NCBI GenBank assembly: GCA_945860295.1
Contig: CAMAQH010000011.1
Coordinates: forward strand, 59,442-123,441
Source: Prosthecobacter debontii
Lineage (GTDB): Bacteria; Verrucomicrobiota; Verrucomicrobiia; Verrucomicrobiales; Verrucomicrobiaceae
Direction of reading: 5' to 3'
DNA: 64,000 bases
Shown here piece by piece: positions 1-64,000 of the stretch. The notes under the pieces are model-generated. The model had not been told where the DNA came from. It ran no database searches and was given only the letters and a program-made list of their open reading frames with translations. How positions within the stretch are numbered: position 1 is the first letter of the stretch; every line of letters starts with the position of its first letter. The position numbers and the translations under genes are program-made.

Positions 1-1128
1 CGCGCTGCGTTGCTCTGGTGTGGTGACGACTCGCCGGCCATGCGTGACACCTTCAAAGGCGGCACGGAGTCGGTAGTAATCCTCGGTGGGGATAGGATCA
101 AACTTGTGATCGTGGCAGCGGGCGCAGTTGATAGTTAGGCCGAGAAAGGCTCCGCAGGTGGCGGTGATCATGTCGTCGATGGTTGCTGCGCGGATGTTTT
201 TCTGCGCGACGACATCGCCATTTCCCACATCATCATAAGGCCCAGCGACGAGGAAGGCGCTGCCGACTTCGATCTCGGGTTTGTCTTTGCCGATGACATC
301 ACCCGCGAGGTGCTCGGCGATAAACTGATTGAAGGGTTTGTCGTCGTTGATGGATTTAATGACGTAGTCGCGAAAGGGATAGAGGTCGTCGATGACGAAG
401 TTTCTCTCAAAGCCATTGGACTCCCCAAAGCGGACGACGTCCAGCCAATGACGGCCCCAGCGTTCTCCGTAGCGGGGTGAGGCGAGGAGTCGGTCGATGA
501 GGTCCTTATTAGCTCGTGTGTTGGTTTGGCGGTCCTTCACGAAAGTTTCAACCTCCTCCGGTGATGGCGGGAGACCATGCAAATCATAAGTCACTCGACG
601 AATGAAGGTGCGTGGGTCAGTGGGCGGACTGAAATCGAGGCCTTTTTCTTTGAGCTTGGTGGCGATGAAGTCGTCGATACTGCCTGCGGTCTTGAGGTCA
701 GTTTTATTGCGTTGGAGGGACCACCAGGATTTGTCGCCGCGCTTCGCTTCGATCTTCACGCCATCACGGGGATCGGGTGCTCCCATTTTGATCCATGTGA
801 CGAGATCGGCGATGACCGCATCTGGCAACTTGGGTTTCTTTGGCGGCATCTCCATGTCGGCTTCGAGATGCTGCACGGTGCGGATGAGCAGGCTGGCTTC
901 CGGCTTGCCAGGGACGATGATCGGATCGCCACTGTCGCCGCCTTTTTCCCAGCCTGCTTTGGAGTCGAGGTAGAGATTGCCTTTGAGCTTCTTCGCCTCG
1001 GCGCTGTGACAGGAATAACAGTGCTCCACCAACACAGGCCGCACCTTTTGTTCAAAGAAAGCGATGCCAGATGGATCGGCAGCTAGGACGGTGGAGGAGA
1101 GGAGGAGAGTGAGAGCGAGGGCTTTCAT
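1..1128 (-). CDS. PSCyt1/DUF1549 protein, N-terminal 376 residues (runs off window start)
   Basis: The reading frame is open from the ATG at 1128 to base 1, so only the N-terminal part is in the window. It begins with a signal peptide (hydrophobic residues 4-16, cut near VLA-ADP). A haem-binding CYSCH motif (C37, C40, H41) lies in the planctomycete-type cytochrome domain, followed by MPPKKPKLPD. The DUF1549 segment contains RYGERWGRHWLDVVRFGES and a second haem motif, CARCHDHKF (C335, C338, H339). Complete relatives are 800-1000 residues and end in DUF1553. It lies 3 bases downstream of the DUF1501 gene, the reverse of the usual PSCyt-then-DUF1501 order. Export and haem binding are inferred from motifs; the biochemical role of the family is unknown. 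Confidence 0.9.
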   Translation of the reverse strand, partial: MKALALTLLLSSTVLAADPSGIAFFEQKVRPVLVEHCYSCHSAEAKKLKGNLYLDSKAGWEKGGDSGDPIIVPGKPEASLLIRTVQHLEADMEMPPKKPKLPDAVIADLVTWIKMGAPDPRDGVKIEAKRGDKSWWSLQRNKTDLKTAGSIDDFIATKLKEKGLDFSPPTDPRTFIRRVTYDLHGLPPSPEEVETFVKDRQTNTRANKDLIDRLLASPRYGERWGRHWLDVVRFGESNGFERNFVIDDLYPFRDYVIKSINDDKPFNQFIAEHLAGDVIGKDKPEIEVGSAFLVAGPYDDVGNGDVVAQKNIRAATIDDMITATCGAFLGLTINCARCHDHKFDPIPTEDYYRLRAAFEGVTHGRRVVTTPEQRSA

Positions 1129-1131
1129 GGC

Positions 1132-2523
1132 TCAAGCGAGAATGTTCTGAATCACATGTCCATGCACATCCGTGAGGCGGCGGTTGGCGCCGTTGTGGTA
1201 GTAGGTGAGCTTTTCGTGATTGAGCCCGAGGAGATGAAGGACGGTGGCGTAGAAATCATAGACCGTGGCAATATCGACGGCAGCGCGGCGGCCAAAGTCG
1301 TCTGTCTCACCATAGCTCACGCCGCCTTTCACACCCGCGCCCATCATCCAAGTGGTGAAGGCGTCGGGGTTGTGATCGCGGCCGCTGGTGCCGTCTTGAT
1401 GTGTGGGCATGCGGCCAAACTCGGTGCACCAGATGATGAGCACGTCGTTTAACATGCCTCGCTGTTTCATATCGGTGAGCAGTGCTGCAGTGGGTTGATC
1501 AAAGATGGGGCAATGGCGCTCGTAGTCAGCCTTCAGCGTTTTATGCGCGTCCCAATTGAGCAGGCCATCGACGGCGCTAGCGCGTGAAGCGCAGTAAAGG
1601 CTGACATAGCGCACGCCTTGTTCTAGGAAGCGGCGGGCGAGTAGGCAATTTTTGGCATACGCGGCCTTGAGTTTGTTGCTGTCGTTGGTGCCGTAGAGGT
1701 CTTGGATGTGTTGGGGTTCACGCGAGAGGTCGCTGACTTCAGGCGCGGTCAGTTGCATCTTGGCGGCGAGTTCATAGGCGGCCATCCGAGCGCGGAGTTC
1801 GTCATTTTCAGCGTGAGCGGCGGCGTGCTCAGTATTGATGAGCTTTAAAAAATCACGCGTGGCTTTCTCAGTACCCACGGAGATCGAGGCGGGCCGAGCG
1901 AGATTGCGCAGTGGCTGCTGGGCAGCCATGGAGATGCCTTGATACTCGGCAGAGAGGAAGCCGTTGCTCCAATTGGCTTTGCCATTCGGTGGTTCACCGC
2001 GCAGGTCCTGAATGGAGATGTAGGTGGGCAATTTATCATTCAGACTGCCGAGACCGTAACTGACCCACGAGCCTGCGCTCGGGAAGCCATCACGGGTGAA
2101 GCAGGAGTTCATATTCACACAGCCCGGACCATGCGTGTTGGTGCGACTGGTCATGCTGTGAATGAAGGCCATGTCATCGGCATGACGCGCCAAGTGCGGC
2201 AGCATGGAGGTCATCATTTTGCCAGACTGACCCGCTGGCAGAAAGTCCCAGGGCGGCCGCATCAAATTGCCGTTCTTACCCTGGAATGTGACCTCGGCCG
2301 CGCCAGGAAGTGGCGTGCCATGATACTTCTCCAGCATCGGTTTGTGATCCCAGAGATCGACATGCGATGCTGCGCCTGGACAGAAGATTTGCAGCACTTG
2401 TTTAGCCTTCGGTGCAAAGTGCGGCTGATGCTTCGGGGCATCCGCCATGAGGCGAGAAAGAGCCACACCCGTGAGTCCGGTGGACATCTGACTGAGAAAT
2501 TGGCGACGTTGGAGAAGGTTCAT
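1132..2523 (-). CDS. DUF1501 family Tat-exported protein
   Basis: 463-residue protein of the DUF1501 family, a group related to the alkaline phosphatase/sulfatase superfamily whose substrate is unknown. The N-terminus carries a twin-arginine signal (QRRQFLSQ at residues 5-12, then a short hydrophobic stretch). Family blocks seen are HVDLWDHKPMLEKYHG, GSWVSYGLGS and EFGRMPTHQDGTSGRDHNP. It ends with the typical short tail HVIQNILA. Its ATG overlaps the stop of the upstream GntR gene (ATGA), which suggests translational coupling, and the PSCyt gene follows 3 bases downstream. The context places it at the end of a sugar catabolic operon. Family assignment is firm; function is not known. Confidence 0.93.
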   Translation of the reverse strand: MNLLQRRQFLSQMSTGLTGVALSRLMADAPKHQPHFAPKAKQVLQIFCPGAASHVDLWDHKPMLEKYHGTPLPGAAEVTFQGKNGNLMRPPWDFLPAGQSGKMMTSMLPHLARHADDMAFIHSMTSRTNTHGPGCVNMNSCFTRDGFPSAGSWVSYGLGSLNDKLPTYISIQDLRGEPPNGKANWSNGFLSAEYQGISMAAQQPLRNLARPASISVGTEKATRDFLKLINTEHAAAHAENDELRARMAAYELAAKMQLTAPEVSDLSREPQHIQDLYGTNDSNKLKAAYAKNCLLARRFLEQGVRYVSLYCASRASAVDGLLNWDAHKTLKADYERHCPIFDQPTAALLTDMKQRGMLNDVLIIWCTEFGRMPTHQDGTSGRDHNPDAFTTWMMGAGVKGGVSYGETDDFGRRAAVDIATVYDFYATVLHLLGLNHEKLTYYHNGANRRLTDVHGHVIQNILA

Positions 2524-3212
2524 GATTGAGCGACCTTTCGATTTTTGAGGCCCAAATCGTTACGGGCATTGAGGAGATGCTTCCTCATGGCTGTAGCAGC
2601 GGCACTGCCATTGCGGGACATGATAGCCGTGAGAATTTTGCTATGATCGGCAACGGCCTTGTCTTTCGTGACTAGGCGATAGCCGTGGCTAAGGCTGGTC
2701 TGCAAAAGATCAGAAAGTGACTGCATCAAGAGCGCTCCGATTTTATTCCCCGAAACATCGGCGATGAGGCAGTGGAACTCCATGTCGGCGAGAACCTGTG
2801 TCTCAAAGTCCAGGCAGTTTTTGAGGCGTTCGTGAGCAGCTTTGAGTTGCCTGAGTTCGATGGCGGAGGCTCGTTCAGCGGCGAGTCGTGCGTTTTCGGG
2901 TTCGAGGGCGAAGCGGACTTCGGTGAGTTGGACGAGGCGCTGCTTTTCATCGGGCACGAGCATGTGGACCGCGCTACTCAGTGGCTTGTGAAGTTTGTCC
3001 ACGACCTTCATGCCGCTGCCCTGGCGGATTTCGAGCAGGCCTTGGAGTTCGAGACGTTTCGCGGCTTCGCGAATGACACTGCGGCTGACGCCGAACTGGG
3101 CGGACATGTCACGCTCGGTCGGCAGGCGGTCGGTGGTGTGAGCGCGTGCCAGTGTGATGATGCGGCGGCTCACAGCATCAACAAGAGAGGGTGATTGGGC
3201 GGTGACAAGCAT
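2520..3212 (-). CDS. GntR family regulator, FadR/FCD subfamily
   Basis: 230-residue transcription factor. Residues about 8-75 form a winged helix-turn-helix (LPTERDMSAQFGVSRSVIRE, then LLEIRQGSGMKVVD). The rest is an all-helical FCD ligand-binding domain (EPENARLAAERASAIELRQL, MEFHCLIADVSGN), which in this family binds small carboxylates or sugar acids, often through a metal held by histidines. It sits inside the operon, 71 bases downstream of the PfkB kinase, and its stop overlaps the DUF1501 start. It probably controls this operon in response to a pathway intermediate; that is inference from position. Confidence 0.93.
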   Translation of the reverse strand: MLVTAQSPSLVDAVSRRIITLARAHTTDRLPTERDMSAQFGVSRSVIREAAKRLELQGLLEIRQGSGMKVVDKLHKPLSSAVHMLVPDEKQRLVQLTEVRFALEPENARLAAERASAIELRQLKAAHERLKNCLDFETQVLADMEFHCLIADVSGNKIGALLMQSLSDLLQTSLSHGYRLVTKDKAVADHSKILTAIMSRNGSAAATAMRKHLLNARNDLGLKNRKVAQS

Positions 3213-3283
3213 GGCGATAATTGGTCAGACCAATTTGGATTGAAGCAAATACGACAAGGTTTGTTTTCTTCTATCTACTGAAC

Positions 3284-4288
3284 TCAGCGGAAGCCAAAGG
3301 CATCTGCGAGCGCTAGACATTCGCGCACGGGCTTCATGCCGCCGGAGGGTGTGGGATGGGATAGCGATGCGGCGGCAGTGCAGACAGCGAGGCGGAGTCG
3401 ATCTGCGAGCGGCCAGCCTTCATGCAAAGCATAGAGCAATCCTGCGGCGAAGGCGTCCCCGGCACCGGTGGCACCTTGGCTGTAGCCTGATGGAAGCAGT
3501 AGTGATGGCTGGAAGTGCTCGTCATTTTCGCGAGTGCAGGCAGCGGCTCCGTGCTCGGTGTGAATGGTGACGGTTTGACGAACGCCAAGCGCCAGCAGAT
3601 CACGCGAGGCGGTGAGAAGTGCGGGGCCATCGTTTGAAGAGATGGTGCGATTCAGCACACGCGAGGCTTCGATCTCATTGATGATGAGATGATCGGTGTG
3701 CGGCATGGCGCTGAGAGCGATGTCTCGAAACTGCGGATGCTCGGTGCTCACCATGTCCACGCTGGTTTGTAGTCCCGCTTGTGTGGCGGTTGCTAACAAA
3801 TGAGCAGCGTGAGTGCGACCGTCGGCGGCGAAGCTGTCCATGTGATCGAGCAGCATGAGGTAGCCAAGATGCAGGATGCGTGCGCGGGTCTGGCTGACAT
3901 CGCAATGACTCTCATTGAAGAGCGCATTGGCTCCGCGCTGATGGAAAAAGGTGCGTCTGCCAGTGCTCTGCACCGTCATGGCATCGGTGTAGGATGTGGA
4001 GCGTTCAAGGCTGAGATGAAGCTGCGCGGCATCTATGCCATGAACCTCGCAGTCCTGGCGAATCCAGCGCCCATTGGCGTCATCGCCGACGAGTCCACAG
4101 GCTGCGAGCGGGAAACCTGCCTGCATCGCAGACAGGTCTTTGAGCACATTGTAAGGGCCGCCGCCGTTGGCCTGCGACTCGCTCAGGATGCTGGCCAGCA
4201 TGTCCTGCTCGGGATACGCGTCGATGATCTTCACGTAATCCACGATGAAGTTGCCTGCGGCTAGAATGCCAGAGCGCTGCGTGCTCAT
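3284..4288 (-). CDS. PfkB family carbohydrate kinase
   Basis: 334-residue ribokinase-family sugar kinase. The C-terminal PfkB signature GATGAGDAFAAGL is present with the catalytic Asp at residue 278, and the N-terminal substrate region has NGGGPYNVLKDL (residues 41-52). The length is normal. It would phosphorylate a free sugar or sugar derivative with ATP. It lies 5 bases after the Gfo/Idh gene and shares an operon with an isomerase-like protein and an aldolase, so the expected logic is isomerise, phosphorylate, cleave. The substrate cannot be read from the sequence. Confidence 0.93.
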   Translation of the reverse strand: MSTQRSGILAAGNFIVDYVKIIDAYPEQDMLASILSESQANGGGPYNVLKDLSAMQAGFPLAACGLVGDDANGRWIRQDCEVHGIDAAQLHLSLERSTSYTDAMTVQSTGRRTFFHQRGANALFNESHCDVSQTRARILHLGYLMLLDHMDSFAADGRTHAAHLLATATQAGLQTSVDMVSTEHPQFRDIALSAMPHTDHLIINEIEASRVLNRTISSNDGPALLTASRDLLALGVRQTVTIHTEHGAAACTRENDEHFQPSLLLPSGYSQGATGAGDAFAAGLLYALHEGWPLADRLRLAVCTAAASLSHPTPSGGMKPVRECLALADAFGFR

Positions 4289-4293
4289 GAACG

Positions 4294-5415
4294 TCAGAGT
4301 GAGATGACGGAACCCGTGCGTTGCGACTCCAGAGCGGCAGCGAATATCTCATGCGTGGCGACGGCTTCCTCAGGTGTGGCGCAGCCGAAGCGGCCTCCGA
4401 GTTCGCCTGCTCGCTCCATGAGATAGGCGGCCCACATTTGCTGGATCACATCAGGGAAGCCAGGCTCGAAGATGCCGCCGGTCACGGTTTTGAAAGGCGT
4501 GCCGAAACCCAGCTCGGTGCGCTTCCACCACTGCTCTTTGCCACGCTCGAAGATCCATAGTGTCTTTGGCTCAGCGGTGCTGAAACGCACGCCGCCGTCG
4601 GTGCCGAGTATCTCGATGAACCAGGTGTTGGTAGCACCAGGAGCGAGACGTTTCATTTCAAGGCGCAATGGCACTTCGTGATCGGCGATGGTTGTCCAGC
4701 TATGGAGCATGGCATTGTCCCAGGTATCGCAGTTAGTGATGCCGCCTTTGCCATCTGGGCGCTGCGGATAGCCTTTCTGAAGCTGGGCAAAAAGACGAGT
4801 CGGTTTCCAACCAAGGCGCAGTGGCACATGGCAGGCGTGCATGCCGAGGTCGTTGAGCGCACCGCCTTCACCGCAGGTGGCATTGAGACGTTTCCAGTTC
4901 GCGGCTTTCGTGGCATCGAGATCACTGCTGTGATGGAAGCCTGAGACGACTTCCAGGACACGGCCAATTTCACCTTTGCGGGCGATTTCAAAAGCACGCT
5001 GAGCGCCAGGGAAAAAGGGCATCTCGGAACTGCAACGCACGAATTGCCCGCTGGACTTCACGGCGTCGAGAATGCGACGAGCAGAAGGCAGATCAATGCC
5101 GAAGGGCTTCTCAGCGAAGAGGTCTTTGCCAGCAGTAAGCACGTCGAGATATAGCTTCTCATGCAGGTTATGCGGCACGGCGACATAAACGACATCGACC
5201 TCTGGATTGGCGAGCAGCTCTTTGTAGTCGGTGGTCTTCTGCGTGCAGGACGGGATGCAATCAAACCACGAAAGCGTGGCTGGATTCAAATCCGCGACGG
5301 AGACGAGAATGGGACGCACGGTGACGTCCACGAGAGCGCACCAGCGCGCAAAGGCGCTGGCCATTTCGCGGCCCATGAGACCACCGCCGATAATGCCGAT
5401 GCGGATGTCTTTCAT
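4294..5415 (-). CDS. Gfo/Idh/MocA family oxidoreductase (cytoplasmic)
   Basis: 373-residue NAD(P)-dependent sugar dehydrogenase. The N-terminus has the Rossmann motif IGIIGGGLMGREMA (residues 7-20), and the family motif AEKPFGIDLPSA contains the conserved catalytic-site lysine. The C-terminal half is the alpha/beta substrate domain (EGGALNDLGMHACHV). There is no signal peptide, unlike the other two Gfo/Idh proteins in the window. Its ATG overlaps the aldolase stop (ATGA). It probably oxidises a sugar, polyol or inositol-like compound that feeds the same pathway as its neighbours; the substrate is unknown. Confidence 0.92.
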   Translation of the reverse strand: MKDIRIGIIGGGLMGREMASAFARWCALVDVTVRPILVSVADLNPATLSWFDCIPSCTQKTTDYKELLANPEVDVVYVAVPHNLHEKLYLDVLTAGKDLFAEKPFGIDLPSARRILDAVKSSGQFVRCSSEMPFFPGAQRAFEIARKGEIGRVLEVVSGFHHSSDLDATKAANWKRLNATCGEGGALNDLGMHACHVPLRLGWKPTRLFAQLQKGYPQRPDGKGGITNCDTWDNAMLHSWTTIADHEVPLRLEMKRLAPGATNTWFIEILGTDGGVRFSTAEPKTLWIFERGKEQWWKRTELGFGTPFKTVTGGIFEPGFPDVIQQMWAAYLMERAGELGGRFGCATPEEAVATHEIFAAALESQRTGSVISL

Positions 5416-6245
5416 TTCGTAACGAGTTTGAGAGCTGTCTTCACGCTGGCACCGTCATGCACCATCGCCATGAGGGCGCGGGTGATGCCTTTCGGGTTCG
5501 GATGCTGGATGACATTGCGGCCATACACGATTCCCGCTGCGCCTTGAGCCAGCAGGCCTTCGGTGCGTTCCAGGATTTCTTTGTCGCTCACACGACCACC
5601 GCCACGAACGAGCACGGGGATGCCAGAAGCTGCGGCGATGACTTTGTGATAAATGCTCACGTCATCGGTGGGATCAGCCTTCACGATGTCGGCACCGAGT
5701 TCCACGGCCTGACGCACGAGATAGGTGATCGCGGTTTCATCGCCATTGACCATGTAGCCACCGGCTTTTTCATTCGGCTGGAAGACGAGCGGTTCGATCA
5801 TCATGGGCATACCATAATAGTCGGCCTGAGGCTTGAGGCGGAGGATGTTTTCCACGCACTGCTCATGCACTTCAGGCGCACCGGGGATCTGGAAGAGATT
5901 CACGCAGACGCAGGCGGCGTCGTAGCGCACGGCTTGCAGCATCGTCTCCTCGATCATCAGGCTGAAGCGGCTTTCAGGCAGTTCTTTGCCATAGATGTTG
6001 GCGACGTCTGTGCGCAGGACGAGGCTGGGCTTGAAGCGTCCAGGAATCTCCTGGAGATGACGCGCCATGCCAAGCGTGAGCTGGATGGCATCAGGCGCTG
6101 CTTCCACGAGAGTTTTGACCACGCTACGCATGTCTTCAATGCCGGTGAGGAATCCAGGCTGATTGAAGAAGCCATGATCGACGGCGACATCGAAGCAGCG
6201 GTTGGATTTGGCGTTGAAGAGACGGTTGAGACGATACTGTTTCAT
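5412..6245 (-). CDS. Class I aldolase, DeoC/FbaB/LsrF type
   Basis: 277-residue TIM-barrel aldolase related to class I fructose-bisphosphate aldolase FbaB and to LsrF. The family start DVAVDHGFF lies at residues 19-27. Lys189 in ADIVKADPTDD fits the Schiff-base lysine, and the phosphate-binding end of the barrel is PVLVRGGGRVSD followed by GAAGIVYGRNVIQHPNP. It would cleave a phosphorylated sugar or deoxysugar by a Schiff-base mechanism. It is the second gene of the operon, 21 bases after the isomerase-like gene, and overlaps the next gene by 4 bases. The exact substrate is undetermined. Confidence 0.88.
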   Translation of the reverse strand: MKQYRLNRLFNAKSNRCFDVAVDHGFFNQPGFLTGIEDMRSVVKTLVEAAPDAIQLTLGMARHLQEIPGRFKPSLVLRTDVANIYGKELPESRFSLMIEETMLQAVRYDAACVCVNLFQIPGAPEVHEQCVENILRLKPQADYYGMPMMIEPLVFQPNEKAGGYMVNGDETAITYLVRQAVELGADIVKADPTDDVSIYHKVIAAASGIPVLVRGGGRVSDKEILERTEGLLAQGAAGIVYGRNVIQHPNPKGITRALMAMVHDGASVKTALKLVTK

Positions 6246-6266
6246 GAGGGTGCGACGGTTAGATGG

Positions 6267-7310
6267 TTACTTGATGCCCATCAAGTGCTTGAGGATGTAG
6301 AGTTCGAGCGCCTCATAGTCGCGGGCGTCGCGGAACTGCTGCACGAGTTTTTCGTCGGTGGTGCGGACTTTCTCCACGAGATGCTGGAAGATCTCGCGAC
6401 TGCCGGTGAGGTGCGCGGTGACGCATTTGCCCTTCTGAGTGCGCATGGCCTTCACGTCGAGGCCGATGAACTCGCCCTTCTTGCCGTAGCCAGCTTCTTC
6501 AAGCACACGCACTTGATTGTAAGCGGTGCGCAGATTGGCTCCGCCGAAGTTCTTGTCCTGATCATACTTGAGGCCGTTCTGATCGTTGAGATGGACACTG
6601 CCGAGTTTGTCGTGAGCGAGTGCGAAGGCCATTTCATCGCTCGGATCGAGGCCTGCGAGCAGGGCGTGGGCGGTCTCGATGAGACCCTTTACGCGATTGG
6701 GATCACTAGAGGCATAGGCGAGCGCGATGGTGTGGCCGATGGTTGGCACATAGGCCATGTCGGTGGGTTCATTCGGCTTCGGCTCGATCCAGATCTCGAT
6801 GTCTTTGTCATGGGCGAGCATGGCATTGATCGTCTCAAGGATGCGCTGATAGGCGAGCCGTGCATTTTTGCTCTCGCGGATGTAGCTGCCTTCGCGTGCT
6901 AGCCAGAGCACCACCGCTTTACTGCCGATCTCGCGGGCGATGTCGATGGTGCGCAGGGTGCGGTCGAGCGCATACTTGCGGTCTTTGGCGCTGTTTGAGG
7001 TATAGCCGCCATCGACGGTCTGAGGAGCGAACCAGAGACGAGGCGCGACGAACTCGGGAGTGAGGCCTTGGTTGTCGAGCATCTTCTTCACCTTGGCTGC
7101 TTGTTTGGAAACTTGCGCAGGAGTCAGGTCGTCGATTCCAGGGACGACATCATCGTCATGGAACTGCACGCCATCGAAGCCCATGGGCTTGTACAAAGCG
7201 TACTTCTTTTCATGGGGGAAGGCTGGGCGGACTTCAGGGCCGAAGGGGTCGGCTCCTTCGCTGATGTTCCAAGGTCCAAAGGAGAAGCGGTAGGTGGTTG
7301 GTTTGCTCAT
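6267..7310 (-). CDS. Xylose-isomerase-like TIM-barrel sugar isomerase
   Basis: 347 residues, similar in layout to class I (actinobacterial-type) xylose isomerase but about 40 residues shorter. Active-site equivalents visible are FHDDD (H51, D54), the diagnostic EPKPNEP (E176, K178), IETAH (E212, H215), KYDQD (D250, D252) and LDVKAMRT (D285). Where xylose isomerase has HIDLNGQNG, this protein has HLNDQNG, two residues shorter, so the usual Asp metal ligand there is replaced or shifted (N242/D243). It is the first gene of the operon and is divergent from an AraC-type regulator. It is probably an aldose/ketose isomerase, but not necessarily for xylose. Confidence 0.82.
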   Translation of the reverse strand: MSKPTTYRFSFGPWNISEGADPFGPEVRPAFPHEKKYALYKPMGFDGVQFHDDDVVPGIDDLTPAQVSKQAAKVKKMLDNQGLTPEFVAPRLWFAPQTVDGGYTSNSAKDRKYALDRTLRTIDIAREIGSKAVVLWLAREGSYIRESKNARLAYQRILETINAMLAHDKDIEIWIEPKPNEPTDMAYVPTIGHTIALAYASSDPNRVKGLIETAHALLAGLDPSDEMAFALAHDKLGSVHLNDQNGLKYDQDKNFGGANLRTAYNQVRVLEEAGYGKKGEFIGLDVKAMRTQKGKCVTAHLTGSREIFQHLVEKVRTTDEKLVQQFRDARDYEALELYILKHLMGIK

Positions 7311-7316
7311 ACGACC

Positions 7317-7322
7317 ATTCTA
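7317..7322 (-). promoter_or_regulatory. Candidate -10 hexamer just upstream of the isomerase-like gene
   Basis: On the minus strand TAGAAT (five of six matches to TATAAT, within TATAGAAT) ends six bases before the ATG at 7310. No ribosome binding site is visible. If it works as a -10 element, transcription would begin at or next to the start codon. There is no convincing -35 at 17 bases. Confidence 0.3.
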
Positions 7323-7425
7323 TACTCATCACGAATCTACTTTGCTACGCCTCTAGTCTCTGAGGCTGCGACTATTGTCTCAATCATCACTGGCCTTGAC
7401 GGGCATCCGTGTTACGAAAGTGGTC

Positions 7426-8346
7426 ATGCGTGTAGAGCGTGAGAAAATTCAGATTCCGAGCGGGCATTCCTTTCGAGTGCTGCGCTGGGCGCGCTCGATT
7501 CGGGATGTGGAGTGCGTGATGGCTCCGGGAAAGATGGAGAAAATCACAGGCGAAGGCACGCGCTGGCATTTCCATGTGGAGATGGAATTGACACTTTTTA
7601 CGGAGGGAAATGGGACGCGCTTCGTGGGTGATCACATCGGCTCGTTTGAGGGCGGTGACCTCGTCTTGCTCGGCAGCAGGCTGCCCCACTACTGGCACAC
7701 GCGGGGGAACTCAGGCGGCATCTCGGTGCAGTGGCATTTCCCGGAGGGACATCCGTTCTGGGCTTTTCCTGAGAATCTGGCGTTGCTGGAATTGTTCGAG
7801 CGCGCAGGGCGTGGACTGCGACTGAGTGGATCGACGGCGACGCGAATTTCAGCTCTACTTCATGAGATGATGCAGGCGCAGGGCGTGGAGCAACTCGCGC
7901 TATTGCTGCGCACACTGGCGATGATCGCAGCGGCTCCTGAGGCGGAGCGGACCTTTCTTTCCGTGCGCTCTTTTACTCTGGCTGCGGAGTTACACTACCA
8001 GCAGTCGATCTCAAAAGCGATGCGGCATTTGATCGCGCATTTTCGGGAAGAGGTCAGGCTAGAGGATGTGCTAGTGCTCACCGATCTGAGCCGACCCACC
8101 TTTGCGCGGCAGTTCAAAAAACATGCAGGGCGGACGATGAGCGAGTTTTTGAATCGCCTGCGACTCCAGGCCGCCTGTCGGGAACTTTTGGAAAGTGAGC
8201 GCGGCGTGTTGGAGATCGCGATGGGCTGTGGTTTTACACAAGTCTCGTTTTTTAATCGACTGTTTCGGCGTCTGCAAAAATGCAGTCCCACGGAATATCG
8301 AACCCGCCGGGGACGTGAGAAAGGGAAGCGCCGATCGGCATTTTGA
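7426..8346 (+). CDS. AraC family transcriptional regulator
   Basis: 306 residues from the ATG at 7426; a TTG at 7375 would add 17 residues, but the ATG is preferred with a weak GAAAG upstream. The N-terminal half looks like a cupin sensor ([39 protein letters not shown]). The C-terminal 100 residues hold the two helix-turn-helix units of AraC/XylS proteins ([20 protein letters not shown], and [19 protein letters not shown]). It is transcribed away from the isomerase-led operon, the classical arrangement for a local sugar-responsive activator. The effector is unknown. Confidence 0.92.
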
Positions 8347-8393
8347 TGGGTCTGGGCGGCGGCGGGAGACGTTGCTTCTTTTTAGCGGCAGGT

Positions 8394-8422
8394 TTGACAA
8401 TGTCTGCCGTCACTCCTTGATT
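8394..8422 (+). promoter_or_regulatory. Candidate promoter for clpP
   Basis: TTGACA (8394-8399) is a perfect -35, followed by a 17-base spacer and TTGATT (8417-8422), a poor -10. The -10 ends only six bases before the clpP ATG and no Shine-Dalgarno sequence is present, so the transcript could be leaderless. Confidence 0.35.
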
Positions 8423-8428
8423 ACCACT

Positions 8429-9079
8429 ATGTCCCAATCCTCCTCCGATTTCCCCACCATGATTTCTCCGCCCTCTAACTTCATCGTCCCAATGGTGATC
8501 GAGAGCGAGGGGCGCATGGAGCGCTCCTATGATATCTATTCACGTCTGCTGAAGGATCGCATCATCTTCCTCGGCAGTGATGTGAATGATCAGGTGGCTA
8601 ATGTCATCATCGCCCAGTTCCTCTTCCTCCAGATGCAGGACCCGAAGAAAGATATTCATTTCTACATCAACAGCCCCGGTGGCTCGGTGACCGCAGGTTT
8701 GGCGATCTATGACACGATGCAGTTCGTGACTTGTGATGTGAATACCTACTGTATCGGCATCTGCGCCAGCATGGGCGCGGTGCTACTGGCCGCTGGCACG
8801 AAGGGCAAACGTTTCGCTCTGCCAAACAGCGACATCATGATCCATCAAGTCTCGGGTGGTGCTCGCGGAACCGCGAGTGATGTGGAGCGCACTGTGGACT
8901 TCATGTACAAACTGAAGCGCCGGTTGAATCGCATCCTCGCCCATCATTGCGGCAAGACGCCTGAAGTGATCGAAAAAGACGCTGACCGTGACAACTACAT
9001 GAGCGCCGAAGAAGCTGCTGCTTACGGGCTGGTGGATAAGGTGCTGGTGAGCAATCGCGATCTCGCGGCGAAAGAGTAG
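8429..9079 (+). CDS. clpP: ATP-dependent Clp protease proteolytic subunit
   Basis: 216-residue ClpP starting at the ATG at 8429 (the frame is open further upstream, overlapping the araC-type gene, but homology starts here). The catalytic triad is complete with normal spacing: Ser114 in [12 protein letters not shown], His139 in [10 protein letters not shown], Asp188 in [11 protein letters not shown]. Substrate-channel motifs [13 protein letters not shown] are present. It forms the tetradecameric cytoplasmic protease chamber with ClpA/ClpX-type unfoldases. No clpX or tig gene is adjacent, unlike many bacteria. A strong terminator follows 19 bases after the stop. Confidence 0.97.
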
Positions 9080-9097
9080 TCTGAGACTTCATTCAAT

Positions 9098-9129
9098 AAA
9101 ACAGGCGGACCTCACGGTCCGCCTGTTTT
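9098..9129 (+). terminator. Rho-independent terminator after clpP
   Basis: A 14-base-pair perfect stem (AAAACAGGCGGACC with GGTCCGCCTGTTTT) closes a TCAC loop and ends in a T-run. The A/T-symmetrical arms mean it could also serve the convergent DUF1501 gene, which ends at 9150. Confidence 0.93.
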
Positions 9130-9149
9130 GCAGAGGGGCACAGTCTCTG

Positions 9150-10601
9150 CTAGGCAAAGACATCCATCACTGCCTTTCCCTTTCCATCCTCAGTGACATA
9201 AAAAGGGCGGCCTTCGATACTGAACTCGGTCTTGGGACTGATGCCCATGGCGGTCATGATAGTGGCGTGGAGATCCATGACGGAGACGGGGTTCTTGGTC
9301 GCAATGAGTGGCCTTTCATCGGCGGTTTCTCCATAGAGATGGCCTTTTTTTACACCGCCGCCGAACATGACGACGCTGGTGCCACCGGTGAAGTGGCGAT
9401 GCAATCCGTAGTGTTTCATTTCAGTCAGCGCATCGACTTTGAAGGTGGTCTGATCATTGGCGTTGGAGCCAGGCTTACCCTCCATGAGCGCGTCTCGGCT
9501 GAACTCGCTGGCGATGACGATGAGCGTGCGATCCAGTAGCCCTTTCGCCTCTAAATCCCGCACGAGTTGTGAGATCGGTAGGTCGATCTCTTTGTGCAAG
9601 GCTTCGATCGTCGTGTGGCCGTCCTTGTGCGTGTCCCATTGGAAGAAGGGCACATACTCAGTGGTGACTTCGACGAAGCGCGTGCCGGCTTCAATCAACC
9701 TGCGAGCGAGCAAACAACCGCGACCAAAACGTCCGGTATCATACTTTGCGTAGCTCTCTTTGGGTTCGAGGGTGATGTCGAAGGCTTCGCGCTCTTTGGC
9801 GCTCAGGAGCCGATACGCATTGTCCATGCTGCGCAGCATGGACTGCTGCTGGTAGTCGCTCATGAGCTCACGATTCGGGCTTTGATCGACGAGCTTGCGG
9901 AGGAGCTTGTCACGATTGGCAAAGCGCTGCGCATCCATGCCTTTTGGTGGCTTCACGGACTGCGCGGCTTCTTCTGGGTAGGGCAGATTCATCGGTCCAA
10001 ACTCACTGCCGAAAAATCCGGCAGTGGTGAATGCCTTCAGCTCCTCGCTCTCGCCCACGCCTTCCAATCGCTGGCCGATGTTGATGAAGGGTGGCATCAC
10101 CGTGTTGCGCGGACCGAGCACTTTCGCCATCCATGCGCCGATGTGCGGACAGGCGACGGTTTGCGGCGGCACGTATCCCGTGTGCCAGTGATACTGATGG
10201 CGACTGTGCAAGATGCTGCCGAGATCTGGCTGCACGGCGCTGCGGATGAGTGTGCCACGATCCATCACTTGGGCGATGTTTTCCAGGCCTTGGCAAATCT
10301 TGATGCCATCCACGGCTGTGTTAATCGCGGGGAAAGTGCTGAGCATCTTTTTCACTTCGAGCCCCTTTTCAAAAGGCAGGTAGCCTTTGGGATCAAAGGT
10401 GTCTGGTGCTGCCATGCCGCCTGCCATCCAGAGCAGGATGCAGGCGTCTGCTTTTGCAGGAGGATGCGTCACCGCCTCACCCGTCTTGGCCCAGATCGCT
10501 CGCGGCTCGCCCGTCATCCACGCCGCCGTGCTAGCGGCTGCGAGTTTTTTGATGAAGTCGCGGCGGACGATGTGCTCTGGCAGTGAAGGGTCGATTTCCA
10601 T
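9150..10601 (-). CDS. DUF1501 family Tat-exported protein, solitary
   Basis: 483 residues. The twin-arginine signal is VRRDFIKKLAAASTAAW at residues 12-28. Family blocks include ILLWMAGGMAAPDTFDPKGY, SRHQYHWHTGY, GRGCLLARRLIEAG and VIASEFSRDALMEG. The last differs from the usual EFGRTP motif, so this belongs to a separate subfamily from the other DUF1501 proteins here. It has no PSCyt partner next to it and is convergent with clpP. Its function is unknown; export by the Tat pathway is inferred. Confidence 0.92.
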   Translation of the reverse strand: MEIDPSLPEHIVRRDFIKKLAAASTAAWMTGEPRAIWAKTGEAVTHPPAKADACILLWMAGGMAAPDTFDPKGYLPFEKGLEVKKMLSTFPAINTAVDGIKICQGLENIAQVMDRGTLIRSAVQPDLGSILHSRHQYHWHTGYVPPQTVACPHIGAWMAKVLGPRNTVMPPFINIGQRLEGVGESEELKAFTTAGFFGSEFGPMNLPYPEEAAQSVKPPKGMDAQRFANRDKLLRKLVDQSPNRELMSDYQQQSMLRSMDNAYRLLSAKEREAFDITLEPKESYAKYDTGRFGRGCLLARRLIEAGTRFVEVTTEYVPFFQWDTHKDGHTTIEALHKEIDLPISQLVRDLEAKGLLDRTLIVIASEFSRDALMEGKPGSNANDQTTFKVDALTEMKHYGLHRHFTGGTSVVMFGGGVKKGHLYGETADERPLIATKNPVSVMDLHATIMTAMGISPKTEFSIEGRPFYVTEDGKGKAVMDVFA

Positions 10602-10650
10602 GATGAGCCATGAACGTGCTCACGAAAGACGACCTTGCCACAGAGAATGC

Positions 10651-10785
10651 TCAAGCCCCCTGGCTCAGATACTCACGCACCGTATGATTCATGGCCCGAC
10701 GAGCCGGTTGAAAGGCGCTGGCGACTTGGGTGAGTGTGTCATCTAGAGCAAACTCTTCTGCCAAGGCATGTCTGCCGTTAAGCAT
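10651..10785 (-). CDS. Possible 44-residue small protein or gene remnant
   Basis: An ATG-to-stop frame of 45 codons lies in the gap between selO and the solitary DUF1501 gene. The product starts MLNGRHALAEEF, is predicted helical, and ends REYLSQGA. There is no clear ribosome binding site. I do not recognise the sequence. It could be a real small gene, the tail of a lost gene, or chance. Confidence 0.25.
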   Translation of the reverse strand: MLNGRHALAEEFALDDTLTQVASAFQPARRAMNHTVREYLSQGA

Positions 10786-10824
10786 TGTTCGATCTGTGTT
10801 TGGAAAGATCACGAGTCGTTCGAC

Positions 10825-12288
10825 TCAAGTTCCGCAATAGGTCTGATACATCTCAGAAGATGATGGCTGGCTGTATTCAGGCAGCTCTTGCTCATGATCG
10901 TAGGGCTTTGACAAAACCGTGAGCAAGCGCTGCATGACGCTGAGATCGCCATGCTCTGAGGCTGCATCGAGAGCCTCCTCGACCTTGTGATTGCGCGGGA
11001 TGAATGCCGGATTGTTTTGGCGCATCAGGTTGACGACTTCACTGGCCGACTGTGGCTGCTGACTCAGGCGCATTTGCCACCGCTGATGCCAATCTTGAAA
11101 GGCAGTTTCTGAAGAGAAGCTTGATGAAGATTCTGAACTCAGGGCGCGGAAGGTGTTCGTGAAGTCTGCCTTTGATTGTTTCATCCATTCGAGTAGAGCT
11201 TGGATCAAAGCAGTGTCTTCGCTGGCTTCGGTAAATAGGCCGATCTTCTTCCTCATTCCGGCGAGCCAGTGGTTTTTGAAGCGCGTCTGAAATCCTGTGA
11301 TGGCTTCGTTCGCCAGCTCGATGGCCTGCTTTTCATCACCGTGCAAAAGCGGCAGTAAGGCTTCAGCTAGGCGAGCCAAATTCCATTGGGCGATGTGCGG
11401 CTGATTGCCATAAGCATAGCGCCCGTGCTGGTCGATGGAACTGAACACAGTTGCCGGATCATACGTATCCATAAAAGCACATGGACCATAGTCGATCGTT
11501 TCGCCACAGAGCGCCATGTTGTCCGTATTCATCACGCCATGGATGAAGCCGACGTGCAACCACTTGGCGAGCAGTGACGCCTGTCGTTCCATCACCGCTT
11601 TGAGAAACGCGAGATACGGATTTTCAGCATCAACGAAGTGCGGGTAGTGACGCTGCAGCGTGTGATCAGCGAGTGATCGTAGCGCTGCTTTGTCCCCGCG
11701 TGCAGCCGCCCATTCAAAGGTGCCGACGCGGATGTGACTGGCGGCGACGCGTGTGAGCACAGCGCCGGGAAGTTGTTCTTGGCGGAATACTTTTTCACCC
11801 GTAGTCGCCACCGCGAGGCTGCGTGTGGTGGGGATGCCGAGCGCGTGCATGGCCTCACTGATGATGTATTCGCGCAGCATTGGCCCTAGTGCGGCACGGC
11901 CATCACCACGCCGTGAAAACGGTGTTTGTCCTGCGCCCTTGAGCTGGATGTCGAAGCGCTCGCCACTGGGGGTTATTTGCTCGCCGAGTAAGATGGCGCG
12001 GCCATCCCCAAGCGTGGTGAAGTGGCCATACTGATGCCCTGCATAAGCCTGCGCGAGTGGTGCCGCTCCATTCGGAAAAACGTTGCCGACAAAGATGTCA
12101 GCACACTCTTCCAGTGCCTCTGCATTCAGCCCCAAGAACACAGCCAGAGGTCGATTTAAAATTACCAACTGCGGCTTGCGCACCAGTGCTGGGCGCGCGG
12201 CTGCGTGAAAGATTTCCGGCAACTGGGCATATGAATGATCGAAGCACCAGCCAGTGTCGATAGGCGTGCTGATGATGGGTGACGACAT
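10825..12288 (-). CDS. selO: Protein adenylyltransferase SelO (YdiU/UPF0061)
   Basis: 487 residues from the ATG at 12288; a TTG 18 bases upstream is less likely. SelO is a pseudokinase-fold enzyme that transfers AMP to protein hydroxyl groups and takes part in oxidative-stress responses. Motifs seen are [20 protein letters not shown] (inverted nucleotide-binding region), GVLTR-like [28 protein letters not shown] and [10 protein letters not shown] (metal-binding Asn and Asp). It ends YCGT, where many eukaryotic SelO proteins have selenocysteine; here the residue is an ordinary Cys codon. The length and domain are complete. Confidence 0.95.
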
Positions 12289-12346
12289 GAAGTGCGATGA
12301 ATTCAAAGGGCGGGGTGGCTATTCTTATCCCAGTGCTTCGATGGGA

Positions 12347-13660
12347 TCACCAGCACAGGCCTTCGTAGCTCCAGGGCAGTGTGGCGAGATCACGCCAGCC
12401 ATTCACGTCGATCACTTGCTGCGTGGGTTTCACCGATTGAGCCAATGTCTCGACCGTCACGCATTTCTGTGAGGCGATGATGAGATCCGCGTGCTCGATA
12501 ACCTCGCGCGCATCGGTCTTGAGCAATGAAGCGAGATGCGGCATACGCTTGTTCATCTCGGCAGCATTGGCACCGATGAGGCGTGAGAGATTCAAACTCG
12601 GATCATAGATGCGCAGATCGTAACCGCGACCGAGCAGAGTTTCCGCCACCGCGACCATAGGGCTGCCGCGCAGGTCATCGGTGTCAGCTTTGAATGCGAG
12701 GCCGAGCAGGCCAACTTTCCGCACGCCTTTGGATTCAATCACCTTGAGCAGCATTTCCAAATGAGCGCGGTTCGTGCCTAGTGTGTTGTCCAGCAGCGGT
12801 AGGTTGACTCCTTCCTGCCGTGCAAAGGCTAACAGTGCGCTGACGTCCTTTGGCAAACATGAGCCACCAAAAGGCGTGCCGGGCTTCATGTAATAGCGGG
12901 AGATATTCAGCCGAGTGTCACTGCACACCACATCCATGACGCGCGCCCCATCTTCACCGAGGTGCTTGCACATACGACCGATCTCATTGGCAAAGCCGAC
13001 CTTCAGCGCGTGGAAGTAATTGCAGGAATATTTAATCATCTCTGCGCCCTCCCAGGCCAGCACAGCGGGCGTGCCGCCAAGCAGTTCTTTTGCCTCAGCA
13101 CTCTCAGGGGCCTGCCCGTCATGTGTGCCCACGACAGCCAGTGAGGGCTCACGAAAATCCTTCACAGCGGTGCCTTCCCGCAGGAACTCCGGGCAGTAGT
13201 AGATACAAAGTTGACCAGCCACGCGCAGGTCTTCAAAAAAGTCGCTCACCATCTGCCGCGTGCTGCCGGGCAGCATGGTGCTGCGGAAAAGAATGACGTG
13301 TTTTTTTCCGCTGCTCTTCAGCACCGCCGCGATCTGCTCGCTGACCTTGCGAACGTAGTTGAGATTCAGTCGGCCTGACTCTAGCGATGGCGTGCCGACG
13401 CAGATGATGCTGACATCCGAAGCCAGCACAGCCTCCTGCGCGCTGGAGGTAGCAGAGAGGCGGCCCTCTTTCCGCGCTGTGCTGAGTAGCTCATCCAGCT
13501 CAGGTTCGATGATCGGGCTGCGACCTGTATTAAAAGCGTCCACCTTCTCCGGCTGCACATCAGCACCGATGATGGTGTGACCCAGCTCCGTCAGACACCC
13601 TGCGGTGACTGCGCCGACATAACCGAGACCAAAAATACTGACTTTCATGTGACTGCCCAT
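12347..13660 (-). CDS. algD: GDP-mannose 6-dehydrogenase (AlgD-like)
   Basis: 437 residues; the family normally begins at the fifth codon (ATG at 13648), so either start is possible. The N-terminal Rossmann motif is IFGLGYVGAVTAGCL, the middle contains CPEFLREGTAVKDF, and the active-site Cys268 lies in GGSCLPKDV. The C-terminal UDP-binding-like domain has LLGLAFKADTDDLRGSP and ends EGLCW, close to the EGICW end of AlgD, which favours GDP-mannose over UDP-glucose as substrate. It oxidises the nucleotide sugar to the uronate with two NAD+ for exopolysaccharide synthesis. No other alginate-type gene is adjacent. Confidence 0.9.
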   Translation of the reverse strand: MGSHMKVSIFGLGYVGAVTAGCLTELGHTIIGADVQPEKVDAFNTGRSPIIEPELDELLSTARKEGRLSATSSAQEAVLASDVSIICVGTPSLESGRLNLNYVRKVSEQIAAVLKSSGKKHVILFRSTMLPGSTRQMVSDFFEDLRVAGQLCIYYCPEFLREGTAVKDFREPSLAVVGTHDGQAPESAEAKELLGGTPAVLAWEGAEMIKYSCNYFHALKVGFANEIGRMCKHLGEDGARVMDVVCSDTRLNISRYYMKPGTPFGGSCLPKDVSALLAFARQEGVNLPLLDNTLGTNRAHLEMLLKVIESKGVRKVGLLGLAFKADTDDLRGSPMVAVAETLLGRGYDLRIYDPSLNLSRLIGANAAEMNKRMPHLASLLKTDAREVIEHADLIIASQKCVTVETLAQSVKPTQQVIDVNGWRDLATLPWSYEGLCW

Positions 13661-13727
13661 AGCACAGCCCTTTAGCTAAAGACAAGTCCGGCATTGGCAT
13701 TCAGGCTGTATCTAGCGGTCCACACGC

Positions 13728-13756
13728 TTGCCGCTGGGCTCTTCCGACGCTAGAAA
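13728..13756 (+). promoter_or_regulatory. Candidate promoter for ruvX-truA
   Basis: TTGCCG (13728-13733), a 17-base spacer and TAGAAA (13751-13756) form a sigma-70-like pair about 27 bases before the ruvX ATG. A second hexamer, TTTAAT at 13770-13775, ends seven bases before the ATG and could act as an alternative -10. Confidence 0.3.
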
Positions 13757-13782
13757 GTAGAGACACATTTTTAATTTCCCCC

Positions 13783-14274
13783 ATGCCACGCATCCTCGCC
13801 ATCGATCACGGAACTGTCCGCATCGGTCTCGCCATCAGTGACGAGATGGAACTCGTCGCTAGTCCACTGATGACGCTGGACGCGAAGCAGGAGCCAGAGC
13901 GTGAGATCGTGCGCGTGGTCAAAGACAAGCACATCGGCACCATCGTCATCGGCATGCCTTTTCACATGAATGGCCAGCGTGGTGAGGCAGCGCAGCGGGT
14001 AGAGAAGTTTGCCACCGCACTCGGCAAAGTTTTGCAGCATGAGGTGCCCATCGAGTTTGTGGATGAACGGCTTTCTTCCGTGGAAGCTGAGGCTTCCATG
14101 TCGCGCGCTGGCATCACGGGCAAACGCGAGCGCAATGAGATTGTCGATCAGCTGGCTGCGGTGGTCATTTTGCAGGACTACCTGAATAGCCAGCGCGGGC
14201 CTGCGGGTTTTTTGTTGCCGGATAACGCCTATGACCTGGAGTGGAATGATGAGCCGAAGCGACGTCGAAAGTAA
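13783..14274 (+). CDS. ruvX: Putative pre-16S rRNA nuclease / Holliday junction resolvase-like YqgF
   Basis: 163 residues with an RNase H-like fold. It starts with the family signature ILAIDHGTVRIGLAISD, whose Asp is catalytic, followed by IVIGMPFHMNGQRGEAAQRV and the second acidic site EFVDERLSSVEAEA. The E. coli relative processes the 5' end of 16S rRNA. The end overlaps the start of truA by about 29 bases, so the two are co-transcribed. Length is slightly above the usual 140-150 because of a basic tail (DEPKRRRK). Confidence 0.95.
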   Translation: MPRILAIDHGTVRIGLAISDEMELVASPLMTLDAKQEPEREIVRVVKDKHIGTIVIGMPFHMNGQRGEAAQRVEKFATALGKVLQHEVPIEFVDERLSSVEAEASMSRAGITGKRERNEIVDQLAAVVILQDYLNSQRGPAGFLLPDNAYDLEWNDEPKRRRK

Positions 14275-15097
14275 TCTCGGCCTGAATCGTGGCGCGGCCC
14301 CAGGCTTCATACGTCTGCGCCTCGTCGTGGCTTACTGCGGCACGCCATGGCGCGGCTGGCAGAGCCAGGAGGGTGGTGACACGGTGCAGGATGTGATGGA
14401 GGCAGCCATTCTCAAATTTGCCGACATCAGCGTGCGCATTCACGGCAGTGGCCGCACGGATGCGGGCGTTCATGCGCTCGGTCAGGTGGCGCATTTTGAT
14501 GTGCCGGGAAATGTGCGCAGGACAGATGCCGCATGGCTGAGTGCCTTGAATGCTTACCTACCACTCACCGTGCGTGTGACTGAACTTAGCGCGGCTGAAC
14601 CCAGCTTCCATTCGCGCTTTGATGCCGTCGGGAAAGTGTATCGCTACCGCATTTGGCGTCCGTATTTGCTCTCAGCTTTTGAGTCGGAGCGCGCGTGGCA
14701 TGTGTATGGAAAGCTCGATATGGAAGCGCTGCACGACTGCGCGCAGATGCTCGTCGGCACGCATAACTTCGTGCGCCTTTCTGCCAATCGCGGAGACATG
14801 CCGGAGACGGAGCGGCGACTGCAGCCAGAGAAGACCACGCGCACGATTCATCGTGTCGATGTGCGTGTGACGGGCGAGTTTCTCGACCTCGAATTCGCGG
14901 GTGACGGCTTCCTTTATAAAATGGTGCGACTGATCGTGGGCAGCCTCATTCAGGTCGCCCGAGGTCGAGCATCGCGTGAATGGTTCGCTGATCTGCTGGC
15001 CACGAGTGAGGGGCTACAAAGCCACCAGACCGCGCCCGCTTGTGGCTTGTATTTGGTCAGCGTGGATTACGCGGCGGCGGCCCATTCAAAATCATAG
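14246..15097 (+). CDS. truA: tRNA pseudouridine(38-40) synthase
   Basis: 283 residues from the ATG at 14246, chosen because GGAG lies six bases upstream; an ATG at 14249 or 14231 is also possible. The catalytic Asp is in SGRTDAGVHALGQVAHF. Other family blocks are FHSRFDAVGKVYRYRIW, HNFVRLSANRGDMPET and GDGFLYKMVRLIVGSLI. It isomerises U38-U40 in the anticodon arm of many tRNAs. It overlaps ruvX, an unusual but clear two-gene unit. Confidence 0.96.
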   Translation: MMSRSDVESNLGLNRGAAPGFIRLRLVVAYCGTPWRGWQSQEGGDTVQDVMEAAILKFADISVRIHGSGRTDAGVHALGQVAHFDVPGNVRRTDAAWLSALNAYLPLTVRVTELSAAEPSFHSRFDAVGKVYRYRIWRPYLLSAFESERAWHVYGKLDMEALHDCAQMLVGTHNFVRLSANRGDMPETERRLQPEKTTRTIHRVDVRVTGEFLDLEFAGDGFLYKMVRLIVGSLIQVARGRASREWFADLLATSEGLQSHQTAPACGLYLVSVDYAAAAHSKS

Positions 15098-15167
15098 CAC
15101 ACAAAAATTTGAGTGCGTGACGTTAGGCGCAGGAAGCCGGGATTCCGGCACAACCCTCAGACCTGCC

Positions 15168-16094
15168 ATGAAACCAAACAATCGCTCCCTCCTCTTACTC
15201 CTCGGTGTGGCCTCCTTTAGCGGGATGTCCTTTGCTCAGGAACAAACAACACCACCACGGCCTCCGGCTGAAGCGGCGGTGAAATCTGAAGCGCCAGAAC
15301 CTCGTCGTGAAGGCACACCCGACAAGCCTCGTGCTGAACGCGGTGAAAGCCGTGTGCAACCTGAGTCCGAGCGTGACCAGCCTCGTCGTGGTCCTTCGCC
15401 TGAATCGCGGATCAATCCAGAGCGTGGTCGCCCTGAAAGCGCGCCTGAGTCACGGCGTGATGGTGACCGCGGCCCGAAGATGCAACGTGAGGGTGATGCT
15501 GATCATGGTTCACGCGGTCCTCGTGATGGTGAAAAGAAACAGTCGGGTCCCCGTGATGGCGAAGGCTCAACCAAGGGTCCTCATGACGGCGATCAGGCGC
15601 ACCGTGGACCTGGACCCAAGGCCGGTGAAATGCACCAGCGTGGTTCAAGTCATGAAGGCCGCAGTCAGCGCGGACATCGAGACGGCAGACATGCCAAGCG
15701 TGGCTCACGCGGTGGTGATCGTGACCAGCGCGGACCGCAAAGCTTGGGCCATCGTGGGCCACCACCTCAGGGACGCGAGCAGCACCACGGTCCACCACCT
15801 CCGATGGTCGGACGTGGAGACTCGCAGCGTTTTGAAGGATCGAATCAGCACAAGCCAGGACCACAGCGCCCGCAGTTTGGCTCGCGTGACGGCGGCTTCC
15901 GCCAAGAGGGCAGGGGAGGTGATTTTGGACATCACCCGATGCCGCCGCGCCGAGATGGAGCATCGCGTGATCAGGGGCCGATGAGGCACGGCCCGCAGCC
16001 TGAAGGTCACATGCAGCACCGTCAAGAAGGTGATCGCCGCCAACAGGGACCGATGCCGCAGCGCCGGGATGAACGGGATAACCGGGGTGCTTGA
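15168..16094 (+). CDS. Low-complexity secreted Arg/Gly/Pro/His-rich protein
   Basis: 308 residues from the ATG at 15168. A clear signal peptide (SLLLLLGVASFSGMSFAQ) precedes a mature region with almost no hydrophobic residues. It is made of imperfect repeats such as GPRDG, RRDGDRGP, HRGPPP and QRGPQ. The mature protein is very basic and probably disordered. Such exported proteins in related bacteria may bind polyanions or metals, but I see no domain and assign no function. It stands alone between truA and the E2 gene and has its own terminator. Codon use is regular, so it is a real gene. Confidence 0.82.
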   Translation: MKPNNRSLLLLLGVASFSGMSFAQEQTTPPRPPAEAAVKSEAPEPRREGTPDKPRAERGESRVQPESERDQPRRGPSPESRINPERGRPESAPESRRDGDRGPKMQREGDADHGSRGPRDGEKKQSGPRDGEGSTKGPHDGDQAHRGPGPKAGEMHQRGSSHEGRSQRGHRDGRHAKRGSRGGDRDQRGPQSLGHRGPPPQGREQHHGPPPPMVGRGDSQRFEGSNQHKPGPQRPQFGSRDGGFRQEGRGGDFGHHPMPPRRDGASRDQGPMRHGPQPEGHMQHRQEGDRRQQGPMPQRRDERDNRGA

Positions 16095-16112
16095 TAGCGA
16101 TTCAAAAAAACT

Positions 16113-16144
16113 AGGCGGCTGAGTCACCCTCAGTCGCCTTTTTA
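16113..16144 (+). terminator. Rho-independent terminator after the low-complexity protein
   Basis: An 11-base-pair stem (AGGCGGCTGAG with CTCAGTCGCCT, one G-T pair) closes the loop TCACC and is followed by five to six T residues. Confidence 0.88.
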
Positions 16145-16289
16145 TTTGCCCGCGCCTCCCCACGGCAAGATCGACTTTTTCGGCTGGGATTGAACTTTCT
16201 GTGCACGCGGATTTGAGTCTTGCCGGGTATGCGTCTAGTCTCGGCGGTCATTTTCTCCCGAAACCCAGTACTCATCCCCTCTCTCAGCC

Positions 16290-17582
16290 ATGCCCAAGAT
16301 CATCGAAATGCCCAAGCTCAGCGACACCATGACCGAAGGCACGATTGCCAAATGGATCATCAAAGTGGGCGACAAAGTCACCACCGGCCAATCTGTGGCA
16401 GATGTGGAGACCGACAAGGCGACGATGGAAATGCCCTGTTTCTTTGAGGGGACCATCCACAGCATCCTCGTCAAAGCGGGTGAAAAAGCGCCACTGAGCG
16501 CCCCGCTCGCTATCGTGCTGGAAGAGGGTGAAGAAGCTCCGGCCAATCTGGATGAAATCATCGCCAAAGCCAAAGCCGCATCTGCTCCAGCTCCGAAAGC
16601 CGAGAAGCCTGCCGCTGGTGCTAAGAAAGTCGTATCCGCTCCCGGCCCACGTCTGCCCACGGCTCCTCAGCCGACACGCCGAACCGCAGCGACGAGTGAT
16701 GTGCGCGTGAAAGCCAGCCCGCTAGCCCGCAAGATCGCCGCTGAGAAAGGCGTGGATTTGACCAGCCTCGAAGGCACTGGCCCTGGCGGACGAATCATCC
16801 GTGAAGATGTGGAGAACGCTCCTGTCGGTGGTGGTAGCAGCGCCGCTCGCGGTCCCGCCACACCCGCCATTCGCCCGAGCTTTGGCCCCGATGATGAGCG
16901 CGTGCCGACGAGCTCGATGCGTAACATTATCGCCGAGCGCCTACTGGCTTCGAAGACCCAGATCCCGCACTTCTATCTCCAGATGGAGATAGACGCTGGC
17001 CCGCTCATGGACTTCCGCGCGCAGCTCAATGCCAGTGCTGAAAAGACCGGTGGCAATAAGTACACCGTCAACGATTTCATCCTCAAGTCCGTCATCCGCG
17101 CCGCCCAGGCTCAGCCTGCGATCAATGCCGCGTGGGATGGAGATGCGATTGTGAAATTCAAGTCCGTCGGACTCTGTGTCGCTATCGCTATCGAAGACGG
17201 CCTCGTCACGCCCGTCATTAAGCAGGCTGAAAAGAAGACCCTGATGGAAATCAGCCAGAGCGTGAAGGATCTCGCTGGCAAAGCCAAGAACAAGAAGCTT
17301 AGCCCCGACGACTTCGCTGGCGGCACGATCACTGTCTCGAATCTCGGAGCCTTCGGCATCGATCAGTTCGCCGCTATCATCAATCCACCGCAGGCCGCCA
17401 TCGTCGCCATCGGCAGCATTCGCAAAGCCCCCGTCGTCAATGACAAGGGCCAGATCGTCGTCGGCCAGCGCATGTGGGTCGGCCTCAGCGGCGATCACCG
17501 CGTCGTTGATGGTGCCGTCGCCGCCACCTTCCTGGCCGAGATGCGCAAGCTGCTGGAGAACCCAGCGCTGATGCTGGTGTAA
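16290..17582 (+). CDS. Dihydrolipoamide acyltransferase, E2 of a 2-oxoacid dehydrogenase
   Basis: 430 residues, complete E2 architecture. The lipoyl domain is residues 1-78 with Lys43 in VETDKATMEMP. An Ala/Pro linker follows, then the E1/E3-binding domain (ASPLARKIAAEKGVDL, GPGGRIIREDV). The catalytic domain ends with His403 and Asp407 in SGDHRVVDGA. The MPKLSDTMTEG start and 430-residue size fit pyruvate dehydrogenase E2 (PdhC/AceF-like). The E1 and E3 genes are not adjacent, so the complex is encoded at scattered sites. The exact 2-oxoacid cannot be proved from E2 alone. Confidence 0.94.
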   Translation: MPKIIEMPKLSDTMTEGTIAKWIIKVGDKVTTGQSVADVETDKATMEMPCFFEGTIHSILVKAGEKAPLSAPLAIVLEEGEEAPANLDEIIAKAKAASAPAPKAEKPAAGAKKVVSAPGPRLPTAPQPTRRTAATSDVRVKASPLARKIAAEKGVDLTSLEGTGPGGRIIREDVENAPVGGGSSAARGPATPAIRPSFGPDDERVPTSSMRNIIAERLLASKTQIPHFYLQMEIDAGPLMDFRAQLNASAEKTGGNKYTVNDFILKSVIRAAQAQPAINAAWDGDAIVKFKSVGLCVAIAIEDGLVTPVIKQAEKKTLMEISQSVKDLAGKAKNKKLSPDDFAGGTITVSNLGAFGIDQFAAIINPPQAAIVAIGSIRKAPVVNDKGQIVVGQRMWVGLSGDHRVVDGAVAATFLAEMRKLLENPALMLV

Positions 17583-17588
17583 GTCTAA

Positions 17589-17619
17589 ATGCCAAACTTA
17601 GCAGCGTGTGAGTTGGCAT
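17589..17619. terminator. Possible hairpin between convergent genes
   Basis: ATGCCAAACT and AGTTGGCAT pair over nine bases with one bulged A, around a 12-base loop. There is no T-run. It lies between the convergent E2 and DUF1501 gene ends and may help termination. Confidence 0.3.
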
Positions 17620-17629
17620 CTTCGCCAGC

Positions 17630-19054
17630 TTAAGCGATCAGTTTCTCGATTACCTGCCCGCCAAATTGCGAGAGCTGCTTGAAGCGGCCCGCGTGATAAA
17701 ACGTGAGCTTGTTGTCATCCAGGCCGAGCAATCGCAGCAGCGTCACATGTACATCACGCACATGATGGATCTCCTCGATGGCCTCCATGCCACGATCATC
17801 GGTGGAGCCGATGGTGTGCCCGGCTTTCACGCCGCCACCAGCAAACCACACCGTCATCGCCTTCGGATTGTGATCACGCCCATACGCGGTGCCACCACGC
17901 ACGCCGTTATCTGGCGTACGGCCAAACTCGCCACACCAAACGATCAAGGTATCATCGAGCAGGCCACGCTGTTTGAGATCCTTGATCAGCGCGGCAATCG
18001 GCTGGTCCACCTGTCGGATGAGATTGCCATGCGCTCGCTCAATGTAGTCATGGCTGTCCCAGGTGCCGGCATAGAGCTGCACAAAGCGCACGCCTTTCTC
18101 CACCAGTTTCCGAGCTAAGAGACACTTCCGGCCAAAGGCATCCGTCGCGTCATTGCCGATGCCATACATTGACTTTGTCTTTTCATCTTCAGCACTCAGA
18201 TCCAGCGTCTCTGGCACCTGCGTCTGCATGCGAAAAGCCAGCTCGTAATTGTTCATGCGTGCCTTCAGTTCATCATGCCACGGATGCTCCTCAGCGTGTT
18301 TCGCATTCAGCTTCGCCAGCAGATTTAAATTCGCCCGCTGATGCTCCGGCGTGATGCCCTGCGGCGGTCGCAGATCGAGAATCGGTGAGCCTTTCGGCCG
18401 CAGCGGCGTGCCTTGAAACTGCGCTGGTAGATAGCCATTGCCCCAGTTCGCGCTGCCGCCCTGCGGATAGCTGATTTCTGGCAGCACGATGAAACCGGGC
18501 AGATCCTGATTCACCGATCCCAGCCCATATGTCACCCACGATCCAATCGCCGGATCACCGCCGAAGCGATTCCCGCAGTTCATCTGATACATCGCCGTCG
18601 GATGATTCACGGAGTCCACCTGGCAGCCTCGGAAGAAGCACAACTCATCCGCCACCCCGCTCAGATGCTGCCACGGCTCGCTCATCCACGCGCCCGACTG
18701 CCCATGCTGCGCGAACTTGAACGGCGACTTCACATAATACCGTTTTCCGCTCTCCATCGCCGATTTCATCTTCCCTTCCTTGGTGAACTCCTTCAGATGC
18801 AGCTTCTCCAGCATCGGCTTCGGGTCAAAGCAGTCGATGTGGCTCGGCCCGCCCTCCATCATCAGAAAGATGCAGTTCTTCGCCTTCGCAGGCACCTGCT
18901 GCGCCTTCGGAGCCAGCGGCCCCTTGGCCTCCGCCGCCATCAGCGACGTCAAAGCCACACTGCCAAGCGATGCGCCCATTCCATAAACAAACTCACGGCG
19001 CGTTGGCGCATGAAAGGCACGTGATCCAGCGCAGGGAAAGTAAGAGGTGTTCAT
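17630..19054 (-). CDS. DUF1501 family Tat-exported protein, fructan locus
   Basis: 474 residues. The Tat signal is TRREFVYGMGASLGSVALTS (residues 18-37), after a short leader. Family blocks: CIFLMMEGGPSHIDCFDPKP, GSWVTYGLGSVN, CGEFGRTPDNGVRGG followed by GRDHNP, and the tail FGGQVIEKLIA. It starts 3 bases after the PSCyt gene, the standard PSCyt-DUF1501 order. The tail is nearly the same as the DUF1501 fragment left at 25802-25877, showing that a close relative once lay upstream of the GH32 gene. Function unknown. Confidence 0.94.
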   Translation of the reverse strand: MNTSYFPCAGSRAFHAPTRREFVYGMGASLGSVALTSLMAAEAKGPLAPKAQQVPAKAKNCIFLMMEGGPSHIDCFDPKPMLEKLHLKEFTKEGKMKSAMESGKRYYVKSPFKFAQHGQSGAWMSEPWQHLSGVADELCFFRGCQVDSVNHPTAMYQMNCGNRFGGDPAIGSWVTYGLGSVNQDLPGFIVLPEISYPQGGSANWGNGYLPAQFQGTPLRPKGSPILDLRPPQGITPEHQRANLNLLAKLNAKHAEEHPWHDELKARMNNYELAFRMQTQVPETLDLSAEDEKTKSMYGIGNDATDAFGRKCLLARKLVEKGVRFVQLYAGTWDSHDYIERAHGNLIRQVDQPIAALIKDLKQRGLLDDTLIVWCGEFGRTPDNGVRGGTAYGRDHNPKAMTVWFAGGGVKAGHTIGSTDDRGMEAIEEIHHVRDVHVTLLRLLGLDDNKLTFYHAGRFKQLSQFGGQVIEKLIA

Positions 19055-19057
19055 GGC

Positions 19058-21907
19058 TCAATAGAGATACGAGAATTCGTTCGAGTTCATCAGCACGAGG
19101 CAAACATCGGCGAGAGCGCGGGTCCTCGCATCGCAGTCGGCAGGTTGAAGATCGGGAACGAATTCAGCATAGCCTGGCAGCTTCTCCTGGAATGAAAACT
19201 TCTCGCCCGTGTTCTCCTCCACGGCATCACGCTTTACGCTGAGTGGTGGTTTGTGTGAAGCGATGACGACGTTGGCCTGCTTCTGTTCCATCTGCTGCCA
19301 GTGGGCCTTGCAGATTGCCTTCTCCTCCGTCGTTGGAGAGCGGCCATAGGTGAGCTGAAATACACGAGTGATCACATTGGCTGGCTTCTCCTTCAGAACA
19401 CGATTTGCGAGGGCGAGAGCGCGGTCATAGCTCGCCTGACCATTGAACAGACTGAAGACCTGCGGCGTGACGGTGGAGACCACGCGCGCCTCGCATGAAA
19501 AATCCGGCGCAGGCTCATTGAAGACCTCCATGAACGGATCGCGTACGCCGCGAATCTTCAGCGCATACAAACTGCGTCGATGACGCTGCTCCGGTTTCGC
19601 ATTCGGCACCCAGGCCGACGCAAACGTGCCCATCACCTGCCGCGGCTGCATGGCCACCTCGATATTGATCTCGGGTCGATTTGGAATGCCTCCAAGCGTG
19701 GGATTCAGTTCACCGGTGACGCTGAGCATCGTGTCACGCAATTCCTCAGCCATAAGACGGCGCGGTTTGAAGACGGCGTAGCTTTTTTCTGCTTCTTCAC
19801 GGCTCAACTTTGAATTCTGAATCGCCGAACTCCGACGATAGGCCTCGCTCATCATGATCACGCGATGCATTTCCTTAATGCTCCAGTTCTTCTCTACCAG
19901 CGTTGCCGCCAACCAATCGAGCAACTCAGGATGCGTGGGTCGCTTACCGGTGCTGCCGAAGTTGTTTGGATTTCCCGCGATGGCTTGGCCAAAGTGCCAA
20001 AGCCACAGGCGATTCACAATCGCACGAGTGGTGAGCGGATTGTCTTTATTAGCGATCCAATTCGCTAGGGTTGTGCGGCGACCTTCGATGCCATCAGGAA
20101 ACTCAGCACTGCCGAGCACGGACAACACACCCGGCTTCACGGGTTTCGTCGGTGAAAAAGGATCGCCACCACCAAGGATGGCCGTCTGCTCCAGCTCGCC
20201 ACTGGTCATGCGATCCTGCGGCATTCGGATCGGCTGATAAACGCTGACCAACTGCGGAGTGCGACCATTATAAACACTGAAGGCAAAAGGCTCGTAGCGC
20301 TCCAGCTCCCATTTCAGACGTTCCAGACCTTTGCGAGCTACACGCTCGTTGCCGTAGTCCTCAGGCTCGAAGCCAACGAGCTTGGGTGGGTATTGATCTT
20401 CGGGCAGATTCTTCTTCTGCATCGTGCTGCGAGCTGTTTCGAAAATGCCAGTGAAGCTCCGCCCCTTCTTCATCTTACCGCCTTGCTCAATGAAGGCACG
20501 GGCCGAGGCCACCGCCGCATCCCAATCTTTTCGATCCAATTTCTTCTCGGCATACCAAGCCTCCGCATTGGCCAGCATTTTCTGATCGAGCGACTCCAGC
20601 ATGGCCATGTGCTCGATGCGCCGCACTTCGAGATATTTCTTCTCTTCAAAGCCAGCCGTATTCTCTGCTTTCAAAAACGGCGCAGGCTGCTCAGCAAGTT
20701 GCGTGGTGCCAAAGCAGGCCTGCATCGAGTAATAATCATGTGTCGGAATCGGGTCAAACTTGTGATCATGGCAGCGTGCACACTGCAGTGAGTGTGCCAG
20801 GAAGCTCTCGCCAACACTGTTCGTCACATCATCCAGAAACCGCTGCCGCGCGATCTTGGCGACCTCCATTCCTGTTAGCTCCCACGGTCCCATGCGCAGA
20901 AAACCTGTGGCGATCAAAAGTTCGCTGTTCTCGGTTCGCTGTTCTCGGTTGGTTTCCGCCATTTCATCTCCAGCGATCTGCTCTTTGATAAACTGATCAT
21001 AAGGCCTGTCCGCATTGAAGCTGCGCACCACGTAATCACGATAGCGCCAGGCATTGCCGCGCTCGTAGTCATTGGCAAAGCCGCTGCTATCCGCGTAACG
21101 CACCACATCCAGCCAATGCCGCGCCATGCGCTCTCCATAGTGCGGTGAATCTAAGAGTCGGTCGATGAGTTTGCGGTATGCGTCGGACTTGTCAGCCTCG
21201 TCCAACAAGTCCGACTCAAAAGCAGCGATCTCCTCAGGTGTCGGCGGTAGCCCTGTGAGATCATAAGTCGCCCGGCGAATGAAAGTGCGCGCATCTGCCG
21301 CTGGCGCAGGATCTTTTACTGCTAACAGCGCATCAATGGGATGCACGGAGGACTGAGCACTGAGCACTGGTTTTCTCACCGTCTGGTATCCCCACAGCGC
21401 CTCCGGTTTATACCTGCGGTTCGCCCACTCTGGCGAAAGCGCCCCAGTGACCTTCACGGTCATGCCATCCTCAGCGCTCCATTTTTCAGCATGGGTTTTG
21501 GCGATCACGCTGCGCTTTGCTTCATCTGGCCACGGCGCACCGGCGGTGATCCAATCTTTGATCCAGCTCAGTTGCTCGGCGTAAAGTTTGTCCGCTTCCT
21601 TCGGCGGCATCGGCTCCCAGTCATCATGCGTGCGCAGAGAGGCGAGATACAGCGGACTCTCCTCCGGCTTGCCAGCGATGAACCCCGGCTTCTCGCTGTC
21701 GCCACCCTTCAGCGTGGAAGCGAGCGTTCGCATGTCCAGCCCACCTTTGATTTCTGCCTCATCATTGCCATGACAGGCGAGGCACTTCTCATGAAAGAGC
21801 GGCGCGATGCGGCGCACGAACAAGAGTTCAGCATCCGTGTTCTGCCCACGCGCTGGCAAAACGGTAGCTATGCCCAACAGGATGAGTGGTGTGAGTTTTT
21901 TGTTCAT
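19058..21907 (-). CDS. PSCyt1/DUF1549/DUF1553 (PSD1) protein, fructan locus
   Basis: 949 residues from the ATG at 21907 (a TTG at 21925 overlaps the SDR remnant). The signal peptide covers the first 20 residues. The haem motif CLACHG (C42, C45, H46) opens the PSCyt1 domain with MPPKEADKLYAEQ. DUF1549 follows ([35 protein letters not shown]) with a second haem motif, [21 protein letters not shown]1553 forms the C-terminal third (IVNRLWLWHFGQAI, LLDWLAATLVEKNW, NSNEFSYLY at the end). It probably is a periplasmic or surface di-haem protein. The enzyme activity is unknown. It pairs with the DUF1501 gene 3 bases downstream. Confidence 0.93.
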   Translation of the reverse strand: MNKKLTPLILLGIATVLPARGQNTDAELLFVRRIAPLFHEKCLACHGNDEAEIKGGLDMRTLASTLKGGDSEKPGFIAGKPEESPLYLASLRTHDDWEPMPPKEADKLYAEQLSWIKDWITAGAPWPDEAKRSVIAKTHAEKWSAEDGMTVKVTGALSPEWANRRYKPEALWGYQTVRKPVLSAQSSVHPIDALLAVKDPAPAADARTFIRRATYDLTGLPPTPEEIAAFESDLLDEADKSDAYRKLIDRLLDSPHYGERMARHWLDVVRYADSSGFANDYERGNAWRYRDYVVRSFNADRPYDQFIKEQIAGDEMAETNREQRTENSELLIATGFLRMGPWELTGMEVAKIARQRFLDDVTNSVGESFLAHSLQCARCHDHKFDPIPTHDYYSMQACFGTTQLAEQPAPFLKAENTAGFEEKKYLEVRRIEHMAMLESLDQKMLANAEAWYAEKKLDRKDWDAAVASARAFIEQGGKMKKGRSFTGIFETARSTMQKKNLPEDQYPPKLVGFEPEDYGNERVARKGLERLKWELERYEPFAFSVYNGRTPQLVSVYQPIRMPQDRMTSGELEQTAILGGGDPFSPTKPVKPGVLSVLGSAEFPDGIEGRRTTLANWIANKDNPLTTRAIVNRLWLWHFGQAIAGNPNNFGSTGKRPTHPELLDWLAATLVEKNWSIKEMHRVIMMSEAYRRSSAIQNSKLSREEAEKSYAVFKPRRLMAEELRDTMLSVTGELNPTLGGIPNRPEINIEVAMQPRQVMGTFASAWVPNAKPEQRHRRSLYALKIRGVRDPFMEVFNEPAPDFSCEARVVSTVTPQVFSLFNGQASYDRALALANRVLKEKPANVITRVFQLTYGRSPTTEEKAICKAHWQQMEQKQANVVIASHKPPLSVKRDAVEENTGEKFSFQEKLPGYAEFVPDLQPADCDARTRALADVCLVLMNSNEFSYLY

Positions 21908-21921
21908 AGCCGGAAAATTAA

Positions 21922-22014
21922 TCAAGCCAGAGTCCAGCCGCCATCCACCATCAGCACCTCGCCGGTGATGAGGCCGGAATCCGGGTGGCTGAGGAAGCGA
22001 AGAGTAAGTTTCAT
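21922..22014 (-). pseudogene. C-terminal remnant of a short-chain dehydrogenase/reductase
   Basis: A 30-codon frame from an ATG at 22014 encodes MKLTLRFLSHPDSGLI followed by TGEVLMVDGGWTLA and a stop. The pattern 'SHPDSGLITGEVLMVDGG' is the standard C-terminal end of classical SDR oxidoreductases; the Rossmann core and the Tyr-Lys catalytic part are missing. It sits between the sugar transporter and the PSCyt gene, 14 bases before the latter's ATG. It is a deletion scar, most likely of a sugar or polyol dehydrogenase gene. Confidence 0.75.
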
Positions 22015-22038
22015 GGTTTTGTTAATCATTCTTTTTCC

Positions 22039-23421
22039 CTATTCAATGCCTAGCTTTTCCTGGATTTGCTCAAGCGAGACGCCCTTGGTTTCCGGCATGA
22101 TCAGGAGAACCCAGACAAGCTGGCCGACCATGCATAGCGCATAGAAAGCAAACGCCATCCATCCTGCAGCGGCGGCAATCATCGGGAAGGTCCATGAAAT
22201 GGCGGCGTTCATGGCCCAATGCGTGAAGCTGCCTAATGCCTGACCACGGGCGCGAACCCGATTCGGAAAGATCTCGCTGATAAAGACCCAGATGACGGCA
22301 CCCTGGCCGAAGCCATGCGCCGAAATGAAAACAATCAGGCTCGCCAGCAGCAAGGGGCCTTCCACCTTCGCATAAAACGCGTAGGTCGCCCCAGCCAGAC
22401 CGATGATGTAGCCGAAGGAGCCGACGATCATGAGCTTGCGCCGTCCGAAGTGGTCGATGATGACCATCGCAATCATCGTGAAGACCAGCATGGTGAAGCC
22501 GATGATAACGGACTGCAGCAGCGCGGACTCAACGCCCGCGCCCGCCGTCTTAAAAATGGACGGGGTGTAATAAAGCACCGCATTGATTCCGGAAAGCTGA
22601 TTGAACGCGCCCATTGCCACGGCCAGCATGATAGGCTTGAGATAGCGGCGGCAATAGAACGGCTCCTTTAAGCTGTGGTGCGTGAGATCCATCGACTGTT
22701 GAATCTCACGGATTTCACCCTCCACACTGCCGGTATCCGAACCGCAACGTTGCAGCACAGTTCGGGCTTCATCCAAACGGCCTTGGGCGACCAGCCAGCG
22801 CGGGCTTTGCGGCGTCAGGAAGATGAGCAGGAAGAACATCAGCGAGGGAGCCGCCATGACGCCGAACATCCAACGCCATTCGTTCTCGCCAAGGTGCATT
22901 CCGCCAATCAGATAATTCGAGAGGTAGGCCAACAGGATGCCGAGCACGACGTTGAACTGGGTGATCGCCACCATGCGCCCGCGATAGTAAGCTGGCGAAA
23001 TCTCCGCGATGTAGAGCGGTGAAACAACCGACGCGCCGCCCACCGCCAGCCCGCCCAGGAAACGAAAGGCCAGAAACGACCACCAGTCCCAAGAGAAAGC
23101 GCAGCCGAGGGATGAGACCACATAGATGACTCCCAGTGCCGCCAATGCGGCGCGCCGTCCGAAGATGTCTGCCGGACGTCCGGCACCAATGGAACCCAGA
23201 ATGGTGCCAATAAGCGCGCTCGCCACCGTGAAACCGAGCAGGTTGTCGCTGAGGGCGAACTTCGCCCTCAGGGCATCCACGGTGCCGGAGATGACCGCGG
23301 TGTCGAAGCCGAACAGCAAGCCGCCCAAGGCGGCGACAAGCGCGCAGCCCAGCAGGTAAAGGCTGAAGGGCGGTTTGGGTGCAGCGGGATCATGGATTGC
23401 TGTGTTACTCGTGGTGTGCAT
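22039..23421 (-). CDS. Sugar porter MFS transporter
   Basis: 460 residues from the ATG at 23421, which is preceded by GGAAGAA at good spacing (an ATG at 23433 is also in frame). Twelve membrane helices. Sugar porter signatures: GGLLFGFDTAVISGTVDAL in helix 1, GRPADIFGRRAAL between helices 2 and 3, YIAEISPAYYRGRMVAITQF after helix 4, DHFGRRKL in the second half, and PETKGVSLEQIQEKLG at the end. It would import a mono- or disaccharide by proton symport. It follows the GH32 gene by about 40 bases, so the likely cargo is fructose or sucrose released from fructans. Confidence 0.93.
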   Translation of the reverse strand: MHTTSNTAIHDPAAPKPPFSLYLLGCALVAALGGLLFGFDTAVISGTVDALRAKFALSDNLLGFTVASALIGTILGSIGAGRPADIFGRRAALAALGVIYVVSSLGCAFSWDWWSFLAFRFLGGLAVGGASVVSPLYIAEISPAYYRGRMVAITQFNVVLGILLAYLSNYLIGGMHLGENEWRWMFGVMAAPSLMFFLLIFLTPQSPRWLVAQGRLDEARTVLQRCGSDTGSVEGEIREIQQSMDLTHHSLKEPFYCRRYLKPIMLAVAMGAFNQLSGINAVLYYTPSIFKTAGAGVESALLQSVIIGFTMLVFTMIAMVIIDHFGRRKLMIVGSFGYIIGLAGATYAFYAKVEGPLLLASLIVFISAHGFGQGAVIWVFISEIFPNRVRARGQALGSFTHWAMNAAISWTFPMIAAAAGWMAFAFYALCMVGQLVWVLLIMPETKGVSLEQIQEKLGIE

Positions 23422-23461
23422 GGTTTCTTCCATTAATGATGGTTGGATAAATTTTAGATGC

Positions 23462-25669
23462 TTATTTTCCCGCTGTCTTCCACGTCGGTCGCAGAGTGCG
23501 GACTTGAAACATTTTGAAAATGTTTCCGGTGTCGCCCTGAAGGCTCAGGGCCTGCTTGCACTCGGGAACAAACTTGCCCAAGTAGCGGTTTCCCGCCTCG
23601 TAGCCGTCGTTGATGTAGAAACTAACCAGGCTGCGGTCGCAGATCAGACGCACTTTGACTGTGCCATTCACCGGGGTGACCTTGCGCTTCTGGCCATCGA
23701 CGCTGCAGGTTGAATCCTTCGCGCTGAAGGCGAAGATCTTTCGATCCCAGATGTTCAGGTGGAAATCCTTTTGTTGCGCGGCGTCCCACTCGAACTCGAT
23801 GTCGAACAAATCTGGCTTGATACCGCTTAGCTTGGCGGAGAGGTCGCTCAGTGAGACGTTTTTGAAGTCGTGCCTTTGGGAAACCAGCGTCTCGATCTCT
23901 TTCACCGGGTTCAGATAGAGGCGCGGGCCGGTAGGCGAAGTGCGCAGCGTCACGTCCAGAGGAATGTTCATGCCGCCGCCGACGTGCAGACTCGGTTCAT
24001 CCTTATAAAACTTAAAACTGTGTCTGCCCATCATAATCCGTCGTCCGTCGGGTGCGCTATTAAAGGTCTGCATCGCGGTCAAACTCCCCTGGAACGCACC
24101 CACTTTTTCAGTCTCCGGAATGAACTCATGACCATTAAAGTCGCCAATCTTGTAGCCGTTCCCGCACTCTTGAACGATCCATTTAATTTTATTGCGGTCT
24201 CCGTCCAGCGGAAGGGGAAACAAGTCGGGCGTTTCCCACCACCCAGTCGAGGTGCTCAGGTATTTCCAGTCGAGGAGGTTCCTGGACTCGTAAAAGTCGA
24301 AGCCCCAGACCTCGTCCTTCTTGTCATGGATGATCATGACCCATTTCTTTTCCGGTGCATACCAGATCACTTTGGGATCGTGGCCGGCCAAAGCCCGGGT
24401 CAGGAAGAGCGGATTTTTCCCATATTGTTGGAACGTCTTGCCACCATCGACGCTGTAGGCCAAGGCGGTCGCTGAACGGCCGTGCTGGGAGTAGAACAAT
24501 AAGAGTGGGGCTTCTGAACCTTGCTTCAGCCCGGAGTCGTTGTTGTGATCCACGACGCCACTTCCGGAAAAAGGCTGCCAGTCAATGCCATGGCGAATGG
24601 CAATGCCCTGTTCGGTCCAGTGGAACAGGTCTGGGCTGGTCGAGTGGCCCCAGTGGGCGGCCTGAGTCAAACCTACCGGATTGTATTGATAGAAGAGATG
24701 GTAGACACCCTTATAAAAGAACAGTCCGTTGGCGTCCGAGTTGTTGCCGCGTTTCACCGTGAAGCTCAGTTGCGGACGTCCGGGCTCCTGATAAACGCCG
24801 TCCATATCCCGCGGCCGGGCGTAAAGGTTGATTTGCTTGAGGAAATCCTCCGCGTGAGGTTTGAAAACTACCGGCTCCCTGTTATAGAAACGTAGTTTTT
24901 GCCCTTTCAACTCCTGTCCGGACAACCCTCCTTCCAAGGGATAAGACGCCCAGAAATCAACCGGGACATCAATCGCCAAAGGTAAACTGAGATTCATTCT
25001 CGGCTGGCCATCCACTTCCAATACACAGTCCCGCACAGGGGCACGATTGTTAACGGGCAGCGTCAGAAAGCGCATGCCCGCTAGGTCCATTTGCTTGTCC
25101 ACGGCCACGCACTGCGACATGGGATGAAAGAGTCTCGCCCCCTGACTGGTCGTGTCGCTGGCCACAATCTCGTCCACGGCCACGAAGTCCCAATTTCCCC
25201 GATCGCTGGCCACCAACTGTGCCTTTCGCCCCAGGAATGCAGAGACATCAAAGACCACAGGCCCCATTAGACGGTCATCGACACCACAGGCGTAGCATTC
25301 CAGTTTGCCGTCTATGAGAAGTTGCAGGCTTGACTTGGGACTTACGCCGCTACCAGCCAGTAGGAACCGGATGAAGTTCCGTTCGAGGGTAAACACGGGG
25401 GAAGTCAAGGTTCCCGCCAAAGGGATGTTAGGGCTCAATCCGGGGTCCCAACTGTCGGCCATCCCCTTGCCCACGAATCCTTTGGCACCGGAAACTGGCG
25501 TGGTGGGGTGGTTGAAGGCCTCGCCTTTCACGGTCCAATCGCCGTAGCCTTGCTCAAAATCGGCGAGGACGATGTCGGGGCGGGAGGGCTGTGCCGGTTT
25601 ATCGGCAGCATGCAACGCGGCCAGTGGTGCCAGCAACAGGGCGGTGAGGAGGGTGAGGGTGGGTTTCAT
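23462..25669 (-). CDS. Secreted GH32 fructan hydrolase (levanase/inulinase/invertase type)
   Basis: 735 residues. Signal peptide 1-21 (LLAPLAALHA). Residues 30-300 hold a jelly-roll-like region (ADFEQGYGDWTVKGEAF) and a second beta-rich stretch, as seen before the catalytic domain in long GH32 enzymes. The five-bladed propeller starts at about 302. Nucleophile Asp312 is in NNSDANGLFFYKG (usual form NDPNG), the transition-state Asp431 is in GHDPKVIW (usual RDP), and acid/base Glu479 is in WWETPDLF (usual ECP). All three catalytic acids are kept though the flanking residues vary. It would release fructose from levan, inulin or sucrose outside the cytoplasm. Its ATG overlaps a truncated upstream frame. 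Confidence 0.92.
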   Translation of the reverse strand: MKPTLTLLTALLLAPLAALHAADKPAQPSRPDIVLADFEQGYGDWTVKGEAFNHPTTPVSGAKGFVGKGMADSWDPGLSPNIPLAGTLTSPVFTLERNFIRFLLAGSGVSPKSSLQLLIDGKLECYACGVDDRLMGPVVFDVSAFLGRKAQLVASDRGNWDFVAVDEIVASDTTSQGARLFHPMSQCVAVDKQMDLAGMRFLTLPVNNRAPVRDCVLEVDGQPRMNLSLPLAIDVPVDFWASYPLEGGLSGQELKGQKLRFYNREPVVFKPHAEDFLKQINLYARPRDMDGVYQEPGRPQLSFTVKRGNNSDANGLFFYKGVYHLFYQYNPVGLTQAAHWGHSTSPDLFHWTEQGIAIRHGIDWQPFSGSGVVDHNNDSGLKQGSEAPLLLFYSQHGRSATALAYSVDGGKTFQQYGKNPLFLTRALAGHDPKVIWYAPEKKWVMIIHDKKDEVWGFDFYESRNLLDWKYLSTSTGWWETPDLFPLPLDGDRNKIKWIVQECGNGYKIGDFNGHEFIPETEKVGAFQGSLTAMQTFNSAPDGRRIMMGRHSFKFYKDEPSLHVGGGMNIPLDVTLRTSPTGPRLYLNPVKEIETLVSQRHDFKNVSLSDLSAKLSGIKPDLFDIEFEWDAAQQKDFHLNIWDRKIFAFSAKDSTCSVDGQKRKVTPVNGTVKVRLICDRSLVSFYINDGYEAGNRYLGKFVPECKQALSLQGDTGNIFKMFQVRTLRPTWKTAGK

Positions 25670-25790
25670 AGGTAGGTCTTTTCGGATTCAGGGTGGCTCA
25701 GCTTCCAGACATCCAGCTTCGTGGGGCGGGCGGGATCGCGTTGGCTGAAGAGGACGAAGCCGTGGGGCTTCGTTATTGTCCGGCGCGAGG
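25666..25790 (-). pseudogene. Truncated C-terminal tail of a gene formerly coupled to GH32
   Basis: The frame reads PHGFVLFSQRDPARPTKLDV then WKLSHPESEKTYL and stops at a TGA that overlaps the GH32 ATG as ATGA. The composition is that of a real protein tail. Just upstream, EITLAPDNNEA reads in another frame, which suggests a one-base frameshift. There is no start codon. I do not recognise the family. The ATGA overlap shows that the lost gene was translationally coupled to GH32. Confidence 0.55.
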
Positions 25791-25801
25791 GTGATCTCTT
25801 G

Positions 25802-25877
25802 TCATGCGATGAGATCCTTGATCAACGTGCCGCCAAACTGGCTATGCATCTTGAAGCGGCCAGCATGGTATGAGCAA
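25802..25877 (-). pseudogene. C-terminal fragment of a DUF1501 gene
   Basis: The minus strand encodes SYHAGRFKMHSQFGGTLIKD then LIA and a stop. The intact DUF1501 protein ending at 17630 has FYHAGRFKQLSQFGGQVIEK then LIA at its end, so identity is high. Everything upstream of the YHAG block is gone. The fragment shows that a DUF1501 gene upstream of GH32 was deleted. Confidence 0.8.
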
Positions 25878-25935
25878 CAGATGAACAGGAACGGAGATTG
25901 GCGTTTTCATTCGGTGGACTTCATATGGACATGGT

Positions 25936-27105
25936 TCACAACTTCACTGCCGCGCTGGCTCCGCCTTGTTTGGCAGAGGCGTAGATGGCTTCGACGATGC
26001 TGATGTCGCGCAGGCCCATCGCTCCGTCGGCTTTGAAAGGTGTCTTGTTCGTGATTGCCTTCGCGAACTCGTCGAGCAGCACGGCGAGCTGGAGCGTGTC
26101 CTCGGCGGGCACTTCTTTTTTGTTCACCACGAGGCGTTTCGAATTGGGTTTGTTGCCACCGCTTTGTCCATAGACACTGCCTTTGTCTCCGGGGAGGATT
26201 TCCACGCTGCCTTTCGGGCCCAGCGTGGTGCATTGATGGAAGCTGTTGCTGTAGCTGGCGCGGCAGAGGGCCTGGAAGCCGTCGTCGAACATCAGTTCGA
26301 AGCTCATCGTTTCTTCCACGCCTTCGGGGAAGAGGTCCTTGTGCCGCGTGGCCGGAAAGGCGCGGACGGAGACGGGAGTTTTACCGGTGAGGTAACATGC
26401 GGCCTGCACGGGATACACGCCCGTGTCGAACATCGCTCCGCCACCGGCCAGCTTCGGGTCCAGCAGCCATTTCTTGATGGTCGCGGCTCTCACCGGATCG
26501 GCGAGGCCGGCGGCATAGCCCCAGGAGAACTCATAGTTGCCATTCGAGAGGTCGCCTACCGCTCCATCGCGCAGCGCCTCGATGGCCTTCATATGATGTG
26601 GCTCCCATTGCAGGCGGTAGTTCACGCCGAGATAGACATTGGCGGCCTGCGCGGCGGCGATCATCGCCTCACACTGCTCGGCGCTCGTCGCCATGGGCTT
26701 TTCGCACATGACATGCTTGCCCGCTTTGGCGGCGGCGATGCTGTGCTCCGCGTGCAGCGAGTTTGGCGTGACGACGTGAACGATGGCGATGTCTTTCGCC
26801 TCGGCCAGCTTTGCCATGTCGGCATACGAGAAGATGTTTTTCTCCGCGAAGCCGTATTGCGCCGCCCACTCGCGACCTTTGGCGGCATCGCCCGTAATGG
26901 CTCCGGCGAAATATACGTTCTTTGCCTGAGGCAACTCGGGTGCGATGGACTGCTTCGAGAAGCCGCCCAAGCCGCAGAGCGCGACACCGAGTTTGCCTTC
27001 ATTCGCGGTCTGCGCGCGGACGATGGAGTTGAGGCCCACGATGGCCGGTGCGGCGAAGGCGGCGGTTTTGAGGAAGGAACGACGTGGGGTGGCGGATGGA
27101 GTCAT
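25936..27105 (-). CDS. Tat-exported Gfo/Idh/MocA oxidoreductase
   Basis: 389 residues. The Tat signal is PRRSFLKTAAFAAPAIVG (residues 8-25). The Rossmann motif is LGVALCGLGGFSKQSI, and the catalytic lysine motif is CEKPMATSAEQ. The C-terminal domain has GGGAMFDTGVYPVQAACYLTG. Export by Tat fits an enzyme that folds with its NAD(P) cofactor before transport, as in glucose-fructose oxidoreductase. It lies 19 bases after the SMP-30 gene, at the end of a run that starts at 34394. It probably oxidises a sugar in the periplasm; the substrate is not known. Confidence 0.92.
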   Translation of the reverse strand: MTPSATPRRSFLKTAAFAAPAIVGLNSIVRAQTANEGKLGVALCGLGGFSKQSIAPELPQAKNVYFAGAITGDAAKGREWAAQYGFAEKNIFSYADMAKLAEAKDIAIVHVVTPNSLHAEHSIAAAKAGKHVMCEKPMATSAEQCEAMIAAAQAANVYLGVNYRLQWEPHHMKAIEALRDGAVGDLSNGNYEFSWGYAAGLADPVRAATIKKWLLDPKLAGGGAMFDTGVYPVQAACYLTGKTPVSVRAFPATRHKDLFPEGVEETMSFELMFDDGFQALCRASYSNSFHQCTTLGPKGSVEILPGDKGSVYGQSGGNKPNSKRLVVNKKEVPAEDTLQLAVLLDEFAKAITNKTPFKADGAMGLRDISIVEAIYASAKQGGASAAVKL

Positions 27106-27124
27106 GGAGTCTGAGTGAAATGGG

Positions 27125-28012
27125 TTACTGAAGTTTGGTGACGTAGCAGGCGTCCCGTGTGGTGACGGCGAGGCGGCCTTCTGAGCCGAAGGCGATGCTG
27201 GTGGGCTTGCCGGGGGTTTTCAGGAGGCCGAGCGCTTTGCCATCCAAGGCGGTGATGCGGATGCCGTCCTTCGTGCAGACCCATAGCTGGCCCTGCGGGG
27301 ACAGAGCGAGGCCGTCGAGGCCTTTTTCGGTGAAGGTGGTGAAGATTTCGCGCGGCCCCAAAGTGCCGTCCGCGTTGACCGGGAAACGGAAGACATTCGG
27401 CGTGCCGCTGTCGGAGATGAAGAGATGCTTCTCGTCCGGCGAGAAGGCGATGCCGTTCGGCTTGTCGAAGCCTTCGGCGGCTTTCGTGAGCGTTTTGGTC
27501 TTCGGATCAAAGCGGAACACGAACTGGCCGGGCAGCTCTTTTTTGTCATTGGGGCGCTTGCTGAAGAGCCAGTCAGGATCGGTGAACCAGAGCGTGCCAT
27601 CGGACTTCAAGATGACGTCGTTGGGGCGGTTGAGCTTTTTGCCCTCAAAGGTATCCGCGAGCACTTCCACACGCTCACCTTGTGCATTCCAGCGGGTGAG
27701 CTGCCGCGTGGTCTGCTCGACGACATAAAAGCCGCCCGCGCCATCGGGACGGAAGCTGGTGGCCTCGGGCGAGTCCTTGCGCCAGACGACGAGACCGGTG
27801 GCCTCGGACCATTTGAAGGCGAAGCCGTCATGATGCGCGGCGTAGTGCAGCGTGTCGCCGACCCACTGTGCCCCCTCGCAGCCCGCATGGCCGGAGCTGA
27901 TGGCGCGCCAACTGGCGTGAGGCGGGAAAACGTCGACAAGGTCGCATTCCACCAAGGGTTCACGTGCAGGAGCGAGTAATGGAAGAAGGAGAAGGGATAG
28001 GAGCAGTCTCAT
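27125..28012 (-). CDS. SMP-30/gluconolactonase family lactonase, exported
   Basis: 295 residues. Signal peptide 1-16 (MRLLLSLLLLPLLAPA). The six-bladed propeller carries the family metal ligands: Glu in GCEGAQWVGD, Asn in NRPNDVILKSDGTLWFTDPD, Asn in DKPNGIAFSPD and Asp in KGLDGLALSPQG. It would hydrolyse a sugar lactone such as gluconolactone. Its ATG overlaps the stop of the FecR-LamG gene (ATGA). With the Gfo/Idh dehydrogenase downstream it forms a plausible pair: oxidise a sugar to a lactone, then open the lactone, both outside the cytoplasm. Confidence 0.92.
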   Translation of the reverse strand: MRLLLSLLLLPLLAPAREPLVECDLVDVFPPHASWRAISSGHAGCEGAQWVGDTLHYAAHHDGFAFKWSEATGLVVWRKDSPEATSFRPDGAGGFYVVEQTTRQLTRWNAQGERVEVLADTFEGKKLNRPNDVILKSDGTLWFTDPDWLFSKRPNDKKELPGQFVFRFDPKTKTLTKAAEGFDKPNGIAFSPDEKHLFISDSGTPNVFRFPVNADGTLGPREIFTTFTEKGLDGLALSPQGQLWVCTKDGIRITALDGKALGLLKTPGKPTSIAFGSEGRLAVTTRDACYVTKLQ

Positions 28013-29550
28013 TTGGGATGGCCGTTTTCAAAGATGGACTGGATTTCTGCCCCGCTAAGCACGGCGGCGTAGATGGCGAACTCGTCGATGGCCCCGTTGA
28101 GATTGCGGATGGGGAACGGATGACCTTGGGTGGGCAGTCCCCAGTTGCCCAGCTCGCACGGTCCATAGGTGATCGGGCGTCCGGCCTGATGCCGCTTCGA
28201 CACCTCACGGCTGACCTCGGCTCCATCGAAGTATTGGATGACCTGCCCGCTTTGATTGTCATAACTCACCGCGATGTGATGCCAGCGCCCCAGGCTGTCT
28301 GGACCAAAGACAGGCTTGGAGAAATAGATCTGGTTCCAGTCTCCGCCGCGTGTGATCCCATCAGGTCGATAGATGATGGAGAACATGAGGCTGCCGTCTT
28401 CATAGATCTGCCAGTGCGGTTCGCCGTTGTCGTAACCATCGGTGAGCAGCAGCGAGTTGTATTTCTTGTCCACACTGTCCACCTTCACCCAGGCAGACAA
28501 GGTGAGCGCCGTGTAACTGCCATCGAGATTCAAGCGAAGACGGTCGCCGGGTCGCTTGAACTCCAGCGCTTCCTTTCCAGGCCAGCGACCTTGCGTCCAC
28601 TGAGCGCCGACGGCACCGCCATCGCGCAGCTTTTGCAGAGGGGCTGCGAAGTTGCTCACCAGCCGGTCCCAGCGATCATCCGGCGCATGCTGGAAGGTGT
28701 AATAAGAGATGAGACGCGGGTCTTTGCTCGTCCCTTCTGACCACGCCTGCCATTGCTGAAAACGACGTTGCTCTCGCTGGCGGATCAGTCCTTGCAGTTC
28801 GCTGATAGGCAGGAAATCCTGCGGCGATACACCCGCCGTCGTGGAGGCCAATGACATGCCCACTTTCAGACTCGCGGGCGCTTTATCCTTCGTATGCGCG
28901 ATGACCTCGCCATCAAAAACATGCACCGCGCTGTCCTGCCCATGAACATTCAGCGCGAACTCCGTGCCGAGGTCCTCCAGCTTCACATCCGGCGCATGCA
29001 TGAGGAAGCCCTTCGCTGCCGGCGGCACATGCACGCGCACGCGACCGCTCACACAACGCGCTTCCCAGGCCGAGATGATCTCGATCTGCGTGGCACCCTC
29101 GATCAACACCGTCGCGCCGCTGAAGAACTCGATCTGCGCCAGGCCTTCGTTCAAGGTCAGCTTCCCTGGCGCGATGGTATCTCCACTGCGCATCGCAGTT
29201 TCAGCAAAGTCAGCATCCAACGTGTCGCTGACCATCGCGACTCCATTGGAAATCGCTTCTCTATCCACCGCCGCGCGAGGCCAGACGATGAATGCCAGCA
29301 GGACAATCGCCGCCGCCGAAGCCATGAGCGCTGATGTCCGCCACCGCACCGTTCGACTGATGAGCGATGGCTGCTTGAGCCTGCCAGTGTTCACCGCCGG
29401 TTGTTGCAGCAGACGCGCCTGTTGATCGGCGAGTTCCAGATAAAGGCGTCGCGCCTGCCAGTCATCGCGCAGCAGAGCTTCGAGTTGCGTGTGCTGCTCC
29501 GGCGTGATTTCGCCGTCGAGCTTGGCGTGGATCAGTGATTCGAGATTCAT
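28009..29550 (-). CDS. FecR-LamG transmembrane regulator
   Basis: 513 residues from the ATG at 29550, whose ATGA overlap with the sigma gene decides the start. Residues 1-50 are a cytoplasmic helical segment (IHAKLDGEITPEQHTQLEAL) like anti-sigma factors. One membrane helix lies at 72-92. A FecR domain spans about 105-225 (VSGRVRVHVPPAAKGFLMHA, LEDLGTEFALNVHG). The C-terminus from about 330 is a LamG/concanavalin-like domain (LTLSAWVKVDSVDKKYNSLL, GRWHHIAVSYDNQSG). The layout suggests that an outside carbohydrate-binding domain controls the sigma factor encoded just upstream. Confidence 0.9.
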   Translation of the reverse strand: MNLESLIHAKLDGEITPEQHTQLEALLRDDWQARRLYLELADQQARLLQQPAVNTGRLKQPSLISRTVRWRTSALMASAAAIVLLAFIVWPRAAVDREAISNGVAMVSDTLDADFAETAMRSGDTIAPGKLTLNEGLAQIEFFSGATVLIEGATQIEIISAWEARCVSGRVRVHVPPAAKGFLMHAPDVKLEDLGTEFALNVHGQDSAVHVFDGEVIAHTKDKAPASLKVGMSLASTTAGVSPQDFLPISELQGLIRQREQRRFQQWQAWSEGTSKDPRLISYYTFQHAPDDRWDRLVSNFAAPLQKLRDGGAVGAQWTQGRWPGKEALEFKRPGDRLRLNLDGSYTALTLSAWVKVDSVDKKYNSLLLTDGYDNGEPHWQIYEDGSLMFSIIYRPDGITRGGDWNQIYFSKPVFGPDSLGRWHHIAVSYDNQSGQVIQYFDGAEVSREVSKRHQAGRPITYGPCELGNWGLPTQGHPFPIRNLNGAIDEFAIYAAVLSGAEIQSIFENGHPK

Positions 29551-30077
29551 GAAAGTCCCTCCGATTGAAGTTGGCGTGTCACGCACTCGTGCAGCCGCTG
29601 GCGCAGCAGTTCCAGATTCCGAAAGAGCGTGCGGCGGCTCATCGCGAACCGCTGCATCATCTCCTCCGCGCCCTGACGCATCGCGTATCGGCTGGTGACG
29701 AGTTCCTTATCCTGCGGCGTCAGTTTGGCCAGACACCCATCCAAAAATAGAAGCCGCTGATCGAGTTCCGGCTCCATCAGCTCTCGGTCATGCGCCAGCA
29801 AATCCATGACATCCTCGCTGAACAACAGCGGCGACCGCGAAGCCTTCTCGCGATGCTTCTGCACCTGCAAATAAGCAAACCGATAAGCCCACGGCAAAAA
29901 CGGCCGCGATGCATCATACGCATCGAACTTCCGATACAGCGCCAGACTCGTCTCCTGCAAAATATCCCGCGCATCCGCCTCGCAAGCCACGAGGCTGAAG
30001 ATGTAACGAAACAACGGCTCCTGATGCTGGGTCAGCAACAGGACAAGCTGTTCGGTGGAATTGGGAGAGTCAGTCAT
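29547..30077 (-). CDS. ECF-like RNA polymerase sigma factor
   Basis: 176 residues. Region 2 is FRYIFSLVACEADARDILQE followed by TSLALYRKFDAYDASRPFLP and WAYRFAYLQVQKHREKA; region 4 is ELVTSRYAMRQGAEEMMQRF with a helix-turn-helix AMSRRTLFRNLELLRQRL. It is the type seen in planctomycetes and verrucomicrobia beside FecR-LamG proteins. It starts 49 bases after the DUF1501 gene and overlaps the FecR-LamG gene by four bases. It probably directs its own operon and is controlled by the FecR-LamG partner. Confidence 0.92.
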   Translation of the reverse strand: MTDSPNSTEQLVLLLTQHQEPLFRYIFSLVACEADARDILQETSLALYRKFDAYDASRPFLPWAYRFAYLQVQKHREKASRSPLLFSEDVMDLLAHDRELMEPELDQRLLFLDGCLAKLTPQDKELVTSRYAMRQGAEEMMQRFAMSRRTLFRNLELLRQRLHECVTRQLQSEGLS

Positions 30078-30126
30078 GCCTCAGTGTATCCCGCTGACGA
30101 ATGAGGCGGTGCCAAAATAATCGCGA

Positions 30127-31596
30127 TCACGCCAGCATCTCTTTGATCACATGGCCTTCGACGTTTGTGAGGCGGCGTTGGAAGCCGTTGTGCTCGAAGG
30201 TGAGGCGCTCGTGATCGAGGCCGAGGAGGTGGAGGATGGTGGCGTTGAAGTCATAGAGCGGGTGGATGTCCTTCACAGCTTTCTGGCCGAGTTCGTCGCA
30301 CTCGCCAGTGCTGACGCCGGGCTTCACGCCTGCGCCAGTCATCCAGCAGGTGAATCCGTCGGGGTTGTGATCGCGGCCTTTCGCGCCTTTTTGGAAGAAG
30401 GGCATGCGGCCAAATTCAGTGCACCAAACGACGAGCGTGTCTTGAAGCAGGCCGCGTTGTTTTAGATCGCGAATCAGAGCGGCGGCGGGTTGATCGAGGA
30501 TGGAGGCATGCACGTCATACTGCCCTTTGAGGTCGCTGTGACCGTCCCAGTTGAGTTTGCCGCCGCTGGCATACACGCCGTTGAAGAGCTGCACGAAACG
30601 CACACCGCGCTCGATGAGACGCCGCGCGAGGATGCAGTTCTTTGCGAACGCGGCCTTGTCGGCGTTTTGCGTGTCGTCGGCACCGTAGAGTTTCAGGATG
30701 TGTGCGGGCTCGGTGCTGAGGTCATTGATCTCCGGCACACTGAGTTGCATGCGAGCGGCGAGTTCATAACTGGCAATGCGCGCGGCGAGCTTTTGATCAC
30801 TTGGATTGGCTTCGAGATGACGTGCGTTCATCTTTTGAAGCAAAGAACGCGCGGCTTGATCGGCCTGCGGGGAGACTCCGGGCGCGGAGAGATGGCGCAC
30901 GGGGCTTTTGGAGCTCATCGTGGTGCCCTGGAATGCGGCGGGCAGAAAACCGGGGCCCCAGTTGTTCGCGCCATTCTGTGGCACGCCACGCGGATCGGGA
31001 ATGGCGACGTAGGAGGGCAGATCCTGGTTCTCGCTACCGAGCGCATACGTCGTCCAGGCACCGAGACTCGGGAAACCATCAAGCACGGAGCCGGTGGAGA
31101 GGAAGTTCTCCGCCGGACCATGTGTGTTTGATTTGCTGGTGAGCGAATGCACAAAAGCAAAGTCATCCGTCAGCTCCGCCAGATGCGGAATCATGTCGCT
31201 GACCCACTTACCGGTCTGGCCGCGTGGACGGAAGGCATACTGAGGTCGCGCGAGATTGCCTGCGGGGCCTTGGAAGGTGACTGCGGGGCCGCCGGGCAAA
31301 GGTTTGTTGTCCCACTTGATTAGCTCGGGTTTGTAATCCCACGTCTCAAGCTGACTCACCGCACCTGCGCAGAAGATGACGACGACATTCTTCGCCTTCG
31401 CCGGGTAATGCGGCTGACGTGGCGTATAAGGTCGGCCGGGATCAATGATGGGGCCATTGGCGGCGAGCAGGCCATCCAGTCCGAGCAAGTTCGTCAACGC
31501 GATGGAGCCAAGTGCGGTGGCGCTACTCGACAGGAAGCGCCGACGATCCAGAAGGTGACGTCCTGCGATAGAGAGATGTTCCTGGTGAGTGCTCAT
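30127..31596 (-). CDS. DUF1501 family Tat-exported protein, sigma/FecR locus
   Basis: 489 residues from the ATG at 31596, which overlaps the PSCyt stop as ATGA; the frame is open further upstream but that part lies inside the PSCyt gene. Tat signal: [20 protein letters not shown]. Family blocks: [55 protein letters not shown], and the end HVIKEMLA. It is closely similar in layout to the DUF1501 protein at 1132-2523 (same EFGRMP and HVI ends), so the two are recent paralogues compared with the others. Confidence 0.94.
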
Positions 31597-34394
31597 GGGA
31601 TGAAGAGAAACTCGTTCGAGTTGAACAGCGCGCGGCAAAGCGTGGCGATGCCGTGCTTGCGAATGATGGGTAAGGTTTCGCGTGACTCACCGGCTGTGGG
31701 TGCTCGACTAACTGCGAGTTGATAAGCGCGTGTGATTTGCTTGGCGATGTCGTCACCGGCTTCTTTTTTCACTCGTGAGGCAAAGGCTTCTGCTTGGGCG
31801 AGGGTGAAGAGGCTGTTGAAGAGATTGAGTGCTTGAATCGGCGTGGTGCTGGCGCGGCGGATGGCGGTGCTTTGACCGGCATCTGGGCAATCGAAGGCAC
31901 CGAAAACGGTCTCGGGTTCGCGGCGGACTTTGTGCGCGTAGATCATGCGGCGCTGATTGTCGGGCGTGAAGGTTTCGATGGGATCGAAGCCGCTGAGACC
32001 ACCGCGTTGATCGAAGAGATTGTAGCCGCGGCCATGCATCTTGAGATTGAGCTGGCCGCTGACGGCGAGCATCGAGTCGCGGATGGATTCGGCTTCGAGA
32101 CGGTGGCTGGGAAAGCGCCAGAGGTAACGGATATCAGCGTCGATCTCGCGGGGATCTGGAGTTTTGGATTGTTGGATTGTTGGTTTGCCATGACCCCAAG
32201 ATTCCATCACTCCATCACTCCGCTGCCGGTAGGTCGCGCTCAGCACGATCAATCTGTGCATGTGCTTCACGCTCCAACCGCTGCGGATGAATTCTGCGGC
32301 GAGCCAGTCGAGCAGCTCGGGGTGGGTGGGCTTTGTGCCCTGGTGACCAAAATCACTCGGTGTGGACACTAGGCCGGTGCCGAAGTGGCCCTGCCAGATG
32401 CGGTTCACCATCACACGGGCGGTTAGCGGGTTTTGCGGATTGGCAATCCAGTCGGCGAGAACATGGCGACGCTGTTGCTCGGCAGATTCCTTCGGCACAT
32501 TCAAATTACCGAGGGCGCTGAGCACGGCAGGCATGACGGACTCCTTTGGCTGCTCGGGATCACCGCGATTGAGCAGATGGATTTCATCCGGCGCGCGGAA
32601 GGTGCCAGCGAAGACTTTTTGCTCGTTCTCAGCAGCGCGGATCTTGGCTTCGATGTCGGCCTTTTCCTGCATCAATGGTTTGGCACGCTTGGCTTCATCA
32701 GAGCTGAGGCCGCTGAGCGTGGGCTTCACGAGCTTTTTGTTCTTCGGGTCAAACTTCTGCCGATCACTGGCATCGGCAATGGTGTGCCATCGGCCTGCGC
32801 TGTCGCCGATTTCGATTTGATAGTCGATGGCGAGGCGGTCGGTGAATTTGCCCTCGCGATCACGGCCCCAGACGACGCGCTCGATGGTCTGCTCCTTTGT
32901 GAACTCCAGCTCGACCCAGCCTTTGCCAATTTTACTAGCCATCCAACTGCGCCCGTTGCCGTAGCGACCATCGTTGATGAAGCGCAGCTCGTGGCGCTCG
33001 GCGACACCGATGTCGCCGCCGGATTTGCGCTGCGTGCCAGCGGTGGCTAGCGCGACGTTCTCGCCGCTTGTGGTGAAAATTTCGAGTTCGTCGATGCAGG
33101 GCTCCAGGTTGTTCGTGGCCTTGATGGTGAAGCGCACGCGTTTGGCCTTTATGGGCACAAAGCGATCCGCGTTTTCACGCGCATTGATCATGGGGCGCTT
33201 AGCGCTGGATTTCACCAAGGGCACAAAGCGCGCGAGTTCTTTGTCGATCTCCGCGAGGCGTGGTTTGAGTCGTGTGGCTTCCTCGCGTGCGGCCTCGGCT
33301 TCCGGCGTGCGCAGATCGCGGTCGCCATACTCGACACCGGCCACAAAGGCTTGCATGGCGTAGTAATCTTTGGCCGTAATGGGATCAAATTTGTGATCGT
33401 GGCAGCGCGCGCAGCCGATGCTGAGGCCAAGGAAGGTCTGGCTGATGTTCACGACGATCTCATCGATGGAATCCTGCCGTGCGAGGCGCTTGGATTGATC
33501 GTCCTTGCCAATCTGGCCGGGAAGCAGAACGGACGCGGTGACGAGGAAGCCGGTGGCGGCGTCCTGGCCCATCGCATCGCCAACGAGTTGCTCTTTGATA
33601 AAGCGGTCATATGGCGTGTCGTTGTTGAAGGCATTGATGACGTAGTCGCGGTAAGGCCAGGCGTTCGGGCGCTCGGTGTTTACTTCAAAGCCGTGTGTGT
33701 CGGCGTAGCGCACGACATCCAGCCAGTGTTGCGCCCAGCGTTCGCCGTAGCGTGGTGATGCGAGCAATCGCTCGACGACAGCGGCGTGCGATTTATCGGA
33801 CAAAAACGCGGCGACTTCTTCCGGTGTGGGTGGCAGGCCGGTAAGATCAAAGGTGACACGGCGGAGCCAGGAGATGGGATCAGTCTCGGGTGATTTGCTG
33901 AGGCCGTTCTCTTTGAGCTTAGCCTCAATGAAGCCATCCAAGGAGGGGCGCTTTCCATGCGCCCTGGGCGGTTGAAAACCGCCGTTCCTTGTGAGTGGCT
34001 TGAAGCTCCAGTGATCGCGACGGTCTTCGAGCTTCGCGAGATCGACGCCATCAGGCCACGCTGCGCCTTCATTGACCCAGTCGGTGAGTGTCGCGATCTC
34101 AGTGGCAGAGAGCTTGCCTTTGGGCGGCATGAGTTCGTCCTCGTCATCGGTGATAATGAAGTGAATGAGCGGACTGTCCTTGGCCTTGCTGGCGATGATG
34201 TCCGGCGCGTGATTATCACCACCTTTGAAGGCGAGTGATTTGATGTCGAGACGCAGGCCGGACTTCTGTTTTTTCTCGCCGTGGCATGAGTAACACTGCT
34301 TTTCAAAGATGGGCCTCACCTCGCGAACGAAGTCCACGGGCGCGGCGATGGCGCAGGTGACCGCGAATGATGGGAGCCAAATCAGAAACTTCAT
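31593..34394 (-). CDS. PSCyt1/DUF1549/discoidin-like/DUF1553 protein
   Basis: 933 residues. Signal peptide 1-18. PSCyt1 haem motif CYSCHG (C34, C37, H38), then [16 protein letters not shown]1549 has [17 protein letters not shown] and [18 protein letters not shown]; the second haem motif is [18 protein letters not shown]. Residues about 420-570 form a beta-rich insert resembling a discoidin (F5/8) fold ([38 protein letters not shown]). DUF1553 ends with [10 protein letters not shown] short Gly/Pro insert ([14 protein letters not shown]) near residue 140 is encoded by a palindrome. It is the first gene of the run to 25936. Confidence 0.93.
33967..33983. repeat. Palindrome inside the PSCyt gene
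   Basis: GGCGGTT-GAA-AACCGCC is a perfect 7-base-pair hairpin with a three-base loop. On the coding strand it reads NGGFQPP, within a short stretch not expected in the linker between PSCyt1 and DUF1549. No second copy was seen in the window. Confidence 0.45.
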
Positions 34395-34444
34395 GAGCTT
34401 CTATAAACGACTCTCGTCAGTGACATCTACGGCTGCAAAGCAAC

Positions 34445-35560
34445 TCACACATTGAAGCGCCACTCCACGACGTCGCCGTCGCGCATGACGTATTCTTTGC
34501 CTTCGATGCGTAGCTTGCCGGCTTCACGTGCCTTGGCTTCGGAGCCGAGCGTGGTGAGATCATCGAAGTGGACGATCTGAGCAGCGATGAAGCCACGCTC
34601 AAAGTCGCCATGGATGACGCCCGCAGCCTGTGGCGCTTTCATGCCTTTGGTGATGGTCCAGGCACGGGTTTCTTTTTCGCCCGTGGTCAGGTAGGTTTGA
34701 AGGCCGAGCAGGGAATACACGCTCTTGATGAGGAGATTCACGCCGCTGTCTTCGACACCGAGATCGGAGAGATAGGCCTTGGCATCCTCGACAGGAAGCT
34801 CACCGAGTTCGCTTTCAATCGCGGCACTGACAACGCAAGCGCTGGCGGCGTGAGCATGTTTCACATACTCGCGGACTTTGGAAACGAAGGGGTGCTTGTC
34901 TGGCTCCTTGGATGCGGCAGCGAGTTCGTCTTCACCGACATTGCAGGCGTAAATGCAGGGCTTGCCGCTGAGCAGGAAGAAGCTCTTGAGCAGCTTCCTT
35001 TCATCGTCATTCAGCTCGAGTGTGACGGCGGGCTTCATGGCATCGAGATGCGGCAGCAATTTCTCACAGAGTGAATGCTCGGCGATGGCTTCTTTGATGC
35101 CGCGCTTGGCGTCTTTATCGGTCCGGCTCTTGCGCTTCGAGACGCTGTCCATGTCAGCGAGGATCAGCTCGGTGTTGATGACTTCGATGTCGCGCACGGG
35201 ATCGATCGTTCCTTCGACATGCGTGATGTCGCCATTTTCAAAACAGCGCACGACATGCACGATGGCATCCACTTCACGGATGTGGCTGAGGAATTTGTTG
35301 CCGAGTCCTTCACCCTGGCTGGCACCTTTGACCAGACCAGCGATGTCCACGAACTCGATGGCTGCGGGCACGAGTTTGTGCGAGCCGCTGAGCTTCGAGA
35401 GTACGGCGAGGCGCTCATCGGGCACGATGACGACGCCCTGATTCGGCTCGATGGTGCAGAACGGGTAGTTCGCTGCCTCCGCCTTGCGGGTGCGGGTGAC
35501 AGCATTGAAGAGAGTTGATTTGCCTACGTTTGGGAGGCCGACGATTCCAGCTTGGAGCAT
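34445..35560 (-). CDS. ychF: Redox-regulated GTPase/ATPase YchF
   Basis: 371 residues from the ATG at 35560 (the frame extends upstream but homology starts here). The P-loop is [18 protein letters not shown] (residues 5-22), Walker [21 protein letters not shown], and the NxxE specificity motif NVGED replaces the usual NKxD, which explains the ATP preference of this OBG-family member. The C-terminal TGS-like domain has [20 protein letters not shown] and ends EWRFNV. It is a ribosome-associated protein with roles in stress response. It is divergent from the next Gfo/Idh gene. Confidence 0.97.
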
Positions 35561-35654
35561 AAGGGCCGCGAGAATAGCGGTGCATCGGGCATCCGCGAAT
35601 GAAAAGTGCATCCAGGGAAAGGTCTGCTGTCTCCGCCCGTTCTTCACAGCCACC

Positions 35655-36977
35655 ATGAATCGCCGCCATTTTCTCCAAAATTCTGCTGCCGCTAGCTTTG
35701 GCTTTCCAGCCATCCTGCGCAGCGCCTCGCCAAACTCCATGCTCCAGGTCGCCAGTCTCGGCGTGGCGCGCATGGGCGGTAATACGATGCGTAGCGTGGC
35801 CTCGCACCCGAAAGTGAAGATCGTGTCCATCTGCGATGTCGATGCGAAGCATCTGGCCATGGCGGCGAAGGACTTTCCTGATGCAAGCCAGCACAAGGAC
35901 TGGCGTGAAGTGCTCTCGAAGTACTCGGACAAGTTTGATGCCATCACCATCGGCACGCCGGATCACAGCCACGCGGGGCCGTGCGTCACAGCTTTGCGCG
36001 CGAAGAAGCATGTGTATTTGCAAAAGCCGATGGCTCCGACGCTGCATGAGTGCCGCGTGATCACCGAAGAGGCGAAGAAGGCGGATGTCGTCACCCAACT
36101 CGGCAATCAAGGGCGCTCAAGCATTGAGGCACGCATGACGGTGGAGATCATTCGCAGCGGCGCGATCGGGAAAGTGAAAGAGGTCATCATGTGGGAAAAC
36201 AAGCCGCTCAACTGGTGGCCGAAGAACACCGAGCTGCGACCGCAGGGTGATGCGTTGCCTGAAGGTCTCGACTGGGATCTGTGGTGCGGCGTGCGCAATC
36301 CGGTGCCGTTTTTGGCAAACACGTATCATCCACAAAACTGGCGCGCGTGGTTCGACTTCGGCTGCGGTGAGATGGGCGACATGGGCTGCCATCATTTCGA
36401 CACAACCTTTGATGCCCTCAAGCTTACCGCGCCCACTCGCGCTCGACTCACGCACGGAGGCAGCAGCGGTCCGCTTTGGGGGGAGAAGCGCATCGTCGAA
36501 TTGGAGTTTCCTGGCAGTGAATACACCGCCGATGACACTGTGCGCATCACCTGGAATGACGGCGGCGCGGAGCCTGACATGAGCAAAGTGAAGATGCCGA
36601 AAGTCCTCACCAAGTTTCCAGCCTCAGGCACCTTCTGGGTAGGCACCGAGGGCAGCATCTTTAAACCTTACGGTCAGCGTCCGTTCGTGCTGCCTGAGGA
36701 GACTTTCCCTGCTGAGAAATATCCGAAAGGCCTCAAAGGGCAGGACCATTACCACGACTGGGTGAATGCCATCCTCGCCGGTAAAAAGAGCTGTGCCGAT
36801 TTCAGCCATGGTGGCCCGCTGACGGAGACGGTTCTCGTCGGGACTCTCACCGACCGTTTCCCCGGCCAGTGGCTAGAGTTTGATCGCGAAACCTGTCAGA
36901 TCAGCAATCACCCCGGAGCCAATGCTCTGGTGAAGCGCGCCTATCGCGACGGCTGGAAGATCGAAGGACTCGGTTAG
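35655..36977 (+). CDS. Tat-exported Gfo/Idh/MocA oxidoreductase, large form
   Basis: 440 residues from the ATG at 35655. Tat-like signal NRRHFLQNSAAASFGFPA. The Rossmann region is less canonical (VASLGVARMGGNTMRSVASH). The catalytic lysine motif is LQKPMAPTLHECRV, and the substrate half has GNQGRSSIEARMTVEIIRSG and GEMGDMGCHHFDTTFDAL. This long, Trp-rich form is abundant in planctomycetes and verrucomicrobia and is often linked to glycan breakdown. It appears to be a single-gene unit. Substrate unknown. Confidence 0.92.
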   Translation: MNRRHFLQNSAAASFGFPAILRSASPNSMLQVASLGVARMGGNTMRSVASHPKVKIVSICDVDAKHLAMAAKDFPDASQHKDWREVLSKYSDKFDAITIGTPDHSHAGPCVTALRAKKHVYLQKPMAPTLHECRVITEEAKKADVVTQLGNQGRSSIEARMTVEIIRSGAIGKVKEVIMWENKPLNWWPKNTELRPQGDALPEGLDWDLWCGVRNPVPFLANTYHPQNWRAWFDFGCGEMGDMGCHHFDTTFDALKLTAPTRARLTHGGSSGPLWGEKRIVELEFPGSEYTADDTVRITWNDGGAEPDMSKVKMPKVLTKFPASGTFWVGTEGSIFKPYGQRPFVLPEETFPAEKYPKGLKGQDHYHDWVNAILAGKKSCADFSHGGPLTETVLVGTLTDRFPGQWLEFDRETCQISNHPGANALVKRAYRDGWKIEGLG

Positions 36978-36988
36978 CCGCTGCTCGC

Positions 36989-37207
36989 TTACTTGCCGTC
37001 TGCCGAAGGATCGAAGGCTTTATTAAAGGGCGGGCCGCGCTCGCCGCCGTAGGTCTCGCGGAGGTATTCATCGCCTTCGCTCTTCTTCCGTCGAATTACC
37101 GCCGGAGCCACTAAATTCCCAATCCTCCGCCTCTCCGCACGCCCCGCCTGCCACTGCTCCCAGGTGATGCAGCGTTCAGGTCGAACGAATAGTTTGCTCT
37201 CGGTCAT
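36989..37207 (-). CDS. Small basic protein paired with a nucleotidyltransferase
   Basis: 72 residues from the ATG at 37207; a TTG at 37225 would overlap the upstream stop and add six residues. The sequence has TWEQWQAGRAERRRIGNLVA then PAVIRRKKSEGDEYL and is rich in Arg and Lys. No family is recognised. It follows the nucleotidyltransferase gene by about 14 bases on the same strand. By position it could be the second half of a toxin-antitoxin-like pair, but nothing in the sequence proves it. Confidence 0.6.
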   Translation of the reverse strand: MTESKLFVRPERCITWEQWQAGRAERRRIGNLVAPAVIRRKKSEGDEYLRETYGGERGPPFNKAFDPSADGK

Positions 37208-37221
37208 ACGCGGATAATCGC

Positions 37222-37851
37222 TCAACTCAGTCGATTTGCCAGCAACGATTCCACTTCGACGCGGACGGCGTTCAACTCTGCGGTGCAGTTGTATTTGGAT
37301 GAGGCAGCAACACGATAAGCCTCATCCCAATCAAACGGAACGACTCCCTTGCCGGTGAGAACTGTCGTCATTAATTTTTTCGCACAGACATCGTCGTCTT
37401 CACTGTACCCAACCCATTTGCGAGCGGCATAGACACGTCCGACTAAAGCATCTTCTATTGGTATGAGCATGACTTTGCCAATCGGGGTGGTGAACTTCGC
37501 AAACTCCTTCTTTGCCTTGTAGTCAATTTCTCCGAGCAGATCGACCCACAGGCCGCAGATGCTCCAGCTCTTGGCTCCGCCGTGAGACTTGATGTTGGGA
37601 ATCTGGCGCATAATCTCCTCTCGCTGCTCTTGGGTAGGTGTCGGCCAGCCTGCCCAGCAGATGTCTGTGTCACCTGACATGTAGGCACCATCGGTGTAGA
37701 ACTCGATGGCCGAGCCGCCGACGATGACCGGTTCAAAGCCGCGCTCACGAAACAACTCCGACACCAGTCCCGCGAGCAGCAGGGCTTTCGAGTTCAAATC
37801 CTGTTCCGCATTCACAATGACAAGTGCGGACTCGATTTCTGCGGTGGTCAT
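37222..37851 (-). CDS. Nucleotidyltransferase-fold protein (AbiEii/DUF6036-like)
   Basis: 209 residues from the ATG at 37851 (a TTG at 37887 is less likely). A helical N-terminus (LNSKALLLAGLVSELFRERG) precedes the minimal nucleotidyltransferase motif GGSAIEFYTDGAYMSGDTDI, that is GGS followed by DxD. A third acidic site may lie in WVDLLGEIDYKA. The C-terminus has IPIEDALVGRVYAARKW, a block common to these proteins. Members include toxins of type IV and MNT/HEPN-type systems and proteins of unknown role. It lies on the opposite strand to the genes on both sides, as an isolated two-gene unit. Confidence 0.75.
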   Translation of the reverse strand: MTTAEIESALVIVNAEQDLNSKALLLAGLVSELFRERGFEPVIVGGSAIEFYTDGAYMSGDTDICWAGWPTPTQEQREEIMRQIPNIKSHGGAKSWSICGLWVDLLGEIDYKAKKEFAKFTTPIGKVMLIPIEDALVGRVYAARKWVGYSEDDDVCAKKLMTTVLTGKGVVPFDWDEAYRVAASSKYNCTAELNAVRVEVESLLANRLS

Positions 37852-37952
37852 GGCGCTAGTATCTCCTGCGGGAGCACGTTTGGTCAAACCTCTTGTTGAT
37901 GATGGAAGCCAGCCTGCTCCGTCGTTGGATCAAGCCGCTCATTATCTCTGCC

Positions 37953-39398
37953 ATGAAACTCGCTCTCGCTCTGCTCCTCCCACTTTCCTGTTTCGCCGCC
38001 GATCCGCTGCTTGATCCCGCCGTGGTCACAGCGGCCATGAAAAAAGCTACCGCGTTTGCCACCTCGAAGCTCGCGGTGCATGGCGGCTACGCCTCGGCCT
38101 GGAAAAAAGACCTCAGCGCTGGCATGACCGAGCACAGCGAATCGAAGACCATCGTCTCCATCCAGCCTCCCGGCACTACCACGCTCGGCATGGCCTTTGT
38201 GAAGGCGTTTCAGGCCACGGGTGACACGCAGTTTCTCGATGCCGCCAAAGCCGCAGGCAAAGCGCTGATCGAATGCCAGCTCGCATCTGGAGGATGGGAC
38301 AGCGACTTCGATTTCGACGCGGAAAAGTCGAAGCAATACTACCTCCACCAGCAAGTGCTGGCTGGTGACAAAGAGCAAGGCAAACGCCGGAACTCCAGCA
38401 CACTTGACGACAACAAGACCCAGTCCGCGCTGCTCTTCCTCCTCGAACTCGCCCACCTGCCCGAGAGCAAAGGCGACGCTGTTTTGCAGGAAGCGCTGAG
38501 GTTCGGTCTCGACAGTCTCCTCGCAGCCCAATACCCGAACGGCGGCTGGCCGCAGCAGTTCGACGTCCCGGCTGATCCTTCGACTCCGATCAAGAAAGCC
38601 GCCTATCCGAAAGAGTGGTCCCGCACTTATCCGAAAGCGAAGTACACGAGCTTCTACACGCTGAACGACGGCAACATCCAACAGGTCGTGAAGCTACTGC
38701 TCCGCGCCCATGAACTCACGAAGGATGAGCGCTTCCTGAACAGCGCGAAGAAAGCCGGGGACTTCTTCATCCTCGCCCAGATGCCGGAGCCTCAGCCTGC
38801 CTGGGGGCAGCAGTACAATCATGACATGGAGCCAGTGTGGGCGCGTAAGTTTGAGCCGCCATGTGTCACGGGTGGAGAAAGTATCGGTGCCATGGAGACA
38901 CTGCATCAGTTGTATTTCGTGACGGGCGATGAAAAGTATCTCAAGCCTCTGCCCGCCGCCTTCGCCTGGTATGAGCGCTCCGCCTTGCCGGATGGTCAAT
39001 ATGCCCGCTTCTATGAACTCCAAACGAACAAGCCGCTCTACTTCGTGAAGGACACTTATGTACTGACCTATGACGACAGTAACATGCCCACGCATTACGG
39101 ATTCAAGCTGGACCACATTGCCCGTGATCTGGCCAAGCTGAAGGAACTCACGAAGGAGCCGCGCGAAACGCTTCTCGAAAAACGCTCAGGCCCAACCGAC
39201 GAGAAAAGCTGGACGAAGAGGGCCAAAGGAGCAGCCGGAAAAGCCAACTTGGCTCTCCAATCCCAGCAGCCCGATGGCTCCTGGATCAAAGGCGACGAGA
39301 TCGACGGCACCGAGTTCACCAAGCACCTCATGGCCATGGCCTATTACGTCGAAGCCGCAAAGAAAGGCGGCGAGACGTTTGCGAAGCAGCGCCAGTAA
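37953..39398 (+). CDS. Secreted pectate lyase, family PL10
   Basis: 481 residues from the ATG at 37953. Signal peptide 1-17 (LALALLLPLSCFA). The alpha/alpha toroid of PL10 is recognised by LIECQLASGGWDSDFDFDAE, AAQYPNGGWPQQFDVP, FYTLNDGNIQQVVKLLLRAH, PQPAWGQQYNHDMEPVWARK and FEPPCVTGGESIG. The C-terminal part (residues about 400-480) is a Lys-rich extension. It would cleave polygalacturonate by beta-elimination using calcium. It is followed by a decayed PSCyt/DUF1501 pair on the same strand. Confidence 0.9.
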   Translation: MKLALALLLPLSCFAADPLLDPAVVTAAMKKATAFATSKLAVHGGYASAWKKDLSAGMTEHSESKTIVSIQPPGTTTLGMAFVKAFQATGDTQFLDAAKAAGKALIECQLASGGWDSDFDFDAEKSKQYYLHQQVLAGDKEQGKRRNSSTLDDNKTQSALLFLLELAHLPESKGDAVLQEALRFGLDSLLAAQYPNGGWPQQFDVPADPSTPIKKAAYPKEWSRTYPKAKYTSFYTLNDGNIQQVVKLLLRAHELTKDERFLNSAKKAGDFFILAQMPEPQPAWGQQYNHDMEPVWARKFEPPCVTGGESIGAMETLHQLYFVTGDEKYLKPLPAAFAWYERSALPDGQYARFYELQTNKPLYFVKDTYVLTYDDSNMPTHYGFKLDHIARDLAKLKELTKEPRETLLEKRSGPTDEKSWTKRAKGAAGKANLALQSQQPDGSWIKGDEIDGTEFTKHLMAMAYYVEAAKKGGETFAKQRQ

Positions 39399-39545
39399 TT
39401 ATTATTGTTCTGCTTTCAGGTCAGTGGCGTTCCAGCAAGACATTTTTGCACCTTGAGTGTGCCGATCTTGCCGTTGGTTGGGCACTGATTGGCAAAGGCG
39501 TCCGGTGCTGACATGAGTGCCGGGATTGGCCGCGTTGGTTGTCGC

Positions 39546-40775
39546 ATGAAAGCCACGCTGCTCTTCTCCATCGCGACTGCTGTGCTCGGCACATCGGCCC
39601 TCCTCCACGCTGCAGACACCTCCGCCGCCTCGAAGCGGATTGATGACCTGCTCGTCAAAGGTTTGGCAAAGCACAAGCTCACGCCAAACGCGCCAGTCGA
39701 TGAAGCGACCTTCCTCCGCCGCACCTACCTCACCGTCATCGGACGCATCCCACTCAGGAGGAGGCCAGGCAGTTTCTCGATGCAAAAGACAGCGCCGAGC
39801 GCTCTAAGCTTATCGACTCCCTGCTCAATTCCGAAGGCTATGTGCACCACGCTTTCGACTACTGGGCCGACGTGTTCCGCGCGCAAAGCCAAGGCGTGGG
39901 TGACAGCACCACTTCGCAGAATTACCTGAGCTACCTCCGTCAGTCTCTGCGCGAAAACAAACCCTGGGATAAGATGGCCAGCGAACTCGTCACCGGCAGC
40001 GGTGCCTGCTTTGATAATGGAGCCATCGGCTGCTACATGTGGGATCGCGGCATGCCGCTGGACAACTTCTCCAACACCACACGCATCTTCCTCGGCACAC
40101 GCATGGAGTGCGCGCAGTGCCACGACCATCCTTTCGACAAATGGACGCAGAAGCAGTTCTACGAGATGGGTGCCTTCACGCAAAACATGACGGCTTCCAG
40201 CTACCGCTCGCCCGTTGTCGAAGAGACACAAAAAATGATCCGTCAGGACAAGTCACTCGACAAAGATATGCAGGATCTCATGCGCCAGGCCGTGACCGAA
40301 GTTACCCGCCCGCTGCGTGACAAGCGCGATCTCGACAACCGCCGCCAGCTCGCCGGTTTGCTCGATCAAACCGAAGCCAGCCTGCTCTTCGAAGCCTTCG
40401 AACAAGTCGCCGCCGCCATGAAGGAGCAGAACAAAGAGTTCGATACTCTGCGCAAGGAACTCGATGAAGCCCGCGCCAAGAACGACAAAGAAAAGTCCAA
40501 AGATATCCAGCGTCGCCTAGGTGAAAGTTAGCGCACCCTGCGCAAGACCGTCTCCTAGTGCTTCTGCGCCGCCGCCAGCAAGTCCAGCAACGAGAAGGTC
40601 AAAGCCAAGCTCAAGGAAATCGCCGCTGGTGGAGCCATGAAGATGGCCATGATGAACCTCATGGAAGGTGCCCGCGTCGATGCCAAGGACATGCCCATGT
40701 CCTCCGAACTCACTCAGCGTATCGGCAGCGACAGCGTGCTGCTTGGCATCAAAGATCCGAAGTCCCGCGCTCGTG
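39546..40775 (+). pseudogene. Decayed DUF1549 (PSCyt-type) gene
   Basis: A signal peptide start (MKATLLFSIATAVLGTSALL at 39546) leads into LRRTYLTVIGRIP. At about 39749 a CCC run has lost one base; reading then resumes in the next frame with QEEARQFLDAKDSAERSKLI and continues through MECAQCHDHPFDKWTQKQFY. Two in-frame TAG stops follow at 40529-40531 and 40556-40558, with coding-like sequence on after them to KDPKSRA at about 40770. There the gene breaks off into a DUF1501 tail. This is a different subfamily (CHDHPFDKW) from the other PSCyt proteins here. Confidence 0.85.
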
Positions 40776-41110
40776 CAGGATATGGAGGCTCGTGGACTGC
40801 TCGCCAGCACCATGATCGTCGTCACGTCCGAGCTCGGCCGCACGCCGAAGATCAATCATAACCAGGCCGCGATCACTACCCCGTCTTCAGCTTCGTGCTC
40901 ATCGGCGGCGGTATCAAAGGCGGCACGAAATGGGGCTCCACAGACAAAGCCGGTGCCGCTCCCGTGGATGGCAAAGTCTCCCCGCCCGACATCAACGCCA
41001 CCATCGGTTATGCTCTCGGCCTGCCGCTTGATCAGGTGATCTACTCGCTAAGCAAGCGCCCCTTCACCGTCGCTGACAAGGGGCAGCCGCTGACGCATTT
41101 GTTTGCGTGA
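40768..41110 (+). pseudogene. Decayed DUF1501 C-terminal third
   Basis: Starts abruptly at LVQDMEARGLLASTMIVVTS then ELGRTPKINHN, a normal DUF1501 active-region block. A one-base loss near 40862 (GGG to GG) shifts the frame before GRDHYPVFSFVLIGGGIKGG, and the tail runs to SKRPFTVADKGQPLTHLFA and a stop. The N-terminal two thirds are missing, so the deletion joined this gene to the DUF1549 gene upstream. Confidence 0.85.
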
Positions 41111-41117
41111 GTCTGAC

Positions 41118-41789
41118 TCAGCGTTCGCCCACGATCAGGAAATTGTTAAACGGCGTGCCGCCCCACATGGGTTCGATGCGCACTCTGAGTCCTGCGGCTT
41201 CCAGCACACGGCGGAACTGCGGGGCGTCGGGGTAGCGGGTGGGGGCGGCTTTCATCCATAGGCAAAGCTTGGCAAAATAGTCGCAGAGGACAGTGATGCG
41301 GAAGCGCCAGGAGTCATCGCGCAGGCCAGAGCGGATGACGAGCTTGGCGCCCGGAGCCACTCGTTTGGCGGCTGCGGTGAGTAGGGTGTCCTGCTCGGAC
41401 TCGGTGAAAAATTGCAGGATGTCGAGGATGACGACATGACCGCTGAACTCGGGCACGGTTGTGCGTGCATCCCCGGCGGTGAAGCTGAGCTGCGTGTGGC
41501 CTGCCAACGCGGCCATGTGTTTGGCGGCGGTGATCTTGCGTTCGTCATAGTCGAAGCCGGTGACAGGAACGGTGTGACCACAGGCACGGATGTAATGAGA
41601 AAGCAGGCCGATGCCGCAGCCGGTGTCGAGTAGCGGCGCTGTGCTGCCAGCGATCTCACGCATCACGGCACCATACACGGGGTCACTGCGTAGCTTAGCT
41701 CGGGTGTAGTGGCGGTCCCAGCGCCGCTTGCAAAGACGGGCGATTTTCTCCAGAGCCTCAGTGCTGGGAGTTGGCACGCTTGGGGTCAT
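41118..41789 (-). CDS. Class I SAM-dependent methyltransferase
   Basis: 223 residues from the ATG at 41789, set by the ATGA overlap with the glycosyltransferase stop. Motif I is LLDTGCGIGLLSHYI, motif II has VTGFDYDERKITAAKHMA, and motif IV is VVILDILQFFTESEQD. The end is MWGGTPFNNFLIVGER. It would methylate a small molecule or lipid. Being coupled to a GT2 enzyme, a role in modifying a glycolipid or lipid precursor is likely, but the acceptor is unknown. Confidence 0.88.
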   Translation of the reverse strand: MTPSVPTPSTEALEKIARLCKRRWDRHYTRAKLRSDPVYGAVMREIAGSTAPLLDTGCGIGLLSHYIRACGHTVPVTGFDYDERKITAAKHMAALAGHTQLSFTAGDARTTVPEFSGHVVILDILQFFTESEQDTLLTAAAKRVAPGAKLVIRSGLRDDSWRFRITVLCDYFAKLCLWMKAAPTRYPDAPQFRRVLEAAGLRVRIEPMWGGTPFNNFLIVGER

Positions 41790-42538
41790 GGTTTCAGCGG
41801 ATTGCGAGCGCGCAGAAGTAGGTGCGGGATGCGCCAGAGAAAGCCGATGAGCAAGCGAGCATGCATCCATGTCAGTAGGACGTTATCGCGGAAGTAACGA
41901 AACTGCGACACGCCGCCTTCCTCGGTCGTGAGGTAGCGAACCTTCGTCGGCACCGCGAGCATCGGCACGGCCTGCCAGGCGAGGCGCACGGAGATCTCCG
42001 TGTCGTAATCAAAGCGGCGTGCCCAGCGTGTGCCGCGAAAGGCATCGATCAGCGGTTTGACGGGATACAGTCTCATGCCAAAGAGAGAATCAGGGATGCC
42101 CCAGCTGAGCGTTTCGATGTTCGTCCAACCGTTGGAAATTTTACGCCCTTGCACACGCAGTTGAGGAGCCTCGGGGCCGAAGATTGGGTAGCCCATCAGG
42201 GCAGCATCAGGGTGCTCTTTTGCCAGTGTGAGGAAGTGCGGAATGTCATCGGCAGGATGCTGACCATCGGCATCCATCGTCAGCACATGAGTGAAGCCTG
42301 CGTTACGAGCGAGGCGTGCGCCGAAGAGCACAGCCGCGCCTTCGCCACTGTTTTCTGGCAGAGTCAGCACGCGCAGTCCGGCATGGGCTGCTAGCAGAGG
42401 CTTGAGCAAAGCCTCGCTGCCATCTGTGCTACCATCCATGACAACCCACACCTCGGGCCACTGGGCCAGCACTTCCTCTACGGTGCGCGGGAGGATGCGT
42501 CCGGTGTTGTAGCTGGGGATGAGGACTAGTGGTTTCAT
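41786..42538 (-). CDS. Glycosyltransferase family 2
   Basis: 250 residues. The nucleotide-sugar site begins VLIPSYNTGRILPRTVEEVL, with VMDGSTDGS and the metal-binding LTMDADGQHPADDIPHFL. The region YDTEISVRLAWQAVPMLAVP fits the acceptor site of dolichyl-phosphate mannose synthase-like GT2 enzymes. The basic C-terminus (LLIGFLWRIPHLLLRARN) may contact the membrane. It is the first gene of a two-gene unit with the methyltransferase and probably transfers a sugar to a lipid carrier. Confidence 0.9.
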   Translation of the reverse strand: MKPLVLIPSYNTGRILPRTVEEVLAQWPEVWVVMDGSTDGSEALLKPLLAAHAGLRVLTLPENSGEGAAVLFGARLARNAGFTHVLTMDADGQHPADDIPHFLTLAKEHPDAALMGYPIFGPEAPQLRVQGRKISNGWTNIETLSWGIPDSLFGMRLYPVKPLIDAFRGTRWARRFDYDTEISVRLAWQAVPMLAVPTKVRYLTTEEGGVSQFRYFRDNVLLTWMHARLLIGFLWRIPHLLLRARNPLKP

Positions 42539-42661
42539 TGGGGGTGCATAGGGTGGAAAGGAAATGCTCCCTGTCCATCAAAGCTCATTTTTCGTCGCAG
42601 GTTCGCCACGCATCGCGCATTTGCTGTGGGGGCACATCCGCGTAGTCTCCGCGCCCCAATC

Positions 42662-45016
42662 ATGCCGCCACCCAATCACCGCCGTCAGCAACGTCGTCCC
42701 ACACCGCCTTCTGCCCCACTCGTGTCTCTGGTGGTGATCGTGAGTGAGGCTGAGCAATGGCGCAGTGCGCAGAATGGCAAGCCGGGGCGTGGTGCGCTGC
42801 GTGACTACTGGCGCGCGCAGGATGCCAAGCATGGAGCGCGTCCCGATTATCAACTGTGGCGGCATACGCAATGTGCTGACTCGCCACCAGAACGGCGGCA
42901 AGATGTGACGCAGCTCGCCGTGCAGGCGCTCCGTGCCAAGGACGTAGAGATGAGCTTTGCGGCTTTGGTGCTGGTGCTCGGCTGGTTGATCGAGGGTGAG
43001 CGCGGTGATTCTGGGAACCGTCTAAAGCCGGTGCTCCAAATGGAGATAAAGAGGCACACGCATGAACTGGTGCGCTGGCTCGGTGCTGTGGTGATGGGAG
43101 ACGAACCTGCCGGATTGCTGCAAACGCTGAGCGCGATCTTCTCTAAAATAGAACCCGGCTGGAAACTCGGGCGTGCGGTGAACCTGAGTTTTATAGCTGA
43201 GCAAAAAAGTCTGCCCGTGCCTGTTAGCAAACTTAGGCGCTGGCTGCTGATTGCGCTGCGGCGTCTAGTGTCTAAGAGCGATCCGACCGATCAGACGGAT
43301 CAGTCTGAGCTTCTCAAAAACACCGCCGCTTGGCAGATGACCGTCTGGCGGCTCCAGCATGAGGCGGGAGCGCCACATGTGGTTCAGGTGGAACTGCTGC
43401 TGGAGACCGCCGCCACGCTGCGCTGCGCGGGGCAGATGCATGAAGCTGTGCGGCTCATTTGTTTAGCACTGCATCTGCTGCCTGAGCGCGCGGCTGCACC
43501 GCTAGTGCAGCGCTGTCGTGTGGCTGCGTGGACCTTGGCAGAGGCTGGACTGACGGCTCCACTAGGATTGGGTGTGTCGATGGATGATCTGCCATTTCCT
43601 GGCGAGCCAGCGTCGAGTGAAAAGGGGCAGGAAGCCACGCTCTTGTTCCAAGACGACGCCGATCTTTTTCAGCAACGTTTGAAACTTGAGGTGACTGAAG
43701 ACGCTGACTGGCAAAAGCTACGCGCGGCGGGTGTTGTTTTGAATCATCCGCTGGCAGCACTGGCTTGGATCGGCAAGAAGGCGCAGTCGTATGCGCTGAA
43801 GAAGCAGCATGATTTGTTGCAAGCTGCCGCAAGACTCGCTACACGACATCATTCGTTAGTCACGCTTGGTCGCATCCTCGCCGAGTCCCCAGAATCTGCT
43901 GCGCAGGTGATGGCCTATGCGAGCGCTCTGCGTGAGTCACAGCGTCGAATGCCCGTGCTGCGTGACTCCGAGTGCTGGCATTCCATGGCGACATGTCTTT
44001 CCATCGCCTGGGGCAAGCTGGAGGCTGATGCGATTCGCGATGAGGAAATCATTTATAGGCTGCATGAAACGCTTTTGGACCGTGAAGTCACCGTCGTTCG
44101 CTGCCTTCCTGCCGAGCTGCGTGTGCTGGCGCTGCGGCATCTGCATGGTCGTCGTTCGCCATCGCCTCTCGTCGAGGCATTGGCGGCCGATCCGCGTTTG
44201 ATGCAGCAGCTCGAACATCAGCGCGCGGTGGAGCTATGGTCACTGGCTTCTGAGATTCGTGAGCGTCAAGAACTCGCCAATACCGTCTGGGTCAGCGTGG
44301 TGATGAAGGGCGAACTGTCCTCTGGCAGATACAGTTGGATCGTGCAGAGCAGCGCAGGCCGTCAGATGCAGCAGGGACGTTTGCGTTTCGGCGCAGCGGG
44401 TGAGGCGCTTGATCTAAAACCACTGATGCAAGAGATCGCAAAAGCTGTGGCACAGCTCGGTGCCTCGGCTGAGTATGTTTTGCTCGCTGTGGATGCGTCA
44501 TTGTCTAATCAACCCTGGCAGCAGCACCTGCACACGACGGTGAGTTTCATCCCAAGCTGGGAGTGGGCCTTCCGCGCGCTGCGCGATTCTGAGAAGCCGA
44601 AGGACGTGGTCTTTGAAGTGCTCACGCCGATTGAAAGCACCGCGACTGTCGCAGCACCTGCAACCGGTCCGCTATCCCAAGCCTGTCTTCTCCTGCCTGG
44701 CAGCGAAAGCACTGATGCCAATACACGCTGGACCGTTATAGGCACGGCTGAAACACGCCGTTCTCTGAGCCTCGGCACGCATTCCGTGATAATCAGTGAG
44801 GCACCGCTGAAGCGGGGTGACATCAAGCAAGATCTGACACGACTCAGCTTGGCCCAGGCAAGCCGTCTCTTGCTAGTTTCTGAGCGCCCGCTCACCGCTT
44901 CTGATCGCGTGCCCTTTGAGCAACAGATGTTATCCGAGGATGCAAAGATCACGCTGTCTGCACGAATCAAAACCTTGAGTGCCGACTCTTGGAGAGTCAG
45001 TGGGCTGCCATGGTGA
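42662..45016 (+). CDS. Large helical protein of unknown function, possibly CHAT-like at its end
   Basis: 784 residues from the ATG at 42662 (a GTG at 42626 is possible). No signal peptide or membrane helix. The central 500 residues are mostly helical with TPR-like amphipathic repeats (VELLLETAATLRCAGQMHEA, VRLICLALHLLPERAAAP). The C-terminal 220 residues resemble a CHAT (caspase-like) domain: YVLLAVDASLSNQPWQQHLH then VSFIPSWEWAFRAL. The expected catalytic His and Cys regions read THSVIISEAP and LLVSERPL, with neither residue. It is therefore either an inactive CHAT relative or a different fold. No clear homologue is recognised. Confidence 0.75.
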   Translation: MPPPNHRRQQRRPTPPSAPLVSLVVIVSEAEQWRSAQNGKPGRGALRDYWRAQDAKHGARPDYQLWRHTQCADSPPERRQDVTQLAVQALRAKDVEMSFAALVLVLGWLIEGERGDSGNRLKPVLQMEIKRHTHELVRWLGAVVMGDEPAGLLQTLSAIFSKIEPGWKLGRAVNLSFIAEQKSLPVPVSKLRRWLLIALRRLVSKSDPTDQTDQSELLKNTAAWQMTVWRLQHEAGAPHVVQVELLLETAATLRCAGQMHEAVRLICLALHLLPERAAAPLVQRCRVAAWTLAEAGLTAPLGLGVSMDDLPFPGEPASSEKGQEATLLFQDDADLFQQRLKLEVTEDADWQKLRAAGVVLNHPLAALAWIGKKAQSYALKKQHDLLQAAARLATRHHSLVTLGRILAESPESAAQVMAYASALRESQRRMPVLRDSECWHSMATCLSIAWGKLEADAIRDEEIIYRLHETLLDREVTVVRCLPAELRVLALRHLHGRRSPSPLVEALAADPRLMQQLEHQRAVELWSLASEIRERQELANTVWVSVVMKGELSSGRYSWIVQSSAGRQMQQGRLRFGAAGEALDLKPLMQEIAKAVAQLGASAEYVLLAVDASLSNQPWQQHLHTTVSFIPSWEWAFRALRDSEKPKDVVFEVLTPIESTATVAAPATGPLSQACLLLPGSESTDANTRWTVIGTAETRRSLSLGTHSVIISEAPLKRGDIKQDLTRLSLAQASRLLLVSERPLTASDRVPFEQQMLSEDAKITLSARIKTLSADSWRVSGLPW

Positions 45017-47095
45017 TCATCGCCACTCGAGCTGACCGGTAGCATTGCTTTCGTACTTCACGGGCACGGCTTTATCGGGGTGCTTGGGGCCTTCGCGGAG
45101 GAGGCGACCTTGGGTGTCGAACCAATAGGTGTGGCCGGCTTGATACCTGATCCACCCGAGACGCTGACTGGTGGTTTCATCATAGCGGAAGACATCACGC
45201 CAGGGCTTTGGTGTGGTAAGGCGCGGGTCCACCCACGCGGGGGCGATGGAGCGATCGAGTGCTTCTGGGAAGAGGACTTGGCTGAGCACGGTCAGGTTTA
45301 GCTCTCGTAGGTAGTGTCGCTCTGCTGGGCTGAGTTTATCGGGCGCGGTGGCGGTGGATATTTTACCACTGGCTTGCTCGATCAAAATGCCGAGATCGAC
45401 CAATCGTCTGATCTCGTTGCGAATGTCCGCCGTTGCCGATGGCTTGGTCGAGTTAGTGGCGAGTGTGGTGAGTTTTTTTTGATAGGAAAAATATAGGTCA
45501 GGGAAGGTGCTCAAGGTATCGAGAGATCTGGCGATAGCGCTTCGCACGGTCAGGCCACGTCCCCCTGGTAATTTGTTATCGAGAGCAGCGGCAAGGTCAG
45601 TCTCTAGGTCGGCTTTCATTTTCATCGCAGCATCCTTGCGCACCGGGTCTTTTTCGAGGCTGTTGATCACTTGGAGGCGCTTGTTCAAAGGTAGCCAAAC
45701 GGCTTGAATAGCCATGCGTTCTTCGTTGGTGAGCAACTGCGCAATGAGCTGGCTGCGCACGCCATCGCCAGCAATGGAGACATCCAGCATGGCGCGCAGC
45801 CAGCGGGTGTCTTTACTGGTGAGTGGTAGCCCGATGTCAGGATTGGCTGCCTGATATTCGATCTCGGTGAGTGAGCCGCGCTGATCATAAAAACGACGTT
45901 CATTCGGCAGCATGAAGAAGCTGATGATCGCGGGCGCACTGACACTGATGCCATTGCTGGCAAAGACGGCGATGTCCACACGATTGCTGCGGATGCCTGT
46001 GGCGGTAATCATGGGCGGATGCCAGCGCACCCGGAGTCGTGCATACGGGCTTTTTCCTGAGTAGTCGAGCCGCACGAGTTTCGGGTCACCTTGCAGCACT
46101 TGGAGCATGATTTTGACTGGCCGCTTCATCAGGTCTGCTGTTTTGCCGAGAAAGAGCAACATGCCGTACTCGTCCACACTTCCTCGCATGACGCGGGCGA
46201 TGGACATTGGCGTGTCAGCGAGTTTATGAGTGAGCGTATTCGGCTTTTCAAAGAAGTCTTTGTCCGCAAGCAGTTCAGTTTCATCGACAGCGCTGATCTG
46301 CACCAGCGGCGGGATTTTAGCCGGAGTCATTTCATGGGCGAGCTGCACCATTTTTTCTTCATCAAGCTTAACGGAATCAAATACGACTGGATGCGCATTG
46401 CCGGAAAAATAGTCCAGTTCGTTAACGACCATCTTGTTAGATTTGCGGAAGATGCTCTGAACCGTGGGCATCAGGACGCGCTGTTTGATCAGCATCTCCT
46501 GAGTCTCTGGTGGAAACGCGGCGATGGTGGACAAGACGGCCTCTACAAAAGGCATGTCACTCAAAGAGGAGCCCTGAGAGATGATGGAGTATAAGTTGTT
46601 GATCGGGAAAAGATCACCATAACCACCGACGCCATTAGCACCGATGTCGTGATCCTGATGCTCTGGGTAAATCATCAGGTTATTCGCCAGATACTGCAAC
46701 ATCTGAAACTGGGGGCCTCTTGGCTCCATCTGGTAGAGGCGCGGCAGACTACCACCTTGAGTTGCCCCTGCGGCCATGGAGCAATTTCCCACCGTCGGCC
46801 TCAGGCGCAGTTGAGAGGCGAGACCTTTCGGGGCGCCGCTGGTGGCGTCGTGTTTGAAGATTTCGAGCTGCGGATACTTGGGCGCATTCAGCGGCGAATG
46901 CTGATCGTCCCGGTTCTCATAGGTGATGGCGGAAAGGCCAGCCGCGGTGCCTGCGCTATACCATTGGTTGAGCAAAGTGCCGACTGGATCTTGGCGAGTT
47001 GTCACCTGAGCCTGGGCGCTCAGGCCAAGGCTCAGCGTCAGAAGCCAGACCCAATGGAGTGTCGGCGGTCGATGGCAGAAATGGAAGAAACACAC
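45017..47095 (-). CDS. Large secreted protein of unknown function
   Basis: 692 residues from a GTG at 47095; no in-frame ATG exists near the signal peptide (LHWVWLLTLSLGLSAQAQ). The mature protein begins VTTRQDPVGTLLNQWYSAG and shows no family I know. Visible features: GGYGDLFPINNLYSIISQGS, a beta-rich central part (ARLRVRWHPPMITATGIRSN), a helical region around 470-560 and a C-terminal WFDTQGRLLREGPKHPD. It ends back-to-back with the CHAT-like gene, with no bases between the two stop codons. Secretion is inferred. Confidence 0.75.
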   Translation of the reverse strand: MCFFHFCHRPPTLHWVWLLTLSLGLSAQAQVTTRQDPVGTLLNQWYSAGTAAGLSAITYENRDDQHSPLNAPKYPQLEIFKHDATSGAPKGLASQLRLRPTVGNCSMAAGATQGGSLPRLYQMEPRGPQFQMLQYLANNLMIYPEHQDHDIGANGVGGYGDLFPINNLYSIISQGSSLSDMPFVEAVLSTIAAFPPETQEMLIKQRVLMPTVQSIFRKSNKMVVNELDYFSGNAHPVVFDSVKLDEEKMVQLAHEMTPAKIPPLVQISAVDETELLADKDFFEKPNTLTHKLADTPMSIARVMRGSVDEYGMLLFLGKTADLMKRPVKIMLQVLQGDPKLVRLDYSGKSPYARLRVRWHPPMITATGIRSNRVDIAVFASNGISVSAPAIISFFMLPNERRFYDQRGSLTEIEYQAANPDIGLPLTSKDTRWLRAMLDVSIAGDGVRSQLIAQLLTNEERMAIQAVWLPLNKRLQVINSLEKDPVRKDAAMKMKADLETDLAAALDNKLPGGRGLTVRSAIARSLDTLSTFPDLYFSYQKKLTTLATNSTKPSATADIRNEIRRLVDLGILIEQASGKISTATAPDKLSPAERHYLRELNLTVLSQVLFPEALDRSIAPAWVDPRLTTPKPWRDVFRYDETTSQRLGWIRYQAGHTYWFDTQGRLLREGPKHPDKAVPVKYESNATGQLEWR

Positions 47096-47143
47096 TGCTT
47101 GCAGAGTCCATGCAGGCGTAGAGGTGTCAATGGTTCTGAGTGC

Positions 47144-47171
47144 TTGCTAGTGGTTAAACAGCGCCTAGTAT
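47144..47171 (+). promoter_or_regulatory. Candidate promoter for the beta-CASP gene
   Basis: TTGCTA (47144-47149), a 16-base spacer and TAGTAT (47166-47171) match sigma-70 consensus at four of six positions each. The ATG is 30 bases downstream and has no Shine-Dalgarno sequence. Confidence 0.3.
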
Positions 47172-47201
47172 CGGCCTCCCGTTTTCCTCTGTAAATTTAT
47201 C

Positions 47202-48566
47202 ATGCGATTTTCTAACCTCACACGCCGCCGCGAGATCGGTGCCAATAGCTACCTGATCGAGTCTGGCGAAAGCCGTGTGGTGTTAGATGCGGGGATGCAT
47301 CCTAAAGAGGTGGGTTTTGATGCATTGCCAGACTTTGGCCCGTTGCCGCAGGACTCGGCGAACGCGATCATCATCACTCATGCGCACCATGACCACATCG
47401 GCTCACTGCCTGTGCTGATGCGCAAGCAGCCAAATGCGCCCGTGATCATGACTGAGCCGACGGGTGAGATCGCCAGTGGGATGCTGCATAATTCGGTCAA
47501 TGTCATGACCTCTCAGCGTGAGGAATTGAGCATCACGGAATACCCTTTTTTCACGCACAAGGAGCTGGATGAAAATCGCGCCAGCTACAGCTACCGCGAT
47601 TTGAAGAAGCCGTTTGAAATCCCAGGCACAGAGATGACCGGCACATTCTATGATGCAGGCCACATTCTCGGCTCGACCGGCGTCATGATTCGGGAAAACG
47701 GCAACACGCTGTTTTACTCAGGTGATGTGAACTTTGAAGCGCAGACGATCTGCATGGCCGCAGACTTTCCCACAAGCGGCATTGATGTTCTGGTGATGGA
47801 AACCACACGCGGCACCTATGAGCGTGCAGTCGGCTTTACCAGGCGCGCTGAAAAGGAGCGGTTGGCAGCGGTGATTCGTGACACGTTTGATGCCAATGGC
47901 TCAGTGCTTATCCCCGTTTTCGCGCTCGGCAAGACTCAGGAGGTGATGCTCATGCTCCATGAACTACGCCAGGAAGGGCTCATCCCTGAGATGCCGCTGC
48001 ACATTGGCGGACTCGGCACGAAAGTCACCGTACTTTATGATCACTACACGGATAACTCACGGCGTAACTACGCTGGATTCAGACTGCTAGAGGACATTAA
48101 CATGCTCGTGCAGCCCAAAGGCCGCCGTCGTGGACCGCGCCAGTTTGAGTATCAGCCGCGCGCCATTTACGCGCTTTCCAGTGGCATGATGACAGAGGGC
48201 ACCACCTCCAATAAATTTGCCGGGCGGTTCATCGAAAACCCACGCAATGCCGTGGCCTTCGTCGGCTATACCGATCCGCTTTCTCCCGGCTACAGACTGC
48301 GCACGGCTAAGCAGGGAGAGAAGATCAAGCTTGCACCTGATCAGCAGGCCTTTGAGCTGCACGCACGAATCGAAAGCTTCGATCTCAGTGCTCACGCGAC
48401 TCGTGAACAGATCGCTGACTACGTTGAAAAAGTGCGGCCTAAAAAGCTACTCATGGTTCACGGTGAAGAGCCATCTCAGCAATGGTTCTTGGCACGTTTT
48501 GCGCAGACACTCAACGGCACCGAGATCATCCGGCCTGAGCCGCATGTACCAGTGGATCTCTGGTAA
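47202..48566 (+). CDS. Metallo-beta-lactamase/beta-CASP ribonuclease
   Basis: 454 residues. The zinc-binding motif HAHHDH lies at residues 60-65; further metal ligands are DAGHILGSTGVMI and FYSGDVNFE. The beta-CASP region contains SVLIPVFALGKTQEVMLML and the late motif SLSAHATREQIADYVEKVRP with HGE. It resembles archaeal CPSF-like and bacterial YsH1-type RNases rather than RNase J, which is longer and has a C-terminal extension. It would cut or degrade RNA. The RNase R gene ends 3 bases away on the other strand, so two RNA-decay genes lie together. Confidence 0.9.
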   Translation: MRFSNLTRRREIGANSYLIESGESRVVLDAGMHPKEVGFDALPDFGPLPQDSANAIIITHAHHDHIGSLPVLMRKQPNAPVIMTEPTGEIASGMLHNSVNVMTSQREELSITEYPFFTHKELDENRASYSYRDLKKPFEIPGTEMTGTFYDAGHILGSTGVMIRENGNTLFYSGDVNFEAQTICMAADFPTSGIDVLVMETTRGTYERAVGFTRRAEKERLAAVIRDTFDANGSVLIPVFALGKTQEVMLMLHELRQEGLIPEMPLHIGGLGTKVTVLYDHYTDNSRRNYAGFRLLEDINMLVQPKGRRRGPRQFEYQPRAIYALSSGMMTEGTTSNKFAGRFIENPRNAVAFVGYTDPLSPGYRLRTAKQGEKIKLAPDQQAFELHARIESFDLSAHATREQIADYVEKVRPKKLLMVHGEEPSQQWFLARFAQTLNGTEIIRPEPHVPVDLW

Positions 48567-48569
48567 AGA

Positions 48570-50795
48570 TTACGATTTGCGACGCTTGCCGAAGCTCTTC
48601 TTCGAGCCTGGCACTTTCGCCGCAAAGGTTTTCTTAGGGCGGTCCTGCCAGTCGCGTTTCGGCGGACTTTCTGTGGTAGCGCTGCCCTCTTTCACGAGCT
48701 GGAAATCGACCTGTTTCTTGAAGCGATCCAGCTTGTAGATCTGCACCGTGAGCCGATCACCTAGCTTGATGATGCGGCGGCTATGACGCCCGACAAGATG
48801 CTCGCGGACAGGATCAAGCATAAAGAAATCATCCGGGATCGCCGATAGCGGCACGAGTCCGCTCATGCCGAGATCTGAGACATCGACAAAGAAGCCAAAG
48901 TTCCGCACATCTGTCACCAGCGCGCTGTAGGGCTGTGGGCTTTTGGCCGTGAGTTGTGCTTCGAGATAGGCGTAAAGTTTGACCTCTTTGCTGTCGCGCT
49001 CAGCGTCTGACGAGTTCTTTTCAGTGAGGCTGATGTGCTCAGCGATCTGCTTTGCCGCACTGACCTGAAGCTCGACTTTATCAAACAGCGCACGATGCAC
49101 GACGAGGTCGGCGTAGCGGCGGATGGGCGAGGTGAAGTGTGTGTACTTCGTCTTCGCCAACCCATAGTGCCCCAGCGGCTCCACGGCATAGCGAGCACGC
49201 ATGAGCGACTTCAGGAATCCGATCTTCAAAGCCTGACCGATGGGCAGCGTGCCGAGCTTGGCCAAGAGCTTCTGTACCTCAGGTCGGTGATTTAGATTGC
49301 CACAAGGCACTCGGTGACTGAGCACGTCTTCACGGTAATCATTGAGGCGCTTTTCTTTGGGTGACTCATGCACGCGATACACGGCAGGCCGATCGAGCTG
49401 CATGAGTCGGCCTGCGACAGCTTCATTGGCAAGCAGCATGTATTCCTCAATGAGTTGATGGGAGATGTCGTTCTCGATGCGTTCGATGCGCAGCACCTTG
49501 CCATGCTCATCAAGGCGGATCTTGTTTTCAGGGAAGTCGAGATCGAGTGAGCCATTGTCAAAGCGATGCCCACGAATGCGCTGAGCCATATCATTCGCGT
49601 CATGGAGCATTTGCTCGATCTCGTCAGCGGGCGCCTTCTGCAGCGCGGTAAAGGCGGCCTTGTAAGTGTAGCGGCGCTTTGAGTGGATGATGGCGGCGCA
49701 GAATTTTGAGCTGATAACTTTCCCCTCATGACTCAGGACAAACTCCACACACTTTGTCAGGCGATCCAAGCCGGGCTTCAGTGAGCAGAGTTCATTGCTC
49801 AGCGCTTCTGGCAGCATCGGTATGACACGATCTACCAAGTAAGTGGAGTTCCCGCGCTTCTTGGCTTCCACATCCAAGGCACTGCCAGACTTCACATAGT
49901 GGGACACATCGGCGATGTGGACCCAGAGTTTCCACTGATCCTTACCATGGCGCTGCAGGCAGATGGCATCATCAAAATCACGCGCATCATCGGGGTCGAT
50001 GGTAACGACATTGTGCTTCCGGCAGTCGATGCGGCCTTTGGCTTCCTCGGCACTCGGTTGGTTGTCTGGCCTCGATTTGGCGATGCTGTTGGCTTCTGCG
50101 AGCACGTTCTTTGGGAAGTGCAGCGCCAGCGCGTAATGCCGCAGAACAGAGAGCATATCCACGCCCTCAGCATCGGGCGCACCGAGCACCTCGATGATCT
50201 CTCCTTCAGGCGGTGTCTGACGTGATTCCCATTGAAGAATCTCGACGACGACCTTATCGCCAATATGAGCGACACGGCCCACATCGCGCGGCTCAGGTAC
50301 ATGGATCGCTGAGGGCAGACGTGGATCATCCGGCGTGACAAAGAGGAACTGGCGGCCCTTTTGCAGCGTGCCGACAAACTGTGTCCTACCTCGTTCAAGG
50401 ATGCGCACCACGGCGCCCGTATTTTCTGCGGGCACGGATTTACGCAGGCCCTGAGCGCGCACATCACGGCGGACCAAAACGCGGTCACCATGCATAGCCG
50501 TGTCAGTCGCATTTTCAGGGATGCCGATCTCGCCGATGCCTGCCTCATCAGGCTGCACAAAGCCGCGCCCACCACGCGTGATCTGGATCACACCGGGGAT
50601 TAAATCAGCCACGCGGGACTGAATGTAGCGATTGCCTTTGGTCCGCAGGATCAGTCCGCGCGTGCTCATGCCGAGTAAACAGCGCTGCAATTCCTGCTGC
50701 TGATTGGGCTGGAGATGCAGCAAGCTAATCAACTCGGGGACATTCGAGGGCGTGTAGTCTGCCTGTCCGAGCAGTCGGAGGATTTTCGATTCCAT
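48570..50795 (-). CDS. rnr: Ribonuclease R
   Basis: 741 residues. An N-terminal winged-helix region is followed by cold-shock domains (GIPENATDTAMHGDRVLVRR). The RNB catalytic domain has VVTIDPDDARDFDDAICLQR with the four conserved Asp residues, then VSHYVKSGSALDVEAKKRGN. The S1 domain lies near 635-710 (YSALVTDVRNFGFFVDVSDL) and the tail is Lys/Arg-rich (SKKSFGKRRKS). It is a 3'-5' exoribonuclease that degrades structured RNA. Length is slightly short of the E. coli enzyme (813), mainly in the tail. It is divergent from the cytochrome c peroxidase gene. Confidence 0.96.
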   Translation of the reverse strand: MESKILRLLGQADYTPSNVPELISLLHLQPNQQQELQRCLLGMSTRGLILRTKGNRYIQSRVADLIPGVIQITRGGRGFVQPDEAGIGEIGIPENATDTAMHGDRVLVRRDVRAQGLRKSVPAENTGAVVRILERGRTQFVGTLQKGRQFLFVTPDDPRLPSAIHVPEPRDVGRVAHIGDKVVVEILQWESRQTPPEGEIIEVLGAPDAEGVDMLSVLRHYALALHFPKNVLAEANSIAKSRPDNQPSAEEAKGRIDCRKHNVVTIDPDDARDFDDAICLQRHGKDQWKLWVHIADVSHYVKSGSALDVEAKKRGNSTYLVDRVIPMLPEALSNELCSLKPGLDRLTKCVEFVLSHEGKVISSKFCAAIIHSKRRYTYKAAFTALQKAPADEIEQMLHDANDMAQRIRGHRFDNGSLDLDFPENKIRLDEHGKVLRIERIENDISHQLIEEYMLLANEAVAGRLMQLDRPAVYRVHESPKEKRLNDYREDVLSHRVPCGNLNHRPEVQKLLAKLGTLPIGQALKIGFLKSLMRARYAVEPLGHYGLAKTKYTHFTSPIRRYADLVVHRALFDKVELQVSAAKQIAEHISLTEKNSSDAERDSKEVKLYAYLEAQLTAKSPQPYSALVTDVRNFGFFVDVSDLGMSGLVPLSAIPDDFFMLDPVREHLVGRHSRRIIKLGDRLTVQIYKLDRFKKQVDFQLVKEGSATTESPPKRDWQDRPKKTFAAKVPGSKKSFGKRRKS

Positions 50796-50859
50796 TGGTC
50801 TAAAGTGGCACAGCCGGAGCCAAAGCGCACGATTTGTCTTCTGCGCTCTTAACAGAAGA

Positions 50860-50889
50860 TTTACAAAAATTTGGGTTTAGTCACACAAT
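50860..50889 (+). promoter_or_regulatory. Candidate promoter for the cytochrome c peroxidase gene
   Basis: TTTACA (50860-50865, five of six matches), an 18-base spacer and CACAAT (50884-50889, four of six) lie 33 bases before the ATG in the intergenic region shared with rnr. Confidence 0.35.
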
Positions 50890-50922
50890 CGCTTAACGCA
50901 GTGATGGTGATATGAGTTCGTT

Positions 50923-52281
50923 ATGATGAAATATCTTCCGCTTCTCACACTCCTGATCGCGCAGCCGCTCATGGCGCAATTACCAACTGGCACGGAGCTG
51001 AGCATCGCCCCTGGCATAGGCAGCCTTTTCGTCAACATCACGGAGCCGGGCAATCATGTCTGGGTGCTGCAAAGCTCACCGAATCTGTCGAACTGGACTG
51101 ACATCCAGACGATGAAGATTCACAATGGCCGCTATCGCCGCACTTTCAGCACGAGTGGACTGCCCAGCGGCTTCTTTTATCAGGCGTCCATCAATTCGGC
51201 TGGCCAGACGCTGACGAGCACCACGGCAAGCGCACTGCTGATCGGAGCCAGTCCACCAAACTACGCGAGTCCCACGCTGCCGCCCTCGTTCGCACAAAAT
51301 CCGATCCCAGCACAGGACAACACGCCCGTGGGAAACCCAACCACAGACACGGGTGCCGAGCTGGGTCGTGTGCTCTTTTATGATAAGCGACTCTCGATCA
51401 ATCAGACGATCTCCTGCTCCTCATGCCATCAGCAGGCGCATGGCTTCTCCGACCCGCGCCCGTTCAGCGTCGGGTTTGCAGGCGGTCTCACGGACCGCAA
51501 CTCCATGGGTCTGGCTCATGCGCGCTGGTATCAGCGCCGCTCCTTTTTCTGGGACGAACGCGCCGCCACACTGGAGATTCAGGTGCTGCAGCCGATTCAA
51601 AATTCGGTGGAGATGGGCATGACGCTGCCTGCATTGGAGACGCGCTTGAATGCCGAGCCGTATTACACCGACCTCTTCAATCGCGTGTTCGGTACGCCAG
51701 TCGTCACCTCAGATCGCATCTCACGTGCGCTGGCGCAGTTCGTCCGCTCCATCGTCTCTGTGCAGTCAAAGTATGATGTGGGCGCGGCCTCTGGCTTTAC
51801 CAATTTCACGGCGGAGGAGAATCAGGGCAGGCAAATCTTCAACACACCAACACAAGGCAACTGCGCCGCCTGCCATGGCACGGACAACTTTGTGCCCGGT
51901 GGCGGTCCGGCCAACAACAACGGCATTGAGAATCCCTCTGTGGATAGAGGCATAGGCGCGATCACCGGCCTGACGACGGACGATGGTAAATTTAAAGTAC
52001 CCTCGCTGCGTAACATCGAGCTGACTGCGCCCTTCATGCATGATGGTCGTTTCAATACGCTAGAGCAGGTGGTGGAGTTTTATAATTCAGGTGTCGCCGC
52101 TCATCCCAATCTCTCACCGCCGCTGCGCAATCCTCCCGGCCAGGGACCACCAGGATCTCCGCGTCGTTTGAATCTTACCGTCGCGCAAAAGGCGGCTCTC
52201 GTGGCCTTCATGAAGACGCTGACCGATCCAAATCTCGCCACGAATCCCAAGTGCAGCGATCCCTTTAACTACGGGGACTGA
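50923..52281 (+). CDS. Di-haem cytochrome c peroxidase/MauG family protein
   Basis: 452 residues. Signal peptide 1-18 (LPLLTLLIAQPLMA). Residues 25-95 form a beta-rich module (VWVLQSSPNLSNWTDIQTMK) common at the ends of verrucomicrobial exported proteins. The catalytic part has haem site one CSSCH (C165, C168, H169) and haem site two CAACH (C314, C317, H318), plus FFWDERAATLEIQVLQPIQN and the end region PFMHDGRFNTLEQVVEFYN. It would reduce hydrogen peroxide with electrons from a small cytochrome or modify another protein as MauG does. The N-terminal module is the unusual part. Confidence 0.92.
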   Translation: MMKYLPLLTLLIAQPLMAQLPTGTELSIAPGIGSLFVNITEPGNHVWVLQSSPNLSNWTDIQTMKIHNGRYRRTFSTSGLPSGFFYQASINSAGQTLTSTTASALLIGASPPNYASPTLPPSFAQNPIPAQDNTPVGNPTTDTGAELGRVLFYDKRLSINQTISCSSCHQQAHGFSDPRPFSVGFAGGLTDRNSMGLAHARWYQRRSFFWDERAATLEIQVLQPIQNSVEMGMTLPALETRLNAEPYYTDLFNRVFGTPVVTSDRISRALAQFVRSIVSVQSKYDVGAASGFTNFTAEENQGRQIFNTPTQGNCAACHGTDNFVPGGGPANNNGIENPSVDRGIGAITGLTTDDGKFKVPSLRNIELTAPFMHDGRFNTLEQVVEFYNSGVAAHPNLSPPLRNPPGQGPPGSPRRLNLTVAQKAALVAFMKTLTDPNLATNPKCSDPFNYGD

Positions 52282-52337
52282 GCGGCGGCAGTGAAAGTCA
52301 CCAGTCCAACCAGATAAGGTGGACCGTATGTTCTAGA

Positions 52338-52871
52338 ATGACATATACAGTTCGCCTTTTTTTATGCCTCTGGTTAACCGGTTTGGCTGCCTGCTCCACT
52401 TCGATGAAACTGCCGCCACTTCAAACCGTCTTGCATGTCGATCTCCCGCGTTATGCGGGTGATTGGTATGTTTATGCCCACATCCCCTATTCTTTGGAGA
52501 AAGGTAAGGTGGGCACTCTTGATCGTTATGTTCTGCGTCCTGATGGCAAGATGGATAACATCTTCCTTTTCCGCCGAGGCTCGCTGGATGCGCCACTGGA
52601 GCAGTGGAAAGGTGTGGCCTGGGTGAAGAATAAAAAGACCCAAGCAGAATGGCGGGTGCAGTTTATCTGGCCGCTGCGTATGCCTTATCTCATCATTGAT
52701 CTCGACCCTGAATATCAATGGAGCGTCGTCGGCTATCCTAACCGTAAGCTTGCATGGGTGCTGAGTCGCCAACCAACGATGAGTGAAGCGACCTATCACG
52801 GCATTCTCAAGCGTCTGGCGTTGCAGGGATATGATCCCGTGAAGTTGGTAAAAGTGCTTCAGCGCGAATAG
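52338..52871 (+). CDS. blc: Outer-membrane lipocalin lipoprotein
   Basis: 177 residues. The lipobox LAACS gives a lipid-anchored Cys19. The lipocalin start motif GDWYVYAHIPYSLEKGK follows, then beta-strands typical of Blc (WRVQFIWPLRMPYLIIDLDP, YQWSVVGYPNRKLAWVLSRQ). The C-terminal helix is MSEATYHGILKRLALQGYDP. Blc-type proteins bind lysophospholipids or fatty acids and help repair the envelope. It follows the peroxidase gene by 56 bases. The gene name is by similarity to E. coli blc. Confidence 0.88.
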   Translation: MTYTVRLFLCLWLTGLAACSTSMKLPPLQTVLHVDLPRYAGDWYVYAHIPYSLEKGKVGTLDRYVLRPDGKMDNIFLFRRGSLDAPLEQWKGVAWVKNKKTQAEWRVQFIWPLRMPYLIIDLDPEYQWSVVGYPNRKLAWVLSRQPTMSEATYHGILKRLALQGYDPVKLVKVLQRE

Positions 52872-52876
52872 TGGCG

Positions 52877-53755
52877 TCAAGTGCCAAACGGAGGCGGACC
52901 GAAGCCTCGAGGCGGGGGAGGTCCGAAGCCGGGACCGCCGCGGCGACCACGCCCTTTTGGCGGGCCACCACCTGGCGGGCCTTTCTTTTGAAAGCTGCTA
53001 TCGGGTTCACCGCGCCACTGACGGCTGAGATACGGGAAAGTTTCCGTGATGAAGTAATGATAAATGCCTTGAGGATATTCGGGCGTGATGCCGACACGGC
53101 CATTGCAATCATCGAGATCGCCAGAGCCAGCGATATACTCGTAGTCAGCGGTGAAAGTGCCATCGTATTCACCACCTGGACCACGATTGCCTTTGGGACG
53201 TTGGCCTTTTTTGAGCTGATAGCTGGAGCGCATCTTTTGTGCCGAACTGCTCGCATAGATGGGGAAGCCATCGGCAGCCCAACCGATGTGGATCATCTGC
53301 GAATCGGTGCCGAGCTTTGCGATCAAGCCCGTGGGCGGGCCGTGATAATGATACACTCCGCCGGGTTGCACATGTGCGTCGTTTTGATCCAGGCCGAGAT
53401 CAATCTTGCCGCTTTTCGCCTCGTAGTTCCAGGCGCGATCGCCATTCCAAAACTCAGCCGTGCCCGCCTCAAAGGGCACACCATTCACAGCGATGCCAAA
53501 CGAGGCATGATTCGCAGGCAGCGGTTTGGCGGCTGATTTAGGCGTCAGCGTCATGCGGAACTCATATCGCTGCGCAGAGATCGAGTTGGGATTGCCGGGA
53601 TTTGGAAACTGGCCCGTCGCATGATCCGGGATGCCGTTGGAGATGATGATGCACTTGCCTTTGGCTTCAGTGATCTTGACCTGCGGAGCCTCCAGTGCTG
53701 TGGCGAGGATGGCACAACTGATGAAAAGTAGGGTGATGGCGGAGCGTGTTTTCAT
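52877..53755 (-). CDS. YHYH domain protein, secreted
   Basis: 292 residues from the ATG at 53755; a TTG 15 bases upstream is less likely. Signal peptide about 1-19. The name-giving motif is GGVYHYHGPPTGLIAKLG, followed by GWAADGFPIYASSS and DLDDCNGRVGITPEYPQGIY then HYFITETFPYLSRQWRGEP. The C-terminal 50 residues are Gly/Pro/Arg-rich (GPPGGGPPKGRGRRGGPG). The fold and function of the YHYH family are not settled; His clusters suggest a metal site. It is convergent with the lipocalin gene. Confidence 0.9.
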   Translation of the reverse strand: MKTRSAITLLFISCAILATALEAPQVKITEAKGKCIIISNGIPDHATGQFPNPGNPNSISAQRYEFRMTLTPKSAAKPLPANHASFGIAVNGVPFEAGTAEFWNGDRAWNYEAKSGKIDLGLDQNDAHVQPGGVYHYHGPPTGLIAKLGTDSQMIHIGWAADGFPIYASSSAQKMRSSYQLKKGQRPKGNRGPGGEYDGTFTADYEYIAGSGDLDDCNGRVGITPEYPQGIYHYFITETFPYLSRQWRGEPDSSFQKKGPPGGGPPKGRGRRGGPGFGPPPPRGFGPPPFGT

Positions 53756-53860
53756 ATCGAGGTGCAGCAATAACGCACGGCACGGCCTGTGGTTTTGAGG
53801 CTTTACCTGCGCTTAACAATTTCATAGAGTAGCCGTTGTTCATCGTGCTGCGTTCCGCTC

Positions 53861-54334
53861 ATCTCAGACGCCAACGAGACCTGGGCGCTGCATCGTTCGG
53901 GCGATGCGGCCAAGCTCGATGTTAGCGTGCAGCGCGGCGGTGCAGCGCAGGTTTTGAAAATGGATCTGCCGAAAGGCTGGCGCTACGCGACCGACAATAC
54001 CGACCGCTCGACCGCATGGTCCCTGCGCGTTATGGCGGCAGGCGGGCTGAACCTCGTTGTTATCACCGAGGATGAGTGTAAGCAGCGCGGTCTCGGCACA
54101 GATGGCATGGCACTGTGGGTCAAAGGCCGCGGCATTTATGGTCCGCGCGCCGCAGCCAAGAAAGCAGGCTTTCAAAAAGACGACGTGCTCGTCGAAGTCG
54201 CAGGCATCAAAGAGAACATCACCGAAAGCCGCCTGCATGGCCACCTGATGCAGTAACATCAACAAGGCGAGCGAGTCCCCGTTACCGTCCTGCGCGGTGA
54301 CAAGAGCGTGGAATTGAAGCTGCCGATGCAGTGA
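53861..54334 (+). pseudogene. C-terminal remnant of a Trx7/PDZ-type protein
   Basis: Starts with no ATG in SDANETWALHRSGDAAKLDV, runs through LPKGWRYATDNTDRSTAWSL and the PDZ-like GIYGPRAAAKKAGFQKDDVL, then meets an in-frame TAA at 54254-54256. After it the frame stays coding: GERVPVTVLRGDKSVELKLP, ending at 54332-54334. The layout matches the C-terminal half of the Trx7/PDZ (seleno)protein family. The thioredoxin half and the start are missing and there is a nonsense codon, so it is a dead gene. Confidence 0.7.
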
Positions 54335-54336
54335 TG

Positions 54337-54412
54337 TTCGGACCACCGCCTTCAGGCGGAACGATTCGTGTGGACAGCACCTTCCCAGACCGGCTGAAGC
54401 CGGGACTCCGAA
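54337..54412. repeat. Double-hairpin palindromic element
   Basis: A 76-base element begins TTCGGA and ends TCCGAA (inverted ends). Inside are two mirror hairpins: CCGCC-TTCA-GGCGG (54346-54359) and CCGGC-TGAA-GCCGG (54390-54403), with complementary loops. It has the look of a dispersed REP-like element. No second copy was seen in this window. Confidence 0.5.
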
Positions 54413-54466
54413 TAGTCTCCGAACTCCAAGCTTGGCGAAGCTGTGTGCGCCGCCTAGCATCTCTTC

Positions 54467-56770
54467 ATGCATCGCTTGCTCTTCTTTTTAGCGCTCACCC
54501 TGCCGCTTCTCGCCCAGCCCTCGTTTGATTCCGCTGCTTTGAAGGCACTGGATCTAGTGATTGAGAAAGCTGTGGCGAAAAAGAATCCGGCGGGAGCGGT
54601 GCTGTGGTTGGAGCATCGCGGGCAGACGCACATGCTGGTCAATGGGGCGCGTGAGCTGGTGCTGGTGCGTGAGGAGATGAAGTCGGACACGATCTTTGAT
54701 GCGGCGTCACTGACCAAAGTCATCGCGACCACGCCTTCGGTTATGGTGCTCGTGGATCAAGGGAAGATCGAAATCGATGCTTTGGTGAGGCGCTACCTGC
54801 CGGAGTTTGCGGGTGAGGGACGTGAGTTGATCTGCGTTCGGCATTTGATCACGCACACTTCTGGTTTGAAGCCGGGCATACCAAAAGATCCGACATGGAC
54901 GGGCTACGCGGAAGGCATCCGCCGGGCGACGAGCAGCGTGCCTGATGCGCCGCCTGAAAGCTTCTTCTGCTATAGCGATATTAATTTCATCCTGCTCGGT
55001 GAGATCGTGCAGCGCGTGAGCAAACAGAAGCTGGATGTGTTTGCCGCCGAACATGTTTTTAAGCCGCTGAAGATGACCTCGACATGCTTCACTCCTCCGG
55101 CAAACTTACGTTCGCGCATCGCACCGACGGAGCGGGATGAACTGGGGCAGATGCTCTGCGGTGTGGTGCATGACCCCACGTCACGCCGCATGGGCGGTGT
55201 CACGGGACATGCCGGACTCTTCACCACGGCGGCGGATCTGGCGCGCTATGCACGCATGATTCTCGGCAGCGGGCAGCTCGATGGCGCGCGCGTTTTGAAA
55301 GCGGAAACGATCACGCAAATGCAGCGCGTGCAGACGGGGGCGACGGTCTATGAAAGGCGCGGATACGGGTGGGACATCGACTCGATGTACAGTCGTCCGC
55401 GAGGCGAGGTGTTTCCCATTGGCTCGTTTGGGCACACGGGTTTTACGGGAACGAGTTTGTGGATTGAGCCCGCTTCGCAGAGCTTCGTCATCTTCCTCAG
55501 TTCACGTCTGCACCCTGACGGCGGCGGCAGTGTGCGCGACTTGTATGAACTCGTCGGCACGGCAGCGGCGAAATGTATCCCGGACTTTAATTTTAAAAGC
55601 GTGGTCGGAGCGCTGCCGAAGCGTGGTGAAAAGGAGGTGCCAACCGTACTCAACGGCATCGACGTGCTCCAGCGTGATGGTTTTGCAGCGCTCAAAGGGC
55701 TGCGCGTGGGACTCATCACGAATCACACGGGCATCAATGTAGATCGCCGCACCACGATTGATCTGCTGCATGAGTCGAGGCAGGTGAAACTCACTGCGCT
55801 CTTCAGTCCTGAGCACGGTATCCGGGGTGAGCTGGATCAGGCGAAGATCACTGATTCAAAGGACAAGAAGACGGGTCTGCCTGTGTTCAGTCTTTACGGT
55901 GAGTCACGCGCGCCGAAGCCTGAGCAACTTGCAGAACTGGATGCACTGGTGTTTGACATCCAGGATATCGGCTGCCGCTTCTACACCTACATTTCGACAC
56001 TGCGTCTGAGTATGGAAGCAGCGGCAAAAGCGGGGAAGAAATTCATCGTGCTTGATCGCGTGAATCCCATAGGCGGCATCGAAGTAGAAGGGCCTGCTGT
56101 GGTGGATAAGGAGACGTTCACAGCGACTCATGCGATCCCGATTCGCCATGGTATGACGGTAGGTGAGCTAGCACAGATGATGAACACAGAGCGGAAGATC
56201 GGCGTGGATTTAAAGGTGATCCGAGTCGAAGGCTGGCGGCGCGAGATGCTCTTCGATCAGACGGGGCTGCCGTGGCAGAATCCTTCACCCAATATGAGAT
56301 CGCCAGAAGCGGCGCTGCTGTATCCAGGAGTTGGATTGCTAGAGTTTAGTATCAGTGTGGGGCGCGGCACGGACACGCCGTTTCAAGTGCTTGGCGCACC
56401 CTATGTGGATGATCTGCGTTTGAGTCATGAGCTAAACAAGCTGGGTCTGCCCGGCCTGCGTTTTGTGCCCGTGCGATTCAAGCCGACAGCGAGTGTTTTC
56501 ATAGACGAGTCCTGCGGTGGCGTGCGGCTGATCATCACTGATCGTGAGGTGCTCAAGCCGGTGGCTGCAGGGATCGCCATTGCGGTGACCATGCAGAGGC
56601 TTTATCCGAAAAAGTTCGCTCTGGAAAAGGTGAACACGCTACTCAATCACACGACACTTTTAAATGCGATCCGCGAGGGTAAGGACTGGCGCACGATCAC
56701 GAAGATGTGGGAAATTGAGACAAGTGATTTCACCGATCAGCACCGGCCTAGCGTGGATGGGGGCAGGTGA
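54467..56770 (+). CDS. Serine hydrolase fused to NamZ (DUF1343) exo-N-acetylmuramidase
   Basis: 767 residues. Signal peptide 1-17. The N-terminal half is a beta-lactamase-fold hydrolase with SLTK (Ser81, Lys84), YSD (Tyr169) and GHTGFTGTSLWIEPASQSFV near its end. From about residue 390 the DUF1343/NamZ domain has LKGLRVGLITNHTGINVDRR, FSPEHGIRGELDQAKITDSK, VFDIQDIGCRFYTYISTLRL and NPIGGIEVEGPAVVDKETFT. NamZ removes N-acetylmuramic acid from the ends of peptidoglycan fragments; the serine hydrolase may trim the peptide. The two would act together in cell-wall recycling in the periplasm. Confidence 0.92.
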   Translation: MHRLLFFLALTLPLLAQPSFDSAALKALDLVIEKAVAKKNPAGAVLWLEHRGQTHMLVNGARELVLVREEMKSDTIFDAASLTKVIATTPSVMVLVDQGKIEIDALVRRYLPEFAGEGRELICVRHLITHTSGLKPGIPKDPTWTGYAEGIRRATSSVPDAPPESFFCYSDINFILLGEIVQRVSKQKLDVFAAEHVFKPLKMTSTCFTPPANLRSRIAPTERDELGQMLCGVVHDPTSRRMGGVTGHAGLFTTAADLARYARMILGSGQLDGARVLKAETITQMQRVQTGATVYERRGYGWDIDSMYSRPRGEVFPIGSFGHTGFTGTSLWIEPASQSFVIFLSSRLHPDGGGSVRDLYELVGTAAAKCIPDFNFKSVVGALPKRGEKEVPTVLNGIDVLQRDGFAALKGLRVGLITNHTGINVDRRTTIDLLHESRQVKLTALFSPEHGIRGELDQAKITDSKDKKTGLPVFSLYGESRAPKPEQLAELDALVFDIQDIGCRFYTYISTLRLSMEAAAKAGKKFIVLDRVNPIGGIEVEGPAVVDKETFTATHAIPIRHGMTVGELAQMMNTERKIGVDLKVIRVEGWRREMLFDQTGLPWQNPSPNMRSPEAALLYPGVGLLEFSISVGRGTDTPFQVLGAPYVDDLRLSHELNKLGLPGLRFVPVRFKPTASVFIDESCGGVRLIITDREVLKPVAAGIAIAVTMQRLYPKKFALEKVNTLLNHTTLLNAIREGKDWRTITKMWEIETSDFTDQHRPSVDGGR

Positions 56771-57127
56771 TTCATATTGCAAGATTCCAGTTTTAGAGAC
56801 TCTTGGCTCATGCCTAGATAGGTCCGCAGCCAGTCTCCCGGCGAACTGGAGGCGGCGTTGATGGATCGGAAAGAGAAGTTTGCTGTTGTTGGCCATGGTT
56901 TGGAAGCGGCAGAGGCTCAGAAATTTGACGCCGCTAACAGGACGCTAATAATAACTAAATATGGAGGGTTTGGGATTAGCGTCTGATCAGCGTCCTATTA
57001 GCGGTTCAAAAATACTCTGCGACTAACCCAGAAGCCATCGTCAACGCTCGCGGGGTGAGCCTCAACGACCGTCAACAACTGTAAACTCAATCTGGCGGCG
57101 GGCTCGGCTTGATGTTACCAACGAGAC
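56771..57127. other. Intergenic region between namZ-like gene and nadC
   Basis: No credible complete gene in 357 bases. One plus-strand stretch around 56825-56980 reads as plausible protein (SPGELEAALMDRKEKFAVVG) but has no start and a stop shortly before, so it may be a remnant. It contains the inverted repeat listed separately. The last 60 bases precede nadC; no convincing promoter pair is seen. Confidence 0.6.
56931..57004. repeat. Imperfect inverted repeat
   Basis: CCGCTAACAGGACGCT (56931-56946) and AGCGTCCTATTAGCGG (56989-57004) are inverted copies with one mismatch, around a 42-base AT-rich centre that also contains GATTAGCGTC, a partial third copy. Confidence 0.6.
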
Positions 57128-57991
57128 ATGCAGCCCCAGAAAGCTCTCTCACCCTTGGACCTCACCACTGAAGAACTGATCCATGCCGCCATCGTTGAAG
57201 ACGTTGGCACGGGTGATGTGACGGCGACTTACTTTGTGCCGGAGGAGTCGGTGGCACGTGCGGTCATCGTGGCGCGTGAGCCGGGGGTGATGTCGGGAGC
57301 TGAGATCGCGGTGCGTGTGTTTGCGCTGATGGATGCTCGAATCGAGGCACGGGCGCTGAAGTCGAATGGGGAAGCTTTTGTGAAGGGTGATGTGCTGATG
57401 GAGATCAGCGGGCCGACCCGGGCGATCCTGACAGGCGAGCGCACAGCGCTAAACTTTCTCCAGCGGCTGTGCGGTGTGGCGACGCAGACGCGGCGGTATG
57501 TGGAGGCGGTGAAGCCGTATCCCGTGCAGGTCTGGGACACGCGCAAGACCACGCCGGGCTGGCGGCTGCTGGAAAAGGCGGCAGTCAAGGCGGGCGGTGG
57601 CACGAACCATCGCATGGGACTCTATGATCAGGTGATGGTGAAGGACAACCACATCGCCGCGCATGGTTCCTCAGAGCAGCTTCAGGTCGCGATTGATCGA
57701 GTCAAAGGGGAGCGCCCAAGCACTCGCATTCAGCTCGAATGCGATACGCTGGAGCAGATGGAGAGCTTTTTAAAACTGCATGGTGTGGACATGCTGCTGC
57801 TTGACAACATGGGCTGCGAGAAGCTGTGCGATGCGGTGCAGATGAATGCGGGTCGTCTATGGCTGGAGGCTAGCGGCGGCATCACGCTCGAAACGATCCG
57901 CGATGTGGCCGCAACGGGTGTGAATGCGATCTCTGTAGGTGCGCTGACTCACTCAGCACGCGCGCTGGATCTGGGGCTGGACTTTGTGTAG
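57128..57991 (+). CDS. nadC: Nicotinate-nucleotide pyrophosphorylase (carboxylating)
   Basis: 287 residues. Family blocks: IVEDVGTGDVTATYFVPEES, RTALNFLQRLCGVATQTRRY, VWDTRKTTPGWRLLEKAAVK and NHRMGLYDQVMVKDNHIAAH, which hold the quinolinate and PRPP-binding Arg, Lys and His residues. The second half has IQLECDTLEQMESFLKLHGV, MLLLDNMGCEKL and EASGGITLETIRDVAATGVN. It converts quinolinate and PRPP to nicotinate mononucleotide in NAD synthesis. No nadA or nadB lies nearby. A terminator follows. Confidence 0.96.
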   Translation: MQPQKALSPLDLTTEELIHAAIVEDVGTGDVTATYFVPEESVARAVIVAREPGVMSGAEIAVRVFALMDARIEARALKSNGEAFVKGDVLMEISGPTRAILTGERTALNFLQRLCGVATQTRRYVEAVKPYPVQVWDTRKTTPGWRLLEKAAVKAGGGTNHRMGLYDQVMVKDNHIAAHGSSEQLQVAIDRVKGERPSTRIQLECDTLEQMESFLKLHGVDMLLLDNMGCEKLCDAVQMNAGRLWLEASGGITLETIRDVAATGVNAISVGALTHSARALDLGLDFV

Positions 57992-58018
57992 CTGCGGCCG
58001 CTGTGCGAGGCGCGAACA

Positions 58019-58050
58019 CAAAAAAACCCGAGCTTTAACTCGGGCTTTTC
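58019..58050. terminator. Terminator between nadC and the azurin-like gene
   Basis: A-run, then CCCGAG-CTTTAA-CTCGGG (58027-58044), then CTTTT. The A-run and T-run on opposite sides let it work for both convergent genes. Confidence 0.85.
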
Positions 58051-58071
58051 AGAAGGTGAAATAGGTGCGCT

Positions 58072-58695
58072 TTACTCCACCTTCATGGTGCCATTCATGA
58101 TGATGCCGTGACCTGGAAAGGTGCATAGATACGGGTAATCGCCAGCAGCAGGAGCAGTGAACTCAAGTGTCTCTGTGGTGTTTGGCTGGAGCAGCTTGGT
58201 GTGAAATAGGATGTCGGGTGACTCAGGGATGAAACCCTTGGCCATGCCATCGGGAGCGGCGGCCATGGCCATAGCGAGTCCGAGCAGTTTGTCCTTACTG
58301 CCTGCATTGGCGATGACAATGTTATGCGGCTGCGGCACTGCAGGGTGGGTGTTATTAAAAGTGAGCTTCACTTTCTGACCTGCTTTGACTTTGAATTCCT
58401 TGGTGTCATAAGCCAGTGGATTGGCGAGGTCTGGCTTGATGGTAATCTCGGCGACGGCGGTGCTCGGGGCACCTGCGGCAGGTGATGTTGTGGCGGCGGC
58501 TGCGGTGGCGGCAGGTGCAGCAGCCGGAGCTTCAGGTTTTTTAACCAAGCCAGCGCTTTGTTTAAATGCGCCAATGAAAAGCGTGCTGGCAAAGATGAGG
58601 GTGAAGCCACCGATGGCGACGGCAATGATAACATTCAGCAGGGACCAAATGGAGGAACCCGAGTGCTCGGACGAGTGGGGGGAATGGTTAGACAT
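58072..58695 (-). CDS. Membrane-anchored azurin-like cupredoxin
   Basis: 207 residues from the ATG at 58695. One membrane helix (about 15-43, IWSLLNVIIAVAIGGFTLIF) is followed by an Ala/Pro linker (residues 54-80). The cupredoxin domain has Cu ligands His124 (QPHNIVIAN), Cys191, His196 and Met200 in YLCTFPGHGIIMNG, the C-x4-H-x3-M spacing of azurin. It would carry single electrons at the outer face of the membrane, for example to a terminal oxidase or to the cytochromes of this locus. Copper binding is inferred. Confidence 0.9.
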   Translation of the reverse strand: MSNHSPHSSEHSGSSIWSLLNVIIAVAIGGFTLIFASTLFIGAFKQSAGLVKKPEAPAAAPAATAAAATTSPAAGAPSTAVAEITIKPDLANPLAYDTKEFKVKAGQKVKLTFNNTHPAVPQPHNIVIANAGSKDKLLGLAMAMAAAPDGMAKGFIPESPDILFHTKLLQPNTTETLEFTAPAAGDYPYLCTFPGHGIIMNGTMKVE

Positions 58696-58969
58696 AGGAT
58701 GCGTTTCTGAGGCGCGCATCCAAGCACAGCAGTGGGAGAACGCAACCCGCAAGGCCGCGCCAAGACTCATGCTCCGACAGAGAGCTATGAATGAGTTACA
58801 GGATTCATAAGATTAGCATGATGAACAGGTCTGAAGAGAGGGTGTTCATGCTGACCCTTTTTCTAAATCATGCCAAAAAGCGGTGATCCAGATTTGCAGC
58901 TCATTTCATGCGTAAATCCTGAGACCACACGGCACTTGCCACGCGGGGCGCTATCCCCTATGTGGCGGT

Positions 58970-59797
58970 ATGACGTCTGAATCTGCTGCTAAACCCACGC
59001 CGGACCTGTTCCGCATTCTTTTCCTCGGAGACGTGGTGGGTGAGCCGGGCAGAAAGGCCGTTGCCGCGCTGCTGCCGATCCTGAAAGATGAGCTCAAGGC
59101 CGACTTCATCATCGTTAATGGGGAGAACTCAGCCGGTGGGCGCGGCATCACGCCCAAGATCGCGATCAGCCTTATGCGTGCTGGAGCGGCGGTGATCACG
59201 ACTGGCGATCATATTTGGGATCAAAAGGAGATCGTGCCTTTCATGAAGGAGGAGCCGCGCCTGCTGCGCCCGATCAATTACCCTGAAGGTGCGCCGGGGC
59301 AGGGCACGCTGGTTTTACAGACGAAGAGGTGCAAGGTGGGTGTCATCAATCTCCAGGGTCGTACGTTCATGAAAGAGGGCATGGAGAATCCCTTCCCGGC
59401 GGTGCTGAAAGCGGTGTCGGAAATGCGAGAGGAGACACCAGTGATCTTTGTCGATTTCCATGCAGAGGCTACGAGTGAAAAAGTCGCGATGGGCTGGCAT
59501 TTGGACGGGTTGGTGAGCGCCGTCGTGGGCACGCACACGCATGTGCCTACGGCGGATGAGCGCGTTTTGCCAAAGGGCACTGCTTTCCTAAGTGATGCTG
59601 GCATGTGCGGCCCGCTGGACTCGGTGATCGGCAGTCAGATCGAGCCGGTGCTGGCGCGTTTCATCACCGCGCTGCCGACTAAGTTCGGCGTGGGCACGGG
59701 AGCTGTGCGGGTGAATGGCGTGCTGATCACGTTGGACCCTGCTACGGGGAGGGCTCAGAGCATCGAGCGCGTGGCGCGGACATGGGAAGAATCCTGA
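58970..59797 (+). CDS. ymdB: YmdB-like metallophosphoesterase (TIGR00282)
   Basis: 275 residues. Metal-binding blocks: FLGDVVGEPGRKAVAALLPI, VNGENSAGGRGITPKIAISL, ITTGDHIWDQKEIVPFMKEE, FVDFHAEATSEKVAMGWHLD and VVGTHTHVPTADERVLPKGT, a complete set. The Bacillus relative YmdB hydrolyses 2',3'-cAMP and affects biofilm decisions. The length is normal. Its last 16 bases overlap the start of a Kef fragment. Gene name by similarity only. Confidence 0.93.
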   Translation: MTSESAAKPTPDLFRILFLGDVVGEPGRKAVAALLPILKDELKADFIIVNGENSAGGRGITPKIAISLMRAGAAVITTGDHIWDQKEIVPFMKEEPRLLRPINYPEGAPGQGTLVLQTKRCKVGVINLQGRTFMKEGMENPFPAVLKAVSEMREETPVIFVDFHAEATSEKVAMGWHLDGLVSAVVGTHTHVPTADERVLPKGTAFLSDAGMCGPLDSVIGSQIEPVLARFITALPTKFGVGTGAVRVNGVLITLDPATGRAQSIERVARTWEES

Positions 59798-60021
59798 TCG
59801 GTCCATCGCTGCTCAGTCTGGTCGGGAAGGTGAATGACGTGCAGCACTTTGCCGAGTTTGGTGTGGTCATGATGCTCGTCGTCGGCGGCTTAGAGCTACG
59901 GCTCGGTCTGCTTTGGCGTCTGAGCGGGATGATCCCCGGCACCGGCAGCCACGAATTGACCGCTAAGCTTACTCACAGATTGGATCGGCGAAGGTATGAT
60001 GAGACGATCTTTCGCCAGTAG
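59782..60021 (+). pseudogene. KefB/KefC antiporter N-terminal fragment
   Basis: A 79-codon frame begins RILIGPSLLSLVGKVNDVQ and continues HFAEFGVVMMLVVGGLELRL then GLLWRLSGM. This is the segment around transmembrane helices 2-3 of Kef-type cation/proton antiporters (LIGP...HFAEFGVV...GLELR...LW). Sequence after about 59945 is unrelated. Intact proteins exceed 550 residues, so only about a tenth remains. It partly overlaps ymdB. A dead gene, though the frame is intact. Confidence 0.7.
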
Positions 60022-60022
60022 C

Positions 60023-61423
60023 TCAGACTAACTCTCCGAGCGGCTTGCCTTGATTGACGATGAAGTTTGGGCGCCCCTGATGATCGGTGTAGGTCGCGTC
60101 GAGGGGTACGCCCATGTGGTGGTAGATGGTGGCGGCGAGGTCACCTGGAGTGACGGCGCGCTCGGCGATCTCTCCGCCCTCTTTGGAGGAGGCCCCGATG
60201 ACTTGGCCATGGCGGAAGCCACCACCAGCGAGGGACATGGACATGACCTGCGGCCAGTGGTTGCGGCCATCGGTGCTGCCTTGGGTGCCAAGGTTCGGTG
60301 TGCGGCCAAACTCACCCATGGTGATGACGAGGGTGTCATCCAACATGCCGCGCTCGGCAAGATCACTGACAAGGGTTGTGATGACATGATCGAACACGGG
60401 CAACAGCGGGCGCAGGCCGTTCCAAATACCGCCGTAGGGCGGAATATTGTCGCCATGGTTGTCCCAGGTGCCGGAGGCGCTGTGATTGCTGAGGTCGATG
60501 GTGACGAAGGATGAGCCGCGCTCGACGAGACGACGTGCAAGTAGCGCTTGTTTGGCCCAGTCATGCTCGCCGTAGCGGTCGCGCACTTTTTGCGGTTCTT
60601 TGGATAAATCGAATGCCTCTTGAGCACGACCACCGGCGATGATGTCGAAGGCTTTTTGGCCGAAGCTGTCCATGGCGCTCATCATGCCACTGGCGTCGAG
60701 TTCGGCGCGGAGTCCATCCATCTGTTTGCTGAGAGTCTGGCGGGCTTGCAAGCGGTCCATGCTGAGACCGGAGGGCAGTTGGAAAAGCTTGGTGGCGTTG
60801 TTGCCATCGAAGGGATCGTACTGCGTGCCGAGATAGCCGCCCCAGGCGACATGCGAGCGCGATTTCATGTTTAGCACGACGTAAGGCGGCATGGACGGAT
60901 GATTCGAGCCGTGATGCTTGGCCACGATGCTGCCAAAGGAGGGAAAATGCTTGGCCTTCGGATTTGTGCGCGGTTCGTTGGTTAGATTGGCGGTCTGCAT
61001 GACCATGTTCGGCTCGTGATTGCTAAAACGGCAATCGACGGAGCGGATGATCGTGAACTTGTCGAGCATCGCCGCCTGCTTCGGCAGGTATTCGCAGATG
61101 CGCACGCCGGGCAGCTTGGTCTTGATCGCCTTGAATGGTCCACGGTTCTCGATGGGTCGATCCGGCTTCGGGTCCCAGGTATCGATCTGTGATGGGCCGC
61201 CAGTCATCCAGAGTAGGATGACGGCTTTATTGCTCCTCGTGGCCTTACCTTCTGCGCGCAGTTGCATCAGGCCGGGCAAAGTCAGTGCGCCTAAGCCTGC
61301 GAGGCTCGTTTTCAAAACCGAGCGCCGGCCATGCACGACGACGCCTTCACGAACACGCGGGTTCATGAACATGAACGCGTGTGGGGCAGTATGACCAGCA
61401 CATGAATGATCGGGAGATGGCAT
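60023..61423 (-). CDS. DUF1501 family Tat-exported protein, TolQ/ExbD-like locus
   Basis: 466 residues from the ATG at 61423; an ATG at 61366 (MNPRVREG) is a possible shorter start. Tat signal: HGRRSVLKTSLAGLGALTLP. Family blocks: ILLWMTGGPSQIDTWDPKPD, CRFSNHEPNMVMQTANLTNE, DNHGDNIPPYGGIWNGLRPL and GEFGRTPNLGTQGSTDGRNH. It belongs to the subfamily with a GRNHWP active-region block. It follows the membrane-anchored coiled-coil genes by about 30 bases and so is part of that operon, a link not seen for the other DUF1501 genes here. Confidence 0.93.
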   Translation of the reverse strand: MPSPDHSCAGHTAPHAFMFMNPRVREGVVVHGRRSVLKTSLAGLGALTLPGLMQLRAEGKATRSNKAVILLWMTGGPSQIDTWDPKPDRPIENRGPFKAIKTKLPGVRICEYLPKQAAMLDKFTIIRSVDCRFSNHEPNMVMQTANLTNEPRTNPKAKHFPSFGSIVAKHHGSNHPSMPPYVVLNMKSRSHVAWGGYLGTQYDPFDGNNATKLFQLPSGLSMDRLQARQTLSKQMDGLRAELDASGMMSAMDSFGQKAFDIIAGGRAQEAFDLSKEPQKVRDRYGEHDWAKQALLARRLVERGSSFVTIDLSNHSASGTWDNHGDNIPPYGGIWNGLRPLLPVFDHVITTLVSDLAERGMLDDTLVITMGEFGRTPNLGTQGSTDGRNHWPQVMSMSLAGGGFRHGQVIGASSKEGGEIAERAVTPGDLAATIYHHMGVPLDATYTDHQGRPNFIVNQGKPLGELV

Positions 61424-61456
61424 CGGCAATCATACGCAGCGGAGTGCTTCTAACAT

Positions 61457-63013
61457 TCAATCCAGGGCACGCTTTGGAGCGGCGATGCGAACGGCGGGGA
61501 CGGTGCCTGCAGGGGCAGGAGGCGCAACGGTGGTGACGGCGAAGCGCTGCACTTCATAGGTGGTGACGTTGACGAGTAGATCGAGCTTGGGCAGGAACTC
61601 CCAGGTGGCGGCGACGCCAATCTGATCGGCGATGCGGCGGGCTTCGTGATAGGTTGCGAAGGCGTCTGACATGACCTGGAAGATGGCCACGCCGCTTGCA
61701 TCTGCTTTCACGCCACGCATAAGCCGCTGGTAGTTTGAGCCTTCACTGCGCATCTGCTCGAGAGACTCTCCGCCGCCTGCTTTGGGCGTGAGTTCGAGTT
61801 GGATGAAAGCGATGCCGGGCTTGAGGCTGGGTTTAAAAGTGTAGGATGAACTGCTCATCATCGGGCTAGCTGCGGCGCGCTCTAAGACGGCTTGAAGCTT
61901 GAAGGCGTCATAGATGACTTTGTCGCGGCTGCGGCCCTTGAAGCCTGGCATGTCGGCCAAGTCTTTGACGAAGTAGTCGAGCACGTCTTTGGCATTGGCT
62001 TTGACTTCAATCGTCTTGGCACCCCAGGTGAAGCTGACTTTTCCGCCAGAGGAGGTGGCCTTGATGATGGGTTTCAAGGGATCAACGGAGGGTTCGAGGG
62101 CGGTCCATTTGGAAAGGTTTCCCTGCACGGCTGCGACGATGGCCTCTGCTACTACGGGCATGGTGCGGCGGGTGCCCAGAGAGATGTCGCCGATGGCTGA
62201 AATGACCTGCTTGGTAGCGGGGAGTTTGCCGATCACGAGAGCTTTGTAGGTGAGCGCTACCTGATCCATTTGAAAGGTGTTCACAAAGGGCGCGATCTCC
62301 GGCCAAGCCTGCTGTGCGGCTGGTGCATTGCCGAAAACCTGCGTGAGCATTTTGGTAAAGGGGGCGATCTTGACTTCCTTGTATTCAAACTGGCTCTTTA
62401 TCTTGTCGAGTCCGTCGAGGATGGGCTGGATGAAGGTCTTCTCGTTGAGATAAAGAACACCCTGCTTGGCGACGAAGATGCGGGTTTCATTCGGCTTCTC
62501 TGGAAACGGGCGCGGGTTGGGCAGGCGGATGTAAGTCGGCGGGTCGGGCTTAAAGACGGGTGTCTGGTCGAGCAACGCTTTCATGCGCTCGACTTCTGCG
62601 ATGAGCTTGTCCACCTCTGCCTTCCGGGCCACGCGGAGCTTGCGGGCGTCTTCGAGCTTTTTGTTAAAGCTTTCCAGATCCATGAATTTCATCTGCGATT
62701 CGGCGGAGGTGGTGTCGATGGTCTTGAGATCTTCGATGGCCTTCTTGAGCTTTTGTTCGGCGATCTTTTTGTCCTCTTTGATCTTCTTCGGATCGGCAGG
62801 CGGCGGCGGAAGTTCCTTCATCTCTTCGACCAGCTTTCGGTGCTCCTCAGGTGTCACGGGTGGCAGGTCAGAGAGGACTTTACGCACGGCGCTGGCGATG
62901 CTGATGCCGACCATAACGAGCACGATAATGAGCACACCGACGACGTTCGTCATGGTGTCCATCAGTGCCACGAAGGGCAGCTCTTGATCTTCACGTTTGC
63001 GCTTTTTTGCCAT
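61457..63013 (-). CDS. ExbD/TolR-like membrane protein with a large periplasmic domain
   Basis: 518 residues. A short basic N-terminus (MAKKRKREDQ) leads into ELPFVALMDTMTNVVGVLII and VLVMVGISIASAV, one membrane helix with Asp19 in the position of the ion-channel Asp of ExbD, TolR and MotB. A coiled-coil follows (KKIKEDKKIAEQKLKKAIED to about residue 155). The remaining 350 residues, with repeated AIVAAVQGNLSKWTALE-like helices and beta segments, match no domain known to me. It is far longer than normal ExbD (140 residues). Confidence 0.8.
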   Translation of the reverse strand: MAKKRKREDQELPFVALMDTMTNVVGVLIIVLVMVGISIASAVRKVLSDLPPVTPEEHRKLVEEMKELPPPPADPKKIKEDKKIAEQKLKKAIEDLKTIDTTSAESQMKFMDLESFNKKLEDARKLRVARKAEVDKLIAEVERMKALLDQTPVFKPDPPTYIRLPNPRPFPEKPNETRIFVAKQGVLYLNEKTFIQPILDGLDKIKSQFEYKEVKIAPFTKMLTQVFGNAPAAQQAWPEIAPFVNTFQMDQVALTYKALVIGKLPATKQVISAIGDISLGTRRTMPVVAEAIVAAVQGNLSKWTALEPSVDPLKPIIKATSSGGKVSFTWGAKTIEVKANAKDVLDYFVKDLADMPGFKGRSRDKVIYDAFKLQAVLERAAASPMMSSSSYTFKPSLKPGIAFIQLELTPKAGGGESLEQMRSEGSNYQRLMRGVKADASGVAIFQVMSDAFATYHEARRIADQIGVAATWEFLPKLDLLVNVTTYEVQRFAVTTVAPPAPAGTVPAVRIAAPKRALD

Positions 63014-63031
63014 GAGTCTTGGGTGCGTGAG

Positions 63032-63913
63032 TTAGACTTTGGGTTTGACTGGCGCGGCGGCGGTGGGCGGTGAGACTTTACCACGATACTTTTCAAAAAG
63101 GGCGAGATCGAGCTGGCCGCGACCAGGGATGGGCAGCTTGCCGACACGTATCTTGTAGTCTCCTTCAGCTCGGCCTGCGCCGTTGTTATACGCTGCCTGT
63201 CCGTCATCACGGATGAGGTAAAGAATGAGGGCGTTTTTGTCCTTGGCCACTTCGGTGAGAAAGTGATTGTAGGCAGCATCTGCGACGATGACTTCGGCTG
63301 TAGCGCTGAGGCGATAGTCAGCGCCCCAAGCGCCGAGTATCTTGAGTGCTCCTGTGGCGCATTCGACAAAATAGACCTTGGTCGTATCAGGCATTCCTGT
63401 GCCGGAAGGCTGGACGACGACGGGCGGCACTTTCTTGTCGGCGGGAATCTGACGCTTTTTGATTTCGGCTATAAGATCAATGATGATCTTTTTGCTATCA
63501 TCTTGCTGTTTCTTCAGGCCATCGATCTCGGTGAGCAGGTCATCGAGTTCCTTTTGAAGCTTGGTGGCGATAAGCTTGTTTTGCTCCTGAAGTTCTTTGG
63601 AGGAGCTGAGCAGTTTGCGGAATTTTAAATAGCGCTGCTCCTTGTCTTCAATCTCAGCTTTGAGCTTCTCTAGCTCGGCGATTTTTTCTTTGAGGATGAC
63701 GTCTAGCTTCTCCCGCTCAGCGAGCTCCTTCTTCATGCGCTTGTGCTCCTGAGCCATCTGCACTTCCTCAGGCGTTCGACCATTGGTCTGCTGGGACTGT
63801 GAGACGCACAGCACGACGATGATGAGGATGAGTACCCCGATGAGGGAGCACAAGATGTCCAAAAACGGGACCAGTAGAATCTCGTCTTTGGCACTGTGGC
63901 GGCGCTTTGCCAT
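63032..63913 (-). CDS. ExbD/TolR-like membrane protein with a coiled coil
   Basis: 293 residues. The N-terminus is MAKRRHSAKDEILLVPFLDI then LCSLIGVLILIIVVLCVSQS; Asp19 again fits the conserved Asp of ExbD/MotB helices. A long coiled coil runs over residues about 50-160 (MKKELAEREKLDVILKEKIA, LQKELDDLLTEIDGLKKQQD). The C-terminal domain ends with GEYKIRVGKLPIPGRGQLDL-like sequence (read EGDYKIRVGKLPIPGRGQLD). It lies 18 bases before the second ExbD-like gene and 37 bases after the end of the upstream partial gene, so the three form one operon. Confidence 0.82.
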   Translation of the reverse strand: MAKRRHSAKDEILLVPFLDILCSLIGVLILIIVVLCVSQSQQTNGRTPEEVQMAQEHKRMKKELAEREKLDVILKEKIAELEKLKAEIEDKEQRYLKFRKLLSSSKELQEQNKLIATKLQKELDDLLTEIDGLKKQQDDSKKIIIDLIAEIKKRQIPADKKVPPVVVQPSGTGMPDTTKVYFVECATGALKILGAWGADYRLSATAEVIVADAAYNHFLTEVAKDKNALILYLIRDDGQAAYNNGAGRAEGDYKIRVGKLPIPGRGQLDLALFEKYRGKVSPPTAAAPVKPKV

Positions 63914-63950
63914 GAGAAGTCAGTGGTGAGGAATGCGGGGAGGTGAGGGG

Positions 63951-64000
63951 TTATTCACCACGGCTAAACCAGACTTTCTTTTTGACCTGATGAATAATGA
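63951..64000 (-). CDS. C-terminal end of an upstream gene (partial), perhaps MotA/TolQ/ExbB
   Basis: The last 16 codons of a frame entering from beyond the window read IIHQVKKKVWFSRGE and a TAA stop. It is too short to classify. Its position immediately before two ExbD-like genes makes a MotA/TolQ/ExbB proton channel the best guess. Confidence 0.4.
   Translation of the reverse strand, partial: IIHQVKKKVWFSRGE

What the first reader, a model, noticed from the sequence alone, without database searches (positions are those of the whole stretch)
1..7310. Isomerase/aldolase/dehydrogenase/kinase operon ending in a DUF1501/PSCyt pair
Seen: seven same-strand genes with short gaps or ATGA overlaps. 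Known: isomerase plus PfkB kinase plus class I aldolase is the logic of several sugar pathways, including the sulfo-EMP route (isomerase, kinase, aldolase, dehydrogenase). Inferred: this is a catabolic pathway for an unidentified sugar, with a surface DUF1501/PSCyt pair as a dedicated partner. The local GntR and divergent AraC regulators would make it a fully self-contained locus. The xylose-isomerase homologue is not of the usual AGE type used in sulfoglycolysis, so the substrate may be new.
Basis: partly seen in the sequence, partly recalled or inferred. Interest (0 to 1): 0.7.

Follow-up and report, generated by a model that had tools for sequence, protein, structure and literature searches.

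The report
Sugar-splitting operon beside a GntR cassette
Across many Verrucomicrobiota species a xylose-isomerase-like gene sits in a recurring cluster with aldolase, dehydrogenase and kinase genes that likely splits an unidentified sugar into two pieces, while the DUF1501/cytochrome genes beside it belong to a GntR-headed gene set that also occurs away from that cluster in related genomes.

Summary
In detail: seven minus-strand genes, gaps 21, -4, 5, 71, -4, 3 bp; the run continues past the window edge. It is two modules. (1) Enzymes: a XylA-type isomerase (XylL), DhnA/LsrF class I aldolase, Gfo/Idh/MocA dehydrogenase and PfkB kinase, with divergent AraC. XylL differs from XylA at fixed active-site positions (81 of 81). 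DhnA follows XylL in 51 of 78 testable loci. GlcD/GlcF 2-hydroxyacid dehydrogenase lies in 31/25 of 80 loci, a lactate-racemase homologue in 2 of 80. Inferred route: aldose, ketose, ketose-1-phosphate, then DHAP plus a hydroxyaldehyde, most likely lactaldehyde from a 6-deoxyhexose; the substrate is unproven. (2) A GntR-DUF1501-PSCyt cassette with an operator-like palindrome before gntR (11 of 12 gntR loci), found away from XylL in G018 and G024 and in G031, where no XylL was found. So DUF1501/PSCyt is not shown to be a dedicated partner. DUF1501 is predicted to have an alkaline-phosphatase/sulfatase fold; this genome has at least 77 copies.

The parts
6267..7310 (-). XylL: xylose-isomerase-type TIM barrel, predicted aldose-ketose isomerase of a distinct subfamily (His240 where XylA has Asp245; Pro90-Arg91-Leu92-Trp93)
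5412..6245 (-). DhnA/LsrF-type class I aldolase; predicted Schiff-base Lys189, Glu151 where MJ0400 has Tyr
   Evidence: MJ0400 105 bits; K189 and E151 in 53 of 53
4294..5415 (-). Gfo/Idh/MocA dehydrogenase; among named kin, levoglucosan and L-glucose dehydrogenases score best
3284..4288 (-). PfkB-family sugar kinase (best solved match: YdjH)
3219..3235 (.). 17-bp palindrome AATTGGTNNNACCAATT, predicted GntR operator 6 bp before the gntR start codon
   Evidence: 1 found, 0.05 expected in the window; TGGTNNNACCA before gntR in 11 of 12 loci
2520..3212 (-). GntR/FCD regulator, head of the DUF1501/PSCyt cassette
1132..2523 (-). DUF1501 protein; RR motif near the N-terminus; predicted alkaline-phosphatase/sulfatase superfamily fold
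1..1128 (-). PSCyt1-PSCyt2 protein, 5' part only; 954 aa on the contig
7375..8346 (+). Divergent AraC-family regulator (start may be ATG 7426)
   Evidence: divergent AraC within 3.2 kb of XylL in 39 of 73 loci

Best explanation
The locus is two modules side by side: an enzyme set (XylA-type isomerase, class I aldolase, Gfo/Idh/MocA dehydrogenase, PfkB kinase) that likely turns an unidentified sugar into DHAP plus a small hydroxyaldehyde, and a GntR-DUF1501-PSCyt cassette preceded by a predicted GntR operator. Inferred route: Gfo oxidises a glycoside or sugar, probably reversibly at C3, to release the free aldose. XylL isomerises the aldose to a ketose by a two-metal XylA-type hydride shift. 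PfkB phosphorylates the ketose at O1. DhnA (Lys189 Schiff base, Glu151 acid/base) splits the ketose-1-phosphate into DHAP and a 2-hydroxyaldehyde. An aldehyde dehydrogenase encoded elsewhere makes the 2-hydroxyacid, which GlcD/GlcF oxidises to a 2-oxoacid. Because a lactate-racemase homologue takes the GlcDF place in two relatives, the acid is most likely lactate and the sugar a 6-deoxyhexose. The cassette likely acts in the periplasm and is transcribed, at least in part, under its own GntR.
Against: No substrate, product or activity was measured. LarA is in only 2 of 80 loci. GlcD's best solved relative is a glycolate oxidase, with a lactate dehydrogenase close behind (333 and 326 bits), which fits a pentose equally well. 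DhnA occurs at 86-95% identity in congeners where no XylL orthologue was found, GlcD at 71-74% likewise, so neither is exclusive to this pathway. DhnA-Gfo-PfkB occurs without adjacent XylL in L040, L042, L045, L055 and L063. 27 of 78 XylL loci have no adjacent DhnA; in the second fetch L231 and L237 have no DhnA match. No aldehyde dehydrogenase or transporter is among the seven genes. GntR and AraC binding are untested. In the own genome the motif is hardly enriched over its reversed control (7 against 5; 3 to 13 against 1 to 7 in the other seven genomes), so its conserved position is what counts. No terminator was seen in the pfkB-gntR gap (read by eye), so read-through into the cassette is possible here. 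Non-core genes in XylL runs are enriched in DUF1501/PSCyt (16 of 98 against 21 of 443, p 2e-4, relatedness not controlled), which favours some functional link.
Confidence: 0.5

Rival explanations
1. The sugar is a pentose: a ketopentose-1-phosphate is split to DHAP and glycolaldehyde, which becomes glycolate and then glyoxylate through GlcDF.
For: XylL is closest to xylose isomerase; GlcD scores 514 bits to the GlcD model and 333 bits to a solved glycolate oxidase; kinase hits include ketohexokinase.
Against: A racemase homologue in the GlcDF place (2 of 80) makes no sense for achiral glycolate; the own genome has a second protein in a 450-aa frame with 26% identity to XylL, perhaps the true XylA (not tested); GlcD is below its model cut-off (514 of 568).
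Confidence: 0.22
2. XylL and Gfo work on 3-keto sugars made from glycosides, and kinase and aldolase are a separate branch.
For: Subfamily-2 XylL is followed by a Gfo-type gene in 10 of 20 loci, and in 5 of 20 also by a relative of 2-hydroxy-3-keto-glucal hydratase; the c21 Gfo next to XylL in L135 matches glycoside 3-dehydrogenase below its cut-off (256 of 750 bits); DhnA-Gfo-PfkB occurs without XylL in five loci.
Against: XylL proper sits mainly with aldolase, and often with kinase; three subfamily-2 loci have a PfkB-cluster gene instead.
Confidence: 0.13
3. Sulfo-EMP variant: sulfoquinovose is isomerised, phosphorylated and split to DHAP and sulfolactaldehyde, Gfo being an oxidoreductive sulfoquinovosidase (GH188-like).
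For: Same enzyme logic; invariant Arg91 in XylL could bind an anionic group (inference); Gfo has a weak hit to the GH188 structure 8qc2 (35 bits).
Against: Isomerase is not of the YihS type; 8qc2 is far down the Gfo list, below an L-glucose dehydrogenase at 79 bits; no sulfolactaldehyde dehydrogenase or reductase among the seven genes; YihV hit only 24.8 bits.
Confidence: 0.06
4. One reading: one catabolic locus in which DUF1501/PSCyt is the dedicated surface partner of the enzymes.
For: Co-directional, with 4-bp overlap and 3-bp gap within the cassette; enrichment 16 of 98 against 21 of 443; different DUF1501/PSCyt pairs attached to XylL runs in other lineages.
Against: Cassette away from XylL in two genomes and in one where no XylL was found, own operator-like site; 77 or more DUF1501 genes in the genome; 11 of 80 loci only.
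Confidence: 0.09

Closest known systems
Class I xylose (glucose) isomerase XylA, TIGR02631
   Different: Asp245 replaced by His; Thr90 to Phe94 region now Pro-Arg-Leu-Trp; 199 bits against a cut-off of 447; sits with aldolase and PfkB kinase
Sulfoglycolytic EMP pathway (yih genes; Arthrobacter variant)
   Same: Isomerase, kinase, aldolase, dehydrogenase; the Arthrobacter clusters also hold a Gfo/IolG homologue (PMC8873060, passages read)
   Different: Isomerase family differs; no sulfolactaldehyde dehydrogenase or reductase and no identified sulfoquinovosidase among the seven genes
L-fucose/L-rhamnose degradation by microcompartments in Planctomycetota/Verrucomicrobiota
   Same: Isomerase, kinase, aldolase to DHAP and lactaldehyde, then lactate (PMC8857213, passages read)
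   Different: No shell-protein gene among the seven; aldolase is DhnA-type, not AraD-like; kinase PfkB, not RhaB; RhaA not found in the own genome
DUF1501 + PSCyt genes of PVC bacteria (He et al. 2017, PMC5615132, passages read)
   Same: PSCyt/PSD domains; the paper says PSCyt2 genes usually lie next to an unknown gene family and that nothing is known of their function (DUF1501 is not named in the main text)
   Different: Here headed by a GntR gene with a conserved operator-like palindrome, and DUF1501 predicted to have the alkaline-phosphatase/sulfatase fold

Membership tests
Xylose isomerase (XylA) | XylA TIM-barrel fold | tested here: met
   Predicted model
Xylose isomerase (XylA) | All metal ligands of XylA (Glu181, Glu217, His220, Asp245, Asp255, Asp257, Asp287; numbering recalled) | tested here: not met
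   Asp245 is His240 in 81 of 81; the others kept
Xylose isomerase (XylA) | Score over the NCBIfam equivalog cut-off | tested here: not met
   199.3 of 447 bits
DhnA/LsrF class I aldolase | DeoC/LacD domain with Schiff-base lysine | tested here: met
   PF01791 122 bits; K189 in 53 of 53; its role as Schiff base is by alignment
Sulfo-EMP pathway | YihS-type (AGE) isomerase | tested here: not met
   Isomerase is PF01261, XylA-like
Sulfo-EMP pathway | Sulfolactaldehyde reductase or dehydrogenase in the cluster | tested here: not met
   None among the seven genes
GH188 sulfoquinovosidase (Gfo fold) | Sulfonate-binding Arg166/Lys172 (PMC11465081) | not tested
   8qc2 hit is weak and its alignment was not printed
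myo-Inositol catabolism (iol) | IolB and IolD with IolG/IolC/IolE-like genes | tested here: not met
   No such domain among the seven genes; rest of the genome not searched
L-rhamnose pathway | RhaA in the genome | tested here: not met
   PF06134 in 1 of 56 genomes, not in G000
L-fucose pathway | Fucose isomerase in the genome | tested here: inconclusive
   G000 has one weak PF02952 match, 33.4 bits over a cut-off of 29.3, in a 254-aa frame
PV-type microcompartment pathway | Shell proteins in the genome | not tested
   None among the seven genes; genome not searched
L-rhamnose pathway | Activity of XylL on L-rhamnose | not testable with these tools
   Needs enzyme assay
Alkaline-phosphatase superfamily (DUF1501) | Superfamily fold | tested here: met
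Alkaline-phosphatase superfamily (DUF1501) | Metal site and hydrolase activity | not testable with these tools
   Invariant Asp/His/Glu seen but not mapped on a metal site
FCD-type GntR regulator | GntR HTH plus FCD domain | tested here: met
   PF00392 and PF07729
FCD-type GntR regulator | Binds the palindrome before its own gene | not testable with these tools
   Conserved position only

The most novel reading that the evidence does not exclude
XylL founds a new branch of sugar isomerases in Verrucomicrobiota: with a glycoside-opening Gfo enzyme, a PfkB kinase and a class I aldolase it forms an undescribed pathway that burns 6-deoxyhexoses through DHAP plus lactate without using rhamnose isomerase, fucose isomerase or a microcompartment. 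Next to it, GntR-headed DUF1501/PSCyt cassettes are interchangeable periplasmic front ends that dock onto such sugar operons.
Probability: 0.22. Interest if true: 0.68.

Novelty: new variant of a known kind. Interest (0 to 1): 0.45.

Why it matters
A conserved sugar operon of Verrucomicrobiota, for which my searches listed no description, gives a short list of enzymes to assay and a testable substrate class. The operator-like site before gntR and the predicted phosphatase/sulfatase fold of DUF1501 give a handle on what regulates, and what might be done by, the DUF1501/PSCyt genes, of which this genome has dozens; He et al. 2017 state that nothing is known about the function of the PSCyt genes.

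Tried and rejected
myo-Inositol catabolism: rejected, no IolB or IolD domain among the seven genes. DhnA as the glycolytic aldolase: not required, class II aldolase in 53 of 56 genomes. SuyAB-type sulfolactate lyase: a GD_AH protein near XylL in L168 proved galactarate-dehydratase-like, with a MutT homologue between; dropped. A pooled scan of 105 of 249 candidate neighbour genes showed no transporter, glycoside-hydrolase or aldehyde-dehydrogenase family among the 25 families printed of 156; the other 144 genes were not scanned. The first gene caller missed DhnA in many loci because of long antisense ORFs; replaced; the last one still failed to call XylL in 7 of 80 loci, which were left out's run test. 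Promoter and terminator scan of 7250-7480 found nothing. Genome-wide count of the palindrome shows little enrichment in the own genome (7 against 5 reversed controls). A second aldolase idea: proteins of 4 of 80 loci (L135, L138, L161, L178) resemble DhnA only weakly (22.8 of 297 bits at best, none for L135), so a replacement aldolase is a guess. Paper searches: among the papers listed I saw none describing this operon or a fold for DUF1501; the library holds open-licence PMC papers only, one search found none and one search listed 12 of 528. Read: passages of PMC5615132, PMC8873060 and PMC8857213 and PMC11465081 up to its reference list; the others only as search listings.

Dependence: the 80 loci (best 80 of 122) and the G-genomes overlap (equal contig lengths show L105=G023, L106=G005, L107=G024, L111=G034, L115=G050, L151=G346, L171=G408), so the counts are not independent samples. 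The 20 subfamily-2 loci come from 18 genomes.
Full report
What is there. The window is bases 59442-123441 of contig 11 of a 4.68-Mb assembly; by XylL identity its nearest named relatives are Verrucomicrobiaceae MAGs, then Brevifollis and Prosthecobacter. The seven minus-strand genes of the finding are real, with gaps of 21, -4, 5, 71, -4 and 3 bp and the expected Pfam domains. The last gene is cut by the window edge; on the contig it is 954 aa and is followed by a second PSCyt gene and an FGE-sulfatase/BNR gene. A divergent AraC-type gene follows XylL at 7375-8346 (its start may be ATG 7426).

The operon in relatives. One genome-contig scan gave 122 relatives, of which the best 80 were returned, all 72% or more identical and by record title nearly all Verrucomicrobiota (a few carry doubtful bin names). 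DhnA follows XylL in 51 of 78 loci with room for it; a divergent AraC lies within 3.2 kb in 39 of 73; of 39 loci with more than 6.5 kb downstream, 22 have this Gfo (over 60% identity) and 13 PfkB. GlcD and GlcF homologues are in 31 and 25 of 80 loci (families), mostly between DhnA and Gfo; in the co-directional run itself I count 23 and 18 of the 73 loci with a called XylL. In L132 and L140 the same place holds a LarA homologue, 454 bits (L140) and 448 bits (L132) against a lactate-racemase cut-off of 460. A second fetch, partly the same genomes, holds 11 XylL-proper loci: the enzyme run is present in L232, L233, L234, L235, L238, L241 and L242, a divergent arrangement in L236 and L239, and no DhnA match in L231 and L237.

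Mechanism. Shown: families, order, conservation and predicted folds. Inferred: isomerisation, O1 phosphorylation, retro-aldol cleavage by Lys189 with Glu151 (both 53 of 53), DHAP plus hydroxyaldehyde, and oxidation through a 2-hydroxyacid. GlcDF and LarA in the same run are the reason for a 2-hydroxyacid; LarA is the reason to prefer a chiral one, lactate, and hence a 6-deoxyhexose. Against: LarA is in 2 of 80 loci only; GlcD resembles glycolate and lactate enzymes alike; DhnA (86-95%) and GlcD (71-74%) also occur in congeners where no XylL was found; DhnA-Gfo-PfkB occurs without adjacent XylL in five loci (L040, L042, L045, L055, L063); no aldehyde dehydrogenase or transporter is among the seven genes. 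The role of Gfo is the least certain: XylL subfamily 2 is followed by a Gfo-type gene in 10 of 20 loci, in 5 also by a further TIM-barrel gene whose L221 member matches 2-hydroxy-3-keto-glucal hydratase (174 bits; a structure of unknown function, 2zds, scores higher, 382). This suggests oxidoreductive release of a sugar from a glycoside. Three other subfamily-2 loci have a PfkB-cluster gene next to XylL (one scanned).

The second module. The 71-bp pfkB-gntR gap contains AATTGGTCTGACCAATT, 6 bp before the gntR ATG; one match to TTGGTNNNACCAA in the window against 0.05 expected. TGGTNNNACCA stands before gntR in 11 of 12 gntR loci examined (window, L102, L104, L106, L049, L058, L060, L242, L208, L209, L211; in L211 about 120 bp before a partial match whose start is uncertain). 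The twelfth, L210, has a degenerate form, and L103, where no gntR was found, keeps a half-site. Genome-wide the motif is not rare: 7 sites against 5 for the reversed control in the own genome, 3 to 13 against 1 to 7 in seven others; the evidence is its position. Of eight genomes searched, seven have a GntR relative at E 1e-15 or better: in the XylL run in G000, G005, G017 and G033, on other contigs in G018 and G024, and twice in G031, where no XylL orthologue was found (G031 is 78% complete). All four stand-alone copies have PSCyt downstream on the same strand and three have DUF1501 (the fourth nears its contig end). In the Brevifollis genome (L106 = L057) a GC-rich hairpin with T-run separates dhnA from gntR (read by eye).

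How special is the association? G000 has at least 77 DUF1501 genes (87 of 118 candidates scored), so a DUF1501 neighbour is cheap. Still, DUF1501/PSCyt make up 16 of 98 non-core genes in XylL runs against 21 of 443 outside (Fisher p 2e-4; relatedness not controlled, enzyme cores and AraC dropped before the count, 73 of 80 loci used), and more than one DUF1501 subclade is involved. Eleven of 80 loci have DUF1501 or PSCyt within 9 kb downstream on the same strand. The fair reading is recurrent docking, not an obligate partnership.

Known or new. The enzyme logic is that of sulfo-EMP and of the lactaldehyde-forming fucose/rhamnose routes, but for each at least one defining part was tested and not met (membership table). 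Ten searches of an open-licence library listed no paper on this operon that I recognised, which is weak evidence of absence. On re-checking this report I lowered several claims (exclusivity of the run, wording of absences) and left the odds as they were.

Noticed in passing
window 9150-10601 (-) and genome-wide: A second DUF1501 gene lies beyond a clpP-like ORF (8195-9079, named by eye); the own genome has at least 77 DUF1501 genes.
   Followed up: partly
L123, L129, L134, L139, L143 (divergent, just upstream of XylL); L135, L045, L239: Sulfatase genes recur beside the enzyme operon: one cluster in five of the 80 loci (L129 member scanned), others.
   Followed up: no
L057:4575-7248 (same genome as L106): In the Brevifollis cassette a beta-propeller protein and a chondroitinase-B-like protein lie between DUF1501 and PSCyt.
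   Followed up: no
L175:16981-19152 and L045:15960-18232: A phosphomannomutase/hexapeptide-repeat gene pair sits downstream of pfkB in two different loci.
   Followed up: no
G000:C22:14406-14418: A second TTGGTCAGACCAA identical to the gntR site lies on another contig of the own genome; its neighbours were not read.
   Followed up: no
L215, L216, L220: Subfamily-2 XylL is followed by a PfkB-cluster gene and, in L216 and L220, by a gene whose L220 member is mannitol-dehydrogenase-like, a possible polyol branch.
   Followed up: partly
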